A stretch of DNA of 64,000 bases, from NCBI RefSeq assembly GCF_038069655.2, contig NZ_CP150951.2, forward strand, positions 1,116,001 through 1,180,000, given 5' to 3'. The notes under the pieces were generated by a model, which saw only the letters and a list, made by a program, of their open reading frames with translations, searched no databases and had not been told where the DNA came from. Origin of the DNA: Yoonia sp. BS5-3 (lineage in GTDB: Bacteria > Pseudomonadota > Alphaproteobacteria > Rhodobacterales > Rhodobacteraceae). Of the stretch, positions 1 to 64,000 are shown in pieces (positions within the stretch are counted from its first letter, which is position 1; every line of letters starts with the position of its first letter). The position numbers and the translations under genes are program-made.

Positions 1-194
1 CGATGTTGATCGATACGGGCACGGATGATCAGTTCGCCGATTTACTGGGCACTGAACATCTGGCCCAGGCGATGGCCGCCCGCCGCCAGGAAGGGCAGAT
101 CAGGCTGCAAAAAGGCTATGACCATTCTTATTTCTTCATCGCCAGCTTTATCGAAGATCATATCGCCTTTCACGCAGAGGCGCTTTACGCATGA
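1..194 (+). CDS. fghA: S-formylglutathione hydrolase, C-terminal fragment (5' end outside window)
   Basis: The reading frame is open from the window edge (codons start at base 3) and gives about 63 C-terminal residues. It shows the family's [12 protein letters not shown] block, which carries the catalytic Asp, and [16 protein letters not shown], which carries the catalytic His; both are typical of esterase-D/S-formylglutathione hydrolase. The family enzyme (about 280 residues) hydrolyses S-formylglutathione to formate and glutathione in cytosolic formaldehyde oxidation. The serine nucleophile lies outside the window. The stop codon overlaps the next ATG (ATGA), so this gene probably leads the run of genes up to about 3150. 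Confidence 0.85.
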
Positions 195-640
195 TTTATG
201 TCGATGCCGATGCCTGCCCGGTCAAGGCCGAGATCGAACGTGTCGGCACGCGGCATAAGCTGAAAATGTTCATCGTCTCGAACGGCGGCATTCGCCCCTC
301 GCCCAATCCATTTGTGGAAACTGTGGTGGTTCCTGACGGCCCGGATGTGGCCGATATGTGGATCGCAGACCGCGCGACCAAAGGCGATGTTGTCGTCACC
401 GGGGATATCCCGCTGGCCGCCCGCTGTATCGAAAACGGGGCGTTGGTGCTGAAACATAATGGCGAGGCGCTGACCCAAGCCAATATCGGCAATGTGCTGG
501 CCACCCGCGATCTGATGGCCGATATGCGCGCCGCTGATCCGTTTCGGCAGGGCGGCGGCAAACCTTTTGGCAAGGCGGATCGCGCCCGGTTTCTGGACGG
601 TCTGGAACGGGCTGTGCGGACCGCGGCGCGGGCGTTATGA
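191..640 (+). CDS. yaiI: YaiI/YqxD family protein (DUF188, UPF0178)
   Basis: A 149-residue protein opening with [18 protein letters not shown], the hallmark N-terminus of the DUF188/UPF0178 family, a PIN-like fold with acidic residues (D5, D7) near the start. A second conserved block, [17 protein letters not shown], lies around residues 68-84. The length matches the family (about 150). The biochemical role of this family is not established; a nuclease-like fold is the usual suggestion. It starts with an ATGA overlap on the upstream hydrolase and ends with an ATGA overlap on the downstream transporter, so it is translationally coupled on both sides. Confidence 0.88.
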
Positions 641-1587
641 CGCTGTCACCGGCAAAGCTCGGGGCGCTTTGCGCTGCGGTTTCGGTGATGTTCTTTTCGG
701 TCAATGATGTGGCGGTTAAATTCCTCAGCGGCGGGTATGCGCTGCATCAGGTGGTTCTGCTGCGGTCGGTCCTGGGATTGCTGGTGATCATGATCGTGGT
801 CGCGCCCCTGACCGAAGGCTGGGCCATCGCACGCACCAAACGTCTGGGCATGCATATGCTGCGCGGGCTTTGCGTCGTATTTGCGAATATGACATTCTAT
901 CTGGGGCTTGCTGCCATGCCACTGGCAGATGCGGTCGCGATCTTTTTCATCAGTCCTTTGGTCATCACCGTCTTTTCGGTGATCTTTCTGAAAGAAACAG
1001 TAGGGCCCCTGCGCTGGAGCGCGATTGCCGTGGGCTTTGTCGGTGTCGTGATCATGGTCCGCCCGGGCACAGCAGCGTTCCAGATTGCGTCACTTTGGCC
1101 GCTTTTGGCTGCATTTTGCTATGCAGGCATTCATATCATCACCCGCCGCATCGCAGGGACGGAAAGCGCCACGACCATGGTGTTTTACATTCAGATCATG
1201 TTCATCATTGTCAGCATTGGCATCGGGCTGGTCGTCGGCGATGGCCGTTTCGACACCCAATCAGACCCATCACTGTCCTTCCTTCTACGCGCCTGGAGCT
1301 GGCCTTTGCCCGCTGACTATCCCCTGTTTGTTCTGCTGGGCATCGGGATCGGGATTGGCGGCTATCTGATCAGCCAGGCCTACCGCGTCGCCGAGGCCTC
1401 ATTTGTGGCCCCTTTTGAATATCTCGCCCTGCCCATGTCGGTTGTCTGGGGCATGATCCTTTTTGATGAATATCCCAGCCTTTGGGACTATGTCGGCATG
1501 GGGCTGATCCTCGGGGCGGGGCTTTTTGTGGTCTGGCGTGAGGCGCGCCAGAAAGATGCAACTTTACAGGACCCGGCCCCCGGTTAG
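637..1587 (+). CDS. DMT-superfamily transporter (EamA family)
   Basis: A 316-residue, very hydrophobic protein with about ten predicted membrane segments and the two-fold EamA repeat. It begins [23 protein letters not shown] and has a second half with [16 protein letters not shown], the usual end of EamA proteins. Family members export or import small metabolites across the inner membrane; the substrate cannot be read from sequence. The start overlaps the preceding stop (ATGA). It is one of three DMT transporters in the window (others at 21658 and 56320). Confidence 0.85.
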
Positions 1588-1618
1588 GCTAGGGTTGAAC
1601 AGCAAAAGGAAGCGACAC

Positions 1619-2242
1619 GTGACGCAGGTTCAGGCAGTGGTTTTTGATATCGGGAATGTCCTGATCGAATGGCAACCCGAGCGGTTCTATGACGCAGTGA
1701 TTGGGCCGGCGCGCCGGAAAGAAATGTTTGGAGCCATTGATCTGCATGGCATCAATGATCAGGTTGATCGCGGCGCCAATTTCCGCGACACGATCTATGC
1801 CGCCGCCGAAGCCAATCCCGCATGGCGCGATGAGGTCCAGATGTGGCATGACCGCTGGATCGAAATGGCCGCCCCCGCGATTGACCATTCTGTGCGCTTG
1901 CTGCGCGCATTGCGGGCGGCGGATGTCCCGGTTTTTGCCCTGACCAATTTCGGCATCCAGACATTTGAAATCGCCGAGCCGGTCTACCCGTTCCTTAAGG
2001 AATTCGACCGCCGCTATATCTCGGGCCATATGGGTGTGATCAAACCCGAACACAGCATTTATGAGATGGTCGAGGCCGATTGCGGCGTCGATCCTGCCGC
2101 CCTTCTTTTCACAGATGACCGGATCGATAATATCAGCATTGCCGATGAACGAGGCTGGCAAACCCATCTGTTTGAAGGATCGCAAGGCTGGGCTGACCGG
2201 CTGGTAAAAGCAGGCGTTTTGACCGCAGAAGCCGCCAAATGA
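1619..2242 (+). CDS. HAD-superfamily hydrolase (HAD-IA type)
   Basis: A 207-residue HAD hydrolase. The GTG at 1619 is chosen because an AAGGAA Shine-Dalgarno lies just upstream and the protein then begins VTQVQAVVFDIGNVLIEW; the longer ATG-initiated frame (1526) would run through the upstream transporter gene. Motif I is FDIGNVL, with Gly at the second-Asp position as in YihX-like sugar phosphatases. Motif II is ALTNFG, motif III contains K in GVIKPE, and motif IV is LFTDDRIDN. A phosphatase on a small phosphorylated metabolite is likely; a haloacid dehalogenase is the alternative. It overlaps the next gene by ATGA. Confidence 0.82.
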   Translation: MTQVQAVVFDIGNVLIEWQPERFYDAVIGPARRKEMFGAIDLHGINDQVDRGANFRDTIYAAAEANPAWRDEVQMWHDRWIEMAAPAIDHSVRLLRALRAADVPVFALTNFGIQTFEIAEPVYPFLKEFDRRYISGHMGVIKPEHSIYEMVEADCGVDPAALLFTDDRIDNISIADERGWQTHLFEGSQGWADRLVKAGVLTAEAAK

Positions 2243-3153
2243 CGGTGATGATCCCCTTTGCCGAGGGCGAGCGGCATCTGGACTGGCTGGGCCTGACCGA
2301 TGCGCTGGCCGCCGGACATGATTTGCCCCCTGCAGAGGTGGCTGATGTCTTTCTTTATGAAGGCGACAATACGCTGCTAAACCGCTCTGCCTGGATCCCG
2401 GGTATGGGTCTTGCAGTCAAATGCGCCACGATCTTTCCCGGCAACCGCGCCCAAAACGAACCTGCGATTGGCGGTGCGGTAAACCTGTTTTCCGGGCAAA
2501 ATGGCGCGCTTGAAGCGATTATTGATTTTCATCTGGTAACCAAGTGGAAGACAGCCGGGGACAGCTTGCTTGCCGCGCGGCGTTTGGCACGGCCGGACAG
2601 CCGTAACATCCTGATCGTTGGGGCGGGCACTGTGGCTCATTCGCTGCTGGATGCCTATCAAGCCGCCTTTCCACAGGCCCAATTCACCATCTGGAACCGC
2701 TCACCCGGCGGGGCTGAGGCTTTTCAAACGACCCATCCACATGTCGCGATTGCTGCCGATCTGCAAAAGGCAGTTTCACAGGCCGATATTGTCACCTGCG
2801 CCACCATGTCCACAGATCCCTTGATCATGGGCGCATGGTTGCAGCCCGGGCAACATATTGATCTTATTGGCGCTTATCGCCCCGACATGCGCGAAACCGA
2901 TGATGATGCCCTGCGCCGGGGCCGGATTTTTGTGGATAGCCGCGAGACCACAATCAACCATATCGGCGAGCTGAAAATACCGATCTCTGCGGGCGCCATC
3001 GCCGAGACCGATATTGTTGCTGATTTTTACACGCTTGACCGTTTTGCCCGGCAAAGTGATACAGAGATCACAATTTTCAAGAATGGTGGTGGGGCACATC
3101 TTGATCTGATGACCAGTCGATACATCCTATCGCACTGGCAACAGGAGGGGTGA
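2239..3153 (+). CDS. ornithine cyclodeaminase / mu-crystallin family protein
   Basis: A 304-residue protein of the NAD(P)-binding ornithine cyclodeaminase/mu-crystallin family. It has the substrate-lysine region GLAVKCATIFPGN (about residues 54-66), a KWKTAGDSLLAAR block and the Rossmann glycine motif ILIVGAGTVAHSLLDAY (about 120-136). Relatives are ornithine or alanine cyclising enzymes and ketimine reductases, so the exact reaction is uncertain. It starts by ATGA overlap with the HAD gene and ends 36 bp before the next gene. Confidence 0.85.
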   Translation: MTVMIPFAEGERHLDWLGLTDALAAGHDLPPAEVADVFLYEGDNTLLNRSAWIPGMGLAVKCATIFPGNRAQNEPAIGGAVNLFSGQNGALEAIIDFHLVTKWKTAGDSLLAARRLARPDSRNILIVGAGTVAHSLLDAYQAAFPQAQFTIWNRSPGGAEAFQTTHPHVAIAADLQKAVSQADIVTCATMSTDPLIMGAWLQPGQHIDLIGAYRPDMRETDDDALRRGRIFVDSRETTINHIGELKIPISAGAIAETDIVADFYTLDRFARQSDTEITIFKNGGGAHLDLMTSRYILSHWQQEG

Positions 3154-3189
3154 GTCCACGCATCGCGCATCAGAAGGGGCGCATTTGGG

Positions 3190-4110
3190 ATGTGGTTTTG
3201 GGGTTTTTTGCTGATCGTTTTGCTGGTGGCTTTCGCCCCGGCGATTATAGAGCGTTTGCGCCAAACCATTGGCCCCAAACAACGCGCGGGTGCTGATGGC
3301 GACTTTGCGCAGCTGTCACAAGGGATCACGCATTATAAATGGGTTGGCCCGGTGCGCGGCCCCGTTGCGGTTCTGATCCACGGGCTGACATCCCCGTCAA
3401 TTGCGCTGGAAGGCGTCGCGGAGGGGCTAGGAAAACGCGGTTACCGCGTGCTGACCTATGATCTTTACGGGCGCGGTTTGTCGGACGCCGCGCCTGGGCT
3501 GCAAGACCGTGCCTTCTTTTTGCGGCAGTTGACGGATCTGCTGGATCATCTGGGCCTGACAGAGGAAATCACCTGCGTCGGGTATTCCATGGGCGGCGCC
3601 ATCGCGACAGCCTTTGCCGCCCAAAGCCCGCATCGCATCAATCGTGTGATCCTGTTTGCAACTGCCGGTGTTGAAACAGTGGAAAGCGACTTTTCCAAAT
3701 TTTGCCGCAACACGCCTGTCTTGGGCGATTGGGTTTATGGTTTGGTCGCACGCGGCCGCATCCTGGGCCAGATCCCCACTGATTCAGCCAACCCCTATGT
3801 CGAACGGGTCCTGGATGCCCAGCGACAAGAGCTAAAACGCCAAGGCTATTTGCCAGCAGTTTTGTCGAGCCGCCGCGGCATGCTGGCTGAAAGCATGGAA
3901 AAAGATCACCGTAAACTTGGGCGCGAAGATGTGCCCGTTGTGGCGATCTGGGCCGAACAGGATGAGGTGATCCCGATCTCGGCCCTGGGCACGCTGGCCC
4001 AGTGGAACAGGTTGGCCCGCCAGGAAGTGGTCGCAAAAGCAGATCACGCCGTGCCCTATACCCATCCGCAAGAACTGTTGGATGCGGTGGCCAACGCGAT
4101 GCGTGATTGA
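3190..4110 (+). CDS. alpha/beta-fold hydrolase with N-terminal membrane anchor
   Basis: A 306-residue protein with one hydrophobic N-terminal segment (residues 2-20), then an alpha/beta-hydrolase domain: oxyanion-hole HGLTSPS (about 64-70), nucleophile elbow GYSMGG with S133, an acidic candidate in WAEQDEVIP and the catalytic His in KADHAVPY near the C-terminus. It is probably a membrane-tethered esterase or lipase of unknown substrate. It is the last plus-strand gene before the convergent ynj operon, with a 26-bp gap between stops and no obvious terminator. Confidence 0.82.
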   Translation: MWFWGFLLIVLLVAFAPAIIERLRQTIGPKQRAGADGDFAQLSQGITHYKWVGPVRGPVAVLIHGLTSPSIALEGVAEGLGKRGYRVLTYDLYGRGLSDAAPGLQDRAFFLRQLTDLLDHLGLTEEITCVGYSMGGAIATAFAAQSPHRINRVILFATAGVETVESDFSKFCRNTPVLGDWVYGLVARGRILGQIPTDSANPYVERVLDAQRQELKRQGYLPAVLSSRRGMLAESMEKDHRKLGREDVPVVAIWAEQDEVIPISALGTLAQWNRLARQEVVAKADHAVPYTHPQELLDAVANAMRD

Positions 4111-4136
4111 CCACGCGCTTTGCACGAAACAGGTAA

Positions 4137-4784
4137 TTAAGTTTCGGTCTGCGCGCCCAATGTCACCACATGCCCGCCAGCAGCCTGCGCATCTTCGGCG
4201 TCATGCGTCACCATCAAAACCGGCAGCTGACGCGCCCTTGCACGGTCAAACACCATCTCGCGCACTTGGGCGCGCAACGCGGCATCAAGACGCGAAAAAG
4301 GCTCGTCCAACAGCAATGCGCAGGGCTCGGACAGCAGCATCCGCATCAAGGCCACCCGCGCCTTCTGCCCCCCTGACAGCGTCGCCGGATCGCGGTTTTC
4401 AAAGCCGCTCAGCCCGACCTCATCCAGCGCTTCGGCTATTTTGGCTGACCGCTCAGCCGCCGTCCCACCCGGTTTCAAACCAAAAGCAAGATTGGCCCCC
4501 ACCGACAAATGCGGGAACAGCAGATCATCCTGAAACAAGATACCGACCCGCCGCCGATGCGGCGGGGCCTGCGTGATGTCTCGGCCATCCAGCCATACTG
4601 TGCCTTTGGCCCGGAAATCAGCGGGTAAGGTGCCTGTAATGAACGCAAGCAACGTTGATTTACCAACGCCGGACGGACCCATCAGGGTCAGGGCTTCGCC
4701 AGAGCCAACATCATGCGAGATCGACAAAAGCGGCGCGCCGCCTTTGGAAATTGTCACGTCCCGCAGGGACAGCCCCCTATCCAT
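4137..4784 (-). CDS. ynjD: ABC transporter ATP-binding protein, YnjD-like
   Basis: A 215-residue ATPase with Walker A GPSGVGKS (36-43), signature LSGGQ (136-140), Walker B LLLDEP (157-162) and switch His in VTHDAED. It lacks a C-terminal regulatory domain. Its match to E. coli YnjD rests on the neighbouring YnjC-, YnjB- and YnjF-like genes rather than on the ATPase alone; ThiQ-like ATPases are the closest alternative. The ATG overlaps the end of ynjC by 8 bp. It would energise import by the YnjC permease; the substrate of this system is not known to me. Confidence 0.8.
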   Translation of the reverse strand: MDRGLSLRDVTISKGGAPLLSISHDVGSGEALTLMGPSGVGKSTLLAFITGTLPADFRAKGTVWLDGRDITQAPPHRRRVGILFQDDLLFPHLSVGANLAFGLKPGGTAAERSAKIAEALDEVGLSGFENRDPATLSGGQKARVALMRMLLSEPCALLLDEPFSRLDAALRAQVREMVFDRARARQLPVLMVTHDAEDAQAAGGHVVTLGAQTET

Positions 4785-6483
4785 GTCGTAACCCTTTTCT
4801 GTTTCGCCAGACCAAAGCTGGGATCAGCAATGCCAGCATGAACGGGACCAGCGCGGCCCCTGTTTGCATCAGCCCATAGACGGCGATCGCCCGGCGGTCA
4901 CCGCCCGAGGCCAGCGCCACCGCTTCGGTCGTCAATGTCACAACGCGCCCTCCACCGATCAGCAAGGTCGGCAAATATTGCCCCACCGATACGGCCAAAC
5001 CAACCGCCAGCGCGGTCAGGATTGGCCGTAAAAGCATAGGAAGCCGAACCCGCCAGAGCACTCCGTTCGGACTCGCACCCAAGGCGGCGGCAATCGTGCC
5101 GGTTCGGCTGTCCCAGGCCCGAAATGGATCGGCCAGGGACAAGAAAACGTAAGGCAACACAAAGACCAGATGGGCCAGCATCACAGGCAATCGGCCCTCA
5201 TCGGCCCCAAGGTTCAGCATGAGCGTTTGCAAGCCCGGCAAAAAGGCCGTCTGCGGGATCAAGAGTGGAAGATAGAGCAGCCAGACCGCCCGTTGGCTGA
5301 ACGACAAACCATAGCGATATTCGGCCTCCAGACAGCCGATGGTCAGGATCAACGCCACCAAGGCCGCCGTGACAGCGATGAGCGCTGTTTCCAGCAAAGC
5401 ATCCATCGTGCCCGGGCCAAAACGCATCCAGTTTCGCAAGGTCAGCCCGTCGGGCAGTGCATCGGGAAACCCCCAAAACCCGGCAAAAGACCAGATGATC
5501 AAAACCACCAGGCCCAGCAACACCGCAATGGCCGAGCCCGCCCCGGCGCCAAGCGCTAAACGGGCGACCAAAGGATCAAAGCGGCCACGCGCGCCGCGCG
5601 CGACCCAGCGTTTGCCCAGCGCTGCGATTGCAACTTCGCCCATTCGCCAAAAGACAAGCGCGCCGATGACCAAGGCAAGCTGCAACAAAGCGGCGGCGGC
5701 GGCCTCAAGCCGCATGGCAAGGTCGGGGTCAGACATCAATTTGACGATCTGAACCGATAGCGGTGGCGGTGTGTTCGGCCCCAGAATAACCGCGACATCC
5801 ACAACGGACATCGAGTAGGCCAGCACCACATAAACGGGTGGTCTGATCTGCGCATAAACACGCGGCAGCACGGTTTTCAGCCAACCAGTCACCCGCCCAT
5901 AGCCCAGCGCCTGCGCGATGGTCACGCTGCGCCGGCCGTCCGCCTGCCCGAGGGCGGCAAGCGTGATCAACAGCAAAAACGGGACTTCCTTGATGATCAG
6001 CCCCGCTGTCATCGTCAGGCCCCAGCTGTCCTGAATGATCAAAACATCAGGTGGTCTGTCCCAACCGGTCACACCAGGTGAAACAAGCCGCGACAACCAG
6101 CCCGATGGGGCAATCAGAAAGGCCAACCCAAAGGCAGCGGCGGCATGCGGCACCGACAGCAGCGGCGACAAAAGGCGTTCCACCGCATGAAAGGCACGGG
6201 TGCCAGACCAACCGGCGGTCAGCAACACAACGATCAAAAGCGAAATTGACGTGGCCAGCAGACCAGTTGTCACCGACAAAATCATTGCTCGGGGCAAACC
6301 GCCCCAGGTCAAAAGATCCCGGAAAGGATCAAGCGAAGGTCCGGTAAGCCCCGCCGCCGGAAGATGCCCGAATGCGGGCAAGACCGTGCCCAGCAGACCT
6401 GCGACCACCGGCCCCAACATTGCAAGCAATGTCAGGATCGGCAGGAACGGCAAGGCGCGGCGGCGTGTCACCGAAACAGACAC
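4777..6483 (-). CDS. ynjC: ABC transporter permease, YnjC-like (double-length)
   Basis: About 568 residues with two tandem binding-protein-dependent permease halves and roughly 12 membrane segments, as in YnjC/ThiP-type permeases that serve both membrane positions. The GTG at 6483 sits two bases after the ynjB stop and gives VSVSVTRRRALPFLPILT. An ATG at 6516 inside the end of ynjB would add 11 residues; neither start has a strong Shine-Dalgarno. EAA-type coupling loops are visible (for example around GYGRVTGWLKTVLPR). Operon position between YnjB-like and YnjD-like genes supports the name. Confidence 0.8.
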   Translation of the reverse strand: MSVSVTRRRALPFLPILTLLAMLGPVVAGLLGTVLPAFGHLPAAGLTGPSLDPFRDLLTWGGLPRAMILSVTTGLLATSISLLIVVLLTAGWSGTRAFHAVERLLSPLLSVPHAAAAFGLAFLIAPSGWLSRLVSPGVTGWDRPPDVLIIQDSWGLTMTAGLIIKEVPFLLLITLAALGQADGRRSVTIAQALGYGRVTGWLKTVLPRVYAQIRPPVYVVLAYSMSVVDVAVILGPNTPPPLSVQIVKLMSDPDLAMRLEAAAAALLQLALVIGALVFWRMGEVAIAALGKRWVARGARGRFDPLVARLALGAGAGSAIAVLLGLVVLIIWSFAGFWGFPDALPDGLTLRNWMRFGPGTMDALLETALIAVTAALVALILTIGCLEAEYRYGLSFSQRAVWLLYLPLLIPQTAFLPGLQTLMLNLGADEGRLPVMLAHLVFVLPYVFLSLADPFRAWDSRTGTIAAALGASPNGVLWRVRLPMLLRPILTALAVGLAVSVGQYLPTLLIGGGRVVTLTTEAVALASGGDRRAIAVYGLMQTGAALVPFMLALLIPALVWRNRKGLRHG

Positions 6484-6485
6484 GT

Positions 6486-7685
6486 TTACTGGGCAACACC
6501 GTAACGTTGCATCCAATCATCGGCGATCCGTGTCATCCAGCTTGGGTGCGGTTCGGCCTGAACGCTGCCCAATTCGGCAGGCGACAATGTCGCAACACCC
6601 AGCTCAAGCGCATCAAAGGCGGCGCGGTCCTCGGCAGGTAAGGCATCCATGTTCAAAACAGTGCCATAGCCCAGAATTTCAGGGTCTTGGGCGCGGGCCT
6701 GTGCCTCGGGTGACATCAGGAAATTGGCGACGACCATCGCACCTGCGGTCGATCCTGAATTGTAAGGAATCGCCACGAATGAGGCGTTGCCGATCGTCCC
6801 TTTGTCCAAAACAAATGTCCGTACAGACGGTGGCAGCTGGTTATTGGCAATGGCCGCAGTGGCTTCGCCCGGACTAAAGGAAATGGCCAGATCGACCTCA
6901 CCATCGGCGATCAGCTGCAATTGCGCAGGGCCGGTTGCCGGGTAGGCGCGCCCTTCGCGCCAAAGCGTCGGTGTCAGATCGTCCAGAAATGCCCATAGCG
7001 GCGCGGTGACCGCATCGTAGTTGTCATCTGTGGCGGGCGCGGCCAGAACAGATGGATCATCCAGCAAATCGACCAAAGCCTGCTTTAGAAATGTCGTTCC
7101 CAGAAAATCCGGTGGCTGCGGATAGGTGAAACGGCCCGGATTGGCCGCTGACCAATCCAAGATGGCGTTCATCGATCCCAAAGGCGCGGCCAAATCGGAT
7201 GTGTCATGAATGAACACGACCTGCGCCATCGCCCATGGGCTTTCATAACCTTCAACCGGCACAGTAAAATCTGTTTGCACGGTTTTGCCTTCCGCATCCA
7301 CGAAAGCCCAGTTTGGCAACTGTTCAGCATAAGGACCAAAGAGCAGATCAGCCTCTTTCATCGCGGCGAAATTGGCGCCGTTGATCCAGATCATGTCGAT
7401 CGCGCCGTCTTCATCCTCGCCGGCTTGCTTTTCTGACAGAACGCGGGTCACGGCATCTGCCGTATCGGTCAGTTTGACATGCTCAAGGGTCACGCCGTAA
7501 TCTGCGGCGACACGGTCACCAACCCACGCGATAAAGTCATTGGTTGTGGTCGACCCGCCCCAGGCGTTCCAATAAACGGTTTGACCCTCAGCCTCGGCGA
7601 TGACTGCGTCCCAATCGGCAGGGTCGGCATCAGCAAGCGCAGAGACTGGGGCCAGCATGGCGGCCAGAACGGCAAGATGTTTCAT
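6486..7685 (-). CDS. ynjB: ABC transporter substrate-binding protein, YnjB-like
   Basis: A 399-residue periplasmic protein. The start at 7685 gives MKHLAVLAAMLAPVSALADA, a clean signal peptide with an AxA-type cleavage site, and has an AAAGGA Shine-Dalgarno just upstream; the frame is open further 5' but that part overlaps ynjF. The mature protein begins with WDAVIAEAEGQTVYWNAWGG and contains the DMIWINGANF and FTYPQPPDFLGTTFLKQAL blocks typical of YnjB (COG4134) binding proteins. It presumably delivers its ligand to YnjC; ligand unknown. Confidence 0.82.
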   Translation of the reverse strand: MKHLAVLAAMLAPVSALADADPADWDAVIAEAEGQTVYWNAWGGSTTTNDFIAWVGDRVAADYGVTLEHVKLTDTADAVTRVLSEKQAGEDEDGAIDMIWINGANFAAMKEADLLFGPYAEQLPNWAFVDAEGKTVQTDFTVPVEGYESPWAMAQVVFIHDTSDLAAPLGSMNAILDWSAANPGRFTYPQPPDFLGTTFLKQALVDLLDDPSVLAAPATDDNYDAVTAPLWAFLDDLTPTLWREGRAYPATGPAQLQLIADGEVDLAISFSPGEATAAIANNQLPPSVRTFVLDKGTIGNASFVAIPYNSGSTAGAMVVANFLMSPEAQARAQDPEILGYGTVLNMDALPAEDRAAFDALELGVATLSPAELGSVQAEPHPSWMTRIADDWMQRYGVAQ

Positions 7686-7696
7686 GTCGTAGTCCT

Positions 7697-8305
7697 TTAT
7701 GACGTGTAGATTTGTTTCGCGGCATAAATCCGCAAGGTGGCGGTCGCAAAGCACAAGGCCCCAAAGGCCCAGGCAAAAATGGGAAAATAGGCGGGCAAAA
7801 GACACAGGATGACAAAGAAGATGATCGTCTCTGTGCCCTCTAACAGGCCATTTGAATAATAAAGCGATTTCTGACCTTGCGCGTCGGTCTTATGCCCATG
7901 TTTCTCAGCCAGAATAGCGTAGCCGAGGAAACTGGTCCCGTTGAAATAAAATGACGCCAGCAGAAATGCCCCTGCCGCCCCATTGGTGGCCGGATCATTC
8001 AGCACAAATGCCATCGGGATTGCCCCGTAGAACAAAAAATCAACGGCAATATCCAGATATCCGCCGAAATCAGTCTTACGCGTGGCCCGCGCAACGGCCC
8101 CGTCCAGCCCATCAGCGATCCGGCTGGCCAAAAGCGGGATAAGCGCCCAAAAAGGCGCGCCCAGCCCAATCATCAGTGCAGCGATCAATCCCAGCCCCAG
8201 CCCAATCAATGTCACACCGTCGGCCGTAAACCCTTGCGCAGCAAGCGTTTGCCCGATCCGGTTCAGGGGCGGATCAATGATCTGACGGGCGTGGCGATCA
8301 AGCAT
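7697..8305 (-). CDS. ynjF: CDP-alcohol phosphatidyltransferase, YnjF-like
   Basis: A 202-residue membrane protein with the CDP-alcohol phosphotransferase signature: DGLDGAVARATRKTDFGG followed by YLDIAVDF (about residues 63-88). These supply the metal-binding aspartates. Several membrane segments flank it. Family members swap CMP of a CDP-lipid or CDP-alcohol for another alcohol, as in phospholipid synthesis. The stop codon lies within the ynjB Shine-Dalgarno region, so it is the first gene of a four-gene operon. E. coli also carries ynjF beside ynjBCD, which supports orthology. Confidence 0.83.
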   Translation of the reverse strand: MLDRHARQIIDPPLNRIGQTLAAQGFTADGVTLIGLGLGLIAALMIGLGAPFWALIPLLASRIADGLDGAVARATRKTDFGGYLDIAVDFLFYGAIPMAFVLNDPATNGAAGAFLLASFYFNGTSFLGYAILAEKHGHKTDAQGQKSLYYSNGLLEGTETIIFFVILCLLPAYFPIFAWAFGALCFATATLRIYAAKQIYTS

Positions 8306-8418
8306 GCAACTGGTCCTAACGTTTGCGCGTTTGTGACCTAAGCTGTGCTTTGACGCAATCTGACTGACAGGAATGTGAGGTTGCGGACCGCAATTGACAC
8401 ATTTGCCAGGTACGGGCC

Positions 8419-10422
8419 CTAGGCGCGGGCAATGCGGGGTCTGCCGCTTCCCACCGCGCGCAATGTCGCCTCGATAAACATCGGCTGGCCTTCGATCTGC
8501 GTTTCTTTGACGTCGCGGGTAACGCGCACCGAAATCTCATCGACACCGGCCTCACGCGCCTTTTGGCGTACGCCGTCGCTTAGCGCGGCTTCAAGCGCGT
8601 CTAATGCAGCCTCTTGCGCAGTGAAAACCTGCACACCATCGGGCAAATGCACAGCGAATTTACCGGCGCCAGCCGCCGTGACCGTTCCGCTCATCTGCAT
8701 CTGTACCTGCCCAATAACGGCGCCAATCGCATTGGCGACATGACCATTGGCAGGCAGCCGCATCTGCGTGCCCAGACGCGCGCCAACCGGTTCATAATAA
8801 GCCGCCGCCGAGGCCCCAAGCCCAATCACCGGCACCCCCAGCGACAGCTGGGTCTGGATAATATCGGCATGTTGATCCATCCCGGCCAATGCCAAAGGAT
8901 GCCCCGGCAGGTCGGCAGGATCGGCCCAGTCGCGGCCATCTTCGGCAAAGGCGGCAGCCAGCAGGCAATCCACGGTTTGCGCTTGCAGTTGCTTGATGAT
9001 CATCGCCGCCAAAGTTGGGGCATCCGCAGCGACAGGCTGGCCCGCTCCGGTCCGGTTACGGGCATACAGCGTCAGTGCCTTTTCTGCGGCGGCGATATCC
9101 CAAACATCCGTCAAACCTGCAACATGCGCCGCATCTGACGGGGTGACACCTGCCAATAAAACAAAGCCGCGATCAGCCAAGCGGATCAGCGCGGGGTTTT
9201 CCATACGGGTCAAGACCACATCGCCCAGCCTTTGCGGGCCGTTCGCGAGCCGGGCGGCCACCGCCGTTTCGCGTGCATCCAAACCAGTGGGCATGTTTTG
9301 CCAAAGAGGCACAACAAACTGCCCGCCATCCGCTGCCGGAACATCAAGCGTCAAGGCCTTGTCCAGCGCGTCGTGCACGAATGCCCGAAACTGCGTAGCG
9401 AGCAATGAAATGGGCATCAACCGGCGCGGCCCGAGGCGCAGACCGGCATTCAGACCATCGGTGATATGCACCGCACTATCGCCGCCAAGACCCGTGGTGC
9501 GCATTGCCACCGCTTCAACCATCGTGCGGAACGGCCCGACACGGGCGCCTTGCGGATCAATCTGCGGACGGCCATCGCGCAATAGGCAAATATCCGTCGT
9601 TGTCCCGCCAATATCGCTGACAAGCGCATCCGTTTCACCGGTTAGCCAACGCGCCCCCGCGATTGAGGCCGCAGGGCCGCTCAAGATCGTCTCAATCGGC
9701 TTTTCACGGGCCAGGTCGGCCGAAATCAACGCACCATCACCGCGCACGACCATCAGACGGGCAGGAATACCAAGGCGCTGCAAATGCGCCTCGCAGGCGG
9801 TGATCAACCCATCGATCATACCGATCAATCGGGCGTTCAGAACAGCCGTCAGCGCGCGTTTTGGGCCGCCCAAAGCCGATGACAGCTCATGCGAGCAGGT
9901 CACGGGTTTACCCGTCTTTTGGCGGATCAGGTCACGGGCTGTGATTTCATGGGCTGGGTTTCGGGTCGCAAAGCTGGCGGCTACGGCAAATGCGGTCACG
10001 CCAGGATCAAGCCGGTCCAGCCCGGCACGCAAGGCATCCATGTCAAATGGGGCAGCCTCCGCCCCCGCATGATTGTGGCCGCCGTCCAACCGAAGCACCG
10101 GATCACCGCGTAGCGCATCGCCAAGGCCGGCGCGGCCGAGATCGGCCTCTTCAAAACCAATGGAAATCAGCGCGACCCGGCCGCCCTGGCATTCGACAAG
10201 GGCATTGGTGGCAAGTGTCGTGGACAAGGAAACCAGTTGGATATCGGCTGCGGGAATGGCTGCCTGGCTGATCGCGGCATCAATCGCCGCGCCAACACCC
10301 AAAGCCAGATCAGGCCGGGTGGTCAAGGCTTTGGCGGTAGCAATAATCTGATCAGACGCATCATCAAGGATCACAGCATCGGTATAGGTGCCACCCGTGT
10401 CCACGCCCAAAAGATAGCTCAT
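8419..10422 (-). CDS. hydantoinase/oxoprolinase family protein (HyuA-type)
   Basis: A 667-residue protein with hydantoinase/oxoprolinase N-terminal domain (LGVDTGGTYTDAV at the start) and the central ATPase-fold motif SDIGGTTTDICLL (about residue 268). Family members are ATP-dependent 5-oxoprolinase/N-methylhydantoinase A subunits or acetone-carboxylase-like subunits. The ATG at 10422 is chosen; an in-frame GTG lies one codon upstream. The usual HyuB partner is absent on either side, and the gene stands alone between ynjF (113 bp away) and a divergent methyltransferase, so its substrate is undetermined. Confidence 0.82.
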   Translation of the reverse strand: MSYLLGVDTGGTYTDAVILDDASDQIIATAKALTTRPDLALGVGAAIDAAISQAAIPAADIQLVSLSTTLATNALVECQGGRVALISIGFEEADLGRAGLGDALRGDPVLRLDGGHNHAGAEAAPFDMDALRAGLDRLDPGVTAFAVAASFATRNPAHEITARDLIRQKTGKPVTCSHELSSALGGPKRALTAVLNARLIGMIDGLITACEAHLQRLGIPARLMVVRGDGALISADLAREKPIETILSGPAASIAGARWLTGETDALVSDIGGTTTDICLLRDGRPQIDPQGARVGPFRTMVEAVAMRTTGLGGDSAVHITDGLNAGLRLGPRRLMPISLLATQFRAFVHDALDKALTLDVPAADGGQFVVPLWQNMPTGLDARETAVAARLANGPQRLGDVVLTRMENPALIRLADRGFVLLAGVTPSDAAHVAGLTDVWDIAAAEKALTLYARNRTGAGQPVAADAPTLAAMIIKQLQAQTVDCLLAAAFAEDGRDWADPADLPGHPLALAGMDQHADIIQTQLSLGVPVIGLGASAAAYYEPVGARLGTQMRLPANGHVANAIGAVIGQVQMQMSGTVTAAGAGKFAVHLPDGVQVFTAQEAALDALEAALSDGVRQKAREAGVDEISVRVTRDVKETQIEGQPMFIEATLRAVGSGRPRIARA

Positions 10423-10591
10423 CACGTCGTCCGTTTCGTTTCACATTGGCCTGATAAGCGGTCCGAAGGGACCAAAATGCAACGACAATTTACCATAGTT
10501 CCGCCAAAAGCGTGGCGCATTGGCGGGACATGCTTTACGGCAACGCAATCTTCAACCAATCTGCGCCCTATTCGGCAGTGAAAGACAATTC

Positions 10592-11212
10592 ATGTTCAAG
10601 AAATCCATCGGCCAAGCCCACGAAAAACTGGTTTTTAACCGCCGTGTCCGCGTGCTTGTTGAAGAAATCGGCGCCATGTTGCCTGCAGGGGCGCAAATGC
10701 TGGACGTGGGAACCGGTGATGGCCAGATCGCCAAGATGATCGGCGAACGGCAGGATGGCACGGTTGTCCAGGGTATCGACATCATGGAGCGTGAAACGAT
10801 CCATATCCCTGTGACATTGTTTGACGGCAAAACCATCCCGATGGAAGATAACAGCGTCGATATCGTCACCTTTGTCGATGTGCTGCATCATACGGATGAT
10901 CCGCAGATTTTGATCAGCGAAGCATCTCGCGTCGCCCGTAAAGCAGTGATCATCAAAGACCATCTAAGCGAGAACAAACTCGATCATCTGACATTGCGGC
11001 TGATGGATTGGGTCGGCAACGCGCCGCACGGGGTCGTGCTGCCCTATAACTATTCGCCGCGCCGCGATTGGGAAACATGGTTTGCAAATGCAGATCTGAC
11101 AATCGATAAATTCCAGACCAAAGTGCCGCTATATCCTGCGCCGCTCAGGTGGGTATTTGGGCGCAAACTGCATTTTATTGCGCGTCTGACCCCGGGGAAT
11201 GGCGAAAAATAA
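10592..11212 (+). CDS. class I SAM-dependent methyltransferase
   Basis: A 206-residue methyltransferase. The start at 10592 (MFKKSIGQAHEKLVF) has GAAAG upstream. Motif I is LDVGTGDG (37-44), followed by the acidic GIDIMER and the post-motif VDVLHHTDDP block typical of the Methyltransf_11 group. Substrate unknown; its position beside GtrA and glycosyltransferase genes suggests a cell-envelope lipid or sugar. Its 3' end overlaps the convergent gtrA-like gene by 38 bp. Confidence 0.82.
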   Translation: MFKKSIGQAHEKLVFNRRVRVLVEEIGAMLPAGAQMLDVGTGDGQIAKMIGERQDGTVVQGIDIMERETIHIPVTLFDGKTIPMEDNSVDIVTFVDVLHHTDDPQILISEASRVARKAVIIKDHLSENKLDHLTLRLMDWVGNAPHGVVLPYNYSPRRDWETWFANADLTIDKFQTKVPLYPAPLRWVFGRKLHFIARLTPGNGEK

Positions 11213-11567
11213 TGAACCGGCAGATGGCATAGCTGACCACGGCAGCTGTGCCTGCCGTGACCAAGAAAATCAGCGTATCCCATAGAAAGATGCGCGTCAC
11301 AAAACGGCTGGTGATCGTTGATACAACAGCGAGGCTGGCCACCTGTGTTCCCGCATAGATTAGCATAGCTGATCGGCCCGTCTGATCGGCGCGAAAGGCG
11401 ATCTTCTTTTGCGCCCAAAAGGCCAGTGGAATGCAAAGCAGATAGATGATCACGCTTGTCGGTAGTGGCGGCGCAGAAGCAAAACGAATAAGTGCCGACG
11501 TCACAAGCGCATAGCTTAGGCTAAAACTACCGCCAACAGCCAGAAAACGCAGAAAGGCCCAATCCAT
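11175..11567 (-). CDS. GtrA-like membrane protein
   Basis: A 130-residue protein with four predicted membrane segments and the GtrA/DPMS layout: FLRFLAVGGSFSLSYALV at the start and VSYAICRFIIFR near the end. GtrA proteins are thought to help move polyprenyl-linked sugars across the inner membrane, working with a GT2 enzyme and a GT-C glycosyltransferase; both are next door (11567-13342 and 13546-14703). Its ATG overlaps the stop of the upstream gene (TGATG), so the two are co-translated. Confidence 0.85.
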   Translation of the reverse strand: MDWAFLRFLAVGGSFSLSYALVTSALIRFASAPPLPTSVIIYLLCIPLAFWAQKKIAFRADQTGRSAMLIYAGTQVASLAVVSTITSRFVTRIFLWDTLIFLVTAGTAAVVSYAICRFIIFRHSPGSDAQ

Positions 11568-13342
11568 CAGCGCAGCACTTCGAAAAGAAGCTGATTTTCA
11601 TCCGAGAGCGGCACAGGGCGCAGCCAGTCAACGGTACCACCATCGGCCAAGGCGCGCGCGGGTGCGCCCCGATATTGATACCCTTTGCAAAGCAGCAGGT
11701 AAGTCGCGCCAGAGTCTTTGACAAAGGTCTCCATCTCGGCAGCTTCCAATTCGAAGGGAACGATACTGTTGCGCATCGCCGCCGCGCTGCGGTGATAGCT
11801 AACCGACAATACATCATGATGCGTCGCCCAAAGCAGTGAGGGGCCAAAATTGAAATTGTTCAAGATCAGGCCAGGAGGCGCTTCGTTCAGGGCAATAAGC
11901 GCGTCGTAGGTTCTGCAATCTGCGGCTTGGGTCAGTGCAGACCGATCAGTTACTGGCACAAAGGGTCGTATGGCAGCGGCGAACTGCCCCGGTGACATGA
12001 CCGCGGTGGAAAAAACCAAAAGAAGCAGGGCACTGATCGGCTTTCGGCCTTTCAAATATCGATCAAGTAGGCAGGCAAGCACATATCCCGCCAATATCGG
12101 CACGACCGAGGCCGCCATGATCACAGTGCGCATCTGCACAAAAATCATGGCAATTCCAGCAAGGCAGACGAACAAAAGACCAAACAATGCGGTCGTATTA
12201 CGCTGCTCGCGGCGATGACTGGCTAAAATGGCGAAACCAGCCAATGTGGTCACAAAGACGGGCAGGACAAATGTAACAAAGGGCGCAGGGCGGCTGATGG
12301 CATAATCCAATCCTGGCCTAGCCTCGATGATGCGGCCACTGATGAATTCCTGCAAAACGGGGGGGAGATTGGCATAAGGGCCGTCCAGGCAGGGCGATAC
12401 CAGCTCCCAAGCTGCAAAAATGCCAATCGCCGTCAAAATGGCGGTGATCGCCAGATGAACCACAGGGCGGCGAAAGACCGGCCCAAAGGCAAGCGGCAAA
12501 ACGCTGGCACCAGCGGCGATCCACACCAATGCCAGGGTTGGTGTGCCCAGTTGATCACAAATCGGCTGCAAGCGGCTGGCAGGCGCCGCCTGCCCCAGCC
12601 ACAGGACAATGGCGCTCAGGCCAAGGGTCAGACAAAACGAAACCAGCAGCTGCCGGGTTAGCGCCGTGCCGTCCAAAATGACACGCAGCAGAACAACCGT
12701 GCCAATGACGATCACAAAGGGCAGGCTTTCAAGCCCAATGGCCAACGAAAAGGCCGCCGAAAATCCACCAACGATCCCAGCGAAAACAGGGCGATCGGGC
12801 CAAACAACGGCAAGGGCCATCAACGTCATGGTCAACATCTGCACATTGTGATGGTCCAGATTGCCGCCACCGGAATGCAAATCGCCCGTGACAGGCCAAA
12901 GGGCTGTGCAAAGCAGCGCAAAACAGGCTGCAGGAACGCCAAATAACCGGCGTGTGGCAAAGCCGATCACCATTAAATTCAGCATCATGACGAAGGTGGG
13001 CCAGATAACGGCTGCCAAGACCTCGGCAGTGGGCATTGGCAGGAACCATGACAAAGGCAGGATAATCGCAGCGATGCCAAGATCGAGATAACGGGACCAA
13101 TGAAGCGAAACCCCCTCAGGCGGGACCGCGCGATATTGGGCCACATCGTACCAGCCCTGCCCGGCCAGCCAGTCCCGCACGGACAAAAGACGCATGATGT
13201 CATCATTGCCTTGTTTTGCGAAATTGGCGAAGGCCTGCGTGCTGTAGAAAATCGCCTCAATCAGGACCATGATCAGGACCAGAGCAAGCACGATCTGAAA
13301 TGGGCGCTCGCGCAAAACGCGCAAAACAGCAGATTCGCTCAT
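11567..13342 (-). CDS. multi-spanning membrane protein, GT-C glycosyltransferase-like
   Basis: A 591-residue protein with about ten or more membrane segments, an early periplasmic-type loop with acidic and basic residues (GNDDIMRLLSVRDWLAGQGWYD), a GGGNLDHHNVQ block and a soluble C-terminal domain. This matches GT-C-fold polyprenyl-sugar glycosyltransferases in architecture, but no single diagnostic motif proves it. It uses the ATG at 13342 (a TTG precedes it). It is co-transcribed with the GtrA-like gene, which favours a role in modifying lipid or surface glycan on the periplasmic side. Confidence 0.7.
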   Translation of the reverse strand: MSESAVLRVLRERPFQIVLALVLIMVLIEAIFYSTQAFANFAKQGNDDIMRLLSVRDWLAGQGWYDVAQYRAVPPEGVSLHWSRYLDLGIAAIILPLSWFLPMPTAEVLAAVIWPTFVMMLNLMVIGFATRRLFGVPAACFALLCTALWPVTGDLHSGGGNLDHHNVQMLTMTLMALAVVWPDRPVFAGIVGGFSAAFSLAIGLESLPFVIVIGTVVLLRVILDGTALTRQLLVSFCLTLGLSAIVLWLGQAAPASRLQPICDQLGTPTLALVWIAAGASVLPLAFGPVFRRPVVHLAITAILTAIGIFAAWELVSPCLDGPYANLPPVLQEFISGRIIEARPGLDYAISRPAPFVTFVLPVFVTTLAGFAILASHRREQRNTTALFGLLFVCLAGIAMIFVQMRTVIMAASVVPILAGYVLACLLDRYLKGRKPISALLLLVFSTAVMSPGQFAAAIRPFVPVTDRSALTQAADCRTYDALIALNEAPPGLILNNFNFGPSLLWATHHDVLSVSYHRSAAAMRNSIVPFELEAAEMETFVKDSGATYLLLCKGYQYRGAPARALADGGTVDWLRPVPLSDENQLLFEVLR

Positions 13343-13345
13343 CAA

Positions 13346-13545
13346 AAATACCTTCTTTATGACCGTCAGAGGCCTAGCACGCGCGGCTATACCGCAACAT
13401 AGCCGGTTATGGCCAACCGGGCCGCAGCGAAACGTTGTTGCGCAAAGGCCACGACATGGCCTATCCGCATCTTAACCAAGCCTGAATTACGCCCTAATCT
13501 GCCGCTACCAACCATGACGAAACAAATATAAGAGCCGCGCATATC
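13346..13545. promoter_or_regulatory. divergent intergenic region between GT-C-like gene and GT2 gene
   Basis: Two hundred bases hold the 5' ends of both the minus-strand membrane protein and the plus-strand GT2. An AT-rich stretch near 13520-13530 could serve as a -10 region for the GT2 gene. No convincing operator, RNA gene or small ORF was seen. Confidence 0.35.
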
Positions 13546-14703
13546 ATGACCGAACTAACCATCCTGATGCCCTGCCTGAACGAGGCTGAAACGCTCGAAA
13601 CCTGTATCGTCAAGGCGATGGACTATCTCAAAAGATCCGATGTGGATGGTGAAGTGCTGATCGCTGATAACGGGTCCACCGATGGCAGCCAAGACATTGC
13701 CAAAAGGCTTGGGGCGCGGGTGGTTGATGTCCCGGTCAAGGGCTACGGAGCCGCGCTTGGGGCAGGCATTGCCGCCGCCAAAGGCAAGTTCGTCATCATG
13801 GGTGACAGCGACGATTCGTACGATTTTTCGAACCTTGATCCCTTTGTTGAAGAGCTCCGCAAAGGGGCTGATCTGGTGATGGGCAACCGTTTCCGGGGCG
13901 GGATCGAAAAAGACGCCATGCCGCCGCTGCACCGCTATTTGGGCAACCCCGTTCTGTCAGCAGTCGGGCGGGTCTTTTACCGGACGCCTGTGGGCGATTT
14001 CCATTGCGGGCTGCGCGGTTTCTCGCGCGAGGCTATTTTGGGGCTGCACCTAAACACACCTGGGATGGAATTTGCCTCAGAAATGGTGATCCGGGCGACG
14101 TTATTCGGGCTGGATATCCGCGAAGTGCCAACAACCCTGAAACCGGACGGGCGGTCACGGCCACCGCATCTGCGCAGCTGGCGCGATGGGTGGCTGCATC
14201 TGAAACTGCTTTTGACCTTCGCGCCGTACTGGCTGTTCTATTATCCGGGGCTGATCATGTTCTGGACCGGGCTGATCAGCTTTTGCGCGCTGATGATGGG
14301 GCCTGTGGTGATCGGCGGTGTGACCTTTGATGTCGGGACAATGATCTTGTCGAGTGCGCTTTTGCTGACCGGGTTCCAGATGGTCTGCTTTTACGCGCTA
14401 TCACGGATTTTTGCGGTCCGGTTCAATCTTCTGCCGACCTCTGACAGGTTTGAACGGCTGCGCAAAAAGATCACGGTCGATAACGCCTGCATTGCCGGGG
14501 GTATCCTGCTGTTTATCGCATTTATCGCAACCTTGTCGGGGATCTTCAGCTGGGGGGCGACCGGCTTTGGGGATATGGATGCCAGCAGTATCGTGCGCGC
14601 CGCCTCTATGGCTGTGGTCAGCGCGTCCCTTGGGTTGCAATTCATCACGACCGGGTTCCTGTCATCGATGCTGCAACAACAGATCAGACCTGATCCGTCT
14701 TAG
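13546..14703 (+). CDS. GT2-family glycosyltransferase, dolichyl-phosphate mannosyltransferase-like
   Basis: A 385-residue enzyme. The N-terminal GT2 domain (TILMPCLNEAETL; VLIADNGSTDGS; DxD-type GDSDDSYD near 86-92; DFHCGLRGFSREA) is followed by about four membrane segments after residue 225. This is the layout of polyprenyl-phosphate hexose synthases that charge undecaprenyl phosphate with a nucleotide sugar. With GtrA (flippase helper) and the GT-C-like protein it makes a plausible three-step glycan decoration set. The stop codon lies in a palindrome (14700-14717). Confidence 0.85.
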   Translation: MTELTILMPCLNEAETLETCIVKAMDYLKRSDVDGEVLIADNGSTDGSQDIAKRLGARVVDVPVKGYGAALGAGIAAAKGKFVIMGDSDDSYDFSNLDPFVEELRKGADLVMGNRFRGGIEKDAMPPLHRYLGNPVLSAVGRVFYRTPVGDFHCGLRGFSREAILGLHLNTPGMEFASEMVIRATLFGLDIREVPTTLKPDGRSRPPHLRSWRDGWLHLKLLLTFAPYWLFYYPGLIMFWTGLISFCALMMGPVVIGGVTFDVGTMILSSALLLTGFQMVCFYALSRIFAVRFNLLPTSDRFERLRKKITVDNACIAGGILLFIAFIATLSGIFSWGATGFGDMDASSIVRAASMAVVSASLGLQFITTGFLSSMLQQQIRPDPS

Positions 14704-14717
14704 GGTCAGGACCCTAA
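14700..14717. repeat. perfect palindrome overlapping the GT2 stop codon
   Basis: TTAGGGTCAGGACCCTAA has 8-bp arms and a 2-bp centre. It includes the TAG stop of the GT2 gene and lies 20 bp before the M20 deacylase ATG. It has no T-run on either side, so it looks more like a protein-binding site or a translational hairpin than an intrinsic terminator. Confidence 0.5.
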
Positions 14718-14737
14718 GGGTTGCGATGGCATGAACC

Positions 14738-16027
14738 ATGGCCAATAGTCGGGCCATGGACATCCTGAATGACGCCATCACAAACCGGCGCGATGATCTG
14801 ATTGGGCTGACCCAAGACCTGATCAGGATCCCCACGCTGAACCCGCCCGGGGACTGCTATCGCGAGATTTGCGAATATCTTGAAAGGCGGCTGAAACGCA
14901 GCGGCTTTGAAACGCAGCTGATCCGGGCCACCGGCACACCGGGGGACAGTGATAAATATCCTCGCTGGAACATTGTCGCGCGGCGGACTGGCAAAATGGC
15001 AGGCGATTGCGTGCATTTCAACAGCCATACGGATGTGGTTGAGGTCGGCAGCGGCTGGACCAAAGACCCGTTTGGCGGGGAACTGGACGACGGCAAGATC
15101 TACGGGCGCGGGGCCTGCGACATGAAAGGCGGGCTGGCCGCCTCAATCATCGCGGCAGAGGCCTTTATCGCAACGCACCCGGATTTCAGCGGGGCGATCG
15201 AAATATCCGGGACAGCCGACGAAGAATCGGGGGGCTATGGCGGCGTCGCCTATCTGGCCGAGCAGGGTTATTTCGACCCAAAACGGGTCCAACATGTGAT
15301 CATCCCCGAACCTTTGAACAAAGACCGGGTGTGCCTTGGGCACCGGGGTGGCTGGTGGGCCGAGATCGAAACATTTGGTGAGATCGCCCATGGGTCCATG
15401 CCGTTTCTGGGCGATTGCGCGGTGCGGCATATGGGGGCGGTGCTGAACGAATTTGAAGATAAGCTCTTTCCGGCCATGGCAGCACGGACAACGGATATGC
15501 CCGTCGTACCCGAGGGGGCGCGGTCTTCGACGATGAACATCAATTCGGTGCATGGCGGCCAACCCGAACAGGACGAAGACTATACCGGCCTGCCGGCGCA
15601 TTGCGTCCCCGATAGCTGCCGGATCGTGATCGACCGGCGCTTTCTGGCAGAAGAAAATATCGAAGATGTCCGGGGCGAGGTGACAGCCCTGCTCGACGGT
15701 CTCAAGGCCGAACGGGCCAAGTTCAACTACGACTTGCGCGAAATTAACCTGGTGCTGCCCAGCATGACAGACCGGGACGCGCCCGTGGTGCAAACCATCG
15801 CCGCGCAGATTGAGTCTGTCCTGGGCAAACCCGCCGAATTCGTCGCCTCACCCGGGACGTATGACCAAAAACACATCGACCGGATCGGCAAGCTGAAAAA
15901 CTGCATTGCCTATGGGCCAGGGATTTTAGAACTGGCGCATAAACCCGACGAATATGTCGGGGTTGAAGACATGTTGGACAGCGCCAAGGTGATGGCTGGT
16001 GGGCTAAGGGATATTTTGTTGCCCTAG
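14738..16027 (+). CDS. M20-family metallo-deacylase, ArgE/DapE type
   Basis: A 429-residue di-zinc hydrolase. Metal ligands are visible: H97 and D99 (NSHTDVVEVGSGW), D128 (GRGACDMKGG), the catalytic E162 and ligand E163 (ADEESGG), and a late His in YDQKHIDR. The central PEPLNKDRV and dimerisation domain follow the acetylornithine deacetylase/succinyl-diaminopimelate desuccinylase pattern. Roseobacter members of this group act on varied N-acyl amino acids, so the substrate is open. A second in-frame ATG at 14756 is an alternative start. A GGGTGGGTAAAACCC hairpin follows the stop. Confidence 0.83.
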   Translation: MANSRAMDILNDAITNRRDDLIGLTQDLIRIPTLNPPGDCYREICEYLERRLKRSGFETQLIRATGTPGDSDKYPRWNIVARRTGKMAGDCVHFNSHTDVVEVGSGWTKDPFGGELDDGKIYGRGACDMKGGLAASIIAAEAFIATHPDFSGAIEISGTADEESGGYGGVAYLAEQGYFDPKRVQHVIIPEPLNKDRVCLGHRGGWWAEIETFGEIAHGSMPFLGDCAVRHMGAVLNEFEDKLFPAMAARTTDMPVVPEGARSSTMNINSVHGGQPEQDEDYTGLPAHCVPDSCRIVIDRRFLAEENIEDVRGEVTALLDGLKAERAKFNYDLREINLVLPSMTDRDAPVVQTIAAQIESVLGKPAEFVASPGTYDQKHIDRIGKLKNCIAYGPGILELAHKPDEYVGVEDMLDSAKVMAGGLRDILLP

Positions 16028-16055
16028 GACGATCCAGCTTTCAACGCAACGTAGG

Positions 16056-16070
16056 GTGGGTAAAACCCAC
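16056..16070 (+). terminator. short hairpin after the M20 deacylase
   Basis: GTGGGT / ACCCAC arms with an AAA loop lie 29 bp after the stop codon, inside a GTAGGGTGGGT...ACCCACGC unit that I recall as a dispersed intergenic repeat in Rhodobacteraceae. It lacks a T-run, so termination is possible but not assured. Confidence 0.4.
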
Positions 16071-16129
16071 GCGTCTCAACGCTGCCGCGCGAAACATGCG
16101 ATCCCGTCCAATTTGCAAAAGCTGCGCCC

Positions 16130-16528
16130 TTACTGGACCTCGGCGATCGTTGTGGATGACAGGCGGTCAATCAGGCTTTGCTCAATTTCATCCATCACAG
16201 ACTTCACCCTGCGGTGCAGCCGGTGTTCAACGGCGCAGGTTGGGACGTCTTCATCGGCGCGGCCAGCCACAAGCTGTTCGTCAAGCGCCAGATAGACATC
16301 CGCCAGCGTAATATCTTTCGGAGAACGGGCCAGGCGCCAGCCGCCCGCATGCCCCTTTTCCGAAATCAAAAGCCCCGCATTGCGCAATTTTCCCAAGACC
16401 CGGCGCACAACAACGGGGTTGGTGCCCGCATGATCAGCGATGTCGCTTGAGGTCCGCAGCTCGCCGGGGTTTCCTGCCATGTGACCAAGCGTATGCAAGG
16501 CCAGTGACAAGCGCGAATTTCGTTTCAT
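16130..16528 (-). CDS. Rrf2-family transcriptional regulator
   Basis: A 132-residue winged-helix regulator. The ATG at 16528 gives MKRNSRLSLALHTLGHMA and has a GGAAGAG Shine-Dalgarno. The HTH (TSSDIADHAGTNPVVVRRVLGKLRNAGLL) and wing (EKGHAGGWRLARSPKDITLADVY) follow the family. Iron-sulfur Rrf2 proteins (IscR, NsrR, RirA) carry three conserved cysteines; I see only one (PTCAVE), so cluster sensing is unlikely and a small-molecule or thiol signal is more plausible. It is divergent from the small-protein/ABC operon and probably controls it through the palindromes at 16551-16615. Confidence 0.88.
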   Translation of the reverse strand: MKRNSRLSLALHTLGHMAGNPGELRTSSDIADHAGTNPVVVRRVLGKLRNAGLLISEKGHAGGWRLARSPKDITLADVYLALDEQLVAGRADEDVPTCAVEHRLHRRVKSVMDEIEQSLIDRLSSTTIAEVQ

Positions 16529-16550
16529 AGGCGCTCTTCCTTCATCACAA

Positions 16551-16615
16551 TGCAACTTGTAACTGCAACTGTTGCATTTATCTAGTAACTACGTATGTTA
16601 CGTCTCTTGAGTAAC
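16551..16615. promoter_or_regulatory. probable operator cluster for the Rrf2-type regulator
   Basis: The divergent region holds TGCAACTGTTGCA (16564-16576, perfect 6-bp arms around one base), a further TGCAACT copy at 16551-16557, and GTAACTACGTATGTTAC (16585-16601, arms GTAAC/GTTAC), followed by another GTAAC at 16611. Palindromes of this size between an Rrf2 gene and its divergent neighbour fit autoregulated operators. Which of the two elements binds the regulator and which marks the promoters cannot be told from sequence. Confidence 0.55.
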
Positions 16616-16632
16616 ACCGGTTGGGGTCAAAC

Positions 16633-16737
16633 ATGTCGGATCAGCGTCTTCTTGTCACTGTTCTTTCCGGCTTACGTGGCAGCATAACAGCGACCTTTGC
16701 ACCTGAGCGGCCGCACAATCCGGAGGATACGAGATGA
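16633..16737 (+). CDS. possible 34-residue leader peptide or small protein
   Basis: An ATG at 16633 opens a 34-codon frame (starts MSDQRLLVTVLSG, ends RPHNPEDTR) whose TGA overlaps the ATG of the next gene (ATGA at 16734). The upstream GGTTGGGGT is only a moderate Shine-Dalgarno. No family was recognised. The coupling to the DUF6525-like gene and its place right after the regulator palindromes suggest a translated leader or a genuine small protein, but it may also be chance. Confidence 0.35.
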   Translation: MSDQRLLVTVLSGLRGSITATFAPERPHNPEDTR

Positions 16738-17006
16738 GCGGAAATCTCGGGGCCACATCATTGCGGCGCAAACGGCGCGCGTCCGATCCGATGCGCAGCT
16801 ATGATGCTTTGCCAACACCGTTGCGGCATTGGCTGGCCAATGCAGCGCTGCCCTGGTCGCCAAGTTCGGCACGCAAGCTTTGGAAACAGGCACAGGCGCG
16901 CGGGCTCAGCACCGAAGACGCCCTTTCGCTTTTATCCCAGGCCGAGGCCAAGACACTCGCCCGCGACACCCAAACAAAACCAAATACGATCCATCCAAAC
17001 CACTAA
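16734..17006 (+). CDS. small basic protein, DUF6525-like
   Basis: A 90-residue basic protein with GGAGGAT Shine-Dalgarno eight bases before the ATG. It contains NLGATSLRRKRRASDPM and the conserved-looking LPTPLRHWLANAALPWSPSSARKLWKQAQARG block, which I associate from memory with Rhodobacteraceae small proteins grouped as DUF6525. No catalytic motif or membrane segment is seen; it could bind nucleic acid or a partner protein. Its TAA is 10 bp before the ABC substrate-binding gene, so it sits in the same transcript. Confidence 0.65.
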   Translation: MSGNLGATSLRRKRRASDPMRSYDALPTPLRHWLANAALPWSPSSARKLWKQAQARGLSTEDALSLLSQAEAKTLARDTQTKPNTIHPNH

Positions 17007-17016
17007 AGGACCCTTT

Positions 17017-18540
17017 ATGTCACGCTTCATTCGTTTGGCAGCGACTGCTTCCATCCTGCTTTGTGCTGCTCTGCCGGCGGCCGCACAGGACGATACCCTG
17101 ACGATCGCTGTCACTTTCGGCCCAAATGCCGAGATCCCAGACCCACGCGTTGGGTATAATGGCTGGATGTCCAACCAAACCGGCGTCACCGAAACGCTGA
17201 TGGGAATTGACTACGATCTGAACCTCTATCCGCGTTTGGCCGAAAGCATCGCGCAGACCGCGCCAACGACTTGGCAAGTAACGTTGCGCGAGGGCCTGCG
17301 CTTTCATGACGGGTCCCCCGTGACGGCACAATCAGTGGTCGATGCAATTACGCCGATCTCGGACGAAGACCATCCAGCCTATAACGCACGTCTGGCAGGG
17401 CTGCTTCACCTGGCCGGGATCACAGCTGATGGCGATCAAACGGTGATCTTTGAAACAAATAGCCCCAATGCGGCGTTCCAATGGACACTTTCCGCACCTG
17501 GCGTGGCGATCCTTGGCGATGCGTCCGCGGATTTCCCGATCAACGCAACCGGCCCATATGTCTTCCGCGAAGCGATCCCTGATCAGCTTTATCGGGTCGA
17601 AGACAATGCTGATTATCGCCTTGGCATACCCGGGTTTGATGAAATTCACGTGCGCGCCGCTGCCGATCCGGCAACCGCCGCGCTGGCCTTTGAAGCAGGC
17701 GAGGTGGATATGGTGATCAACTACCCCGAAACCGATTTTGAGCGCATTCAGGAAACTGGCGCCTTGGGTTTTGCCTCACCAACCTCGCGGCTTTATTTCT
17801 ATGCGCTCAACGCTGATAGCGGCCCCTTGGCCAATCCGCTGATCCGCAGGGCGGTTTCGATGGCGATTGACCGTCAGGGGATCGTGGATGCGGTTCTGTC
17901 GGGGGTCGGCGGTGTGCCTGCTGGCGCGATGTATCCGCAAAGCAGTGTCTGGGCGGTTGAAACCGATGTGACCTATGATCCGGTCAAAGCCGAGGAACTG
18001 CTGGCCGAAGCTGGCGCCGTCAAAGAAGGTGGGCGCTGGATGTTGGACGGGGCACCGATTGAGCTTGATATCGTGACTTACGCTTCGCGGGCGCCTTTGC
18101 CACCCTCGGCCGAGCTGACCCAGGCCTTCCTGCAGGCAATCGGCATCACATCGACCATCAGCATCGGCGAATATGGGGCCAGCCGGGACGCATTGGCCGC
18201 AGGCGAGGCCGACATGTTCTTGCAAGCCTGGGTGACCCTGCCACAGGGTGATCCCAGCGCGATCATGGAACTGCTATTGGCGTCCGAGGGCACATCAAAT
18301 GCCGGGCAATACGCGAATGCAGCGCTTGATCAATTGCTTGCCGAAGGGCGCACCACATTCGACAGCGCCGCGCGGCAGGACATCTATGCGCAAGTACAGC
18401 AGATCGTGGCCGCCGAGGCGCCAATCATCCCGGTGTTTCATGTGGCCCAAGTTGTCGTGGCGCGTGACGGGCTGACTGGTTATCAGGTGCATCCAATTGA
18501 AAACTACTGGATTACACACGAGACCCGCTTCGCCGAATGA
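17017..18540 (+). CDS. ABC transporter substrate-binding protein, SBP_bac_5 (peptide/nickel type)
   Basis: A 507-residue periplasmic protein. The ATG at 17017 follows an AAAGGA Shine-Dalgarno and gives the signal peptide MSRFIRLAATASILLCAALP ending in AAAQD. The mature protein has family-5 features: LAESIAQTAPTTWQVTLREGLRFHDGSPVTAQSVVDA, a FEAGEVDM segment and a late RRAVSMAIDRQGIVDAVL block. Family members bind di- or oligopeptides, nickel complexes or other small ligands; this one resembles the NikA/opp group but the ligand is not evident. It heads an import operon with two ATPases and two permeases. Confidence 0.85.
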   Translation: MSRFIRLAATASILLCAALPAAAQDDTLTIAVTFGPNAEIPDPRVGYNGWMSNQTGVTETLMGIDYDLNLYPRLAESIAQTAPTTWQVTLREGLRFHDGSPVTAQSVVDAITPISDEDHPAYNARLAGLLHLAGITADGDQTVIFETNSPNAAFQWTLSAPGVAILGDASADFPINATGPYVFREAIPDQLYRVEDNADYRLGIPGFDEIHVRAAADPATAALAFEAGEVDMVINYPETDFERIQETGALGFASPTSRLYFYALNADSGPLANPLIRRAVSMAIDRQGIVDAVLSGVGGVPAGAMYPQSSVWAVETDVTYDPVKAEELLAEAGAVKEGGRWMLDGAPIELDIVTYASRAPLPPSAELTQAFLQAIGITSTISIGEYGASRDALAAGEADMFLQAWVTLPQGDPSAIMELLLASEGTSNAGQYANAALDQLLAEGRTTFDSAARQDIYAQVQQIVAAEAPIIPVFHVAQVVVARDGLTGYQVHPIENYWITHETRFAE

Positions 18541-19220
18541 CCATTATCGCGACTGGCCTGCGCTATGACTGCGCGGGCCGGACCATTCTACATCCGACCA
18601 CTTTCAAGGCCACGCGTGGTGAACGTGTTGGTCTTGTTGGTGCGTCGGGGTCTGGAAAATCCACCTTGGGACATATCTTGGTCGACGCGTTGCAAGCAAC
18701 CGGCAAAAGGGTGGCACATGTCCCGCAAAGCCCGGACGAAGCGCTCGACCCGCTGCGCAGCATGGCGTTTCACTGGCGCGAAGCAGAAAAGGCGCTGGGT
18801 CAGCCACCAAACCCGCTGCGCCAATCGGCACTGTTCACGGCGCTACGCATCACAGGCGGTGATCTGCGCAAACGCCCCTGGGGCTGGAGCCGCGGGATGC
18901 AACAGCGCTTTGTCATCGCCATGGCATTGCTGGGCACACCGGATCTTTTGGTCATGGATGAACCCACATCAGCGCTGGATCCGGTTGTCGCGGCACAGAC
19001 GATGGGCCTTTTGGATCAAACGCTAGATGGGACTGATACGGCGCTGCTGTTGATCACACATGATCTTGGTCTCGCAGCCAGCCGGGTCACGCGGCTGATG
19101 GTGATGGATCAAGGCAGGATTGTTGAGGATGCGCCGACATCAACATTGCTCTCGGCACCGCAATCACAAGCCGCACGGGCGCTCTGCGCACATCGCAATT
19201 GGCTGGCCTTGCCATGTTAA
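18537..19220 (+). CDS. ABC transporter ATP-binding protein (opp/nik D-type)
   Basis: A 227-residue ATPase starting by ATGA overlap with the binding-protein gene. Walker A GASGSGKS and Walker B LLVMDEPTSALD are clear. The signature is WSRGMQQR rather than LSGGQQQR, a deviation seen in some NikD-like ATPases. It lacks the C-terminal oligopeptide-transporter extension usual in DppD (about 330 residues), so it is a short version. It overlaps the second ATPase gene by 7 bp. Confidence 0.82.
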   Translation: MTIIATGLRYDCAGRTILHPTTFKATRGERVGLVGASGSGKSTLGHILVDALQATGKRVAHVPQSPDEALDPLRSMAFHWREAEKALGQPPNPLRQSALFTALRITGGDLRKRPWGWSRGMQQRFVIAMALLGTPDLLVMDEPTSALDPVVAAQTMGLLDQTLDGTDTALLLITHDLGLAASRVTRLMVMDQGRIVEDAPTSTLLSAPQSQAARALCAHRNWLALPC

Positions 19221-19939
19221 GTGTCGATAACATCACCGTCATGCGGGGTCAGTCCGCAGTGTTGCAAGGGATCTCCCTGTCGCTTGCTGCGGGTAAAACA
19301 CTGGCCGTTGTCGGGGAAAGCGGCGCGGGTAAATCAACACTGATCCAGGCCGTTTTGGGGCTTATTAGACCCACAACCGGGCACATTACCTGGCAAGGCA
19401 CGCAGGTTCGAAACTGCCGGCCCGCCTTGGTCATGCAAGAGCCGCGCAGCGCGCTCAACCCCACGCTTTCGCTTTACCGGTCAGTCTGCGAACCGCTGGC
19501 GGCGCAACGAAAGCCTGTCGATGCAGACTGGCTTGAACGCCTGTGCAAGGGTCTTGAAATTGCGCCGGATTTGCTCAAACGCAAACCAACCGACGTGTCC
19601 ATTGGGCAGGCCCAACGGGTTGGCATTTTGCGCGCATTGATCGCTGCTGCGCCACTGGTGCTTTTTGACGAGCCGCTCTCTGCACTTGATGCAGTGACCC
19701 AAAAACATACCGCCCGCCTCATCGCCGAGCTGCAAGCAGAAGAAGGGTTTGCCGCCCTGATCGTCACCCATGATCTGGGCTATGCAGCCGCCTATGCTGA
19801 CGACATCGCCGTGCTGAAATCGGGGCGGCTCGAAGAGACGGGCAGCGCCAAAGCCTTCATCAGCGCGCCCCAAACCGCCTATGGCACAACATTGCGCGAC
19901 GCCGCCTTTGCCCTTGGCGCATTGGAGCGGGTTGCGTGA
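19214..19939 (+). CDS. ABC transporter ATP-binding protein (opp/nik E-type)
   Basis: A 241-residue ATPase. The ATG at 19214 overlaps the upstream stop (ATGTTAA) and gives MLSVDNITVMRGQ; five residues more would come from an ATG at 19199. Walker A GESGAGKS and Walker B VLFDEPLSALD are canonical, but the signature is VSIGQAQRVG rather than LSGGQ. Pairing of two ATPases, each with an atypical signature, is notable: whether both sites hydrolyse ATP is open. It is followed by an ATGA overlap with the first permease. Confidence 0.82.
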   Translation: MLSVDNITVMRGQSAVLQGISLSLAAGKTLAVVGESGAGKSTLIQAVLGLIRPTTGHITWQGTQVRNCRPALVMQEPRSALNPTLSLYRSVCEPLAAQRKPVDADWLERLCKGLEIAPDLLKRKPTDVSIGQAQRVGILRALIAAAPLVLFDEPLSALDAVTQKHTARLIAELQAEEGFAALIVTHDLGYAAAYADDIAVLKSGRLEETGSAKAFISAPQTAYGTTLRDAAFALGALERVA

Positions 19940-20874
19940 TAGGTCTGTTACTCAGCCTGATTTTACGGGCAGTGACCGTGTTAACCGGAACCGCGCTGGC
20001 CACATTTACGCTGCTATGGCACGCGCCCGGTGACCCGGCGCTCACCATCGCACTTGCGCGGTTCCAGGCCCAGGTTCCAGATGCCGTGATCGAACAGGTC
20101 CGGGCCGAGGCTGGTTTTGACGCAGGGTTTTGGCCTGCGTTCTTAAATTGGTTCGGGCCACTTCTGCGGGGCGATCTTGGGCAATCATCGGTGACAGGGC
20201 GGGACGTTTGGCCGGACCTGCTAACCGCAATGTTCTACACGATGCCGCTGGCACTGACGGCGTTGATCATCGGCATCTGCGCCGCGATCCCTCTGGCGCT
20301 ATTGGCGACCCGCCATCCCGGGGGATGGCTTGACCGTTTTGCCATTGCGATTGCCTCTGTCGGCGCAGCCATCCCGCAATACTGGCTGGGTCTTCTGCTG
20401 ATTCTGCTATTCGCAGTGCAATTGCAATGGCTGCCCGCCATCGGGGCCCGGACGACGGCGCATCTGGTCCTGCCTGCACTGACCCTTGGATTAACAGTGG
20501 CAGCCTCGTTGACGCGGATCATGCGCTCAGGCATTCTTGAGGCGCGCGGCCAGCCTTTTTTGCCCGCATTGGAACGCCGCGGCATCACCCAGCGGGGGAT
20601 CGGGCGGGACCATATCGCACCACATGCAGCAATTCCGGTGATGACAGTGCTTGGCCTTGAGCTGGCCTTTCTTCTGGAAGGGGCCGTTCTGGTTGAGATC
20701 ATCTTTGCCCGGCCGGGTCTCGGCAGCTTTCTTGTGCAAGCCATCCTGACACGGGATTTTCCCAAAGTGCAGGCGGTTGTGATCGTGGCTGCTTTGCTTT
20801 TCGTGATCATCAACCTGCTGATCGATCTGATCTACGCCCTGCTTGATCCCCGGATCGGGGAAACGCATGCGTAG
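19936..20874 (+). CDS. ABC transporter permease (DppB/NikB type)
   Basis: A 312-residue membrane protein with about six membrane segments and the DppB features: a large periplasmic loop after segment one containing RAEAGFDAGFWPAFLNWFGPLLRGDLGQS, and a coupling loop around RRGITQRGIGRDHIAPHAAIPV. The ATG overlaps the preceding stop (ATGA). It forms the channel with the next gene product. Confidence 0.85.
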   Translation: MIGLLLSLILRAVTVLTGTALATFTLLWHAPGDPALTIALARFQAQVPDAVIEQVRAEAGFDAGFWPAFLNWFGPLLRGDLGQSSVTGRDVWPDLLTAMFYTMPLALTALIIGICAAIPLALLATRHPGGWLDRFAIAIASVGAAIPQYWLGLLLILLFAVQLQWLPAIGARTTAHLVLPALTLGLTVAASLTRIMRSGILEARGQPFLPALERRGITQRGIGRDHIAPHAAIPVMTVLGLELAFLLEGAVLVEIIFARPGLGSFLVQAILTRDFPKVQAVVIVAALLFVIINLLIDLIYALLDPRIGETHA

Positions 20875-21661
20875 CGTCGTCATTCTGGCAATTGTCTTGG
20901 CGGCGTTTGCGGGGCTGGGACCCATGCTCGCGCCTTATGATCCAACGGCGATCGACATTCCACACAGGCTCAGCGGCCCGCATGGCGCACACCCTTTGGG
21001 GACGGATGCGCTGGGGCGGGATATCCTGTCGCGATTGCTTTACGGGGCACGTTGGTCACTGGGTCTGGCCTTTTTCATTTCCGTGATGGGTCTGACAATC
21101 GGGACCATCATGGGGCTTGTGGCAGCGCAAGGCGGCAGGCTGGCTGATTGGATCGTCATGCGAACAACCGATACATTTCTCGCCTTCCCCGAGCTTGTTG
21201 CGGCCGTGGTCATCGCAGGGGTACTGGGCGCAGGCACAGGCAGCCTGATCTTTGCGCTGACAGTCACAGGCTGGATGCGCTACGCCCGGGTGGCACGGGG
21301 GATTGGCCTGTCGTTGCAAACGCGCGGCTATGTGGTGCAGGCAAAACTGGCAGGAATGTCCGCAATCGCGATCGCACGCTGGCATTATCTGCCTGCGCTG
21401 CTGCCATCTTGGGCGGTGGTGTGGACGGGCATGTTCGCGCGGGCCATCTTGGGGATCTCGGCATTGGGGTTTTTGGGCTTCGGGATGCAACCGCCACTGC
21501 CCGAATGGGGCACAATGCTGCTGGACGCACGCATCCACATGCGCTCCACCCCGTTACAAATGATCTGGCCGGGACTTGCGGTGGTGATCTGCGTGCTTGC
21601 AATCAACCTGACCGGAGACGCGCTCCGCGACGCGCTTGCAAAGGAAGACCAACAAGGATGA
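20867..21661 (+). CDS. ABC transporter permease (DppC/NikC type)
   Basis: A 264-residue permease starting at ATG 20867 (MRSVVILAIVLAAF), eight bases before the upstream stop; an ATG at 20843 would add eight residues. It has HPLGTDALGRDILSRLLYGARWSL, the diagnostic DppC/NikC block, and about five membrane segments. A late TRGYVVQAKLAGMSAIAIARWHYLP segment is the ATPase-coupling loop. Confidence 0.86.
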   Translation: MRSVVILAIVLAAFAGLGPMLAPYDPTAIDIPHRLSGPHGAHPLGTDALGRDILSRLLYGARWSLGLAFFISVMGLTIGTIMGLVAAQGGRLADWIVMRTTDTFLAFPELVAAVVIAGVLGAGTGSLIFALTVTGWMRYARVARGIGLSLQTRGYVVQAKLAGMSAIAIARWHYLPALLPSWAVVWTGMFARAILGISALGFLGFGMQPPLPEWGTMLLDARIHMRSTPLQMIWPGLAVVICVLAINLTGDALRDALAKEDQQG

Positions 21662-22548
21662 GCATCTCTGACCGCCCCAGCCTGGGCATCGGCCTGCGGG
21701 TTCTGTCGGGCATCCTTTTCACCGCGATGGTAGTTTGCGTCAAAGCGGTCAGCGACAGCGTGCCCGTGGGGCAAACCGTCTTTTTCCGATCATTCTTTGC
21801 ACTGATCCCATTGGTGATCTTTCTGGCACTGCGGCAGGAATTTCCAAGTGGGCTTGCAACCCAAAGACCCGTTGGGCACCTGATAAGGTCTGGTTTCGGG
21901 GCAGCGGCAATGTTTGCATCCTTCGCATCCGTCGCGCGATTGCCCGTGGCCGAGGCCATCCTGATCGCGCAACTCGCGCCGCTCTTTACAGCAATCGCAG
22001 CTGTCGTGTTCCTGTCGGAAAAATTGACAGACTGGCGCATCGCGGGATTGGCGCTTGGGTTCACCGGGGTGATCGTCTTGGTCTGGCCAGAGCTTGGGGG
22101 CGGCACGCTGGATGGACGCCGCTTGTTTGGGATCGGGTTTGGGCTGCTGACGGCGGTTTTAACCGCATTTGCATTGATCATGGTGCGAAGCCTCAATCGT
22201 ACCGAAAGCCCCGGCGCCATCGCATTTTACTTTGTTGTCGTCGCAATGATCGGCGGGCTGCTGAGCCTGCCATGGGGATGGGTGCTGCCGGATATGCAAA
22301 CCATTCTGCTGCTGGTCCTGGCCGGGCTTTTCGGGGGGTTCGCGCATATCGCAATGACATTGTCATTCCGCTACGCCGAAGCATCCCGGCTGGCGCCGTT
22401 CGAATATATCACCCTCCTTTGGCCGGTCCTGGCTGACCTGTTGATATTTGGACTGACCTTAAGCAGCAGCTTTCTGTTCGCGCTTCCGCTTGTGCTAGGC
22501 GGGGCCGCCGTTGCTGCGGCCGAAAAACGACCTGCGAAAGCGCCCTAA
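21658..22548 (+). CDS. DMT-superfamily transporter (EamA family)
   Basis: A 296-residue protein with about ten membrane segments and two EamA halves (LRVLSGILFTAMVVCVKAVSD at the start; ASRLAPFEYITLLWPVLADL near the end). The start at 21658 overlaps the permease stop (ATGA), so it belongs to the ABC operon, where it could export a product or take up a related metabolite. The frame is open much further 5' in another gene's sequence, which is not coding. Its stop overlaps the convergent panC stop. Confidence 0.83.
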   Translation: MSISDRPSLGIGLRVLSGILFTAMVVCVKAVSDSVPVGQTVFFRSFFALIPLVIFLALRQEFPSGLATQRPVGHLIRSGFGAAAMFASFASVARLPVAEAILIAQLAPLFTAIAAVVFLSEKLTDWRIAGLALGFTGVIVLVWPELGGGTLDGRRLFGIGFGLLTAVLTAFALIMVRSLNRTESPGAIAFYFVVVAMIGGLLSLPWGWVLPDMQTILLLVLAGLFGGFAHIAMTLSFRYAEASRLAPFEYITLLWPVLADLLIFGLTLSSSFLFALPLVLGGAAVAAAEKRPAKAP

Positions 22549-23387
22549 ACGGCAATATTGTCGATCAACCGGACCCCAGCCAACCAGGCGGCCGCGAATA
22601 GGCGCGCATCAGGTTTGGCATGCGGCAGCAGTGACAAATCTGTGCCATCGCGTAGTTCCAGATAATCAATGTCGGTAAAACCAGCGGCCTGAATGCGGGC
22701 CGTGGCATCTGCGATGATACCCGTCATCGCCGCCCCGCCGCGCAGCGCGTCGCGCATGTCGGTCATCACCTCGGCCAAGACAGGGGCGTGAATGCGCGAA
22801 CGATCCGATAACAGCAGATTGCGCGATGACATGGCCAAACCATCCTCTTCGCGGATCGTGGGGCAGCCGATGACCTCTATCGGGATGTCCAGATCAGCGG
22901 CCAGGCGGCGGACCACCTGCAATTGCTGGTAGTCCTTTTCACCAAAGAATGCGTAATCAGCCGATGTTTGCAAGAACAGCTTTGGCACCACAGTCGCCAC
23001 GCCATCAAAGTGGCCCGGGCGTGTGGCACCGCAGAGCATATCCGTCAAACCCGCAACCGTGACCGTCGTCGCGAACCCATCAGGATAGATCTGATCGGGT
23101 CCGGGGACATAGATCAGATCCACGCCGATGCTTTCCAGCTTGCGGGCGTCATCCTCTTCGGTGCGCGGATAGTTTTCCAGATCATCGGGATTATTGAACT
23201 GCTTGGGATTCACGAAAATCGTGACAATGACGCGGTCACATTTTTCCCGCGCCGCCCGGGCGAGCGACAAATGCCCCTGATGCAGCGCGCCCATCGTGGG
23301 CACCACGCCAATGGTCTGCCCAGCCTTGCGCCAGCCGGCGGTCACCGCACGCAGCCCGGCAAGCTGCCGTTCAATCGGGGCGATCAC
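22545..23387 (-). CDS. panC: pantoate--beta-alanine ligase
   Basis: A 280-residue enzyme that joins pantoate and beta-alanine using ATP, the last step of pantothenate synthesis. The nucleotidyltransferase motif [14 protein letters not shown] (HxGH type) lies at about 29-42; [22 protein letters not shown] and [10 protein letters not shown] blocks follow the family, and the length is typical. It starts with GTG at 23387 overlapping the panB stop (GTGA). Together with panB it provides coenzyme A precursor. Confidence 0.97.
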
Positions 23388-24208
23388 TTTGGGGCCTCAT
23401 CGGCAAAGATATGTTCCGCGGCCGGAAAGGTGCGGGCGCGCACCTCGGCAGCATAGGCGGCAATCGCGGCAGCCCCCTCATCGCCCAGATGGGCATAGCG
23501 CTTGACGAATTTCGCCTTGAACGCCGTGAACAGGCCCAACATGTCATCGACAACCAAAATCTGACCGTCACAGCCTGCGCTGGCCCCAATACCAATGGTC
23601 GGAATGGGCAAAAGCGCCGTGATCTCATCGGCAAGGCTGGCCGGGACCTTCTCCAAAACGACCGCAAAAGCACCTGCGTCACTGACCGCCTGCGCATCGG
23701 CGATCAAAGCATCACGGGCGGCACCGCGCCCCTGCACCTTATAGCCGCCCAGCGTATTCACAGATTGCGGGGTCAGACCCACATGAGCCATCACCGGAAT
23801 GCCGCGGGCCACCAGAAAGGCGATGGTGTCGGCCATCGCGACACCGCCCTCCAGCTTCACAGCACCCGCCCCCGTCTCGGCCATCAGGTGGGCCGCATTG
23901 CGAAACGCATGTTCGCGGCTTTCCTCATAAGACCCAAAGGGCATGTCGATGACCATCATAGCACTGGACAGGCCGCGGGCGACGGCCTGTCCATGCATGA
24001 TCATCATCTCCATGGTCACACCCAGGGTCGAGGGCAGCCCATGCAGCACCATCCCCACGCTATCGCCCACCAGAACAAAATCGCAATGGTCATCCATCAT
24101 CTGGGCCATGGGCGTTGTATAGGCGGTCAAACTGACCAACGGAGTCCCACCCTTCGCGGCCCGAATATCATCCGGCAGCGGGGCACGTTTCTTGGCTGTG
24201 GCGCTCAT
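23384..24208 (-). CDS. panB: 3-methyl-2-oxobutanoate hydroxymethyltransferase
   Basis: A 274-residue enzyme that makes ketopantoate from 2-oxoisovalerate and methylenetetrahydrofolate, the first committed step toward pantothenate. Family blocks are clear: [34 protein letters not shown], the metal-ligand region [31 protein letters not shown] and the late [25 protein letters not shown] Shine-Dalgarno precedes the ATG. panB and panC form a two-gene operon; panE and panD are not in the window. Confidence 0.97.
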
Positions 24209-24382
24209 CTGAGGATCCCTCTTTTTGGCTGCGGGTCAGATAACAGGCAATCTGCGGGCTTGCTAGGCGGAAGCGGAAAAGCACCTTGGCGAACGTGGCG
24301 TCGGTGTTGCCGACAAAGCCACCGTCGGGAAAATGTCGTCCTAGTACTGTGAACCTGATCGACACCGATCAGCAACGCAGCT
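24209..24382. other. intergenic region between panB and the unrecognised gene
   Basis: No convincing gene was found. CTGATCGACACCGATCAG (24355-24372, 7-bp arms, 4-base loop) could act as a weak terminator or processing hairpin after the minus-strand gene at 24383-24925. The panB promoter must also lie here. Confidence 0.35.
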
Positions 24383-24925
24383 TTAGGCCTCGCGGGATAA
24401 GTCAGAGTGTCGGGGTGCGCTCGATTGAAACGTGAGACGAAAACCGTTGTCAAAGAGAGATTTTGCCTCCTGCCCCAAGTAATAAGAACCGGTCCGTTTG
24501 AACTGTTTCTTTGTCATCCTAGAAAGCGCACTAAAGACCGACTTCGACCAGTCATCCGTGAACGTGTTGGCCAATCGCCCTGAGATTAGACAGTCTTCTT
24601 GAGCAAAAATTCCACCTTCCTGCAGAACAACACATCTATCAACGTCCATAGGGGACAAGTCATACCTAATGCCGCCAGCTTTCAGCTTTATCGGCCGTGA
24701 GTTAGGCTCGTCTCCTTTTGGCACTAGTAGAATTGAACGACCTAAAAAGCCGCTTGGAGAAGTCCAGAAAAGGTCTATTTCAGAAGCTTCTGCACATACT
24801 TTGACTTTAGGACAATCGTAGCTCTCTAAGAAGGCATAGTTGTACTCGAAACTCTCTTCGAACTCTTTGCAAAGCTGTAGCATGTCGGTTGAGGTTGCAT
24901 AAACCTCTACGGTTTGTCCGCGCAT
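24383..24925 (-). CDS. hypothetical protein, AT-richer than its neighbours
   Basis: A 180-residue soluble protein starting MRGQTVEVYATSTDMLQLCKEFEESFEYNYAFLE; four cysteines, many aromatic residues, no signal peptide, no membrane segment and no recognised motif. Base composition is visibly richer in A and T than the flanking pan and ABC genes, and codon choice differs (for example AGA, TTA and AAA used freely), which suggests acquisition by transfer. It stands alone with its own promoter region. Function is unknown to me. Confidence 0.6.
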   Translation of the reverse strand: MRGQTVEVYATSTDMLQLCKEFEESFEYNYAFLESYDCPKVKVCAEASEIDLFWTSPSGFLGRSILLVPKGDEPNSRPIKLKAGGIRYDLSPMDVDRCVVLQEGGIFAQEDCLISGRLANTFTDDWSKSVFSALSRMTKKQFKRTGSYYLGQEAKSLFDNGFRLTFQSSAPRHSDLSREA

Positions 24926-25084
24926 TCTTCGAATTCTCTCGGTTAAGAGTTTGATCCAATTGCTTTAGCCTTTTGGTCACCCTCACTCAATCGTCAAGGA
25001 GACCGTGGGCTCAAACCCAACTGCAGACCAAAACGCCTCTTCCTACCACCCCACTTGATTTGCCGCACGCTTCCGTCAAGACTG

Positions 25085-25103
25085 ATCCCCGACAACCGGG
25101 GAT
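25085..25103 (+). promoter_or_regulatory. hairpin that would mask the Shine-Dalgarno of the dipeptide-ABC operon
   Basis: ATCCCCG / CGGGGAT arms (7 bp) with an ACAAC loop end eight bases before the ATG at 25112. The right arm contains GGGGA, the only Shine-Dalgarno-like sequence in front of this start, so folding would hide it. It could tune translation of the binding protein, or simply stabilise the 5' end of the transcript. Confidence 0.45.
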
Positions 25104-25111
25104 GATTAACA

Positions 25112-26584
25112 ATGACCTACGCACGCACTGGCCTGACAGCCGCACTCGCCCTTTGCGCCACAACGGCGCTGGCGCAAGACAGCATTACCGTGGCCATTCA
25201 GCTCGAGCCACCGAACCTCGACCCCACGGGCGGGGCGGCGCAGGCAATCGACAGTGTGCTTTATGCCAATGTCTTCGAAGGTCTGACCCGGTTTGATGCC
25301 AACGGGGCCATTCTGCCCGCGCTGGCGCGCAGCTGGGATATATCCGAGGAAGGTCTGGTCTACACCTTCACGCTTGCCGATGGGGTCAGCTTCCATGACG
25401 GCACCACCATGGACGCCGAAGACGTCAAATTCAGCCTTGATCGCGCCCGGGCCGAAGATAGCACCAACGCGCAAAAGGGCCTGTTTGAAGGGATCACCGA
25501 TGTAACGGTCATCGACCCACAAACGGTGCAGGTCACGCTTGCCCAGCCGAATGGGAATTTCCTGTTTAACCTCGCATGGGGTGACGCGGTGATCGTGGCG
25601 CCGGAAAGCATTGCCGATATTGCCAGCAGTCCCATCGGGACCGGCCCGTTCACCTTCGCCGATTGGGTACAAGGCGACCGGATCGAACTGACGCGCAACG
25701 CCGATTACTGGGGTGCTGCCCCTGCACTGGAAAGCGCCACCTTCCGGTTCATCGCCGACCCGACCGCCGCCTTTGCCGCCGTGATGGCCGAGGACGTGGA
25801 CGCCTTCATCGGTTTCCCCGCCCCCGAAAACCTGCCGCAATTCGAGGCAGACCCCCGGTTCCAGGTCCTCGTTGGGAACACCGAGGGCGAAACGATTCTG
25901 TCCACCAACAACAAGATGCCGCCCTTCGACAACGTATTGGTCCGACAAGCCGTGGCGCACGCCATAGACCGGCAAGCGATCATCGACGGGGCGATGTTCG
26001 GGCTCGGCACGCCCATCGGCACGCATTTCGCACCGCACAACCCCGACTATGTCGATCTGCTGGGCAACTCCCCCTACGACCCCGAACGGGCCAAGGAACT
26101 GCTGGCCGAAGCAGGCTTCGCCGACGGCTTCACCACCACCCTGAAACTGCCCCCACCCTCCTACGCACGGCGCGGGGGCGAGATTATCGCGAGCCAATTG
26201 CGCGCGGTCGGGATCGAAACCGAAATCAGCAACGTCGAATGGGCGCAATGGATCGAGGACGTCTTCACCAACAAGGACTTCGGCCTGTCCATCGTCAGCC
26301 ATACCGAACCCATGGATATCGGGATCTACGCCAACCCGGACTACTATTTCCAATACGATAACCCGGATTTCCAGACCCTGATGGAGACACTCAACGCCAC
26401 AACAGACCCTGCAACGCGCAGCGATCTGCTGAAACAAGCGCAAACCATCATCTCAGAAGATTACGTCAACGGCTACCTCTTCGAACTAGCGGTCGCCACT
26501 GTTGCTAAGGCAGAAATCCAAGGGCTCTGGGTCAATCAACCCACCGCAGCGGTTGACCTGACCGGCGTCAGTTGGGCGAATTAA
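25112..26584 (+). CDS. ABC transporter substrate-binding protein, SBP_bac_5 (dipeptide type)
   Basis: A 490-residue periplasmic protein with the signal peptide MTYARTGLTAALALCATTALAQ. Family-5 signatures are strong: VYTFTLADGVSFHDGTTMDAEDVKFSLDRARAED, GTGPFTFADWVQGDRIELTRNADYW and VRQAVAHAIDRQAIIDGAMFG. The ligand is probably a peptide-like or cationic small molecule. It is the first gene of an eight-gene operon in which the last gene encodes a P1-family amide hydrolase, suggesting that the imported compound is cleaved at an amide bond. Confidence 0.88.
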   Translation: MTYARTGLTAALALCATTALAQDSITVAIQLEPPNLDPTGGAAQAIDSVLYANVFEGLTRFDANGAILPALARSWDISEEGLVYTFTLADGVSFHDGTTMDAEDVKFSLDRARAEDSTNAQKGLFEGITDVTVIDPQTVQVTLAQPNGNFLFNLAWGDAVIVAPESIADIASSPIGTGPFTFADWVQGDRIELTRNADYWGAAPALESATFRFIADPTAAFAAVMAEDVDAFIGFPAPENLPQFEADPRFQVLVGNTEGETILSTNNKMPPFDNVLVRQAVAHAIDRQAIIDGAMFGLGTPIGTHFAPHNPDYVDLLGNSPYDPERAKELLAEAGFADGFTTTLKLPPPSYARRGGEIIASQLRAVGIETEISNVEWAQWIEDVFTNKDFGLSIVSHTEPMDIGIYANPDYYFQYDNPDFQTLMETLNATTDPATRSDLLKQAQTIISEDYVNGYLFELAVATVAKAEIQGLWVNQPTAAVDLTGVSWAN

Positions 26585-26587
26585 ACC

Positions 26588-27085
26588 TTGCTGATCCGCC
26601 CCGAAACGCCCGCCAACATCGATGTGATCCATGACCTGACCCAAGCGGCCTTTGCCCCAAAGGCGTTCAGCGACGGCACCGAAGGGCCGATCATCAACGC
26701 CATGCGCGACGCAGGTGATCTGACGCTGTCACTGGTGGCAGAAGACGCCGGCACCATCATCGGCCATGTGGCCTTCTCGCCCGCCCACATCAGCGAGGCG
26801 GCGGGTGACTGGTACGGGCTTGGCCCGATCTCCGTCCGCGAAGACCGACAGGGGCAAGGCATCGGGCGCGCGCTGATCGAGGCAGGCATCGCCACGCTTG
26901 CGGAACAAGGTGCCGCCGGATGCGTGTTAACCGGGAACCCGAATATCTACCAACGCATCGGCTTCCGCTCTGATGGGAACTTGCATCACGCAGGCACCGA
27001 AGACCGGCACGTCCATTGGCGGCTGATCAACGGTGCCGCACCCAAAGGGCAGCTTCGCTTTGCCCCAGCCCTAGACGCGGCCTGA
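26588..27085 (+). CDS. GNAT-family N-acetyltransferase (YhbS-like)
   Basis: A 165-residue acetyltransferase starting with TTG at 26588, three bases after the binding-protein stop. The acetyl-CoA-binding motif is VREDRQGQGIGRALIEAG (QGxGxGxA type), with VAFSPAHI and a late YQRIGF block typical of YhbS (COG3153). It sits between the binding protein and the first permease and overlaps the permease ATG (TGATG). It may acetylate the imported substrate or a breakdown product; the target is not known. Confidence 0.83.
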   Translation: MLIRPETPANIDVIHDLTQAAFAPKAFSDGTEGPIINAMRDAGDLTLSLVAEDAGTIIGHVAFSPAHISEAAGDWYGLGPISVREDRQGQGIGRALIEAGIATLAEQGAAGCVLTGNPNIYQRIGFRSDGNLHHAGTEDRHVHWRLINGAAPKGQLRFAPALDAA

Positions 27086-28029
27086 TGATCCGCTACGCCG
27101 CAGGCCGCCTGACATCGCTTGTGATCAGCCTCTTCGTGGCCTCCATCGTTATTTTCGCCGTGATCGAGGTGATCCCCGGCGACCCCGCGGCCTTCATGCT
27201 GGGGGTGAACGCACGGCCCGATACCATCGCGGCACTCCGGGCCGAAATGGGGCTGGATCAGTCTCTAACACGGCGATATTTCGATTGGATCACGGGATTA
27301 CTGCAAGGCGACTTCGGCCAATCCTGGACCTATAAAACCCCCGTCGCGGACCTGATCAGCGACCGGATCTGGGTCTCGCTCCCCCTCGCTGTCTACGCCC
27401 TGATCCTGTCCACACTCATCGCCTTCCCTGCCGGAATCTACGCGGCCAGCCGCCGTGGGGGCGCAGGCGATGTGACCATCATGGGGGCCACACAACTAGG
27501 CGTCGCCATCCCCAATTTCTGGTTTGCGATGATCCTTGTGCTAATTTTCGCCATCAACCTGCGCTGGTTCAGCGCGGGCGGCTTCCCCGGCTGGGACAAC
27601 CCCGTTCAAGCGCTGAAATCCCTGACCCTCCCCGCCATCGCCTTGGCGCTACCGCAAGCCGCGATCCTTGCACGGGTCATGCGCTCATCCCTCCTGGATA
27701 TGCTGGGCGAAGACTTCATCCGCACCGCCCGCGCCAAGGGGCTGTCCCGCCGCCAAGCCCTCTGGAAACATGCGGTACGCAACGCGCTGATCCCGGTGCT
27801 GACCATCATCGGATTGCAATTCTCATTCCTGCTGGCAGGCGGGATCATCATCGAACAAATCTTCTTCCTCCCGGGCCTCGGACGGCTGATTTTCCAATCC
27901 ATCAGCGCGCGTGACCTGATCGTGGTGGAAAGCGTGGTGATGCTGCTGGTCTTCACCGTGATCATGGTGAATTTCCTGGTCGATCTGGCCTATGCGGCCG
28001 TTGATCCGCGCTTGCGATCCAAAGCATGA
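27085..28029 (+). CDS. ABC transporter permease (DppB type)
   Basis: A 314-residue permease. The ATG at 27085 overlaps the GNAT stop and gives MIRYAAGRLTSLVISLFVAS. It has the DppB periplasmic loop (GDPAAFMLGVNARPDTIAALRAEMGLDQSLTRRYFDWITGLLQGDFGQSW), about six membrane segments and the coupling loop TARAKGLSRRQALWKHAVRNALIPV. It ends by ATGA overlap with the second permease. Confidence 0.88.
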   Translation: MIRYAAGRLTSLVISLFVASIVIFAVIEVIPGDPAAFMLGVNARPDTIAALRAEMGLDQSLTRRYFDWITGLLQGDFGQSWTYKTPVADLISDRIWVSLPLAVYALILSTLIAFPAGIYAASRRGGAGDVTIMGATQLGVAIPNFWFAMILVLIFAINLRWFSAGGFPGWDNPVQALKSLTLPAIALALPQAAILARVMRSSLLDMLGEDFIRTARAKGLSRRQALWKHAVRNALIPVLTIIGLQFSFLLAGGIIIEQIFFLPGLGRLIFQSISARDLIVVESVVMLLVFTVIMVNFLVDLAYAAVDPRLRSKA

Positions 28030-28841
28030 ACCGCAATCTGATCATCGGCACGGCCCTGACGGCGGTCTTCATCACGCTGGCGATGCTGTCGTTCATCTGG
28101 ACGCCTTACAACATCGAAACCCTCGACATCGCAAACAAACTACAATCGCCAAACAGCGCCTATCTGCTTGGCACCGATCACTTTGGGCGGGACATCCTGT
28201 CGATGATCATGATGGGCGCGCGCACCTCGCTGGCTGTGGCCTTTGTGGCCGTGGGCATCGGCATCGGGCTCGGCGTCCCGTTGGGACTTCTCGCGGCGGC
28301 ACGGCATGGATCACTGTTGGACGAGATCATCATGCGCGGCAATGACCTTGTCTTTGCCTTCCCGTCACTGGTCATCGCGATCCTGATTACCGCCGTCTTC
28401 GGGGCCTCGGCAACCAACGCCATCATCGCCATCGGCATCTTCAATATCCCCGTTTTCGCGCGGCTGACACGCGGGGCGGCACTGCCTTTGTGGGAGCGTG
28501 ACTTCATCCTCGCCGCCCGCGTCTGCGGCAAGTCCGCTACGCGCATATCGGTGGAACATATCATGCCGAACATCACGAACCTGATGATCGTCCAAGGGAC
28601 CATCCAATTCTCGCTGGGCATCCTGGCCGAGGCCGCCCTGTCCTACATCGGCCTTGGCGCGCAACCCCCCACCGCCAGTTGGGGGCGGATGCTGGCCGAC
28701 GCACAAACCTTGGTCAGCATCGCGCCCCACACAGCCCTCGTGCCCGGCTTTGCGATCCTGCTGATGGTGTTGGGGCTGAACCTGATGGGCGACGGTCTGC
28801 GCGACTGGCTCGACCCGCGCCTCCGGGTGATGCGGACATGA
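28026..28841 (+). CDS. ABC transporter permease (DppC type)
   Basis: A 271-residue permease with the diagnostic YLLGTDHFGRDILSMIMMGARTSLAVAF block, five to six membrane segments and ATPase-coupling loop LAARVCGKSATRISVEHIMPN. ATGA overlaps bound it on both sides, so stoichiometric translation with the other permease and the ATPase is expected. Confidence 0.88.
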   Translation: MNRNLIIGTALTAVFITLAMLSFIWTPYNIETLDIANKLQSPNSAYLLGTDHFGRDILSMIMMGARTSLAVAFVAVGIGIGLGVPLGLLAAARHGSLLDEIIMRGNDLVFAFPSLVIAILITAVFGASATNAIIAIGIFNIPVFARLTRGAALPLWERDFILAARVCGKSATRISVEHIMPNITNLMIVQGTIQFSLGILAEAALSYIGLGAQPPTASWGRMLADAQTLVSIAPHTALVPGFAILLMVLGLNLMGDGLRDWLDPRLRVMRT

Positions 28842-30433
28842 GCCTGCTGAGCATCAAAGACCTGTCCCTGTCCATCAGCGACACCGATATCCTGCATGAC
28901 GTGGATATCGCCATGGCCGCCGGAGACATCGTGGCGATCACCGGCGAAAGCGGCTCTGGCAAATCCATGACCGCGCTCAGCGTGATGGGCCTGCTGCCGC
29001 GCGCGGCCAAAACCGGCGGCAGTGTCGTGCTGGATGGTGTCGATATCCTGCAAACGTCCGAACCCGATCTGTGCCAGATGCGCGGGAACACCATGGGGAT
29101 GGTGTTCCAAGAACCCATGACCGCCCTGAACCCGGTGCAAACCATCGGCGCGCAGGTGGCCGAAACGATCCTGATCCACGAAAAGACAAGCAAGGCTGCC
29201 GCGCACGAACGCGCGGCGCAAATGCTGGAACGGGTCGGGCTGAAAGTCCCATCCAGCCGCTACCCGCACGAACTCTCCGGTGGACAACGCCAGCGGGTCG
29301 TCATCGCCATGGCTATCGCACTGCGGCCCAAACTGCTGATCGCGGATGAGCCGACAACCGCGCTTGATGTGACCACCCAGGCCCGCATCCTCGACCTGCT
29401 CCGCGACCTCGTGCGTGAATTTGACATGGGGCTGCTGATCATCACCCACGATCTGGCCGTGGTGGCCGATATCGCTGACACAATCGTCGTGATGCAAAAC
29501 GGGCGCGTGGTCGAAAGCGGCCCGACGGCGCATTTGCTGCAAAATATGCAGCATCCCTACACGAAAGCGCTGTTTGCCGCCTCAACCCATCAGGTTTCGC
29601 TGTCTGTACGTACAGATTCTGTACAGCTTTTGTACGCCAAAAATATCGTCCGGGATTATCCGTTGCCACGGCAAAATATCCTCGGAGAACGCCCTAAATT
29701 TCGGGCGCTGGACGATGTCAGCTTCCACATCGCACACGGCGAACGGGTGGGTCTTGTCGGCGAAAGCGGATGCGGAAAATCGACACTCACACGGGCTATT
29801 TTAGGGTTAGAAGACGTCCAAGACGGCGAAATCCGACTGGACGGCGTACCCGTGTTCACCGGCAAAAAGCCCAACCTCTCGGTCCGCCGCAAAATGCAAG
29901 TCGTCTTCCAAGACCCCTACAGCAGCTTCAACCCCCGCCACAAGGTCGACCGACTGATCACAGAACCCTTCCACCTGCTGGAAAATCCACCCACAGGTAA
30001 GGCGCGTGAGACCGCGATTTCCAAAGCATTACAAGACGTTGGCCTGTCTTCTGACGACGCGGGAAAGTACATCCACGAATTCTCGGGCGGCCAACGACAG
30101 CGCATCGCCATCGCGCGCGCATTGATCATAGAGCCTGCGTTGATCATCTTCGACGAAGCCGTCAGCGCGCTGGATGTCTCCGTTCGGGCACAAGTGCTTG
30201 ATCTAATTGCAGATATCTGCGGAAAACGGCAATTGGCCTATCTGTTTATCAGCCATGATCTGTCGGTAGTGCGCAGTGTCACAGACCGCGTCCTGGTCAT
30301 GAAATCAGGGAAGATCGTGGAGCAAGGCGACACCGAAATCGTCTTTTCCAACCCGCAACATGCCTACACAAAATCGCTTATCGCAGCGGCACCGCAACTG
30401 CCAGAGGTCACCCATGCCACTGAAAATGTTTGA
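28838..30433 (+). CDS. ABC transporter ATP-binding protein, two ATPase domains fused
   Basis: A 531-residue protein with two complete ATPase domains, a DppD-DppF fusion. Domain 1: GESGSGKSM, LSGGQRQRV, LIADEPTTALD. Domain 2: GESGCGKST, FSGGQRQRIAIARAL, IIFDEAVSALD (Ala replaces Pro after the catalytic Glu). The ATG at 28838 overlaps the permease stop (ATGA). The inter-domain linker (near 29600-29640) is encoded by an unusual GTAC-rich stretch with two GTA valine codons. The gene overlaps the ALDH gene by 20 bp. Confidence 0.88.
   Translation: MSLLSIKDLSLSISDTDILHDVDIAMAAGDIVAITGESGSGKSMTALSVMGLLPRAAKTGGSVVLDGVDILQTSEPDLCQMRGNTMGMVFQEPMTALNPVQTIGAQVAETILIHEKTSKAAAHERAAQMLERVGLKVPSSRYPHELSGGQRQRVVIAMAIALRPKLLIADEPTTALDVTTQARILDLLRDLVREFDMGLLIITHDLAVVADIADTIVVMQNGRVVESGPTAHLLQNMQHPYTKALFAASTHQVSLSVRTDSVQLLYAKNIVRDYPLPRQNILGERPKFRALDDVSFHIAHGERVGLVGESGCGKSTLTRAILGLEDVQDGEIRLDGVPVFTGKKPNLSVRRKMQVVFQDPYSSFNPRHKVDRLITEPFHLLENPPTGKARETAISKALQDVGLSSDDAGKYIHEFSGGQRQRIAIARALIIEPALIIFDEAVSALDVSVRAQVLDLIADICGKRQLAYLFISHDLSVVRSVTDRVLVMKSGKIVEQGDTEIVFSNPQHAYTKSLIAAAPQLPEVTHATENV
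29606..29635. repeat. GTAC array with 11-bp period inside the ABC ATPase gene
   Basis: GTAC occurs at 29606, 29610, 29621 and 29632; the last three are exactly 11 bp apart (GTAC-N7-GTAC-N7-GTAC). The first two form the palindrome CTGTACGTACAG. The array lies in the codons of the linker between the two ATPase domains. A second array with the same spacing lies at 44004-44029. Confidence 0.55.
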
Positions 30434-31856
30434 TATTCCAGAGGTCTCGCATTTGATCGGCGGGGCTTGGATTCGTGGCGAGGCCCCGATCCAAGTCATG
30501 GATCCATCAACCTCTGTGCCCATATCCACCATTGCCCGGGGTACTGCGCAAGACATCGACGCAGCCGTGCAGGCCGCGCAAGATGCATTGGCGTCCGATT
30601 GGGGCCGCATGACCGCACGTGATCGGGGGCGGATATTGACCAGGATCGGACAGGCCGTGCTGGAACATATTGAAACCCTTGCCGAAGTTGAGGCACGGGA
30701 CGTTGGTAAACCCCTGACACAGGCCCGCGCCGATGCGGTCGCTTTGGCCCGTTACATGGAATTTTACGGCGGCTCGACCGATAAAATCACAGGCGAAACA
30801 ATACCTTATCTGGATGGCTATACCGTTTACACCCTGCGCGAGCCGCATGGTGTGACCGGCCATATCATCCCATGGAACTATCCGATGCAGATCATCGGGC
30901 GCTCGGTCGGGGCGGCGCTGGCCATGGGCAACGCCTGCGTGCTGAAACCGGCCGAAGACGCCTGTTTAACAGCGCTCGCCTTCGCCCAAATCGCCTTGGA
31001 TGCAGGCCTACCGCCCGGTGCGTTGAATGTGGTTACGGGGCTGGGGTCCGAGGCTGGTGCTGCCCTCGCCGCGCATCCCGGCATCGCGCATATGTCCTTC
31101 ACCGGATCGGTGCGCACCGGTGAGATGATACAGGCAGCTGCCGCCAAAAATGTGATCCCCGTCACGCTGGAATTGGGCGGGAAATCCCCGCAGTTGGTCT
31201 TTGATGACGCAGACCTTGATCGGGCGCTCCCGTTCCTTGTGAGTGCCGGCATTCAGAATGCGGGGCAGACCTGTTCGGCCTCCAGCCGTATTCTGGTGCA
31301 GCGCGGGGTCTATGACGACGTGGTCGCCCGTATGTCTGAGGCATATCAATCGCTTAAGGTTGGACCCGCCATAGATGATCTGGATGTCGGCCCGCTGATT
31401 TCGGCCCGGCAAAAAGAGATCGTGACCGGCTTTTTGGCGCAAGGCCGCGACCGGACGATGGCCGCCCAGGGGCAGATCGTGACGGATGCCAAAGGGCACT
31501 ATGTCGCGCCGACTTTGTTCAAAGACGTACCCTATGATCATCCGCTCGCCCGTGACGAAATCTTTGGTCCGATCCAGGTGATCATCCCCTTTGAGGATGA
31601 GGAAGACGCGTTGCGGATCGCCAACAGCACCGATTACGGCCTTGTCGCTGCGGTCTGGACCAAAGACGGCGGGCGGCAGATGCGGCTGGCGAAGGCGTTG
31701 AAATCGGGACAGGTCTTTATCAACAATTATGGCGCAGGCGGCGGGGTAGAGCTGCCCTTTGGCGGGGTCGGGAAATCGGGCCATGGGCGCGAAAAAGGGT
31801 TTGAGGCGCTTTATGGCTTCTCTACCCTAAAAACCGTGGCGGCATGGCATGGGTGA
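30414..31856 (+). CDS. NAD(P)-dependent aldehyde dehydrogenase
   Basis: A 480-residue ALDH. The start at 30414 (MPLKMFDIPEVSHLIGG) has AGAGG upstream and lies inside the end of the ATPase gene. The catalytic base E253 (LELGGKSP) and nucleophile C287 (NAGQTCSASS) are present, with the oxyanion-stabilising N in PWNYPM (about 153-158). It resembles betaine-aldehyde and amino-aldehyde dehydrogenases. In this operon it probably oxidises an aldehyde formed from the imported compound or after amine oxidation. Confidence 0.9.
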   Translation: MPLKMFDIPEVSHLIGGAWIRGEAPIQVMDPSTSVPISTIARGTAQDIDAAVQAAQDALASDWGRMTARDRGRILTRIGQAVLEHIETLAEVEARDVGKPLTQARADAVALARYMEFYGGSTDKITGETIPYLDGYTVYTLREPHGVTGHIIPWNYPMQIIGRSVGAALAMGNACVLKPAEDACLTALAFAQIALDAGLPPGALNVVTGLGSEAGAALAAHPGIAHMSFTGSVRTGEMIQAAAAKNVIPVTLELGGKSPQLVFDDADLDRALPFLVSAGIQNAGQTCSASSRILVQRGVYDDVVARMSEAYQSLKVGPAIDDLDVGPLISARQKEIVTGFLAQGRDRTMAAQGQIVTDAKGHYVAPTLFKDVPYDHPLARDEIFGPIQVIIPFEDEEDALRIANSTDYGLVAAVWTKDGGRQMRLAKALKSGQVFINNYGAGGGVELPFGGVGKSGHGREKGFEALYGFSTLKTVAAWHG

Positions 31857-31860
31857 TAAT

Positions 31861-32598
31861 ATGAGGCTGGCAGACAAAACAGCACTCGTGACCGGTGGCG
31901 GGTCGGGGTTTGGCGCGGGTATTGCCCGGAAATTCGCGGCCGAAGGGGCCAAGGTTTATGTGGTGGATATTGACGCCGATGCGGCGCAGACTATCGCGAC
32001 CGAGATCGATAGCGCGGCGATTGCCTGCGATGTCTCAGACGCGAAATCAGTCTCTAACATGGCCAAAACCGTATTGCAGACAGGCAATCTGGATATCCTA
32101 GTGAACAACGCGGGCGTCACCCATTTACCCAGTGCGTTAGAGGATGTTAGCGAAGCGGACTTTGATCGGGTTTGCAATGTGAACATGAAATCCGTCTACC
32201 TGACCGCCCGTGCCTTTGTGCCGCATTTCAAAGCGCGCAAATCGGGTGCGATCCTGAATATCGCTTCAACGGCCGGGGTGTCGCCGCGTCCGCGATTGAA
32301 TTGGTATAACGCCTCCAAGGGCTGGATGATCACGGCGACCAAGACAATGGCGGTGGAACTGGCCCCCGATGGCATCCGCGTCAACGCGTTGAATCCGGTC
32401 GCGGGCGAAACGCCGTTACTGAAATCTTTCATGGGCGAGGATACCCCTGACATGCGCGCCAAGTTCATATCGACCATCCCCATCGGGCGGTTTTCAACAC
32501 CGGAAGACATGGGTAATGCGGCCTGTTTTCTCTGCTCGGATGAGGCCAGCATGATCACAGGCGTGGCAATGGAGGTAGACGGTGGACGCTGCATATAA
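31861..32598 (+). CDS. short-chain dehydrogenase/reductase (SDR)
   Basis: A 245-residue classical SDR: TGGGSGFGAGIA cofactor motif, NNAG, catalytic S in NIASTAG and YNASK (YxxxK). The ATG at 31861 is preferred because GGGTGA lies just upstream; an in-frame ATG at 31849 would add four residues. It would oxidise an alcohol or reduce a ketone in the same pathway as the ALDH next to it. Its 3' end overlaps the P1 hydrolase gene by 17 bp. Confidence 0.87.
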   Translation: MRLADKTALVTGGGSGFGAGIARKFAAEGAKVYVVDIDADAAQTIATEIDSAAIACDVSDAKSVSNMAKTVLQTGNLDILVNNAGVTHLPSALEDVSEADFDRVCNVNMKSVYLTARAFVPHFKARKSGAILNIASTAGVSPRPRLNWYNASKGWMITATKTMAVELAPDGIRVNALNPVAGETPLLKSFMGEDTPDMRAKFISTIPIGRFSTPEDMGNAACFLCSDEASMITGVAMEVDGGRCI

Positions 32599-33598
32599 AA
32601 CGGGCCCAAAGAACCTGATCACAGATGTCGCCCGCCTGAAGGTCGGCAATGCGCAGGATGATCTGCTGAAATCTGGCACGACGGTGCTGACAGCGGACGC
32701 TCCGTTTACGGCCAGCGTGCATGTGATGGGCGGTGCGCCCGGCACGCGCGAGACGGATCTTCTGGCCCCCGATCGGACAGTCACCCGAGTGGATGCACTG
32801 GTGTTGTCGGGTGGCTCCGGCTTTGGGCTTGATGCGGGGTCTGGTGTGGCGGATGGGTTACGCGATATGGGGCGCGGATATCAGATTGGTGACATGCATG
32901 TGCCGATTGTACCGGGGGCGATTATCTTTGATCTGATCAATGGCGGCGACAAAGGCTGGACCGAAAACCCCTATCGCGCGCTGGGAAAAGCGGCCTTGGC
33001 AGATGCTTCATCGGACTTTCCGCTCGGCACCACTGGCGCAGGCACCGGCGCGCTTTGCGCGATGCAGAAGGGCGGGCTGGGATCGGCCTCAATGGTGTTG
33101 CCGGATGGGGTGACCGTTGGCGCGTTGGTTGTGACCAACCCGCTTGGCAGCGTGACCACGCCCGGTGATCGGCATTTCTGGGGTGCTGCCTTTGAAATGG
33201 ATGGCGAATTTGGCGGCGTTGGCCCGGACACCGCCAGCGGGCTTGTCGCGCAGGAGCCCAGCCGGAAAAACGCGGCCATGATGCAGGCCGTCACCGAGCG
33301 GATGAACACGACCATTGCCATCGTCGCCACCGATGCCCCGCTGAGCAAGGCGCAATGCCATCGCTTTGCCGTTACTGCCCATGACGGGATCGCCCGTGCG
33401 GTGGTCCCAGCCCATACCCCGCATGACGGGGATCTGGTGTTTGGCGTGGCAACCGGGGTGCCTGAGGGCGTTGATCGGGATGTGATGCGCGCGGTAGGTG
33501 CTGCCGGGGCGGTCTGCCTGACCCGCGCGATCTGCCGGGCCGTGTATGAGGCGACACCGGCCAAGGGGGACATCCTGCCTACCTATCGCGAGGTCTGA
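32582..33598 (+). CDS. P1-family (S58, DmpA/NylC-like) autoprocessing amide hydrolase
   Basis: A 338-residue N-terminal-nucleophile hydrolase starting with GTG at 32582. The expected self-cleavage site is N242-T243 (MNTTIAIVATDA): cleavage would free Thr243 as the nucleophile of the beta subunit. Other family marks are VLSGGSGFGLDAGSGVADGL and a late AHDGIARAVVPAHTPHDGD. The family includes DmpA (D-/L-aminopeptidase), BapA beta-peptidases and the nylon-oligomer hydrolase NylC. No signal peptide is seen, so it acts in the cytoplasm on a substrate brought in by the ABC importer of the same operon. Confidence 0.88.
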   Translation: MDAAYKTGPKNLITDVARLKVGNAQDDLLKSGTTVLTADAPFTASVHVMGGAPGTRETDLLAPDRTVTRVDALVLSGGSGFGLDAGSGVADGLRDMGRGYQIGDMHVPIVPGAIIFDLINGGDKGWTENPYRALGKAALADASSDFPLGTTGAGTGALCAMQKGGLGSASMVLPDGVTVGALVVTNPLGSVTTPGDRHFWGAAFEMDGEFGGVGPDTASGLVAQEPSRKNAAMMQAVTERMNTTIAIVATDAPLSKAQCHRFAVTAHDGIARAVVPAHTPHDGDLVFGVATGVPEGVDRDVMRAVGAAGAVCLTRAICRAVYEATPAKGDILPTYREV

Positions 33599-34191
33599 CG
33601 CGCCCTGATCCGCCAGGCTTTTCGCGTGATGATGACTTTGACGGTTGCGGCGATAACCGCTGCGCAAAGCAGGGTCTTTGTGACCGTCTCCATCGTGCCG
33701 TAGATCAAGACCGCATGCGGTACGGTACCGACAATGGCCAAGCTGACCAAAACCGTATGCCCAAAGCGCCAATACCTGAGCGGGATACGTTTACGCATTG
33801 CAGCCCAAAGCGCCGCCACAAACACCGCCCACATCGCCAGCAGCCCCCAAACTGCAAACGGTGTCGGGGATCGCATAAGCAAGACGTCAATCACATCTGG
33901 GGGGCTGGTGATCCAAAGACCCACGACATGCAAAATGACAGCCCCCACCAGCAAAACGCCGCCCCACCGGTGCAGCATACGCCCGCGTGAAGGCGGCAAG
34001 CCTGGCAATAGCCCTGCCACCAAAAGCGGCTGGGCCAGCATGATCGCCAACCCGATAATGCCCGCAAAGCCCGCCATGATATAGACCGGGTCCCGCCATT
34101 CCAGCAAAGGGCTGAAAGCGGCAAATACCAGCGGTACGATCATAAGCACGGCGAACACCGCCCAAATCAAAAGCGCCTTTGGGCGAAACAT
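33583..34191 (-). CDS. ferric-reductase-like transmembrane protein
   Basis: A 202-residue protein with about six membrane segments. Paired histidines (HRWGGVLLVGAVILHVVG and FGHTVLVSLAIVGTVPH) match the heme-binding pattern of the ferric-reductase transmembrane domain. It has no FAD/NAD(P)H domain, so, like MsrQ-type proteins, it would pass electrons through heme to a partner. It lies 20 bp downstream of the Tat-exported protein gene, so they are probably co-transcribed. Its 3' end overlaps the P1 hydrolase stop. Confidence 0.78.
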   Translation of the reverse strand: MFRPKALLIWAVFAVLMIVPLVFAAFSPLLEWRDPVYIMAGFAGIIGLAIMLAQPLLVAGLLPGLPPSRGRMLHRWGGVLLVGAVILHVVGLWITSPPDVIDVLLMRSPTPFAVWGLLAMWAVFVAALWAAMRKRIPLRYWRFGHTVLVSLAIVGTVPHAVLIYGTMETVTKTLLCAAVIAATVKVIITRKAWRIRARQTSR

Positions 34192-34211
34192 CTAGCGCAG
34201 TTCCAGCTATG

Positions 34212-34691
34212 TTAGGCGGGTTGCAACACAAAATCCGCGTTCAGCGTCGTATCGCGGGGGCTGTTCAAGAGCGGGCGCAAAAACACTGTTTCGAATTCCG
34301 GGCTGTCATAAGCCAGATGCGCATGTGCTTGACCAAAGGCGGCCACGATTTGCGGCATCTCAAGCCGGTATTCGCCATTTGCGTCGGTCAGTGTTGCACC
34401 GTGGCTGTGGGCATCGCGTTCATGCCCTTCGGTCGTGTGCGCCCAGACCTGGATGCGCTGTCCCGGCAATGGCGCACCGTCGCCCGCACGGCGCACCGTG
34501 CCGGTCATCCAGAAACCGCCGCCGCCGATCCTTTCAACCACCGGCGCGCCGGGCCGGTAGTTATTCGCACCGCCCCGCATTGTTTGGGTCGGTGCAAGAC
34601 CCGCTGCCTGCGCGGGCGTCAGAAGCCCGGTGGACAGCGCTGCACCAGAGGCTGCGATCATGGTACGGCGGGTAATCAGGGAATTCGGCAT
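34212..34691 (-). CDS. Tat-exported intradiol-dioxygenase-like protein
   Basis: A 159-residue protein with a twin-arginine signal (ITRRTMIAASGAALSTGLL, about residues 6-24), hence exported folded. The mature part has a beta-sandwich dioxygenase-like pattern: GTVRRAGDGAPLPGQRIQVW, TDANGEYRLEMPQ and an HxH (QAHAHLAY). In true intradiol dioxygenases two Tyr plus this HxH bind iron; I do not see the Tyr in the expected places (the QxxxxGxY and PGxYP regions), so catechol cleavage is doubtful. A cofactor-binding or redox partner of the adjacent membrane protein is more likely. Confidence 0.7.
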   Translation of the reverse strand: MPNSLITRRTMIAASGAALSTGLLTPAQAAGLAPTQTMRGGANNYRPGAPVVERIGGGGFWMTGTVRRAGDGAPLPGQRIQVWAHTTEGHERDAHSHGATLTDANGEYRLEMPQIVAAFGQAHAHLAYDSPEFETVFLRPLLNSPRDTTLNADFVLQPA

Positions 34692-34800
34692 GTGACATCT
34701 CCGTGGTAGAGGCTGACTTTCCCCTTATTTAGCACATCGCCCAAAGATTCCGAGTCCGCCGCACCCCCCACCTGCCTCAATCATTTGTGAGGAAGCGATC

Positions 34801-35679
34801 TTACGGCCGCTTCCCGCCGGTTTTTTGCATACGCGCATGGCGCAGCGCCCGGATGTCATCGGTATGAACAGCCGGGGCAGGGGTGGTTTGCGCTTTGCGC
34901 TGGCCTGAGGATTTTCCTGCGTAATGTTCCCATGTCAGCACAGCGGTTGCGAAATACCAACTTGAGGCCCAGGCCATGATCAGTGTGCCCCGCAGAGCGG
35001 TCCAGGGGGCCAGATCGGTCTGGAATGGAAGCGCTTCGCCTTCTTTCAGGGCGATAACCAAGGCAGCCATGAGGCCAAGCAGTGTCCAGATTTCACCAAA
35101 GAATGAGAACATGTGCCCGCTGAACATCCATATCGCCATGATGATGCTAAGCCCGATAATGCCGCGCCCAAAGCCAAAGAAGGCCCTATAGTCCCAGCCG
35201 CCTGGGCCCGTGGATGCCGCAGCCGCAGCAAGCGGCACAGCAAAGGCGGCAGAGGTCAACGCAACAGGTGCCAAAAAGCCCATCAAGATCGCGCTACGGT
35301 AGGGCGATGTCCCAAAGACACCAGCAAATAGCGCCAATGGATCAATAGGCATGCCCGCCGCTGTCGCAGCCCAGACAATGCCGGTCATGACGGCGTTCAC
35401 CAATACACCAACGATCAGAAAGATGACGCTGAAGTAAAGACAGACGGTCAACAAGGTGCCGCCGCTGATCGGCTGCGTATAGCCACGCGCGAAAAGCGCA
35501 CAGCGCAGCCCCATGAGGCTAAGCCAGACACTGATCATGCCAGGCACCAGCCAGCCCACGAAGGGGAAGATGCTAAAGATTGAAAGGACCACCGCGCCGA
35601 TCCCCAAAAAGGGAAGTAAAATCAAGTAACGCCAGAAGGTGGATAATGAAAGTGGAAGTGCTTTGATAAATATAAACAT
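34801..35679 (-). CDS. hypothetical multi-spanning membrane protein
   Basis: A 292-residue protein with about seven membrane segments (first segments in residues 15-60; a Gly/Ala-rich one near 130-150; last near 235-250) and a charged C-terminal tail. No transporter or enzyme motif was recognised. The first codons are AT-rich and the upstream region to 35755 is also AT-rich, which is where its promoter must lie. Function unknown. Confidence 0.65.
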   Translation of the reverse strand: MFIFIKALPLSLSTFWRYLILLPFLGIGAVVLSIFSIFPFVGWLVPGMISVWLSLMGLRCALFARGYTQPISGGTLLTVCLYFSVIFLIVGVLVNAVMTGIVWAATAAGMPIDPLALFAGVFGTSPYRSAILMGFLAPVALTSAAFAVPLAAAAASTGPGGWDYRAFFGFGRGIIGLSIIMAIWMFSGHMFSFFGEIWTLLGLMAALVIALKEGEALPFQTDLAPWTALRGTLIMAWASSWYFATAVLTWEHYAGKSSGQRKAQTTPAPAVHTDDIRALRHARMQKTGGKRP

Positions 35680-35754
35680 GTTATATAGGTAAGTATTACT
35701 GACTTAAATTCAAGACCCGCGTCTGAACGTTCATCAACCTTTACCACAAACGAA

Positions 35755-35784
35755 AACGGGCGCTGACCCGCGTCAGCGCCCGTT
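35755..35784 (-). terminator. intrinsic terminator of the RutR-controlled operon
   Basis: A perfect 13-bp stem (AACGGGCGCTGAC / GTCAGCGCCCGTT) with a 4-base loop lies 21 bp beyond the stop of the substrate-binding gene. On the minus strand it is followed by TTTTCGTTTG. It is the strongest intrinsic terminator in the window and marks the 3' end of the nine-gene operon. Confidence 0.85.
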
Positions 35785-35805
35785 CTTGGGTCTATAGAAC
35801 CTGTT

Positions 35806-36798
35806 TTAGTTCAGCGCTTGATCCGTGATCACGCTGGTCCACGCGCCTTCGGGCTGCGCTGTAATCACCGGATCAGACCCGCCCGCCAGCAGCGTATCAA
35901 CGGTGCGCTGGAAATCAGCTTCGGCCAGTGAACCGTCAGATCCTGCCGTCAGTTTAGCAATCTCGCCCATCATGCGGATCTGTGCGGCCTCGGACTGGGC
36001 GCCAGTTTCATCATATTCAATGATGATCCCTGCGGCCTCTTCTGGGTTTTCCTCGGCCCATTTCCAGCCTTCCATCGACGCGCGCACAAAGCGAACCATC
36101 TTGTCGACGAACACCGGATCTTCCAGGTTTTCCTCAAGCGCATAGATGCCGTCTTCCAATGTCGCAACACCCTGGTCTTCGTATTTAAAGGTGATCAGCT
36201 CGTCCTCAGAGACACCTGCATCCAGTACCTGACCATATTCATTGTAAGTCATGGTTGAGATGCAATCAGCCTGGCGCTGCAACAGCGGGTCGACGTTGAA
36301 GCCCTGTTTCAGAACAGTCACGCCCTCTTCCCCGCCATCCGTTGGAATGCCCACCTGGCTCATCCACGACAGGAACGGATATTCATTGCCGAAGAACCAA
36401 ACGCCGATGGTCTTGCCGCGGAAATCCTCGACAGTCTCAATCCCGGTGTCTTTCCAGCAGGTCAGCATCAGACCAGAGGTCTTGAACGGCTGGGCGATAT
36501 TGACCACAGGCAGACCCTTTTCGCGGGCGGCCAATGCCGAAGGCATCCAGTTCAGCATCACATCCGCACCACCACCGGCAAGCACTTGGGGCGGGGCAAT
36601 ATCAGGGCCACCGGGCAGGATGGTGACGTTCAGCCCTTCTGCCTCATAGAACCCTTGATCCAGCGCTACATAGTAGCCCGCGAACTGGGCTTGCGTGACC
36701 CATTGCAGCTGCAGTGTCACATCATTGGCATGGCCATCGGCTTGCGCCATCCCACCCAAACCGGTGGCAAGTGCCGCCGCTAACATTAACTTTTTCAT
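35806..36798 (-). CDS. ABC transporter substrate-binding protein, NMT1/THI5-like
   Basis: A 330-residue periplasmic protein with signal peptide MKKLMLAAALATGLGGMAQA. NMT1/THI5-like features: VTLQLQWVTQAQFAGYYVALDQGFYEAEGLNVTILPGG, then DFRGKTIGVWFFGNEYPFLSWM. Relatives bind pyrimidine-like or related nitrogenous ligands. Its operon encodes dihydropyrimidinase and an N-carbamoyl amide hydrolase and is preceded by a RutR box, so a pyrimidine, dihydropyrimidine or hydantoin ligand is inferred. It is the last gene before the terminator. Confidence 0.87.
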   Translation of the reverse strand: MKKLMLAAALATGLGGMAQADGHANDVTLQLQWVTQAQFAGYYVALDQGFYEAEGLNVTILPGGPDIAPPQVLAGGGADVMLNWMPSALAAREKGLPVVNIAQPFKTSGLMLTCWKDTGIETVEDFRGKTIGVWFFGNEYPFLSWMSQVGIPTDGGEEGVTVLKQGFNVDPLLQRQADCISTMTYNEYGQVLDAGVSEDELITFKYEDQGVATLEDGIYALEENLEDPVFVDKMVRFVRASMEGWKWAEENPEEAAGIIIEYDETGAQSEAAQIRMMGEIAKLTAGSDGSLAEADFQRTVDTLLAGGSDPVITAQPEGAWTSVITDQALN

Positions 36799-36842
36799 TT
36801 TTGACCTCCAAGTCAGTTACACCCTCGTCCCGGGGCTTTTGG

Positions 36843-37694
36843 TTATTTGCGTTGCGATGGGTGCCAAAAGGTCACCCGCCCCTCAATCCATGCCATCAAT
36901 CCGTAGAATGCACTGCCAGCCAGTGCGGCGACGACAATCTCGGCCCAGACCATATCAAGCGCAAGCTGCCCGACGCTGGTCGATATCCGAAAGCCCATGC
37001 CCACAGTGGGAGAGCCGAAAAATTCAGCAACAATCGCCCCGATCAGCGCCAAAGTTGTCGCGATCTTAAGTCCATTGAAAATGAATGGCATCGCGGCGGG
37101 CAGGCGCAGTTTGAACAGCGTTGGCCAATAGCCCGCCCCATAGGTGCGCATCAGGTCCCGTTGCATTGCAGTCGTGTCCCGTAGCCCGGCCACGGTGTTC
37201 ACCAGGATCGGGAAAAACACCATCACAGCGACAACGGCCGCCTTGGATTCCCAATCACTGCCGAGCCATTTCACGAAAATTGGTGCGGTACCTACGATAG
37301 GCAACGCGGCCATAAATCCGCCAACGGGCAGAATGCCGCGGGTTAAAAAGTCAGACCTGTCCGCGATGATCGCCACGACAAAGGCCGCAAAGGCCCCGAT
37401 GACGTAGCCGGTCATCGCCCCCTTGATGATGGTCTGTTCAAAATCCACCCAGAGCGTTGGCAGCTCTCGCGCGAACCGGCTGGCAATGGCCGTGGGCGCG
37501 GGCAGGATGATGGGGCTGATCTCAAGCAAGCGCACCAGCAATTCCCACATGATCAGCAGGGTCAGACCAAAGATCGCAGGGACCAATAGCTGCACTGCGC
37601 GGGTTTTTGCAGCCGGGCTGGCCGCAAGCCGGGCGTTGATGAACCACCCCGTTCCCCAAACGGCCAATGCGCTGATGATCGCTGTTCCGGTCAT
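36843..37694 (-). CDS. ABC transporter permease (nitrate/taurine/pyrimidine type)
   Basis: A 283-residue BPD_transp_1 permease with about six membrane segments. The coupling loop is RTYGAGYWPTLFKLRLPAAMPFIFNGLKIA. The ATG at 37694 overlaps the stop of the other permease (ATGA). With its neighbour it forms a heterodimeric channel of the SsuC/TauC/ThiX type. Confidence 0.88.
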   Translation of the reverse strand: MTGTAIISALAVWGTGWFINARLAASPAAKTRAVQLLVPAIFGLTLLIMWELLVRLLEISPIILPAPTAIASRFARELPTLWVDFEQTIIKGAMTGYVIGAFAAFVVAIIADRSDFLTRGILPVGGFMAALPIVGTAPIFVKWLGSDWESKAAVVAVMVFFPILVNTVAGLRDTTAMQRDLMRTYGAGYWPTLFKLRLPAAMPFIFNGLKIATTLALIGAIVAEFFGSPTVGMGFRISTSVGQLALDMVWAEIVVAALAGSAFYGLMAWIEGRVTFWHPSQRK

Positions 37695-38611
37695 GCGGCT
37701 TGCATCCCCATCCGGCGGAGCGTTAGCCGCTCCAACAAGCTGAACAATCCGACCAAAGCCGCCGCCGTGATGGCTGCGGCAAACAAGGCCGCCCAGGTCA
37801 CCATCGGCTGCCCATATTGATCCCCGACCAACATCCGCGCACCAAAGCCCGCACGGGCACCTGTTGGCAGCTCAGCCACAATCGCCCCAACAAGCGAGGC
37901 GGATATCCCGATCTTCAACGAAGCAAACAGATAAGGGACCGAAGCAGGCAAACGCAGCTTCCAAAACCCCTGCGCCGCACTGGCGTGATAGGTGCGCAGC
38001 AGGTCCAACTGCATCCCATCAGGACTACGTAGCCCTTTGACCATGCCGACAACTACGGGAAAGAAGCTCAGATAAGCGCTGATAATCGCCTTGGGCAGCA
38101 GGCCTTGGATGCCGATGGACCCGAGCATCACGATGATCATCGGGGCGAGCGCCAGAATAGGGATGGTCTGGCTGGCAATGGCCCAAGGCATCACACTCAT
38201 ATCCATGGCGCGATTATAGACAATGCCCACAGCTAACAGGATGCCTAGCGACGTCCCAATCGCAAAACCCAGTAGTGTTGCCGAAAGCGTCACCCAGCCA
38301 TGATAGACCAGTGACCGGCGCGATGTGACGTTCTGCAAGACAATCGTCTTCCACATCTCAGCGCCGACTTGATGGGGCGACGGCAGGCGGGGGCGCTCCA
38401 ACGTATAGGTCATGCCAAACAGATGGGTATTGCGCAGGGCGAGTCCGATACCCGACATCTCTTGCCGCGCGGCGGGCGTGTCGGGGCTGACGGTGATGTC
38501 CTGACGCTGGGCCAAATCTGCGGTCAGATGCATGTTCATTGGCACCACAGCGACGATCCAGGACACAAGGATCGCACCGACCACTGTCAGGACAGGCAGC
38601 ACAGACTTCAT
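37691..38611 (-). CDS. ABC transporter permease (nitrate/taurine/pyrimidine type)
   Basis: About 306 residues. The ATG at 38611 forms an ATGA overlap with the GNAT stop and gives MKSVLPVLTVVGAILVSWIV; a GTG at 38620 would add three residues. It has a long periplasmic loop after the first segment (residues about 25-90), then five membrane segments and the coupling loop RTYHASAAQGFWKLRLPASVPYLFASLKIG. Together with the permease at 36843 it forms the importer channel. Confidence 0.86.
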   Translation of the reverse strand: MKSVLPVLTVVGAILVSWIVAVVPMNMHLTADLAQRQDITVSPDTPAARQEMSGIGLALRNTHLFGMTYTLERPRLPSPHQVGAEMWKTIVLQNVTSRRSLVYHGWVTLSATLLGFAIGTSLGILLAVGIVYNRAMDMSVMPWAIASQTIPILALAPMIIVMLGSIGIQGLLPKAIISAYLSFFPVVVGMVKGLRSPDGMQLDLLRTYHASAAQGFWKLRLPASVPYLFASLKIGISASLVGAIVAELPTGARAGFGARMLVGDQYGQPMVTWAALFAAAITAAALVGLFSLLERLTLRRMGMQAA

Positions 38612-39039
38612 GCGCGCCACTCCATCTTGATTTCAACGACACCATCTTCGCCGCACCAAGGCTCACCCACTTGTTGAAACCCTTCGCGAGCGTAAAACGC
38701 ATGCGCGCGCTTATTTGGCAAATGTGTATGTAGCTGAAGGCGTGGGCGGCCCTGCTTGGCCTGCGTGAGCAATCGGGCGCCAAGCCCGGCGCCAGGTTGG
38801 CCCACATAAAACCCCCATATGTGGTTTTCTTCTGGATCGAGCGATAGATACCCCAGGACTGGGTCGCCAATCACGTAAGCCTCGCGGGTTGGCAAACCCT
38901 CGGTCAGCAGCGTTTCAAGATCCGCGCGCGTTATGCTGCGCGGCATCCATGTGGTGTTGTCAATCCAAGCATCCACGATCCCTGCACAAGCCGGACCGTC
39001 TTGCGCTGTTGCCCGGCGAATTGGGGCCACGTTAATCAT
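38608..39039 (-). CDS. GNAT-family N-acetyltransferase
   Basis: A 143-residue acetyltransferase. The ATG at 39039 overlaps the ATPase gene by 8 bp and gives MINVAPIRRATAQDGPACAGIV. Acetyl-CoA motif: FYVGQPGAGLGARLLTQAKQ, then NKRAHAFYAREGFQQVG, the usual GNAT C-terminal strand pattern. Placing a GNAT between ATPase and permease genes repeats the layout of the dipeptide operon at 26588. The substrate is unknown; amino or carbamoyl breakdown products are possible. Confidence 0.83.
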   Translation of the reverse strand: MINVAPIRRATAQDGPACAGIVDAWIDNTTWMPRSITRADLETLLTEGLPTREAYVIGDPVLGYLSLDPEENHIWGFYVGQPGAGLGARLLTQAKQGRPRLQLHTHLPNKRAHAFYAREGFQQVGEPWCGEDGVVEIKMEWRA

Positions 39040-39805
39040 CCACATGCCCCGCGCGCAGCCCGTCGCGGACGCGGTGTGCAATCTCAATGAATTCCTTGCT
39101 GTCCCGAATATCCAGCGGACGCTCTTTGGGCAGTGGGCTGTCGATCACATCCGTGATGCGGCCCGGGCGCGGGGACATGACGACAATCTTGGTCGAGAGA
39201 TAAACAGCCTCGGGGATAGAGTGGGTCACAAAGCCGATGGTCTTTTCGGTGCGCGCCCAAAGCTGCAACAACTGCTCATTCAAGTGATCGCGGACGATCT
39301 CATCAAGCGCACCAAAGGGTTCATCCATCAGCAGGATATCCGCGTCAAAGGCCAGAGCACGCGCTATCGAGGCCCGCTGCTGCATCCCCCCCGACAATTG
39401 CCAAGGAAATTTCTTCTCAAACCCGGCCAAATCGACCAGCTCCAGGACGCGCTTAACCCGTTCAGCCTGATCGCCCTTTGCAAAGCCCATGATTTCAAGT
39501 GGCAGCCGGATATTGCCGCCAATCGTGCGCCATGGATACAGGCCAGCGGCCTGAAACACATAGCCATAAGCACGGGCGCGGCGGGCCTGATCAGGGGTCA
39601 TGCCATTCACGGTCAATTCGCCCCCAGTTGGCGTTTCCAGCCCAGCGATGCAGCGCAGGAACGTGGTCTTACCACAGCCTGAGGGGCCGATAAAACTGAC
39701 GAAGTCGCCTTTGTTAATATCCAAATTTACGCCTTTCAGCGCATGGACTGGCCCGTCATTCGTTTCGAATGTAAGATCGACGTTGGTTGCAATTACCACA
39801 TTCAT
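39032..39805 (-). CDS. ABC transporter ATP-binding protein (SsuB/TauB/ThiZ type)
   Basis: A 257-residue ATPase with Walker A GPSGCGKTT, signature LSGGMQQR, Walker B LLMDEPFGALD and switch H in VTHSIPEA. The ATG at 39805 (MNVVIATNVDLTFE) is preferred; an in-frame TTG at 39838, inside the upstream small gene, would add 11 residues. It powers the two permeases of the same operon. Confidence 0.9.
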   Translation of the reverse strand: MNVVIATNVDLTFETNDGPVHALKGVNLDINKGDFVSFIGPSGCGKTTFLRCIAGLETPTGGELTVNGMTPDQARRARAYGYVFQAAGLYPWRTIGGNIRLPLEIMGFAKGDQAERVKRVLELVDLAGFEKKFPWQLSGGMQQRASIARALAFDADILLMDEPFGALDEIVRDHLNEQLLQLWARTEKTIGFVTHSIPEAVYLSTKIVVMSPRPGRITDVIDSPLPKERPLDIRDSKEFIEIAHRVRDGLRAGHVDD

Positions 39806-39830
39806 GATTTGCGATTCAGCTTCGTAGTGT

Positions 39831-40178
39831 TCATTCAAGACAGCTCACATATGCAGTGGTAGATGCGCGGTCTGTAGCATCCCTAAATCGCGAAAATAGC
39901 ACTGTGATTTCGGAACGGTCCAAACCAGTCCATTCAACCAATTCGGCATACATTTTGTGCGGGTACCCAAGAAGGTTATTCATAGAATTATTGGCTAAGT
40001 GTAGATATTTACCTTGTCGATCCGTTGCGTGTTGTTGAAAAGTAGCACGCGCGTCATCACGCCACATTCCGATCAGTGTGTGAAACACCTTCTCTTGAAT
40101 AAATGGTCCTTCAATCGCTGCATTCACACACCTAGCAACCGAGTCCCATTCTTCCGAAGTTAATTGGAGACTTTTCAT
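39831..40178 (-). CDS. unrecognised 115-residue protein in the RutR operon
   Basis: A small soluble protein starting MKSLQLTSEEWDSVARCVNAAIEG and ending ASTTAYVSCLE. It looks all-alpha, with a central HLANNSMNNLLGYPHKMYAELVEWTGLDRSEITVLFSR region; the last part could be a helix-turn-helix-like pair, but this is weak. Base composition is clearly richer in A and T than hydA and the ATPase gene. The ATG overlaps the hydA stop (TGATG) and the stop is 25 bp before the ATPase ATG, so it is translated with the operon. No family was recognised. Confidence 0.65.
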   Translation of the reverse strand: MKSLQLTSEEWDSVARCVNAAIEGPFIQEKVFHTLIGMWRDDARATFQQHATDRQGKYLHLANNSMNNLLGYPHKMYAELVEWTGLDRSEITVLFSRFRDATDRASTTAYVSCLE

Positions 40179-41632
40179 CAAACGCCCGTCGCCGGAATAC
40201 CCGTCCGCTCAACCGGCCTAGGCGCCGTCAGTTCTTTCCATGTGCTCAGCGCCTTATTCGTGGGCGTATTCCCTTCGCGTTTCACGAAATCGCCGTGCCC
40301 TTCTTCAGTCCGCACCTCCCCGTCGTGGATCGCGACCTTGCCGCGTGTCAGGGTGAAGCGGGGCAGGCCTGTGACCTCCTTGCCTTCAAACACATTGTAG
40401 TCGATGGCCGATTGCTGGCTGTCCGCTGTGATCGTCTTGGATTTCTTCGGATCCCAGACCACCAGATCGGCATCCGCCCCGACCAGCACCGCACCCTTTT
40501 TCGGATAGCAGTTCAAAATCTTCGCGATATTCGTCGAGGTCACAGCGACGAATTCATTCATCGTCAGTCGCCCGGTCATCACGCCGTGGGTCCAGAGCAT
40601 CGGTAGCCGATCCTCTAGCCCGCCGGTCCCGTTCGGGATCTTGGTGAAATCGCCCACGCCATAGCGCTTTTGTTCGGTGCTGAACGCGCAGTGATCGGTC
40701 GCGACAACCGACAGCGTCCCGCTTTGCAGCCCGGCCCAGAGGCTATCCTGATGCTGCTTGTTCCGGAACGGAGGCGACATGACACGGCGGGCGGCGTGAT
40801 CCCAATCTTTGTTGAAATACTCGGATTCATCCAAGGTCAAATGCTGGATCAACGGCTCACCCCAGACGCGTTTACCCTGCATCTTGGCGCGGCGGATTGC
40901 TTCGTGCGCCTCTTCACAAGAGGTATGGACGACATACAAAGGCACGCCCGCCATATCGGCGATCATGATGGCGCGGTTGGTGGCTTCGCCCTCAACCTGG
41001 CTGGGGCGGGAATAGGCGTGGGCCTCGGGGCCGGTGTTACCCTCGGCCAGCAGTTTTGCTGAAAGCTCCGCCACCACATCGCCATTCTCGGCATGGACCA
41101 TCGCGATGCCGCCCAGTTCGGCCAGACGGTTAAAGCTGGAAAACAGCTCATCATCATTGACCATCAGCGCGCCTTTATAGGCGAGGAAGTGCTTGAACGT
41201 GTTGATCCCGCGCTCCTCGATCACGGTTTTCATGTCGTTGAACACCTGCTCGCCCCACCAGGTGACGGCCATGTGGAAAGAATAATCGCAATTGGCGCGG
41301 GTCGATTTGTTGTCCCAGCGTTTGATGGCATCCAGCAGGCTTTCGCCTTGGTTGGGAAGGCAGAAATCCACGACCATCGTGGTGCCACCAGCCAAGGCCG
41401 CACGGGTACCGCTTTCAAAATCATCGCTGGAATAAGTGCCCATAAAAGGCATTTCCAAATGCACATGGGGGTCGATGCCACCGGGCATGACATAGCAGCC
41501 CGTGGCGTCGAGCTGTTCGTCGCCTTTCAGGTCGGGGCCGATTTCGATGATCTTGCCGCCGTCGATCAGGACGTCCGCCTTATAGGTCAGATCGGCGGTG
41601 ACGATTGTGCCGTTTTTGATGACTTTGGTCAT
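40178..41632 (-). CDS. hydA: dihydropyrimidinase (D-hydantoinase)
   Basis: A 484-residue cyclic amidohydrolase that opens dihydrouracil/dihydrothymine or hydantoin rings to N-carbamoyl amino acids. Metal ligands: H57 and H59 (DPHVHLE), carboxylated K153 (FLAYKG), H180 (MVHAENGD), a later His in YVVHTSCEEA and catalytic Asp in VATDHCAF. Length and motifs match bacterial dihydropyrimidinase. Its product is the substrate for the M20 amidohydrolase encoded two genes upstream. It starts four bases after the stop of the small membrane-protein gene. Confidence 0.95.
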   Translation of the reverse strand: MTKVIKNGTIVTADLTYKADVLIDGGKIIEIGPDLKGDEQLDATGCYVMPGGIDPHVHLEMPFMGTYSSDDFESGTRAALAGGTTMVVDFCLPNQGESLLDAIKRWDNKSTRANCDYSFHMAVTWWGEQVFNDMKTVIEERGINTFKHFLAYKGALMVNDDELFSSFNRLAELGGIAMVHAENGDVVAELSAKLLAEGNTGPEAHAYSRPSQVEGEATNRAIMIADMAGVPLYVVHTSCEEAHEAIRRAKMQGKRVWGEPLIQHLTLDESEYFNKDWDHAARRVMSPPFRNKQHQDSLWAGLQSGTLSVVATDHCAFSTEQKRYGVGDFTKIPNGTGGLEDRLPMLWTHGVMTGRLTMNEFVAVTSTNIAKILNCYPKKGAVLVGADADLVVWDPKKSKTITADSQQSAIDYNVFEGKEVTGLPRFTLTRGKVAIHDGEVRTEEGHGDFVKREGNTPTNKALSTWKELTAPRPVERTGIPATGV

Positions 41633-41636
41633 GACT

Positions 41637-41963
41637 TCATTTGTCCTCTACTTTTCGGAAACCAGAAATGGCCCATAGCGACGCCAGTCCCAGTATGAAG
41701 GTTAATATCGGCGGCCCAAACATAAGCCGAAGCAAGCCCGAAACCCTTAGCCAGGTTCGTCTATTCATCTCAGTGACGAGTCGTTCTAGAGCCGCTTGTC
41801 TGGCCTGATCGGCCCCAGCGTCGCCCGTAACTTTTGCTGTTGGCGGTCCTTCTATAAGACGCATGATATCTTTAGAATTTAAATTGGCAGACATTGAGAC
41901 AGTTATCATCCAAATGACACTTAAGACGAGCCAAGTACGAAACAGTCCTCGCCGCCAATTCAC
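41637..41963 (-). CDS. small two-helix membrane protein in the RutR operon
   Basis: A 108-residue protein starting with GTG, whose first bases overlap the stop of the M20 gene (GTGA). One membrane segment lies near residues 8-26 (TWLVLSVIWMITVSMS) and another near 85-100 (ILTFILGLASLWAIS). Between them is a charged domain of about 55 residues with RQAALERLVTEMNRRTW. Its topology, with both ends on the same side, resembles small bacterial inner-membrane anchors of unknown role. No family was recognised. Confidence 0.65.
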   Translation of the reverse strand: MNWRRGLFRTWLVLSVIWMITVSMSANLNSKDIMRLIEGPPTAKVTGDAGADQARQAALERLVTEMNRRTWLRVSGLLRLMFGPPILTFILGLASLWAISGFRKVEDK

Positions 41964-43210
41964 CCCACAATCTCCGCCGTCTCAACCACCGCATGGAACA
42001 GCACATCTGTCCCTGCCGCAGCCCATTCCGGTGAGATCTCTTCCGCCTCATTATGGCTCAGCCCGTCGACGCAGGGGCACATGACCATCGCCGTTGGGTA
42101 GAGATCGTTGATCCAGCAGGCGTCATGCCCCGCGCCGGATACGATATCCATGTGGGAATAGCCCAATCGCTCGGCCGCGTTCCGCACGGCTGCAACACAG
42201 CCCTCATCAAAGGCAGGCGGGTCGAATTGGCCGACGATTTCGGCCTCAAACGTGACGCCGATGTCTTCACACAGCTTGGGAGCGCGCTCCATCAGCTCAG
42301 CCACCATCCCATTCAGCTTATCCAGCAGATGGGTGCGCATATCGACGGTGAAGACCACCTTGCCGGGGATGATGTTCCGGCTGTTGGGGTAGACGTCGAT
42401 ATGGCCGATGGCCCCCACCGCACCCGGTTGGTTCTTCATCGCGATTTCATGCACCAGCTCGGTGATCAGCGCGAGGCCACGGCCGGCATTCTTGCGCATA
42501 TGCATCGGGGTAGAGCCCGTGTGGCTTTCCTTGCCGATCACTGTAATTTCGATCCAGCGCAGGCCCTGACCGTGGGTGACCACGCCAATATCTTTGCCTT
42601 CGGCTTCAAGGATCGGGCCTTGTTCGATATGCAGCTCAAACATGGCATGCATCTTGCGGTCACCGACCTTTTCGGTGCCTTTCCAGCCGATCCGTTCCAG
42701 CTCATCCCCGAAACGCTTGCCCTCGGCATCGACCTTATCCAGCGCCCAGTCCAACGTGTGTTTGCCCGCAAAAACGCCAGAGGCGAGCATGGCCGGGGCG
42801 TAGCGGGTGCCCTCTTCATTGGTCCAGTTGGTGACGACAATCGGATGCTTGGTTTTGATATCCAGATCATTCAGGGTGCGGACGACCTCAAGCCCGCCAA
42901 GCACCCCCAAGACGCCATCATATTTCCCGCCCGTGGGCTGGGTATCAAGGTGCGAGCCCACATAGACCGGCAGCGCATCGGGGTCAGTGCCTTCGCGGCG
43001 GGCGAACATGTTGCCGATCTCATCCACGCCCATGGTCATACCTGCGGCTTCGCACCACCTTTGAAACAAATGGCGGCCTTCGCTGTCTTCGTCAGTCAGA
43101 GTCTGGCGGTTATTACCTCCGGCAATACCGGGGCCGATCTTGGCCATTTCCATCAGGCTATCCCACAGGCGTTCGCCATTGATGCGCAGGTTCTCTCCGG
43201 GGGCGGCCAT
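41960..43210 (-). CDS. M20-family N-carbamoyl-amino-acid hydrolase / beta-ureidopropionase
   Basis: A 416-residue Zn-dependent amidohydrolase of the hydantoinase/carbamoylase group. The ATG at 43210 has AAGGAGA six bases upstream; the longer frame would run into the RutR box. Motifs: VGSHLDTQPTGGKYDGVLGVLGGLE (His and Asp ligands), NEEGTRYAPAM (catalytic and ligand Glu), HIEQGPILE, GxxSHTGSTPM, and a late His in SHNEAEEI. It releases beta-alanine or another amino acid, CO2 and ammonia from the dihydropyrimidinase product. First gene of the operon. Confidence 0.92.
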   Translation of the reverse strand: MAAPGENLRINGERLWDSLMEMAKIGPGIAGGNNRQTLTDEDSEGRHLFQRWCEAAGMTMGVDEIGNMFARREGTDPDALPVYVGSHLDTQPTGGKYDGVLGVLGGLEVVRTLNDLDIKTKHPIVVTNWTNEEGTRYAPAMLASGVFAGKHTLDWALDKVDAEGKRFGDELERIGWKGTEKVGDRKMHAMFELHIEQGPILEAEGKDIGVVTHGQGLRWIEITVIGKESHTGSTPMHMRKNAGRGLALITELVHEIAMKNQPGAVGAIGHIDVYPNSRNIIPGKVVFTVDMRTHLLDKLNGMVAELMERAPKLCEDIGVTFEAEIVGQFDPPAFDEGCVAAVRNAAERLGYSHMDIVSGAGHDACWINDLYPTAMVMCPCVDGLSHNEAEEISPEWAAAGTDVLFHAVVETAEIVG

Positions 43211-43240
43211 CGCTTTCTCCTTCAGCTCGGGCATTCTTGA

Positions 43241-43258
43241 TTTGACCAAGTGGTCAAA
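43241..43258. promoter_or_regulatory. RutR box
   Basis: TTTGACCAAGTGGTCAAA is a perfect match to the known RutR consensus TTGACCA-N2-TGGTCAA, extended by one base on each side. It lies 30 bp before the M20 gene ATG and about 125 bp before the divergent rutR ATG. In E. coli uracil releases RutR from this sequence; the same logic is inferred here, giving pyrimidine-induced expression of the nine-gene operon. Confidence 0.92.
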
Positions 43259-43381
43259 CGGACGCTAACAGAGGGAGGGCACCAGTCAAGTTATCGGCGT
43301 GATTTTAAAGCATGTGCCAATAAAGCCCGCAAATAGACCCAAAAACAGGTGCAAACGCCTGCAAATTAAGCAAAGTTACTT

Positions 43382-43984
43382 ATGGAAAAACCTTTAACCC
43401 GGATTCAGCAACGCAACCAAACCGCGATTTTGTCAGCAGGTCTGGATATCTTTTCACAGTTCGGTTTCCGCGGATCGACCCTGGATCAGATCGCTGATGC
43501 GGCCGGGTTGTCCAAGCCGAATTTGCTGTATTATTTTCCTTCAAAGGACGCGATCCACGAAGTCCTGCTTGCGCGTTTGCTTGAAACCTGGCTCGATCCG
43601 CTTCGGGCGCTTGACGGCAACGGTGATCCAATCGCCGAGATCATGGGATACGCCCAGCGCAAGCTGGCACTTAGCCGCGACTTTCCCCGCGAAAGCCGGC
43701 TTTTTGCCAATGAGATATTACAAGGTGCCCCCCGCATCTTGGACATTTTGCGGACTGAGCTGAAGGATATGGTCGACGAAAAAGCCGCCATTATTCAGGC
43801 ATGGGCAGATGCGGGTAAAATCGCGCAGGTCGATCCACATCATCTGATCTTTTCGGTCTGGGCGCTGACGCAGCATTATGCCGATTTCGATGTGCAGGTG
43901 CGCGCCGTTATGGGGGATCGCGACCCGCATGATGGGGTCGCCGGGTTTTTGAACACGCTTTACGAAAAGCTGCTGCGTCCCTGA
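43382..43984 (+). CDS. rutR: TetR-family regulator RutR
   Basis: A 200-residue regulator with N-terminal HTH (TLDQIADAAGLSKPNLLYYFPSKDAIHEVLL, about 34-65) and the RutR-type C-terminal domain (TWLDPLRALDGNGDPIAEIMGYAQRKLALSRDFPRESRLFANEILQGAP). The blocks SRLFANEI and the WLDPL stretch are characteristic. The perfect RutR box in the divergent region makes the assignment strong. The Shine-Dalgarno in front of the ATG is weak. RutR is a uracil-responsive repressor of pyrimidine breakdown in enterobacteria. Confidence 0.93.
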   Translation: MEKPLTRIQQRNQTAILSAGLDIFSQFGFRGSTLDQIADAAGLSKPNLLYYFPSKDAIHEVLLARLLETWLDPLRALDGNGDPIAEIMGYAQRKLALSRDFPRESRLFANEILQGAPRILDILRTELKDMVDEKAAIIQAWADAGKIAQVDPHHLIFSVWALTQHYADFDVQVRAVMGDRDPHDGVAGFLNTLYEKLLRP

Positions 43985-44003
43985 ATCGGACCGTATGCAT
44001 CGT

Positions 44004-44029
44004 GTACAGATCCCGTACATATGCTGTAC
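44004..44029. repeat. GTAC array with 11-bp period in a convergent intergenic region
   Basis: GTAC at 44004, 44015 and 44026, each followed by A, spaced exactly 11 bp (GTACA-N6 three times). It lies between the rutR stop and the stop of the minus-strand oxidoreductase, so it is downstream of both genes. It matches the spacing of the array at 29610-29635 and also shares the GTACAGAT start. A small RNA promoter, an architectural-protein site or a remnant operator are all possible. Confidence 0.55.
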
Positions 44030-44069
44030 ATACAACGCGGCGGATTGTGGCTGACGACGGCACGGTTAG

Positions 44070-44100
44070 AGCGTTTCGCTTTATCTAAAGATAAAACGCT
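44070..44100 (-). terminator. possible bulged terminator hairpin overlapping the oxidoreductase stop
   Basis: On the minus strand AGCGT-TTTATCT pairs with AGATAAA and ACGCT, with a TTCGC bulge in one arm; the TAG stop is in the loop region. No T-run follows, so termination is uncertain. Confidence 0.35.
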
Positions 44101-44990
44101 TCGCCGGTCACCCGCTGGCCCAATGCCATCGCGTCCGCAACGTGGATCATCGGCCCGATATCTACGTCTGACACCCCATCCTTGACCAAATCCGCCATCC
44201 GGTCGTAAAGCGCCGGGTATTCCCGTTCGGGCCCGACATCTTGCGGCGCACCATCAATCACCAAGCGCGATCCCCCATCGTGCAAGCTGATCCCGCCTGC
44301 ATCTGTTTGAACGGTGATATCCCAGCTTTGGGGGCCTTCTTGTCGCCAATCAAACTCGGCGATCACGTTTTCGGTCCAGCGCATCTGTGCTGCGATTGGC
44401 GTGTCGCAATTGGACGGGAAAAGCAGCTCTGCCGCTTGCAGATGGATTGGCATTGGCAGGATTTCGGTAATTATAGACAGGGCATTAATGCCGGGGTCAA
44501 AAACGCCCATACCGGCCGGCGCGAACACCCAGTCTTGGCCCGGGTGCCAGCGGCGCACGTCTTCTTTCCAGGTAATCTGGACCCCAGTCACTTGCTTGTC
44601 TGCAAGCCAGGCTTTCGCCGGTGCCACGCCGGGCGCCATCCGGCTGTGCCAGGTCGTGAACAGGGTCACGCCTGCGGCGCGTGCCATATCAGCAAGCGCG
44701 TGAACTTCTGCCAAGGTTGCCCCGGGTGGTTTTTCCAGCATCACATGACGGCCCGCCGCGATGGCTTTGGCCGCATAGGCGTAGCGAGGCACAGGCGGAA
44801 GGCAGAGCGAGATCACTGGGATATCGGTTTCCGCCAACATCTGGTCGAAATCGGTGAAGGCTTGCACCCCGTCGATAGTGCCCGTCCGGCTGACCGTTGC
44901 CGCGAGGTCCCAATCGGGGCTGGCGTTGATCGCGGGCACATGCTGGTCGGTGGCGATTTTGCCGATGCCGACGAGGCAAATCGGCGTCAT
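44085..44990 (-). CDS. Gfo/Idh/MocA oxidoreductase, L-arabinose/D-galactose 1-dehydrogenase-like
   Basis: A 301-residue enzyme with N-terminal Rossmann motif (VGIGKIATDQHVPAI) and EKPPGAT, the conserved Lys-Pro of the Gfo/Idh/MocA family, then an alpha/beta C-terminal domain. It resembles aldose 1-dehydrogenases that oxidise L-arabinose, D-galactose or D-fucose to the lactone in the non-phosphorylative pathway. The reason for that reading is its overlap (TAATG) with an arabonate-dehydratase-type gene. Substrate preference is inferred. Confidence 0.82.
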   Translation of the reverse strand: MTPICLVGIGKIATDQHVPAINASPDWDLAATVSRTGTIDGVQAFTDFDQMLAETDIPVISLCLPPVPRYAYAAKAIAAGRHVMLEKPPGATLAEVHALADMARAAGVTLFTTWHSRMAPGVAPAKAWLADKQVTGVQITWKEDVRRWHPGQDWVFAPAGMGVFDPGINALSIITEILPMPIHLQAAELLFPSNCDTPIAAQMRWTENVIAEFDWRQEGPQSWDITVQTDAGGISLHDGGSRLVIDGAPQDVGPEREYPALYDRMADLVKDGVSDVDIGPMIHVADAMALGQRVTGEAFYL

Positions 44991-46747
44991 TAGTGCGCTT
45001 CCTTTCCGACGGCATTGCCCCGGTGCCCCACAAGGAAATCGAAATCCGCCCCGGTATCTGCGCCCATGACCCGATCATGATAGAGCATTGCATAGCCGCT
45101 TTCGGGCCGGGGGTTTGCGCCGGATTTTTCGGCTGTCCAAGCCTCTAGCCGCGCTGCGAGTTCCGCATCCGTGATATCCAGATGCAAACGGCGTCCGGCC
45201 ACGTCGAGTTCGATGATATCCCCGTTTTGCACCACAGCGAGCGGCCCGCCAACGGCGGCTTCGGGTGAGGTATGCAGGACCACGGTGCCAAAGGCTGTGC
45301 CCGACATCCGCGCATCGGAAATCCGCACCATATCGGTGATCCCTTTTTTCAGGATCTTGGGCGGCAGGCCCATATTCCCGACCTCGGCCATGCCCGGATA
45401 GCCGCGCGGGCCGCAGTTTTTCAGGACCATGATGCAGGTTTCGTCAATATCCAGATCGTCGTCATTGATGCGGGCTTTGTAGTCGTCGATATCCTCAAAC
45501 ACGACGGCGCGCCCGGTGTGTTGCATCAGTTCCGCCGTGGCGGCGGATGGTTTCACAACCGCGCCGCCGGGGGCGAGATTGCCGCGCAACACGGCGATGC
45601 CACCGGATTGGGTCAACGCCTTTTCGACGGGTAGGATCACGTCCTCATTCCAGTTTTTCACATGTTTGACCTCGTCCCACATGGACCCGCCCGAGACCGT
45701 TAGCGCGTCTTTGTTCAAAAGCCCCGCTTCGCCCAACCGTTTGATGACGACTGGCAGGCCGCCTGCGTAGAAAAATTCCTCCATCAGGTATTTGCCCGAC
45801 GGCATCAGGTTGACGATTGTGGGTACATCGCGGCCCAGACGGTCCCAATCGTCCAAGGTCAGTTCAACGCCTTTGGTCCGCCCGGCCATGGCCAGCAAGT
45901 GGATCACCGCGTTGGTGGAGCCGCCGATGGCCGCGTTGGTGCGGATTGCGTTATCAAACGCTTGTTTGGTCATCACATCGGATGGTTTCAGATCGTCCTT
46001 CACCATATCCACGATCCGACGCCCGGTCAGATGTGCCATGACCCGGCGGCGGCTGTCGACAGCGGGGATTGCGGCGTTACCGGACAGCGCCATGCCCAGC
46101 GCCTCGGCCATCGACGCCATTGTACTGGCGGTGCCCATGGTGTTGCAGGAGCCGGGAGAGCGGGACATGGAGGCCTCCGCCTCAACAAATTCTTCCGCTG
46201 TCATTTCGCCCGCGCGGACGGCTTCGGAAAATTTCCAAAGATGCGTGCCAGAGCCCACACGTTCGCCCCGGAAATGCCCGTTCAACATGGGCCCGCCCGA
46301 CACGACAATCGCGGGCAGATCGACTGATGCCGCGCCCATCAGCAGTGCGGGTGTGGTTTTGTCACAGCCGGCCAACAGCACGACGCCGTCGATGCATTTG
46401 CCCCTGATCGCCTCTTCCACATCCATGGCGCAAAGGTTGCGGTACATCATGGCGGTGGGGCGCAGGGTGCTTTCGGACGGGGAAAAGACGGGGAATTCGA
46501 CGGGGAAACCGCCTGCTTCATAGACCCCGAATTTCACCTTTTCAGCCAGATCGCGCAGGTGGGCGTTACAGGGGGTCAGCTCGGACCATGTGTTGCAAAT
46601 GCCCACGACGGGCCGCCCATCCAGAAGGTCCGCTGGCAGCCCTTGATTTTTCATCCAGGACCGGTGATAAATCGCGTCTTTAGAACTGCCCCCGAACCAT
46701 TCTTGCGAGCGCAGTTTGCGGGGCCACTTGGCGGGCTGAAAGGCCAT
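44990..46747 (-). CDS. IlvD/Edd-family dehydratase, L-arabonate dehydratase type
   Basis: A 585-residue Fe-S dehydratase. The start region EWFGGSSKDAIYHRSWMKNQGLPADLLDGRPVVGICNTWSELTPCNAH is characteristic of sugar-acid (arabonate/xylonate/galactonate) dehydratases. Cluster cysteines are visible in GICNTW, LAGCDKTTP and SPGSCNTMGTAST; the catalytic Ser lies in ISDARMSGTAFG. It would convert an aldonate to the 2-keto-3-deoxy acid, next to the 1-dehydrogenase that makes the aldonolactone. No lactonase or aldolase of the pathway is in the window. Confidence 0.87.
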   Translation of the reverse strand: MAFQPAKWPRKLRSQEWFGGSSKDAIYHRSWMKNQGLPADLLDGRPVVGICNTWSELTPCNAHLRDLAEKVKFGVYEAGGFPVEFPVFSPSESTLRPTAMMYRNLCAMDVEEAIRGKCIDGVVLLAGCDKTTPALLMGAASVDLPAIVVSGGPMLNGHFRGERVGSGTHLWKFSEAVRAGEMTAEEFVEAEASMSRSPGSCNTMGTASTMASMAEALGMALSGNAAIPAVDSRRRVMAHLTGRRIVDMVKDDLKPSDVMTKQAFDNAIRTNAAIGGSTNAVIHLLAMAGRTKGVELTLDDWDRLGRDVPTIVNLMPSGKYLMEEFFYAGGLPVVIKRLGEAGLLNKDALTVSGGSMWDEVKHVKNWNEDVILPVEKALTQSGGIAVLRGNLAPGGAVVKPSAATAELMQHTGRAVVFEDIDDYKARINDDDLDIDETCIMVLKNCGPRGYPGMAEVGNMGLPPKILKKGITDMVRISDARMSGTAFGTVVLHTSPEAAVGGPLAVVQNGDIIELDVAGRRLHLDITDAELAARLEAWTAEKSGANPRPESGYAMLYHDRVMGADTGADFDFLVGHRGNAVGKEAH

Positions 46748-46887
46748 GATACTCTCGTGCTTTGCTGGAATGTGAAGATTATCATTTCAGGTCTGACCGG
46801 CCCTGGCAAATCAATAGTGAAAGGGTCTCACTATGCGGAACAACTTCCTAAACGGATACGACGTCTGTCGCCGCTGAGAGGTTTTTT

Positions 46888-46920
46888 GCCTCCGGCGGGG
46901 ATATTTTTGGCCAAAAGAAA
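46888..46920 (+). repeat. left arm of a 33-bp inverted repeat
   Basis: A 33-bp element beginning GCCTCCGGCGGGGATAT and ending GGCCAAAAGAAA. It is inverted at 47035-47067 with a single mismatch. I recall this sequence as a high-copy dispersed intergenic element in Rhodobacteraceae; that part is memory, the inverted pair is visible here. Confidence 0.8.
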
Positions 46921-46997
46921 TAACGCTCTGTTAACCATCTCGAGTGAAGATGGGTGGGCGGTACAGGCGGGGACGCCGATGACCGCGCCATGAGAAA

Positions 46998-47027
46998 CCC
47001 CTCTTTGTCCTTTGTGATAAAGAGGGG
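46998..47027. repeat. hairpin between the inverted repeat copies
   Basis: CCCCTCTTT pairs with AAAGAGGGG across a 12-base loop, followed by CCCATATTTTCTTTT on the plus strand. It may act as a bidirectional transcription barrier between the two flanking genes. Confidence 0.5.
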
Positions 47028-47034
47028 CCCATAT

Positions 47035-47067
47035 TTTCTTTTGGCTAAAAATATCCCCGCCGGAGGC
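47035..47067 (-). repeat. right arm of the 33-bp inverted repeat
   Basis: Reverse complement of the element at 46888-46920 except for one base (GGCT versus GGCC side). The two arms enclose 114 bp, so transcripts through the region could form a long stem. Confidence 0.8.
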
Positions 47068-47131
47068 TTTGGAAGGGTAGACGCCGGTTGGGTGGCTTGC
47101 GCATCGCGTGTTCCTCGGCAACAAGAGCCTT

Positions 47132-47995
47132 ATGGAAAAAACACTGCTTTCATTTGGCCATGGCTTTAGCGCCCGCGCCCTGTCGCGCCTTTTGTTGCCG
47201 CAGGATTGGCGCATCATTGGCACCACGCGGTCAGAGGATAAGGCATCAGCCCTTATGGCCGAAGGTATTGAGCCGCGTATTTGGCCGGGCGCGGATATGG
47301 TCCCAGCGCTGGATGCAGCGACGCATCTACTGATTTCCGCCGCGCCGGGCGCAGAGGCCGATCCTGTTTTGGCAGAATTGCGCGATGAGATCGCCACCCG
47401 CGCCAGCCAGTTTGAGTGGGTTGGTTATTTGTCCACCACTGGCGTTTACGGGGATCATCAGGGCAATTGGGTGGACGAGACCACCCCGCTGACCCCTGCC
47501 ACCAAGCGCGGGATTGCCCGGGTTGCGGCCGAGGCCGCCTGGGCCGATATCCCCGGCTTGCCTTTGCATATTTTCCGGCTTGCGGGCATTTACGGCCCCG
47601 GACGCGGCCCGTTTTCAAAGGTCCGTAATGGCACCGCCCGCCGTATCATCAAGCCGGGCCAGATCTTTAGCCGGACCCATGTGGCCGATATTGCACGCGT
47701 TTTGGCCGCTTCGATTGCGCGCCCCAACCCCGGCGCGGCCTATAATGTTTGCGATGATGATCCCGCCCCACCTGAGGATGTGATCGGCTATGCCGCTGAG
47801 TTGCTGGGTCTGCCGATCCCGGCTGCTGAGGATTTCGAGACCGCTGAAATGACCCCGATGGCCCGTAGCTTTTACGCTGAAAGCAAGAAGGTGCGGAATG
47901 ATCGGATCAAGGATGAGCTGGGCGTTGAGTTGCTTTATCCCGATTATAAAACCGGATTAAAGGCGCTACTGGCCCAAGAGATCGGCGGTGCTTAG
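47132..47995 (+). CDS. NAD-dependent epimerase/dehydratase-like protein (YeeZ-like SDR)
   Basis: A 287-residue atypical extended SDR. The start at 47132 (MEKTLLSFGHGFSARALSRLLLP) is preferred over the upstream ATG at 47108. The cofactor loop FGHGFSA replaces the usual GxxGxxG, as in YeeZ-type proteins; VGYLSTTGVYGDHQGNWVDE has a Ser-Thr-Tyr region with Y in GVYG, and FRLAGIYGPGR follows. No catalytic YxxxK is evident, so it may bind NAD(P) without classical epimerase activity. Confidence 0.78.
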   Translation: MEKTLLSFGHGFSARALSRLLLPQDWRIIGTTRSEDKASALMAEGIEPRIWPGADMVPALDAATHLLISAAPGAEADPVLAELRDEIATRASQFEWVGYLSTTGVYGDHQGNWVDETTPLTPATKRGIARVAAEAAWADIPGLPLHIFRLAGIYGPGRGPFSKVRNGTARRIIKPGQIFSRTHVADIARVLAASIARPNPGAAYNVCDDDPAPPEDVIGYAAELLGLPIPAAEDFETAEMTPMARSFYAESKKVRNDRIKDELGVELLYPDYKTGLKALLAQEIGGA

Positions 47996-48017
47996 CCCAT
48001 TCCGATATTTGCCGGAA

Positions 48018-48773
48018 TCATAGGCTGGCCGTGATCCCACCGTCCACGAAAAGCGTGTGCCCATTGACGAAACTTGACGCATCTGACGCCAAAAAGATCG
48101 CCGCGCCAACCAGTTCTTCGACCTGCCCCCATCGCCCTGCGGGGGTTCGTTTTTCCAGCCATGCGCTGAAATCAGCGTCCGCCACAAGTGCCGCATTCAG
48201 CGGGGTATCGAAATAGCCCGGCGCGATGGCGTTGCATTGCAATCCCTTGGCCGCCCAATCGGTCGCCATACCCTTGGTCAGGTTTGCAACCGCCCCCTTG
48301 GTAGCAGTGTAAGGTGCAATGCCGGGCCGCGCCAATGCCGTTTGCACGCTGGCGATATTGATGATCTTACCCGCCCCCCGTTCGATCATATGCCGTGCAC
48401 AGGCCTGCCCGACATGAAAAACGCTGGCAATATTGGTCTGCAAAAGCCGCTCAAACGCATCTGCCGGAAAATCCTCGAGCGCGGTCCGGTGTTGCATGCC
48501 GGCATTGTTGATCAGGATGTCGATCGGCCCGGTTGCGCCCTCAAATCTGTTGATCGCCTCTTTGACCGCCGCATGATCTGTCGCATCAAAAGCCAGTGTT
48601 TCGGCGCCCCCCAGCGTGTCTGCCGCTGCCGCCAATTTGCCGGTGTCCCGCCCGTTCAGCACTACCTGCGCCCCTGCCGTCTGAAGCCCTTGCGCCAGCG
48701 CAAAACCGATCCCTTGCGATGAGCCGGTGATCAACGCCCGTTTTCCCGAGAGCGCAAACAAACTGAGGTCCAT
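48018..48773 (-). CDS. SDR family oxidoreductase, gluconate 5-dehydrogenase-like
   Basis: A 251-residue classical SDR: TGSSQGIGFALA cofactor motif, NNAG, NIASVQ (catalytic Ser) and YTATK (YxxxK), ending VDGGITASL. The FALSGKRALITGSSQGIG start and GQACARHMIERGAGKIINIAS block resemble gluconate 5-dehydrogenase (IdnO). It is divergent from an L-idonate 5-dehydrogenase-like gene, and together they could interconvert a 5-keto aldonate with two epimeric aldonates. Confidence 0.83.
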   Translation of the reverse strand: MDLSLFALSGKRALITGSSQGIGFALAQGLQTAGAQVVLNGRDTGKLAAAADTLGGAETLAFDATDHAAVKEAINRFEGATGPIDILINNAGMQHRTALEDFPADAFERLLQTNIASVFHVGQACARHMIERGAGKIINIASVQTALARPGIAPYTATKGAVANLTKGMATDWAAKGLQCNAIAPGYFDTPLNAALVADADFSAWLEKRTPAGRWGQVEELVGAAIFLASDASSFVNGHTLFVDGGITASL

Positions 48774-48804
48774 GGGCTGTCTTCCTTTGTCTTTTTTGCG
48801 TGCT

Positions 48805-48821
48805 GATCAAGATACTTGATC
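48805..48821. promoter_or_regulatory. 17-bp palindrome in the SDR/idnD divergent region
   Basis: GATCAAGATACTTGATC has perfect 7-bp arms around ATA. It lies 32 bp before the SDR ATG and about 94 bp before the idnD-like ATG, a standard operator position. It is different from the TTTGGTATTCCAAA sites of the adjacent transporter genes, so a second regulator is likely. Confidence 0.55.
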
Positions 48822-48914
48822 CGTTAAATTGGTCTGTTTAGCATTTCGAGGATCGTTTTCTCTGTCAACTTGCATGGCCGCCCCCGGGTTGCCCCGATAC
48901 CGGAAAGCCCTGAA

Positions 48915-49946
48915 ATGAAGGCCATTGTCATCCACGCCGCAAAAGATCTTCGGATTGAACATCGCCCCACGCCCACGCCTGGACCGGGCGAAGTGCTGGT
49001 CCGCATGGCCCGTGGCGGCGTCTGTGGTTCGGATCTGCATTACTATAACCATGGTGGCTTTGGCAGCATTCGTCTGCGCGAGCCGATGATCCTGGGTCAT
49101 GAAGTGTCCGGCCATGTCGCGGCGATGGGTCCCGATGTCAGTGGTCTGAGCAAAGGCGATCTGGTTGCCGTTTCACCCTCGCGTCCGTGTTATGAATGTT
49201 CTTACTGTTTGGAGGGCGCCCATCAGCACTGCATGAAGATGCGGTTTTATGGCTCTGCGATGCCGTTTCCGCATATTCAGGGCGCGTTCAGCGAATACAT
49301 CGTCGCCGATGCCCGCCAATGTGCCCAAGCCGAAGGTCTGACTGCCGAACAGGCCGCCGTCGCCGAGCCACTGGCTGTGGTTTTGCATGCCGCAAAGCGC
49401 GCTGGGAGCCTTTTGGGAAAGACTGTTCTGGTCACCGGTTGCGGGCCTATCGGTCAGCTGAGTGTCCTTGTCGCCCGCGCGGCTGGTGCCGCCAAGATCG
49501 TCGCGACAGATGTTACACCCTTCACCCTGCGCAAGGCGCAGGCTGTCGGTGCCGATCAGGTTCTGAACGTCGCCGAATGCCCCGATGCCCTGCGCGATTA
49601 CGATACAGATAAGGGCCAGTTTGATGTCCTTTTTGAATGCTCGGGCCTCGCGGTGGCCCTTGCAGATGCCATCCCCGCGATGCGCCCGGGCGCGGTGATC
49701 ATGCAATTGGGTTTGGGCGGTGACATGCAATTACCCATGCAAGCGATCACGACCAAGGAAATCGAGTTGCGTGGATCGTTCCGCTTTCATGATGCGTTCT
49801 TTACCGCTGTCACGATGATGCAGGCCGGCCGGTTGGATGTGACCCCGTTGGTGACCCATCAAATGCCGCTTGATCAGGCCAGTGCCGCCTTTGAGTTGGC
49901 TGCTGATCGCCATCAGGCCATCAAAGTGCAGATCGCGTTTTCCTGA
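48915..49946 (+). CDS. idnD: zinc-dependent L-idonate 5-dehydrogenase-like enzyme
   Basis: A 343-residue medium-chain dehydrogenase. The start at 48915 (MKAIVIHAAKDLRIE) has GGAAAG upstream. Catalytic zinc ligands lie in GGVCGSDLHYY and GHEVSGHV; the structural zinc lobe has four Cys in RPCYECSYCLEGAHQHC. Rossmann motif: VTGCGPIGQL. The HYYNHGGFGSIRLREPMILGHE stretch is close to IdnD. It would oxidise L-idonate or a related polyol/aldonate at C5. It is followed by the TRAP transporter operon. Confidence 0.82.
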   Translation: MKAIVIHAAKDLRIEHRPTPTPGPGEVLVRMARGGVCGSDLHYYNHGGFGSIRLREPMILGHEVSGHVAAMGPDVSGLSKGDLVAVSPSRPCYECSYCLEGAHQHCMKMRFYGSAMPFPHIQGAFSEYIVADARQCAQAEGLTAEQAAVAEPLAVVLHAAKRAGSLLGKTVLVTGCGPIGQLSVLVARAAGAAKIVATDVTPFTLRKAQAVGADQVLNVAECPDALRDYDTDKGQFDVLFECSGLAVALADAIPAMRPGAVIMQLGLGGDMQLPMQAITTKEIELRGSFRFHDAFFTAVTMMQAGRLDVTPLVTHQMPLDQASAAFELAADRHQAIKVQIAFS

Positions 49947-50226
49947 AAAGCCCTGTGTGTTTTTCCGCCAAGGCTTGACAGGTGCAAGAATTCGGCATTT
50001 GGTATTCCAAATAACGCTTGGTCCAAGATTCAAGGGCCGGGCATATCATGGGAGGAACGCGGGGCTCTCGCCCCGAAACTGGCGCTTTGCCGGGGCTATT
50101 GGATCATCCAATTGCGACAATCTAGCCGCCAGATTTCAAAAAAGACCACGTCGCATTTTATCACCCAAAATATCGTTTTCGGGTGCCCGGCACATCGATT
50201 GTAAGGGCTATAAGGGAGGAACCAAT
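49947..50226. promoter_or_regulatory. 280-bp leader upstream of the TRAP operon
   Basis: Contains TTGACA (49975-49980), a likely -35 element, followed 16 bp later by the operator at 49997-50012. The rest of the leader up to the strong AAGGGAGGA Shine-Dalgarno (about 50212-50220) is unusually long for this genome but shows no clear hairpin, riboswitch or ORF. Confidence 0.45.
49997..50012. promoter_or_regulatory. operator site 1 of the sugar-acid regulon
   Basis: ATTTGGTATTCCAAAT has perfect 6-bp arms around TATT. It matches site 2 (58992-59007) at 15 of 16 positions. TGGTATNCCA-like palindromes are typical of GntR/FCD regulators, and such a gene is in the same cluster at 60331. The site lies just downstream of a TTGACA box, where binding would block RNA polymerase. 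Confidence 0.72.
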
Positions 50227-51240
50227 ATGCTCAACACTATCACAAGGACCGTGACCGCTGGTCTGGCCGCGCTGACGCTGACAACAGCCGCTGCTGCCCA
50301 ACAAACGAACCTGCGTATTCAAACACATTTCTCGACCGAAACCCTGTCTGGCCAGATGGCTGCCGAGTTTGTCGATGATGTGCAGACCATGTCGAATGGC
50401 GAAATCCAGATTGAAATGTTCTATTCCGGCTCGGTTGTGAACGCGACCGAGACGTTTGATGCCGCTGTGACCGGTATTCTTGATTGCGACATGACTGGCG
50501 GTGCCTATCAGGTTGGCAAAAACCCCGCATTCCAGTTTGCAGGTGATCTGAACGGCGCCTATTCCAACCCCTATCAGATGTATGCCTGGATGCTGCATGG
50601 CGGCGGTTATGACGCTATTAACGCCCTTTATAATCCCCAAGGCATGGAGTTCGTCGGTTGGTGGATTCCGGGGCCTGAATCGCTTTCATCAACAGCGCCC
50701 CTTGGCGGTGTTTCTGATCTGGAGGGCTGGAAGTTTCGTGCCCCTCCGGGTGTGATTACGATGATCTTTGAAAAGCTGGGTGCCTCGCCCATCGTGATGG
50801 ATTTCAACGAGATCTTCACCGCCCTGGAAACAGGTATCATTGATGGTGCCGATGCATCCAACCTGCCCAACAATGTTGGTCTGGGTCTGTATGATATCGC
50901 CACCCATGCCAATTATCCCGGCTTCCATTCCATGCCTGCAGATCACCTTGCCTGCCGCAAGGATGTTTGGGACGGCATGCCAGAGCATCACCGTGCCATC
51001 ATGCGTGTGGCCATGCAGGCCCTTGGTCTGAAAAACACCACTGTTCAGGAAATCGCATCTGCCGAAGCTGCCAATGATTTACGTAATCAAGGCGTGACCC
51101 TGCACACTTGGTCGGATGCCGATATGCAGACCTACCGCAATGCGGTCGCCGAATCTTGGGATGAATACGCCACCACCCCCGAGTCCAAATCATTGCTGGA
51201 AAGCCATCTGTCCTTCTTGCAAAGCATTGGCGCCCTGTAG
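50227..51240 (+). CDS. TRAP transporter substrate-binding protein (DctP family)
   Basis: A 337-residue periplasmic protein with signal peptide MLNTITRTVTAGLAALTLTT ending AAAAQQ. The ATG at 50227 has AAGGGAGGA upstream; the frame continues 5' but without coding character. DctP features: IQTHFSTETLSGQMAAEFVDDVQTMSNGEIQIEMFYSGSVVNATETFDAV-type N-terminus and WKFRAPPGVITMIFEKLGASPIVMDFNEIFTALETGIIDGAD (conserved Arg for carboxylate binding). The ligand is probably a sugar acid, given the neighbours. Confidence 0.9.
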   Translation: MLNTITRTVTAGLAALTLTTAAAAQQTNLRIQTHFSTETLSGQMAAEFVDDVQTMSNGEIQIEMFYSGSVVNATETFDAAVTGILDCDMTGGAYQVGKNPAFQFAGDLNGAYSNPYQMYAWMLHGGGYDAINALYNPQGMEFVGWWIPGPESLSSTAPLGGVSDLEGWKFRAPPGVITMIFEKLGASPIVMDFNEIFTALETGIIDGADASNLPNNVGLGLYDIATHANYPGFHSMPADHLACRKDVWDGMPEHHRAIMRVAMQALGLKNTTVQEIASAEAANDLRNQGVTLHTWSDADMQTYRNAVAESWDEYATTPESKSLLESHLSFLQSIGAL

Positions 51241-51337
51241 CGTTGCATTGATCTGGTGATCCAATGAAGGCGGCGGTTCATTCCGCCGCCATTCTTCAAC
51301 GGACGGCCCGCAGCAAATCGCCGGTTGGGAGAGGAAC

Positions 51338-52186
51338 ATGAGCAGACAGTCAGGCCATTTGTTGGATTGGATCGTTCCCGTCTTTTTTGTCATTTGCGCA
51401 GGCTGGACCGTATGGCACCTGCCCGCCTTTCTGCTGGATTTCGTCAGCTACGAAAACGAAAGCAAGGCCATCCAGATCCAGGATTATTTTGATCGCAAAC
51501 AGATCACGCCGGGCATTGCCGGTCTGGGCGGCGGCAATGTTGATGTTGTCGACTGGATCGCCCTGATCCTGATGCCCATCACCTTTGTCATCGGCGTTTG
51601 CACGGTTGTTCCCAATCAGATGGAATTTCAGCAACACAGCAAGTTTGACCAGATCGCCATGTTCATCGGCCGTATCACCATGATCCTGATCATCCTGATG
51701 ACCGGTGTCATGCTATATGAGGTCTTTGTCCGCTATGCCATCGAGGCCCCCACCCTATGGGCCAATGAGCTGACGCTTTGGATTGCGGGGTTCATTTTCA
51801 TGCTGTCGGGTGTCTATGGCATGCAGCAACGCTCGCATATCCGCATATTCATTCTGTACGAAGTATTGCCCCGCTGGGGCCAGCATATCTGCGATGTCTT
51901 ATCCGTTTTGCTGTTATGGTTCTTCACCGCCTGCCTGCTTTATGGCAGTTACCATCAGGTTTTTGTCGGCAAGTTCTATAATTGGCAGACCTTTGGCACC
52001 GCCTTTGACCCGCCGCTACCTGCCACTATTCAACCGATCATCCTGATCTCAATCACGCTGGTCAGCATTCAAGCCTTCATAAACCTGATTGCCGACTGGA
52101 ATCGCGATCCATCCGCATTGGCCGACAAGGATGTCGTTGACGCGGAAGAGCTTGAAGCCCTCAAGAAAAGCGTAGGAGACAGCTGA
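51338..52186 (+). CDS. TRAP transporter small permease (DctQ family), extended
   Basis: A 282-residue membrane protein, well above the usual 160-200 for DctQ. The DctQ core (ITMILIILMTGVMLYEVFVRYAIEAPTLWANELTLWIAGFIFMLSGVYGMQQRSHIRI) begins near residue 105. The first 100 residues add two membrane segments and a soluble loop. A GAGAGG Shine-Dalgarno precedes the ATG. The C-terminus is acidic. Its stop overlaps the next ATG (TGATG). Confidence 0.87.
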   Translation: MSRQSGHLLDWIVPVFFVICAGWTVWHLPAFLLDFVSYENESKAIQIQDYFDRKQITPGIAGLGGGNVDVVDWIALILMPITFVIGVCTVVPNQMEFQQHSKFDQIAMFIGRITMILIILMTGVMLYEVFVRYAIEAPTLWANELTLWIAGFIFMLSGVYGMQQRSHIRIFILYEVLPRWGQHICDVLSVLLLWFFTACLLYGSYHQVFVGKFYNWQTFGTAFDPPLPATIQPIILISITLVSIQAFINLIADWNRDPSALADKDVVDAEELEALKKSVGDS

Positions 52187-53814
52187 TGGATCCCGCAACT
52201 ATTTCGATTGTTCTTGTCTTGGGTCTGATTGTCCTTTTGGCGATTGGTATGCCGCTGGGCATCGCTTCGGCGGTCATGGCTGCCGTTGTCATGATCATGA
52301 AATTCGAGCCCACGCTTTTGACCAACCCCATGAACTTTGGCGAGGGTATGTTAACCAGCAGACCCGGCACGGGGCCGCTATACATTCTAACCCAGAAGGT
52401 CTTTGACCTAATCACCGCCTATGTGCTGATTTCCGTGCCTTTATTTATTTTCATGGCCGCCTTGCTGGAGCGCTCGGGCATTGCAAAACAGATGTATGAC
52501 AGTCTGGATTTCTGGCTAAGCCGCGTGCGCGGCGGTGTTGCCATTGTCACCTCGCTGATGGCTGTTTTGATGGCCGCAATGTCCGGTATCATTGGCGGCG
52601 AAGTTGTTCTGCTTGGCCTGATTGCCCTGCCGCAGATGCTGCGCCTTGGCTATAATCAGAACCTTGCGATCGGAACGATTTGCGCGTCAGGCTCGCTTGG
52701 TACGATGATCCCCCCTTCTATTGTGCTGATCATCTATGGTCTGATCACTGAGACATCGATCAAGGCCCTTTTTACAGGCGCGTTCCTGCCCGGCTTTATG
52801 CTGGCCAGTTTCATCATCATTTATATCATCATCCGCACCCAGCTTGACCCATCGCAGGCCCCGCTGCCCGAACCCGCTGATGATGATCCGCCCAATGGTC
52901 AAAAGATCATGATGTTCGTCGGCTTCATCGCCACCCTTGTGGCAGGGATCACGGGCATCCTGCTGCTGCGTTTGGGGTTTCTGAGCCTGACCGGCCGGAA
53001 TGTGCCCGGCGGCAACAGGTTTGAGCCCCCAAGTTTGGGTATGCCCGAGGATTTACCGATGCTTATCGGCATTCTGGCTGGCTGTCTGATCGTCATGTTT
53101 GTTCTGATCGGCAAACATCGCACCAAAGAGGGCTGGCGCCACGGCAAGGGGCTGGTCCCGCCATTTTCGGTTATCGGCATTGTTCTTGGCTCAATCTATG
53201 GCGGCGTCACGGGTATCACCGAAGCGGCTGGCCTGGGCGCACTGGCGGTCTTTGTCATTGCCGTTTTCCGCGGCACGGCATCGGTTGAACTGGTCTGGAC
53301 CAGCCTGATGCGTACCTTGCGGTCAACCGGCACCATCATTTGGGTCACCGTCGGCGCCGCTGCCTTGGCCGGCGCTTATACGTTGGCGGGCGGTCCAGCC
53401 TATATCGCCCAGACGATTGTTGGCGCAGAGATGCATGCCATGGTCGTCATCTTGATCATGATGCTCATCCTGCTTTTCATGGGTGCTTTTATGGATTGGG
53501 TTGGGATTGTTCTGCTGATTATCCCGGTCTTTCTGCCCATCGTTCAGAACCTCCCGATTGAGGATATCGGGTTCATCGGTCAGCTTGATCCCCGCCATGT
53601 CGCGATTTGGTTTGGTGTCCTGTTCTGCATGAATATGCAGGTCAGTTTCCTGTCCCCCCCATTTGGTCCGGCGGCATTCTATCTGAAATCAGTCGCCCCC
53701 GCCCATATTTCGCTAACCGATATTTTCCGCGGCTTTCTGCCCTTCATTGGTGTCCAGCTGCTTGCCCTGTCGGTATTGCTGATCTGGCCGAATATCGTGA
53801 CTATCCTGCTATGA
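52186..53814 (+). CDS. TRAP transporter large permease (DctM family), extended
   Basis: A 542-residue membrane protein against about 425-440 in common DctM. It has the core blocks (YVLISVPLFIFMAALLERSGIAKQMYDSLDFWLSRVRGGVAIVTSLMAVLMAAMSG and GTICASGSLGTMIPPSIVLIIYG), then an inserted stretch of about 100 residues with two membrane segments near 240-320, then the usual second half (GGVTGITEAAGLGALAVFV; MDWVGIVLLIIPVFLP). The size and insertion define the same atypical TRAP subtype as the long DctQ. Confidence 0.9.
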   Translation: MDPATISIVLVLGLIVLLAIGMPLGIASAVMAAVVMIMKFEPTLLTNPMNFGEGMLTSRPGTGPLYILTQKVFDLITAYVLISVPLFIFMAALLERSGIAKQMYDSLDFWLSRVRGGVAIVTSLMAVLMAAMSGIIGGEVVLLGLIALPQMLRLGYNQNLAIGTICASGSLGTMIPPSIVLIIYGLITETSIKALFTGAFLPGFMLASFIIIYIIIRTQLDPSQAPLPEPADDDPPNGQKIMMFVGFIATLVAGITGILLLRLGFLSLTGRNVPGGNRFEPPSLGMPEDLPMLIGILAGCLIVMFVLIGKHRTKEGWRHGKGLVPPFSVIGIVLGSIYGGVTGITEAAGLGALAVFVIAVFRGTASVELVWTSLMRTLRSTGTIIWVTVGAAALAGAYTLAGGPAYIAQTIVGAEMHAMVVILIMMLILLFMGAFMDWVGIVLLIIPVFLPIVQNLPIEDIGFIGQLDPRHVAIWFGVLFCMNMQVSFLSPPFGPAAFYLKSVAPAHISLTDIFRGFLPFIGVQLLALSVLLIWPNIVTILL

Positions 53815-53839
53815 TCCGCCGCGCCAAGGATAGGCCCGC

Positions 53840-55330
53840 ATGAAGACCGTCCGGCTTGCAGCTGCGGATAATGTCGTCACGGCTATCCAACCGCTTGAGA
53901 AAGGCGAGGCGGGCGCGATCCAATTGGTCCCGCGCGGTCACAAGATGGCCACCCAGTCGATCCCAAAGGGCACCCCAGTGCGGAAATATGCGCAGATCAT
54001 TGGCTATGCTGCGCAGGATATCCCCGAGGGCGCGCATGTGCATTCCCATAACCTGGCCTTCCGTGCCGTCGATGTGGCCTATGAATTTGCCACCAACCTA
54101 AAGCCGCCCCCCGCGCCCAGCGCCACCCGCAGCTTTCGGGGGTACAAGCGCCCCACCGGCCGTGTCGGCACCCGGAATTATCTGGCCATTCTGACCAGCG
54201 TGAACTGCTCGGCCACAGCCGCCCGCATGATTGCGGCCCATTTCACACCCGCGCTGCTGGCCGCCTACCCAAATGTTGATGGCGTTGTGGCCTTTGTCCA
54301 CGGAACCGGTTGCGGCATGGCCAGTGCTGGTGATGGGTTTGAGGCTTTGCAGCGCGTTATGTGGGGCTATGCCCGCAACCCTAATGTCGGCGGCGTGCTG
54401 ATGGCTGGCCTTGGTTGCGAAGTAAACCAGATTGATTGGCTGATCGAAGCCTATGGCCTTGAACCTGGACCCCTGTTTCAATCGATGAATATCCAGGATG
54501 TTGGCGGGCTTGAGAAAACCATTGCGCTGGGCATTCGCAAGGTCAAAGAGATGTTGCCTCATGTGAACGCCTTCCACCGCGAAGAGGCCTCTGCCGCGGA
54601 GCTGATGGTCGCATTGCAATGTGGCGGCTCGGATGCTTGGTCGGGTGTCACTGCGAACCCTGCTGTTGGCTATGCTTGTGATCTATTGGTCGCCCAGGGT
54701 GGCACCGGCGTGCTGGCCGAGACCCCGGAAATCTATGGTGCCGAGCATCTTTTGACCGCGCGCGCCATCAACCGGCAGACCGGCGAAAAACTGTTAGGTT
54801 TGATTGATTGGTGGGAGGACTATGTCGCCCGCAATCATGGCAGCATGGACAACAACCCATCACATGGCAACAAGAAGGGCGGTCTGACGACGATCCTGGA
54901 AAAGTCATTGGGTGCTGCGGCCAAAGGTGGCACGACCCCGTTGACCGGTGTTTACAAATACGCCGAGCCCGTCACGGCAAAGGGCTTTACCTTTATGGAC
55001 AGCCCCGGCTTTGACGCCGTTTCGGTCACCGGTCAAATCGCCAGCGGCTGCAATCTGGTCTGTTTTACCACCGGTCGCGGGTCCGCCTTTGGTGCCAAGC
55101 CCAGCCCATCGATGAAAGTGGCCACCAATACACAGATGTATAACCGTCTGGCCGCTGACATGGATATCAATGCCGGTACGATCCTGTCAGACGGTCAAAG
55201 CGTTGAAGAGGTTGGTCATCAGATCTTTGAGATGTGGCTGGACATGGCATCTGGCGCGATGTCCAAATCCGAGGCACAAGGATTGGGCGATTTTGAGTTT
55301 GTGCCCTGGCAAATCGGGGCGGTCATGTGA
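53840..55330 (+). CDS. UxaA-family sugar-acid dehydratase (altronate/galactarate dehydratase type)
   Basis: A 496-residue enzyme: N-terminal SAF-like domain (about 1-95; GHKMATQSIPKGTPVRKYAQIIGYA) fused to the UxaA/GarD catalytic domain (GYKRPTGRVGTRNYLAILTSVNCSATAARMIAAHF; FVHGTGCGMA; GLGCEVNQIDWL; ALQCGGSDAWSGVTANPAVGYA; FMDSPGFDAVSVTGQIASGCNLVCFTTGRGS). Family enzymes dehydrate D-altronate, galactarate or related acids using iron or manganese. Substrate in this cluster is not determined. It follows the transporter by 25 bp. Confidence 0.88.
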   Translation: MKTVRLAAADNVVTAIQPLEKGEAGAIQLVPRGHKMATQSIPKGTPVRKYAQIIGYAAQDIPEGAHVHSHNLAFRAVDVAYEFATNLKPPPAPSATRSFRGYKRPTGRVGTRNYLAILTSVNCSATAARMIAAHFTPALLAAYPNVDGVVAFVHGTGCGMASAGDGFEALQRVMWGYARNPNVGGVLMAGLGCEVNQIDWLIEAYGLEPGPLFQSMNIQDVGGLEKTIALGIRKVKEMLPHVNAFHREEASAAELMVALQCGGSDAWSGVTANPAVGYACDLLVAQGGTGVLAETPEIYGAEHLLTARAINRQTGEKLLGLIDWWEDYVARNHGSMDNNPSHGNKKGGLTTILEKSLGAAAKGGTTPLTGVYKYAEPVTAKGFTFMDSPGFDAVSVTGQIASGCNLVCFTTGRGSAFGAKPSPSMKVATNTQMYNRLAADMDINAGTILSDGQSVEEVGHQIFEMWLDMASGAMSKSEAQGLGDFEFVPWQIGAVM

Positions 55331-55433
55331 TGTTGCAGCATCTGATCATTCGCATTGCACATCATGCGCGCATTCGCGTATGCGGCCCAATGCGCCGGGC
55401 AGATTGCGGCGAAACAGAAAGGGAAATTTCAGA

Positions 55434-56312
55434 ATGAAAATCGGATTTATCGGCCTGGGTCTTATGGGCCGCGCCATGGTCGAATGTTTGCAAAAAGCAG
55501 GTCACGACCTTGTTGTTATGGGTAACCGGGATCGCACCGGTGTCGAACAGGCGCTTGCACGCGGTGCCGAAGAAGCAACATCCCTGACTGCGCTGACCCA
55601 AAATGTTGAAACCGTCATGATCTGCGTCAGCAATTCGGACCAGGTGGAGACCCTTGTTTTGGGTGATGGCGGTATCTTATCTGCCGTATCAGCGGGCCAA
55701 GTTGTTTTGGATTTCGGCACTTCATTGCCTGCATCCACAAAGAAAATCGGTGCCGCCCTGGCAGAAAAAGGCGCCCATTACATGGATTGCCCTTTGGGCC
55801 GCACCCCAGCCCAGGCTGTTGATGGCCTTTTGAATATCATGGTTGGCGGGACCGATGAAAGCTTTGCCAAAGCAAAACCCTTGCTTGAGCAGTTGGGCGA
55901 GAATGTTTTTCACCTTGGTCCTTTGGGCGCGGGCAACACCATCAAGCTGCTGAATAACTATATCGGCATGACCTTTGTGGCCACCGTAGCCGAGGCCTAT
56001 GTCGCGGCTGATGCTGCCGGTCTTTCCCGCAAGTCGGTTTACGACGTTGTCGGCTCTGGCCCGATCCATTCGACCATGCTGGATATGGTCAGCGCTTATA
56101 TGGTCGATGGCAAAAAGACGATGGAATTCTCTGTTGCCAATGCCAGCAAAGACCTTGGTTATTTCCGGCAGATGGCCAGTGATCTGGGGCTGGAAAATCG
56201 GATGTCCGCCCCTTCGGCTGCGATGTTTGCCGCCGCCACCGAAAGTGGGACAGGCGACGAGCTGGTGCCCCAGCTTATCGATTGGGTCAGCGCGCAGGTC
56301 AAAGACGCCTGA
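55434..56312 (+). CDS. 3-hydroxyisobutyrate/tartronate-semialdehyde reductase family protein (GarR-like)
   Basis: A 292-residue beta-hydroxyacid dehydrogenase. The start at 55434 (MKIGFIGLGLMGRAM) has AAAGGGA upstream; the open frame further 5' lies over the UxaA gene end. Motifs: GFIGLGLMG cofactor loop, LDFGTSLPASTKKIG substrate block, and GPLGAGNTIKLLNNYIG with the catalytic Lys. GarR relatives reduce tartronate semialdehyde to glycerate in galactarate breakdown, which fits a UxaA/GarD-type dehydratase upstream. Confidence 0.86.
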   Translation: MKIGFIGLGLMGRAMVECLQKAGHDLVVMGNRDRTGVEQALARGAEEATSLTALTQNVETVMICVSNSDQVETLVLGDGGILSAVSAGQVVLDFGTSLPASTKKIGAALAEKGAHYMDCPLGRTPAQAVDGLLNIMVGGTDESFAKAKPLLEQLGENVFHLGPLGAGNTIKLLNNYIGMTFVATVAEAYVAADAAGLSRKSVYDVVGSGPIHSTMLDMVSAYMVDGKKTMEFSVANASKDLGYFRQMASDLGLENRMSAPSAAMFAAATESGTGDELVPQLIDWVSAQVKDA

Positions 56313-56319
56313 TCTGACC

Positions 56320-57207
56320 GTGGCTGCTATTCTGCCACGCGAGGAAAAAACGGCGGCGGGGGTGATCCTGATGATCATTGCTGTCGCCTTATTCATTTGC
56401 GTCGATACATCGGCGAAATGGTTGATCCTAGGGGGCATGGCCCCGATACAGGCAGCCTTTGCCCGTTATGCCGGGCATTTTGTTTATGCAGTGCTGTTCT
56501 TTTGGCCCAGTGAGGGCCGATCAGTCTTTTCCACCGCACGCCCTTTTGTTCAAATAGCGCGATCATTGGCGCTGCTTGGTTCAACTGTTTTGAATTTCTT
56601 TGCGTTGAGCCAATTACCTATCACCGTCACCACGACAATTATGTTTTCGATGCCCATCATCATCACTGTTCTGGCCATCCCGATATTGGGTGAGCGCGTG
56701 GGTCTACGCCGCTTTAGTGCCGTTTGCGTGGGCTTTTGTGGCGTGATTGTTGTCACCCAGCCATGGGGCGCCCAATGGCATCCTGCCATGCTATATTCGC
56801 TGGGAGCCGTCAGCTCTGCTGCGATCTATTTCATAATGACGCGCTTGTTGGCCGGGCAAGCCAGTAATGCGACGATGCAAATCTGGTCATCGGGCATTCC
56901 GACCGCTTTGTTGCTGCCCTTTGCAACCGCCCAGTGGGTTTGGCCCGAAACCGCGCTGGGGTGGTCCGTTTTCTTGGGCATCGGGATGTTTGGGCTTATC
57001 AGCCATATGCTGGCAACGATGGCCCACCGCTATGCCGAGGCTGCGTTGCTGTCACCTGTCGTGTATTGCCAGATCCTATTTGCCGCTGTCGCTGGGATCG
57101 TTGCATTTGATACGTGGCCCACGGTCTATACCTTGCTGGGCGGCCTGATCATCATTGGATCAGGCCTTTACATCTGGTTGCGCGAGCGCAAATTGGCCGC
57201 TCTCTAG
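56320..57207 (+). CDS. DMT-superfamily transporter (EamA family)
   Basis: A 295-residue protein with about ten membrane segments. A GTG at 56320, seven bases after the garR-like stop, starts VAAILPREEKTAAGVILMIIAV; the Shine-Dalgarno is weak and the reading frame is open further upstream over another gene. EamA repeats are visible (second half: HRYAEAALLSPVVYCQILFAAVAGIVAF). It closes the plus-strand TRAP operon and converges with the SDR gene, overlapping it by four bases. Confidence 0.82.
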   Translation: MAAILPREEKTAAGVILMIIAVALFICVDTSAKWLILGGMAPIQAAFARYAGHFVYAVLFFWPSEGRSVFSTARPFVQIARSLALLGSTVLNFFALSQLPITVTTTIMFSMPIIITVLAIPILGERVGLRRFSAVCVGFCGVIVVTQPWGAQWHPAMLYSLGAVSSAAIYFIMTRLLAGQASNATMQIWSSGIPTALLLPFATAQWVWPETALGWSVFLGIGMFGLISHMLATMAHRYAEAALLSPVVYCQILFAAVAGIVAFDTWPTVYTLLGGLIIIGSGLYIWLRERKLAAL

Positions 57208-57941
57208 CCCCGGCCGATATAGGGCATCGCGCTGGCCATGACGGTCATGAATTGCACATTCGCCTCAAGCGGCAATTCGGCCATATGCAGCACTGATGAC
57301 GCGACATGATCGGCGTCCATCACGGGTTCCACCGCGATGGCCCCATCTGCCTGCGGCACCCCTTGTGTCATCTTCACCGCCATATCCGTGAGCGCGTTGC
57401 CAATATCGATCTGCCCACATGCGATATTATAGGCTCGCCCATCGAGTGAAAGTGACCGGGTCAGCCCCGTGATCGCGTGTTTAGACGCCGTATAGGCCGC
57501 CGATCCATATCGCGGCATATGTGCCGAGATTGAGCCGTTATTGATGATCCGTCCCCCTTGCGGATCTTGCGCGCGCATCAGCCCAAACGCCGTTCGCGCA
57601 CAGATGAACGACCCGGTCACGTTGATATCGATCAGGTTCCGCCAGGCAGCAACATCAATGTCATCAACTGTTGCCGTATCCAGTGTCACCCCGGCGTTGT
57701 TAAAAAGCACATCAAGCCGCCCCCAATCCTGCACTGCCGCTGCAAAAACCGTGTCGATCTGCTTTTCATCCGTCACGTCACAAGGCATCGCCCGCGCGTT
57801 TACATATGTCGCCGCCATTTCTTCGAGCGGTTCAACTTTCCGCCCTACAAGCCCGACTTTCCACCCTGCGTTCAGAAAAGCCTCTGCCGTCTTTTTGCCG
57901 ATCCCACGGCCCGCGCCGGTGATGATAATCGTCTTTTTCAT
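57204..57941 (-). CDS. short-chain dehydrogenase/reductase (SDR)
   Basis: A 245-residue SDR. The ATG at 57941 (MKKTIIITGAGRGIGKKTAEAFL) has AGGAGAAGG upstream. Motifs: TGAGRGIG, NNAG, NNGSIS with catalytic Ser and YTASK. It is second in a two-gene minus-strand unit with the 2-hydroxyacid dehydrogenase (37 bp gap). It probably oxidises or reduces a carbon of the sugar acid taken up by the TRAP system. Confidence 0.88.
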   Translation of the reverse strand: MKKTIIITGAGRGIGKKTAEAFLNAGWKVGLVGRKVEPLEEMAATYVNARAMPCDVTDEKQIDTVFAAAVQDWGRLDVLFNNAGVTLDTATVDDIDVAAWRNLIDINVTGSFICARTAFGLMRAQDPQGGRIINNGSISAHMPRYGSAAYTASKHAITGLTRSLSLDGRAYNIACGQIDIGNALTDMAVKMTQGVPQADGAIAVEPVMDADHVASSVLHMAELPLEANVQFMTVMASAMPYIGRG

Positions 57942-57978
57942 TGCCTTCTCCTGCTTGGTTGGCCTGCGCGTTTTGCAC

Positions 57979-58917
57979 CTAGTTAACCGGGGTAACCAGC
58001 GGTGCCCCATTTAGGAATGCGCTGATATTGTCCCGTTGCAAAGCCGCCATCGCCGCCCGTGTTTCGACCGTTCCTGAGCCTTGATGTGGTTGCAGCACGA
58101 CATTGTCCAATGCGTAAAACCGCGGGTCTATCTGCGGTTCGTTGTCAAAGACATCCAGCGCCGCCCCGTTGATCGTGCCGGTCTCTAACGCCGTAAAAAG
58201 CGCGGCTTCGTCAACAGTACTGCCCCGCGAGATATTGACCAGCACACCGTTTTCGCCAAGCGCAGACAGCACGTCGGCCGAGACCATCCTTTGGGTTTCC
58301 GCCCCCCCGACCAGTGCCACCACAAGGTAGTCAACCGCACCTGCCAAAGCGACCGGGTCATCGTGGTAGATGTAGCCTAGCGTATCTTTTTCACTGCGCG
58401 ACCAGTAGTGGATATCCATCTTGAACGCCTCCAGTCGCACCGCGATTTCACGCCCGATCCGCCCCAATCCAAGGATACCGGCGGTGCTGCCGCTGACTTT
58501 GCGGTTCAGCGCGAAGGCCCCTTTCCCCGCCCAATGCCCCGACCGCATCCAGCTGCTTGCCTGCGCCATCTGCCGTCCATGCATCAGGATCATGCCGACC
58601 GCCAGATCAGCCACATCATCATTGAGTACATCGGGCGTATTCGTGATCTTGATCCCATTATGCGTCGCCACCGCCACATCAATCGCATCGTAGCCGACAC
58701 CGTAATTTGCAATGATCCCAAGCGCGGGCAGTTGCGCCATCGCATCTGGTCCAAAGGGGTGATGACCCTTATAGGCCACCGCCTTGATCTGGTCGCGCAA
58801 GGCCGCGTCCAATGTCCCGATCTGGGTCGGGTCGTCCAGAAAAAGTGGTGCAAATTCGCTTTCAAGCTTTTGCGTTTCATCAGGCGTGTAGTTCCCGATG
58901 GCAAGCGTTTGGGTCAT
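57979..58917 (-). CDS. D-2-hydroxyacid dehydrogenase (GhrB/hydroxypyruvate reductase-like)
   Basis: A 312-residue NAD(P)-dependent enzyme: GILGLGRIGREIA cofactor motif, catalytic Arg in NISRGSTVDEAAL, Glu in DVFDNEPQI and His in VLQPHQGSGT. The NYGVGYDAIDVAVATHNGIKITNTPDVLNDDVADLAVGMIL stretch is standard for the glyoxylate/hydroxypyruvate reductase branch. It could reduce a 2-keto-acid (for example hydroxypyruvate) formed from the sugar acid. Its promoter region carries operator site 2. Confidence 0.88.
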   Translation of the reverse strand: MTQTLAIGNYTPDETQKLESEFAPLFLDDPTQIGTLDAALRDQIKAVAYKGHHPFGPDAMAQLPALGIIANYGVGYDAIDVAVATHNGIKITNTPDVLNDDVADLAVGMILMHGRQMAQASSWMRSGHWAGKGAFALNRKVSGSTAGILGLGRIGREIAVRLEAFKMDIHYWSRSEKDTLGYIYHDDPVALAGAVDYLVVALVGGAETQRMVSADVLSALGENGVLVNISRGSTVDEAALFTALETGTINGAALDVFDNEPQIDPRFYALDNVVLQPHQGSGTVETRAAMAALQRDNISAFLNGAPLVTPVN

Positions 58918-58991
58918 TTTTCCCTCATGTCAGCATCATGGTTTCATTCAGCGCGACCCTAGCCAGTGGCCGCGCCAATAGGAACTTCAAA

Positions 58992-59007
58992 ATTTGGTAT
59001 TCCAAAA
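58992..59007. promoter_or_regulatory. operator site 2 of the sugar-acid regulon
   Basis: ATTTGGTATTCCAAAA, with a perfect 14-bp core TTTGGTATTCCAAA (58993-59006), lies in the divergent region 75 bp before the 2-hydroxyacid dehydrogenase ATG and 70 bp before the MR/MLE GTG. It matches site 1 at 15 of 16 positions. One regulator could therefore control three transcription units. Confidence 0.75.
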
Positions 59008-59076
59008 ATGCGGTCCCTCTGGTAGCGTTTCTTGCATCTTGATCGCAGTTCAATGCGGCGGGTTTGGGAGGAATGC

Positions 59077-60252
59077 GTGCCAAAGATCAAATCAATCCGC
59101 ACCCGCGTATGGCATTGGACCGGACCTGTCGTCCCCCCGCAAGGGAATTTCTGCACAAATGCGTCAGATGCTTTGTGGATGAAGGGCGATGCGATGGCCT
59201 CATTTCGGTTTCACCAATGGCTTACCTGTGAGATCGAGACAGACGACGGCACAATCGGCATCGGCAATGCCGCGCTGGCACCGACCGTCATCAAACAGGC
59301 CATCGATGAATGGTTGGCGCCGTTGATCATCGGCGAAGACCCGTTTGATTATGCCTATCTGTGGGAAAAAATGTATCGTCGCACCCATGCCTGGGGCCGC
59401 AAAGGTATTGGCATGACCGCCATCAGTGCCATTGATATAGCTATCTGGGATCTGATGGGCAAACTGGTGAACAAGCCCGTCTTCAAATTGCTGGGTGGCC
59501 GCACAAAAGAAACGATCCCGGTTTACTATTCCAAGCTTTATTCCGGCCCTATCGACGAAATGCAGGCCGAGGCCGAGGCTGCCATGAACGCCGGCCATAC
59601 CGCCTTTAAAATGCGTTTTGGCTGGGGCCCCAAAGATGGCATGGCCGGGATGCGCGAGAACCTCAAACGTGTCGCCGGTGTCCGGGAGGTCATTGGTGAT
59701 GACACCGATCTCATGGCCGATGCCTATATGGGTTGGAACCTGGATTACACCAAACGCATCCTGCCCAAATTGGCCCCGTTTGAGCTGCGTTGGCTTGAAG
59801 AGCCGGTGATCGCTGACGACATTGCCGGATATGCCGAGCTGAATGCCATGAATATCGTGCCAATCTCTGGTGGTGAGCATGAATTCTCGATCATGGGCTG
59901 CAAAGACCTGATCAACAACCGTGCAGTCAGTGTTTTGCAATATGATACCAATCGCGTTGGCGGGATCACCGCAGCGCAGAAGATCAACGCGATTGCAGAG
60001 GCAAGTCAGATCCCCGTCATCCCCCATGCTGGGCAGATGCATAATTATCACCTGACCATGGCCAACACGAATTGTCCGATGGCCGAATATTTCCCGGTCT
60101 TTGATGTCGAGGTGGGCAATGAGCTGTTTTACTACATTTTTGAGGGCGATCCGGCTGCCAGTGATGGCCGATTGCAGTTGGATGATGACGCGCCCGGTTT
60201 GGGTATCTCAATCACAGACAAGTATCTTGCGCATTTCGATATTGCCGGGTGA
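59077..60252 (+). CDS. mandelate racemase/muconate lactonising-family dehydratase (L-rhamnonate dehydratase-like)
   Basis: A 391-residue enolase-superfamily enzyme. The GTG at 59077 has GGGAGGA five bases upstream and gives (M)[13 protein letters not shown]. Catalytic-domain features: [15 protein letters not shown], metal ligands D in [11 protein letters not shown] in RWLEEPV and E in SGGEHEF, then [13 protein letters not shown] and [11 protein letters not shown] with the catalytic His. The layout is closest to L-rhamnonate/aldonate dehydratases. It would dehydrate an aldonate to a 2-keto-3-deoxy acid. Confidence 0.86.
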
Positions 60253-60330
60253 CATCACCTTTGGTCCATCTTGATGACAGGGCAAGACACGCTAATACAA
60301 ACCCAACAACCTTCCTGATCGGATAAGAAA

Positions 60331-61035
60331 TTGACCAAAAGCAACTGGACAGACGAGCTGAAGGATTTTGCCGATCTCAAGCCGCGCCGTTCCCTTGCGA
60401 TGGAAGCGGCCGATACGCTGCGCGAATTCATCTTGCTGGGCAAGCTCGCCCCGGGGGTTCCGGTTCGCGAACGTGATTTGGCGGATGCTTTTGGCATTAG
60501 CCGCACACCCCTAAAAGAGGCCTTGCGCATTCTGGAAGGGGAAGGGTTGATTGATTACGGCCCGACCCGGCGTCCGCGCGTGGCAGATCCGTCGCTGGTC
60601 CAAATTCTTGACTGGCTTCGTGTTCAAGGTGCGTTGGAAGGTTTGGGCGGAGAGCTTTGTTGTCAGTTGGCCACGGAGCATGAGATCAAAAATATCGCCG
60701 CCCTGAACGCCGCTATCGTCAAGGCCAGAGATGCTGGAAATGCACTGGAGGCATTCCGAAAGGATATGGCCTTTCATGCCGCGATCGTTGCCGCCTCGCG
60801 CAATGCGGCTTTGATCGAAACCCATACCACATACAACGCCCGGCTGTGGCGTGTACGTTACCTGTCATCCCAACGCAGCGTCGGGATCGAGACGACCAAA
60901 CAGCAGCATCTGGATATTGTTGCCGCCTTAGAGACCCGGGACGCTGTTGCCGCCCGCAAGGCGTTACGTACCCATCTCCAAACGGCCGAGATCAATATTG
61001 CTGCCGTGTTGGCCGATGACACCCCTGCGTCGTAA
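60331..61035 (+). CDS. GntR-family regulator, FCD subfamily
   Basis: A 234-residue regulator starting with TTG at 60331 (GGATAAGAAA upstream). N-terminal winged helix: ERDLADAFGISRTPLKEALRILEGEGLI; C-terminal FCD helical domain with metal/ligand His residues (FRKDMAFHAAIVAASRN; ETTKQQHLDIVAALETRD; RTHLQ). It lies in the same orientation just after the MR/MLE gene and is the best candidate for binding the TTTGGTATTCCAAA sites, with the imported acid or a breakdown product as effector. Confidence 0.88.
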   Translation: MTKSNWTDELKDFADLKPRRSLAMEAADTLREFILLGKLAPGVPVRERDLADAFGISRTPLKEALRILEGEGLIDYGPTRRPRVADPSLVQILDWLRVQGALEGLGGELCCQLATEHEIKNIAALNAAIVKARDAGNALEAFRKDMAFHAAIVAASRNAALIETHTTYNARLWRVRYLSSQRSVGIETTKQQHLDIVAALETRDAVAARKALRTHLQTAEINIAAVLADDTPAS

Positions 61036-61076
61036 CATGGGTGAGGCTGCCTTGCGCGGGGCCGTTTATGGGACCT

Positions 61077-61607
61077 TCATTTACAAGCCGCCAGATAGTC
61101 AAAAACTGCCTTGGCCCCCGCTGCCATGTCGCTGGTAGCAGCATCTGCTTGATCAAGTTGTCCAAAGAATGATTTGAGCTGCCCGGAGGATGCAAACCCT
61201 TGCATCACGCGTAGATAGGATGTTGGCCAGCCATCCTGTATTGAATTTGATTTCAATAACATACTGGCCCCAAGCGCCGACCCGTTCAGCACGTAAAGTA
61301 CCCCCCAAGCCCAGCCATCTGACGGGGGATCGCCCCGCTTGGTCGCCTGATCATCGCATCCAAGATCTGCGCAAAGTGCCGTCTGGCGCGCGTTCTCAAT
61401 CTTCTGGTAGTGGCCCAATTGCGTGGATGTCACCGCCCTTGCGCCAAAAGTCTGATGCGTCTTGAGCAGCGCCTTGAGCCAATGATCATAGCTGTCCCGG
61501 CTTGCAAAGCGTCCATCCGAAAACCATCGGCTTTCAGCCCCTTCATGGGCCGCACGTGTGGACATTTTCAGCACAGCCCGATTGCCGACTGGCGCACGCG
61601 ATTGCAT
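61077..61607 (-). CDS. biliverdin-producing heme oxygenase (BphO-like)
   Basis: A 176-residue heme oxygenase-like protein. The probable proximal His is in LKMSTRAAHEGAESRWF; the distal helix reads WAWGVLYVLNGSALGASML, close to the GALYVLEGSxLGG motif of bacterial BphO. The ATG at 61607 is used; a TTG at 61634 would add nine residues and neither has a clear Shine-Dalgarno. Such enzymes open heme to biliverdin, the bacteriophytochrome chromophore. Divergent from the CheB/CheR fusion. Confidence 0.8.
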   Translation of the reverse strand: MQSRAPVGNRAVLKMSTRAAHEGAESRWFSDGRFASRDSYDHWLKALLKTHQTFGARAVTSTQLGHYQKIENARQTALCADLGCDDQATKRGDPPSDGWAWGVLYVLNGSALGASMLLKSNSIQDGWPTSYLRVMQGFASSGQLKSFFGQLDQADAATSDMAAGAKAVFDYLAACK

Positions 61608-61634
61608 TTCGATGGATGGCGACAGGTCTGTCAA

Positions 61635-61763
61635 CGGATTGCGTTTCCCATTTGCGCTGGCTTGGACGCTTTTCTAACCCATGTTTGCAGCCAGCGCTTC
61701 CCAATGCAACCATAGGAAGGTAGCATTGGCCAACTTTAAAGCGCATTCACGACAGGTAAATTC
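61635..61763. promoter_or_regulatory. divergent region of the heme oxygenase / CheB-CheR pair
   Basis: Contains a 9-bp inverted repeat, GCGCTGGCT (61654-61662) and AGCCAGCGC (61689-61697), 26 bases apart, placed between the two 5' ends. It may be a shared operator or a stem in one of the leaders. Confidence 0.4.
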
Positions 61764-64000
61764 ATGGATCAGCCCGCCAAGACGGACACCGAAGCTAATC
61801 CCCGGCAGATGGGGAAGGTCGATGAGAGCTTTTATCTGATTGGTGTGGGTGCCTCAGCAGGTGGGCTGGACGCCATCAAGCAATTGCTGAGCCAGATCCA
61901 ACCCGGCTTTCCCCACAGTCTGGTGATCGTGCAGCATATTTCGCCCGATTATAAATCGCTTATGTCCGAAATTCTGGGTCGCGAGACGACATTGCCGGTG
62001 CAAGAAGTCACCGACAACATGGCTGTAGAGGCCGGCCAAATCTATCTGATCCCGCCTCGCTCCAACATTTTGATCCAAGGCACCAAGGGCGATAGCGGTT
62101 CGCAAGTCGCAGCGGGCACAAATGGCAAGGTGCATTCAGGCCTGCGTTTTTCGCTAGCCGAACCAACACCCCGCCCCGGGCTGAACCTGCCGATTGACGT
62201 GTTCTTCCATTCGCTGGCCGAGGCCGTACAAGACCGCGCTATCGCCGTCATTCTATCAGGCAGCGGGTCTGATGGCAGCCGCGGGATGCGCGCGATCAAG
62301 GATCATGAAGGCTTTGTCCTGGTCCAAGATCCCGACATGGCCGCGTTTGACGGGATGCCCCGATCAGCCATTGCCACCGGCATTGTTGATATTGTCCTAG
62401 CCCCTGACCTGATGGTTGGTGAGATCAACCGCTATATCGAAATGCGCGTGCGCGGCATCGACAATGTCGACCGTCTTTTTGCAAAGGCCGGGGATAGTTT
62501 CACCAAACTGCTTGAACGCGTCAGCGAAACCGCCGAAATCGATTTTAGCCTTTACAAAGAACCGACGCTGAAGCGCCGTGTTGCAAGGCGCATGGCCCTA
62601 AAGGGCTTTACCGATCTTGAGGAATATCTGGACTATCTCAAGCGCGACGCCGCTGAAGCCAATGTGCTTTACCGCGAATTCCTGGTTGGCGTGACCAATT
62701 TCTTTCGTGATTTGCCAGTTTGGCGAAATCTGCAGCAAACTATCCTGCCTGAACTGTTTGCGCATGGCCATGAAGATGAGCCGTTACGCATTTGGTCCGT
62801 TGGCTGTTCGACCGGCGAAGAGGCCTACACGATTGCTATGCTGATGGAAGAGTACCGTTCCGAGAACGACGTCAGTCGCGAGTACCGTATCTTTGCAACA
62901 GATGTGAATGAACGCGCCATTCAAACCGCCAAACAAGGCGTCTATCCTGACAGTGTCCGCGAGGAAATTCCCGCTGAATATCTCAATCGGGGCTTTTTGA
63001 CATTTCAGAGCGGAACATTTTCGGTTGCTCCGATGATCCGGAACCGCGTCGTCTTTTCGGTACATAATGCTATCGAAGACCCACCCTTTACCCGCACTGA
63101 TTTGATCGTCTGTCGCAACCTGCTGATTTATCTCAGCCCAGAGGTGCAGGCGAAGATCATGACCCATTTCTCATTCTCGCTGCGCAAAGGTGGGATTTTG
63201 CAGTTGGGCGCCGCCGAAACAACCGGGCCGCATGGCGCGATGTTTGACGCGCTGATGCATAAAAGCCGTATCTACCGCAACACGAGGCAGGTTGATTTTA
63301 CCGGCCGGCGCGGCACACGACCGTCGGATTTCGCCGCTACCCGCTTTTTACCCCGTTCCCACAGTCTGTCGGGCCGAAGCCATATCCCCGGTGATGACGT
63401 TGCGACGCTGTTGCAATTTACCATGGATGACGAACGCACCTGCATTTGCATTGCTGACGAGAATGGCAAGATCACCCGGACTTTTGGCAATCACACGGGT
63501 CTTTTGGACATTCCGACAAGCGGCTTTTCAGCCAACCTGCTGGATTTGGTCGATGAACGCCTGCGCAGTTCCGTTGCGCTGGTTCTGCGCCGCTCGGAGA
63601 TGGAAGGATTTGCCGACAAAAAGGGTGTCCGTCTGATCCATGATGACCAGATCGAGGTTCTTGATATCTCAAGCCGGAAAATTTCGTGGGAGGCAAAGGC
63701 CGTCGCCTTTGCGATCACATTCCGCCGCCGCGATGAAACGGCGATTTCGCTGGGCCCTGCCCCGCAGACCGAAAGCACAACGGATATGCCCACACAGGCC
63801 TATATCCAGCATTTGGAAAATGAAGTGCAGTCTTTGCAGGATATGCTCAGCGCGACAGCCGAGGATCTGGGTGCCTCGAATGAGGAACTGCAAACAACCA
63901 ATGAAGAGCTGATCGCCTCAAACGAGGAATTGCAGGCCAATAACGAAGAAACCCAAAGTATCAACGAAGAGCTGCATACGCTGAATGCTGAGAATGCTGA
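61764..64000 (+). CDS. CheB/CheR fusion signalling protein (3' end outside window)
   Basis: An open frame of 745 codons to the window edge. Residues about 22-210 form a CheB methylesterase domain with S31 (GASAGG), H58 (VQHIS) and D170 (SGSGSDG). About 230-490 form a CheR methyltransferase domain (REFLVGVTNFFRD; WSVGCSTGEEAYTIAM; FATDVNERAI; LIVCRNLLIYL). A PAS-like region near 550-650 is followed by a coiled coil with repeated NEEL units (ASNEELQTTNEELIASNEE). Full-length relatives usually end in PAS and histidine kinase domains, expected beyond 64000. Confidence 0.88.
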   Translation, partial: MDQPAKTDTEANPRQMGKVDESFYLIGVGASAGGLDAIKQLLSQIQPGFPHSLVIVQHISPDYKSLMSEILGRETTLPVQEVTDNMAVEAGQIYLIPPRSNILIQGTKGDSGSQVAAGTNGKVHSGLRFSLAEPTPRPGLNLPIDVFFHSLAEAVQDRAIAVILSGSGSDGSRGMRAIKDHEGFVLVQDPDMAAFDGMPRSAIATGIVDIVLAPDLMVGEINRYIEMRVRGIDNVDRLFAKAGDSFTKLLERVSETAEIDFSLYKEPTLKRRVARRMALKGFTDLEEYLDYLKRDAAEANVLYREFLVGVTNFFRDLPVWRNLQQTILPELFAHGHEDEPLRIWSVGCSTGEEAYTIAMLMEEYRSENDVSREYRIFATDVNERAIQTAKQGVYPDSVREEIPAEYLNRGFLTFQSGTFSVAPMIRNRVVFSVHNAIEDPPFTRTDLIVCRNLLIYLSPEVQAKIMTHFSFSLRKGGILQLGAAETTGPHGAMFDALMHKSRIYRNTRQVDFTGRRGTRPSDFAATRFLPRSHSLSGRSHIPGDDVATLLQFTMDDERTCICIADENGKITRTFGNHTGLLDIPTSGFSANLLDLVDERLRSSVALVLRRSEMEGFADKKGVRLIHDDQIEVLDISSRKISWEAKAVAFAITFRRRDETAISLGPAPQTESTTDMPTQAYIQHLENEVQSLQDMLSATAEDLGASNEELQTTNEELIASNEELQANNEETQSINEELHTLNAENA

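Follow-up and report, generated by a model that had tools for sequence, protein, structure and literature searches.

The window analysed here, a 64,000-nt stretch of the Yoonia sp. BS5-3 genome, contains, as an earlier sequence-only reading described, nine minus-strand frames that run from hydC through U108, hydA, U115, an ABC transporter ATPase gene, a GNAT acetyltransferase-like gene, permA and permB to a substrate-binding protein gene (SBP), with a TetR-type regulator gene facing away from them (Table 1). The listed frames overlap or are separated by at most 4 bp, with the exception of a 44-bp gap between SBP and permB, and the real starts of some frames may lie downstream of the listed ones. 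The terminator that this reading had placed beyond SBP was found as a hairpin with a stem of 15 pairs, 9 of them G-C, and a short, interrupted T-run; because the scan returned 8 terminator-like sites of all sizes compared with 8.6 in shuffled sequences, the hairpin is distinguished by its stem length alone.

Table 1 Features of the operon and its surroundings (positions in the window)
Feature	Position	Strand	Basis or remark
hydC, hydantoinase/carbamoylase-family amidase (M20)	41960..43210	-	TIGR01879, NF006769; likely start ATG 43210
U108, small protein	41637..41963	-	no family match
hydA, dihydropyrimidinase	40178..41632	-	TIGR02033
U115, small protein	39831..40178	-	absent from other genus genomes searched
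ABC transporter ATPase	39032..39838	-	PF00005
GNAT acetyltransferase-like protein	38608..39039	-	PF00583; likely start ATG 39039
ABC permease A (permA)	37691..38620	-	PF00528
ABC permease B (permB)	36843..37694	-	PF00528
NMT1/THI5-like substrate-binding protein (SBP)	35806..36798	-	PF09084, 124.7 bits; best solved relative 3ix1
Terminator-like hairpin, 15 pairs	35753..35786	-	hairpin scan
RutR-type TetR regulator, divergent from operon	43382..43984	+	PF08362; kinship with 3loc
Perfect RutR box TTGACCAAGTGGTCAA	43242..43257		pattern scan; also present ahead of hydC in related loci
rutR-gfo junction, 100 bp	43985..44084		preT-preA at the same place in syntenic relative L023

The box upstream of hydC matched without a mismatch what we take to be the RutR pattern, TTGACCANNTGGTCAA (TTGACCA-N2-TGGTCAA), as the earlier reading had claimed, and the six remaining window sites within 3 mismatches carried 3 each. 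The exact pattern occurred at two places genome-wide, with ~0.015 expected (14 fixed bases, 4 Mb); sites with up to 2 mismatches numbered 34 versus 21 for the reversed control, placing weak sites near background, and no pyrimidine link was seen among the neighbour genes of the one-mismatch boxes C1:2180153 and C1:3526468. The listed hydC frame starts at a TTG (43249) within the box, and the ATG at 43210, preceded by AAGGAG, appears the likelier start, which would leave 32 bp between the end of the box and this codon. The hydC query used for locus and genome searches began at 43204, two codons inside this likely start; its first residue was set to M, except in the count of hydC among sPreA genomes, for which the stretch was left as it is. 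Among 79 related loci, 61 had a box within 2 mismatches ahead of hydC, compared with 2.8% of random 380-bp windows drawn from the same loci, a control that, like the one used for sPreA below, errs high because real sites may be included. This recurrence argues for the RutR-type control of a reductive-type branch that had been proposed.

No second YcdC-like TetR gene was found in the genome. The regulator matched PF08362 (YcdC-like C-terminal domain) with 159.6 bits and E. coli RutR (3loc) with an E value of 2.7e-57 over residues 10-179, but scored below both NCBIfam RutR equivalog cut-offs (TIGR03613, 235.1 against 368 bits; NF011584, 212.7 against 230 bits), for which reason we name it RutR-type. 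E. coli RutR acts as a repressor at its box and is released on binding a base. The system resembles E. coli RutR and the oxidative Rut pathway in regulator kinship and in the exact match to the box pattern; by contrast, its regulated genes represent the reductive branch and its regulator lies below the RutR cut-offs.

The family matches of the operon proteins fit the product set of import, dihydropyrimidinase and carbamoyl hydrolysis previously read from the window. HydA scored 597.7 bits with TIGR02033 (cut-off 393.25), the only match above cut-off genome-wide, and thereby supplies the dihydropyrimidinase of the reductive pyrimidine degradation pathway. HydC matched TIGR01879 at family level (381.9 bits, cut-off 204), had as its best model NF006769, named allantoate amidohydrolase (688.5 bits, cut-off 452), and is a putative beta-ureidopropionase. 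The solved relative closest to SBP, 3ix1, binds a formylaminopyrimidine. A GNAT match was present in 11 of 80 related loci, U108 had no family match in profile searches, and U115 had no counterpart in any other of the 56 genus genomes searched, with two weak matches on plasmids.

The gene order of the operon is that of its relatives, and by itself the operon is ordinary for Rhodobacteraceae. Because 66 of 80 related loci have preT together with canonical preA in the cluster, we read the window operon as one for reductive uracil/thymine breakdown with an importer. It resembles Pyd clusters with PreT-PreA or PydA in its dihydropyrimidinase, carbamoyl hydrolase, importer and RutR-type control, but differs from them in that the cluster lacks preT and canonical preA and the genome lacks canonical PreA. 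Only 100 bp separate rutR from gfo in the window, where the syntenic relative L023 has preT-preA, suggesting that this junction is the place of preT-preA loss. A search for preT or preA remnants found none in the junction and none in G441, the closest genome, and two PreT pieces in genome G342. The operon once called complete has all nine genes but not the first enzyme of the pathway, the dehydrogenase that the earlier reading had missed in the window and that most related loci carry in the cluster. Canonical PreA is also absent from the 99.99% complete genome, in which the best NF006183 match reached 291.7 bits against a cut-off of 335.

A 365-aa PreA relative, hereafter sPreA, is encoded outside the operon (G000:C1:3544050-3545147), which rules out a genome devoid of any DPD-type enzyme. 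sPreA contained a DHO_dh domain and a weak Dus match only, whereas PreA of L023 has Fer4_21; the C-terminal 4Fe-4S dicluster domain of canonical PreA was absent, CxxC occurred in 0 of 28 sPreA sequences, and no PreT match was found near sPreA in the window genome (locus L020). The closest solved structure was pig DPD (169 bits), followed by DHODH (81 bits), and DPD chains were the first matches of the predicted sPreA model. The uracil-site residues of DPD were retained in 28/28 sPreA sequences, as judged by alignment and a check of the positions aligned with pig N609, E611, N668, S670, C671, N736 and T737, which are taken as the substrate site. That sPreA is the biosynthetic dihydroorotate dehydrogenase was rejected on two grounds: it matched DPD better than DHODH, and another frame of the genome (L016), which served as outgroup of the sPreA tree, reads as a PyrD by eye and from a weak match. 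The only named record found for sPreA is annotated 'hypothetical protein', and an sPreA-type enzyme was not recognized in the open-licence PMC literature, which does not by itself show its absence from print.

sPreA occurred in 20 of 394 family genomes. Canonical PreA was absent from 14 of these 20 compared with 64 of the 374 others (Fisher p = 7e-7), and within the genus from 5 of 7 sPreA genomes compared with 7 of 49 (p = 0.003), both values being uncorrected for kinship. sPreA was the sole PreA-type enzyme in 18 of 26 sPreA genomes, 17 of which kept hydC, and hydC was present in 25 of the 26 (exception G281). The two enzymes occurred together in 6 of 20 family and 2 of 7 genus genomes (8 of 26 overall) and may therefore differ in function, and the 64 family genomes with neither enzyme indicate that PreA loss is not necessarily compensated. 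At 4 of 28 loci sPreA was tied to the hyd cluster, occupying the preTA position beside rutR-hydC (L205), lying upstream of hydC (L208 and L022) or adjoining the binding-protein gene (L272). At 2 of 28 loci it preceded a ferredoxin-NADP reductase gene, and both reductase neighbours scored best with ferredoxin-NADP reductase.

We consider it likely that the window block is a RutR-controlled reductive pyrimidine operon in which the PreTA step has been taken over by sPreA. The ABC importer would take up uracil, thymine or a similar pyrimidine base, uracil would be reduced to dihydrouracil, HydA would open the ring, and HydC would strip the carbamoyl group to yield beta-alanine, CO2 and ammonia, as expected from the families of the two hydrolases. 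By analogy with E. coli RutR, the RutR-type protein would repress at the hydC-upstream box and be released on base binding. The step of PreT-PreA, the missing two-subunit dehydrogenase usually encoded beside rutR, would most likely be carried out by sPreA, a predicted FMN-domain enzyme. With neither an Fe-S domain nor an adjoining PreT gene, sPreA would have to draw the electrons for its FMN from elsewhere, and the two gene neighbourhoods suggest a ferredoxin/flavodoxin-NADP reductase (Fpr) as a candidate source. A common catabolic regulon would then have retained its box, importer and hydrolases, its entry enzyme being swapped for a smaller one with another electron input.

A RutR-like box lies at -55 of sPreA in the window genome, and 18 of the 28 regions upstream of sPreA had a box with at most 3 mismatches, lying at -53 to -58 in 16 of them, compared with 2.6% of random windows; the other 10 regions, including those of G230, G180 and G215, whose hydC box is good, had none within 3 mismatches. 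The box may overlap the -35 element of sPreA, or its TTGACT may be merely a -35 element, in which case the conserved block would be a promoter with no RutR operator and sPreA expression would be RutR-independent, a reading that we regard as rather unlikely. Retention of TTGAC without a second half-site (e.g., G342, G215, G180, G264 and L022) and a second half that is often TTGGTAAA, not TTGGTCAA, are consistent with a promoter. Against this stand the presence of both halves at fixed spacing at most loci, the TGGTAAA-type halves upstream of both hydC and sPreA in G224, and G011, in which the fetched hyd locus has no rutR and the box is found at neither hydC nor sPreA. This alternative concerns regulation only and is compatible with the enzyme part of the replacement by sPreA.

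Less probable still, sPreA would belong to the RutR regulon but act on another substrate (e.g., thymine or a modified pyrimidine) or in the opposite direction, as in the account of DHODH-like fungal dihydrouracil oxidases, which oxidise dihydrouracil (PMC9585004). The co-occurrence with canonical PreA, the presence of sPreA without hydC in G281 and the lack of a fixed reductase partner near sPreA would fit such a role, but sPreA is mostly the sole PreA-type enzyme in genomes that keep hydC, and an oxidase would oppose the hydrolases. Very improbable is the earlier suggestion that uptake of already reduced ligands (dihydrouracil, hydantoins) explains the absent dehydrogenase, with uracil reduction lost and sPreA unrelated: the loss of preT-preA from the cluster and of canonical PreA from the genome with retention of hydA, hydC and the importer, and the family genomes with neither enzyme, would agree with it, but it is disfavoured by preT and canonical preA in most related loci, by a PreA relative elsewhere in the genome with its RutR-like box, and by the hyd-cluster links, the prevalence in genomes without canonical PreA and the DPD-type substrate residues of sPreA.

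Beyond the replacement of PreTA by sPreA, we tentatively raise the possibility that sPreA represents a distinct, undescribed class of Fe-S-free, FMN-only dihydropyrimidine dehydrogenase that is lineage-mobile, displaces PreTA in the RutR regulon and is Fpr-fed. In class 1B dihydroorotate dehydrogenase PyrD-PyrK, an FMN enzyme is supplied by an FNR-superfamily reductase, a layout to which that of sPreA would be analogous if reductase-fed; unlike that enzyme, sPreA has DPD-like substrate residues, and its reductase neighbours scored best with ferredoxin-NADP reductase. Clostridial PydAc is described in PMC7332683 as a ferredoxin-dependent dihydropyrimidine dehydrogenase with ferredoxin domains, the activity of which was lost without [4Fe-4S] reconstitution. 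From that description, PydAc is, like sPreA, a DPD-type protein that has the FMN domain but lacks an FAD/NAD(P)H domain of its own; it has ferredoxin domains where sPreA has no Fe-S domain; because the survey reported there demanded a [4Fe-4S] domain, sPreA would escape it (PMC7332683). Plant PYD1, a DPD-type protein with a partner called unidentified in PMC2713857, is likewise described there as having no GltD-like FAD/NAD(P)H domain, and by that description sPreA resembles it in lacking this domain. sPreA would make the electron supply of DPDs without a GltD-like domain, the gap indicated in PMC2713857, testable with few soluble proteins, and an Fpr-fed class, if true, would hint at a partner type absent for other such DPDs. 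Pathway predictions that use the PreA model at its 335-bit cut-off would overlook organisms with sPreA instead.

sPreA is not general in Alphaproteobacteria, the window genome being the only one with a match among 385 class-wide genomes (E <= 1e-70), and an exact-pattern scan of viral contigs gave 0 matches to an sPreA motif. Near-copies of sPreA occurred in G397/G398 and G408/G417. Plasmid records matching sPreA numbered 47, of which 46 were under 60% identity and one, a Rhizobium plasmid, reached 83.6%.

The sequence-only reading had described a nine-gene operon under RutR, and its placement of all nine genes, their box, the terminator-like hairpin and the divergently transcribed regulator was confirmed. 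The minus-strand hyd cluster, in the order hydC-U108-hydA-U115-ATPase-GNAT-permA-permB-SBP, encodes a dihydropyrimidinase (HydA, 597.7 bits; cut-off 393.25), an M20 hydrolase of the hydantoinase/carbamoylase family (HydC, 381.9 bits; cut-off 204) and an importer comprising an NMT1/THI5 binding protein, two BPD permeases and an ABC ATPase. The best solved relative of the binding protein is the formylaminopyrimidine binder 3ix1 (E 8.1e-18). The regulator, a TetR-family protein with a YcdC-like C-terminus, has E. coli RutR as its best relative of solved structure (3loc, E 2.7e-57); it scored below both RutR cut-offs (235.1 bits vs 368; 212.7 bits vs 230) and is therefore named RutR-type, not RutR, by that test. 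The box is the sole exact match in the window, and its end lies 32 bp from the downstream, likely hydC start, an ATG behind AAGGAG, an arrangement that could suit repressor action. With up to two mismatches the genome contained 34 box sites vs 21 for the reversed control, so weak single sites carry little meaning.

Coordinates of the features discussed (bare numbers, window positions; G000:C1, contig of the window genome; L, fetched loci)
Feature	Position	Strand
RutR box, TTGACCAAGTGGTCAA	43242-43257	
hydC start (ATG, likely)	43210	minus
U108	41637-41963	minus
U115	39831-40178	minus
GNAT acetyltransferase-like gene	38608-39039	minus
sPreA gene, window genome	G000:C1:3544050-3545147	
Second perfect box	L005:8209-8224 (G000:C1:330208-330223)	
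Reductase-type genes 3' of sPreA	L206:874-1743; L204:9544-10359	same as sPreA
PreT pieces, G342	L282:6567-7180	
Small frames, closest genome G441	L269:10216-10713; L269:12161-12634	
sPreA, Rhizobium plasmid CP021372.1	L212:12001-13107	

Among 80 related loci (the best 80 of at least 593 confirmed dihydropyrimidinase candidates in GTDB genomes, some stopping at contig edges), hydA was found in 80, hydC and the ATPase in 79 each, permA in 77, permB in 75, the binding protein in 74, RutR in 73, and PreT and canonical PreA, the two subunits of the usual dihydropyrimidine dehydrogenase (DPD), in 66 each; the commonest order, PreT-PreA-(RutR divergent)-hydC-hydA-ATPase-permA-permB-SBP, occurred in 43. 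The GNAT gene, between ATPase and permease, was matched in 11 of these 80. A box with up to two mismatches preceded hydC in 61 of the 79 loci (from the same best 80) with enough upstream sequence, against 2.8% of random 380-bp windows, and 11 of the 79 had none within four mismatches. Of 120 family genomes, 117 matched the binding protein at E <= 0.001, and in 108 (own included) the best match reached E <= 1e-77 and at least 63% identity. This recurrence of box and gene set bears out the predicted operon and its RutR-type control, which are ordinary for the family; RutR regulons governing pyrimidine catabolism have been described from 13 groups, across 68 genomes (PMC5343134).

The syntenic relative L023 carries ilvD-gfo-PreT-PreA-RutR-hydC in that order; in the window the rutR-gfo gap is 100 bp and contains no preT or preA remnant. 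The 99.99% complete genome has no canonical PreA over the NF006183 cut-off of 335 bits, and its best match (291.7 bits) is sPreA, a 365-aa PreA relative encoded ~2.4 Mb from the hyd cluster along the contig. It contains a DHO_dh domain and no Fer4 family, and CxxC is absent from all 28 sPreA. Uptake of already reduced ligands, which the sequence-only reading had proposed as possible, is not favoured. What is new is a relocated, Fe-S-free first enzyme, which we infer from comparison alone.

The best solved match of sPreA is pig DPD (169 bits), followed by DHODH (81 bits). Residues aligned with pig N609, E611, N668, S670, C671, N736 and T737, which we take to act in the substrate site, were conserved in 28/28 sPreA; part of the numbering is likewise assumed, that of C671 being anchored by mutant chains of pig DPD. 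In a model of the L022 sPreA (pLDDT 72.7, pTM 0.77), built from an alignment of this one sPreA and 49 canonical PreA and hence biased towards PreA, the 39 best Foldseek matches were pig DPD chains, with DHODH next. When 10 of the 28 sPreA were placed in a tree with eight canonical PreA, the two kinds separated from each other (91/96); the outgroup branches were long. Electrons in pig DPD are described as passing from NADPH through FAD and Fe-S clusters to FMN, while Clostridial PydAc, which has no FAD domain, is described as using reduced ferredoxin and as inactive without its [4Fe-4S] clusters (PMC7332683). Unlike pig DPD, sPreA has neither FAD domain nor Fe-S clusters; it resembles PydAc in the former respect but not the latter. 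A ferredoxin-NADP reductase-type gene lies directly 3' of sPreA in two of 28 loci (PRK10926, 133.7 bits in L206 and 106.5 in L204, below the cut-off of 390), and no such neighbour was found in the other 26. Between the two loci, identity is 87% for the sPreA, which group together, and 48% for the reductases, and therefore either the pairing arose on two occasions or one of the partners was swapped; as electron partners of sPreA these candidates offer a hint only.

sPreA (84-100% identity) was found in 20 of 394 family genomes and canonical PreA over cut-off in 316; 14 of the 20 lack canonical PreA vs 64 of the 374 others (Fisher p = 7e-7, kinship ignored), and six carry both (G078, G215, G224, G258, G293, G318). 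Within the genus, sPreA occurs in 7 of 56 genomes and canonical PreA in 44, two of the seven having both (p = 0.003). hydC (E <= 1e-120) was present in 25 of 26 sPreA genomes, the exception at that threshold being G281. No intact preT or canonical preA was found in the fetched hyd-cluster stretches of 15 further sPreA-only genomes and G264; the G180 stretch stops shortly after hydC, no rutR was seen in that of G011, and G249 gave weak matches only. Near the hyd cluster of sPreA-only G342, PreT is represented by two pieces in different frames, probably a relic of preT decay. Four of 28 loci link sPreA to the hyd cluster, with the gene lying beside rutR at the preTA position (L205, whose genome G318 has canonical PreA elsewhere too), upstream of hydC (L208, L022) or next to the binding-protein gene (L272); in L206 a rutR is found nearby. 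A Rhizobium plasmid carries sPreA at 83.6% identity, annotated as a hypothetical protein, near an ABC importer and a D-amino-acid oxidase, which suggests horizontal transfer.

A two-mismatch box starts 55 bp upstream of the sPreA ATG in the window genome. Across 28 upstream regions, from 26 genomes, a MAG and a plasmid, boxes were found in 10 at up to two mismatches and in 18 at up to three, vs 0.9% and 2.6% of random 200-bp windows of sPreA loci, and 16 of the 18 lay at -53 to -58. In G230, G180 and G215 the hydC box is good, yet no box was found upstream of sPreA. TTGAC is retained even in loci without the second half, so the conservation is probably in part that of a -35 element.

Elsewhere in the genome a perfect box occurs only once more, 69 bp upstream of where a deoC-type frame (assigned by eye) is listed to start; an aldehyde dehydrogenase-type frame follows it. 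Among the 30 of 104 family genomes with a match that were given loci (own included), 13 had a box with up to two mismatches upstream of the deoC-type gene (3.8% of random 330-bp windows) and 11 had none within four. Co-regulating the breakdown of bases and of deoxyribose would suit deoxynucleoside feeding.

U115 and U108 had no family match in Pfam, NCBIfam or PHROGs. U115, an orphan within the operon, matched nothing in 55 other genomes of the genus or in the best 80 related loci; hypothetical proteins of a Streptomyces and a Tistrella plasmid matched it weakly (30% and 38% identity). Among relatives the hydC-hydA junction ranges from 18 to 1424 bp and the hydA-ATPase junction from -26 to 1929 bp, and the closest genome has different small frames, without Pfam match, at both. 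These junctions look like spots of unrelated small-gene turnover within a tight operon.
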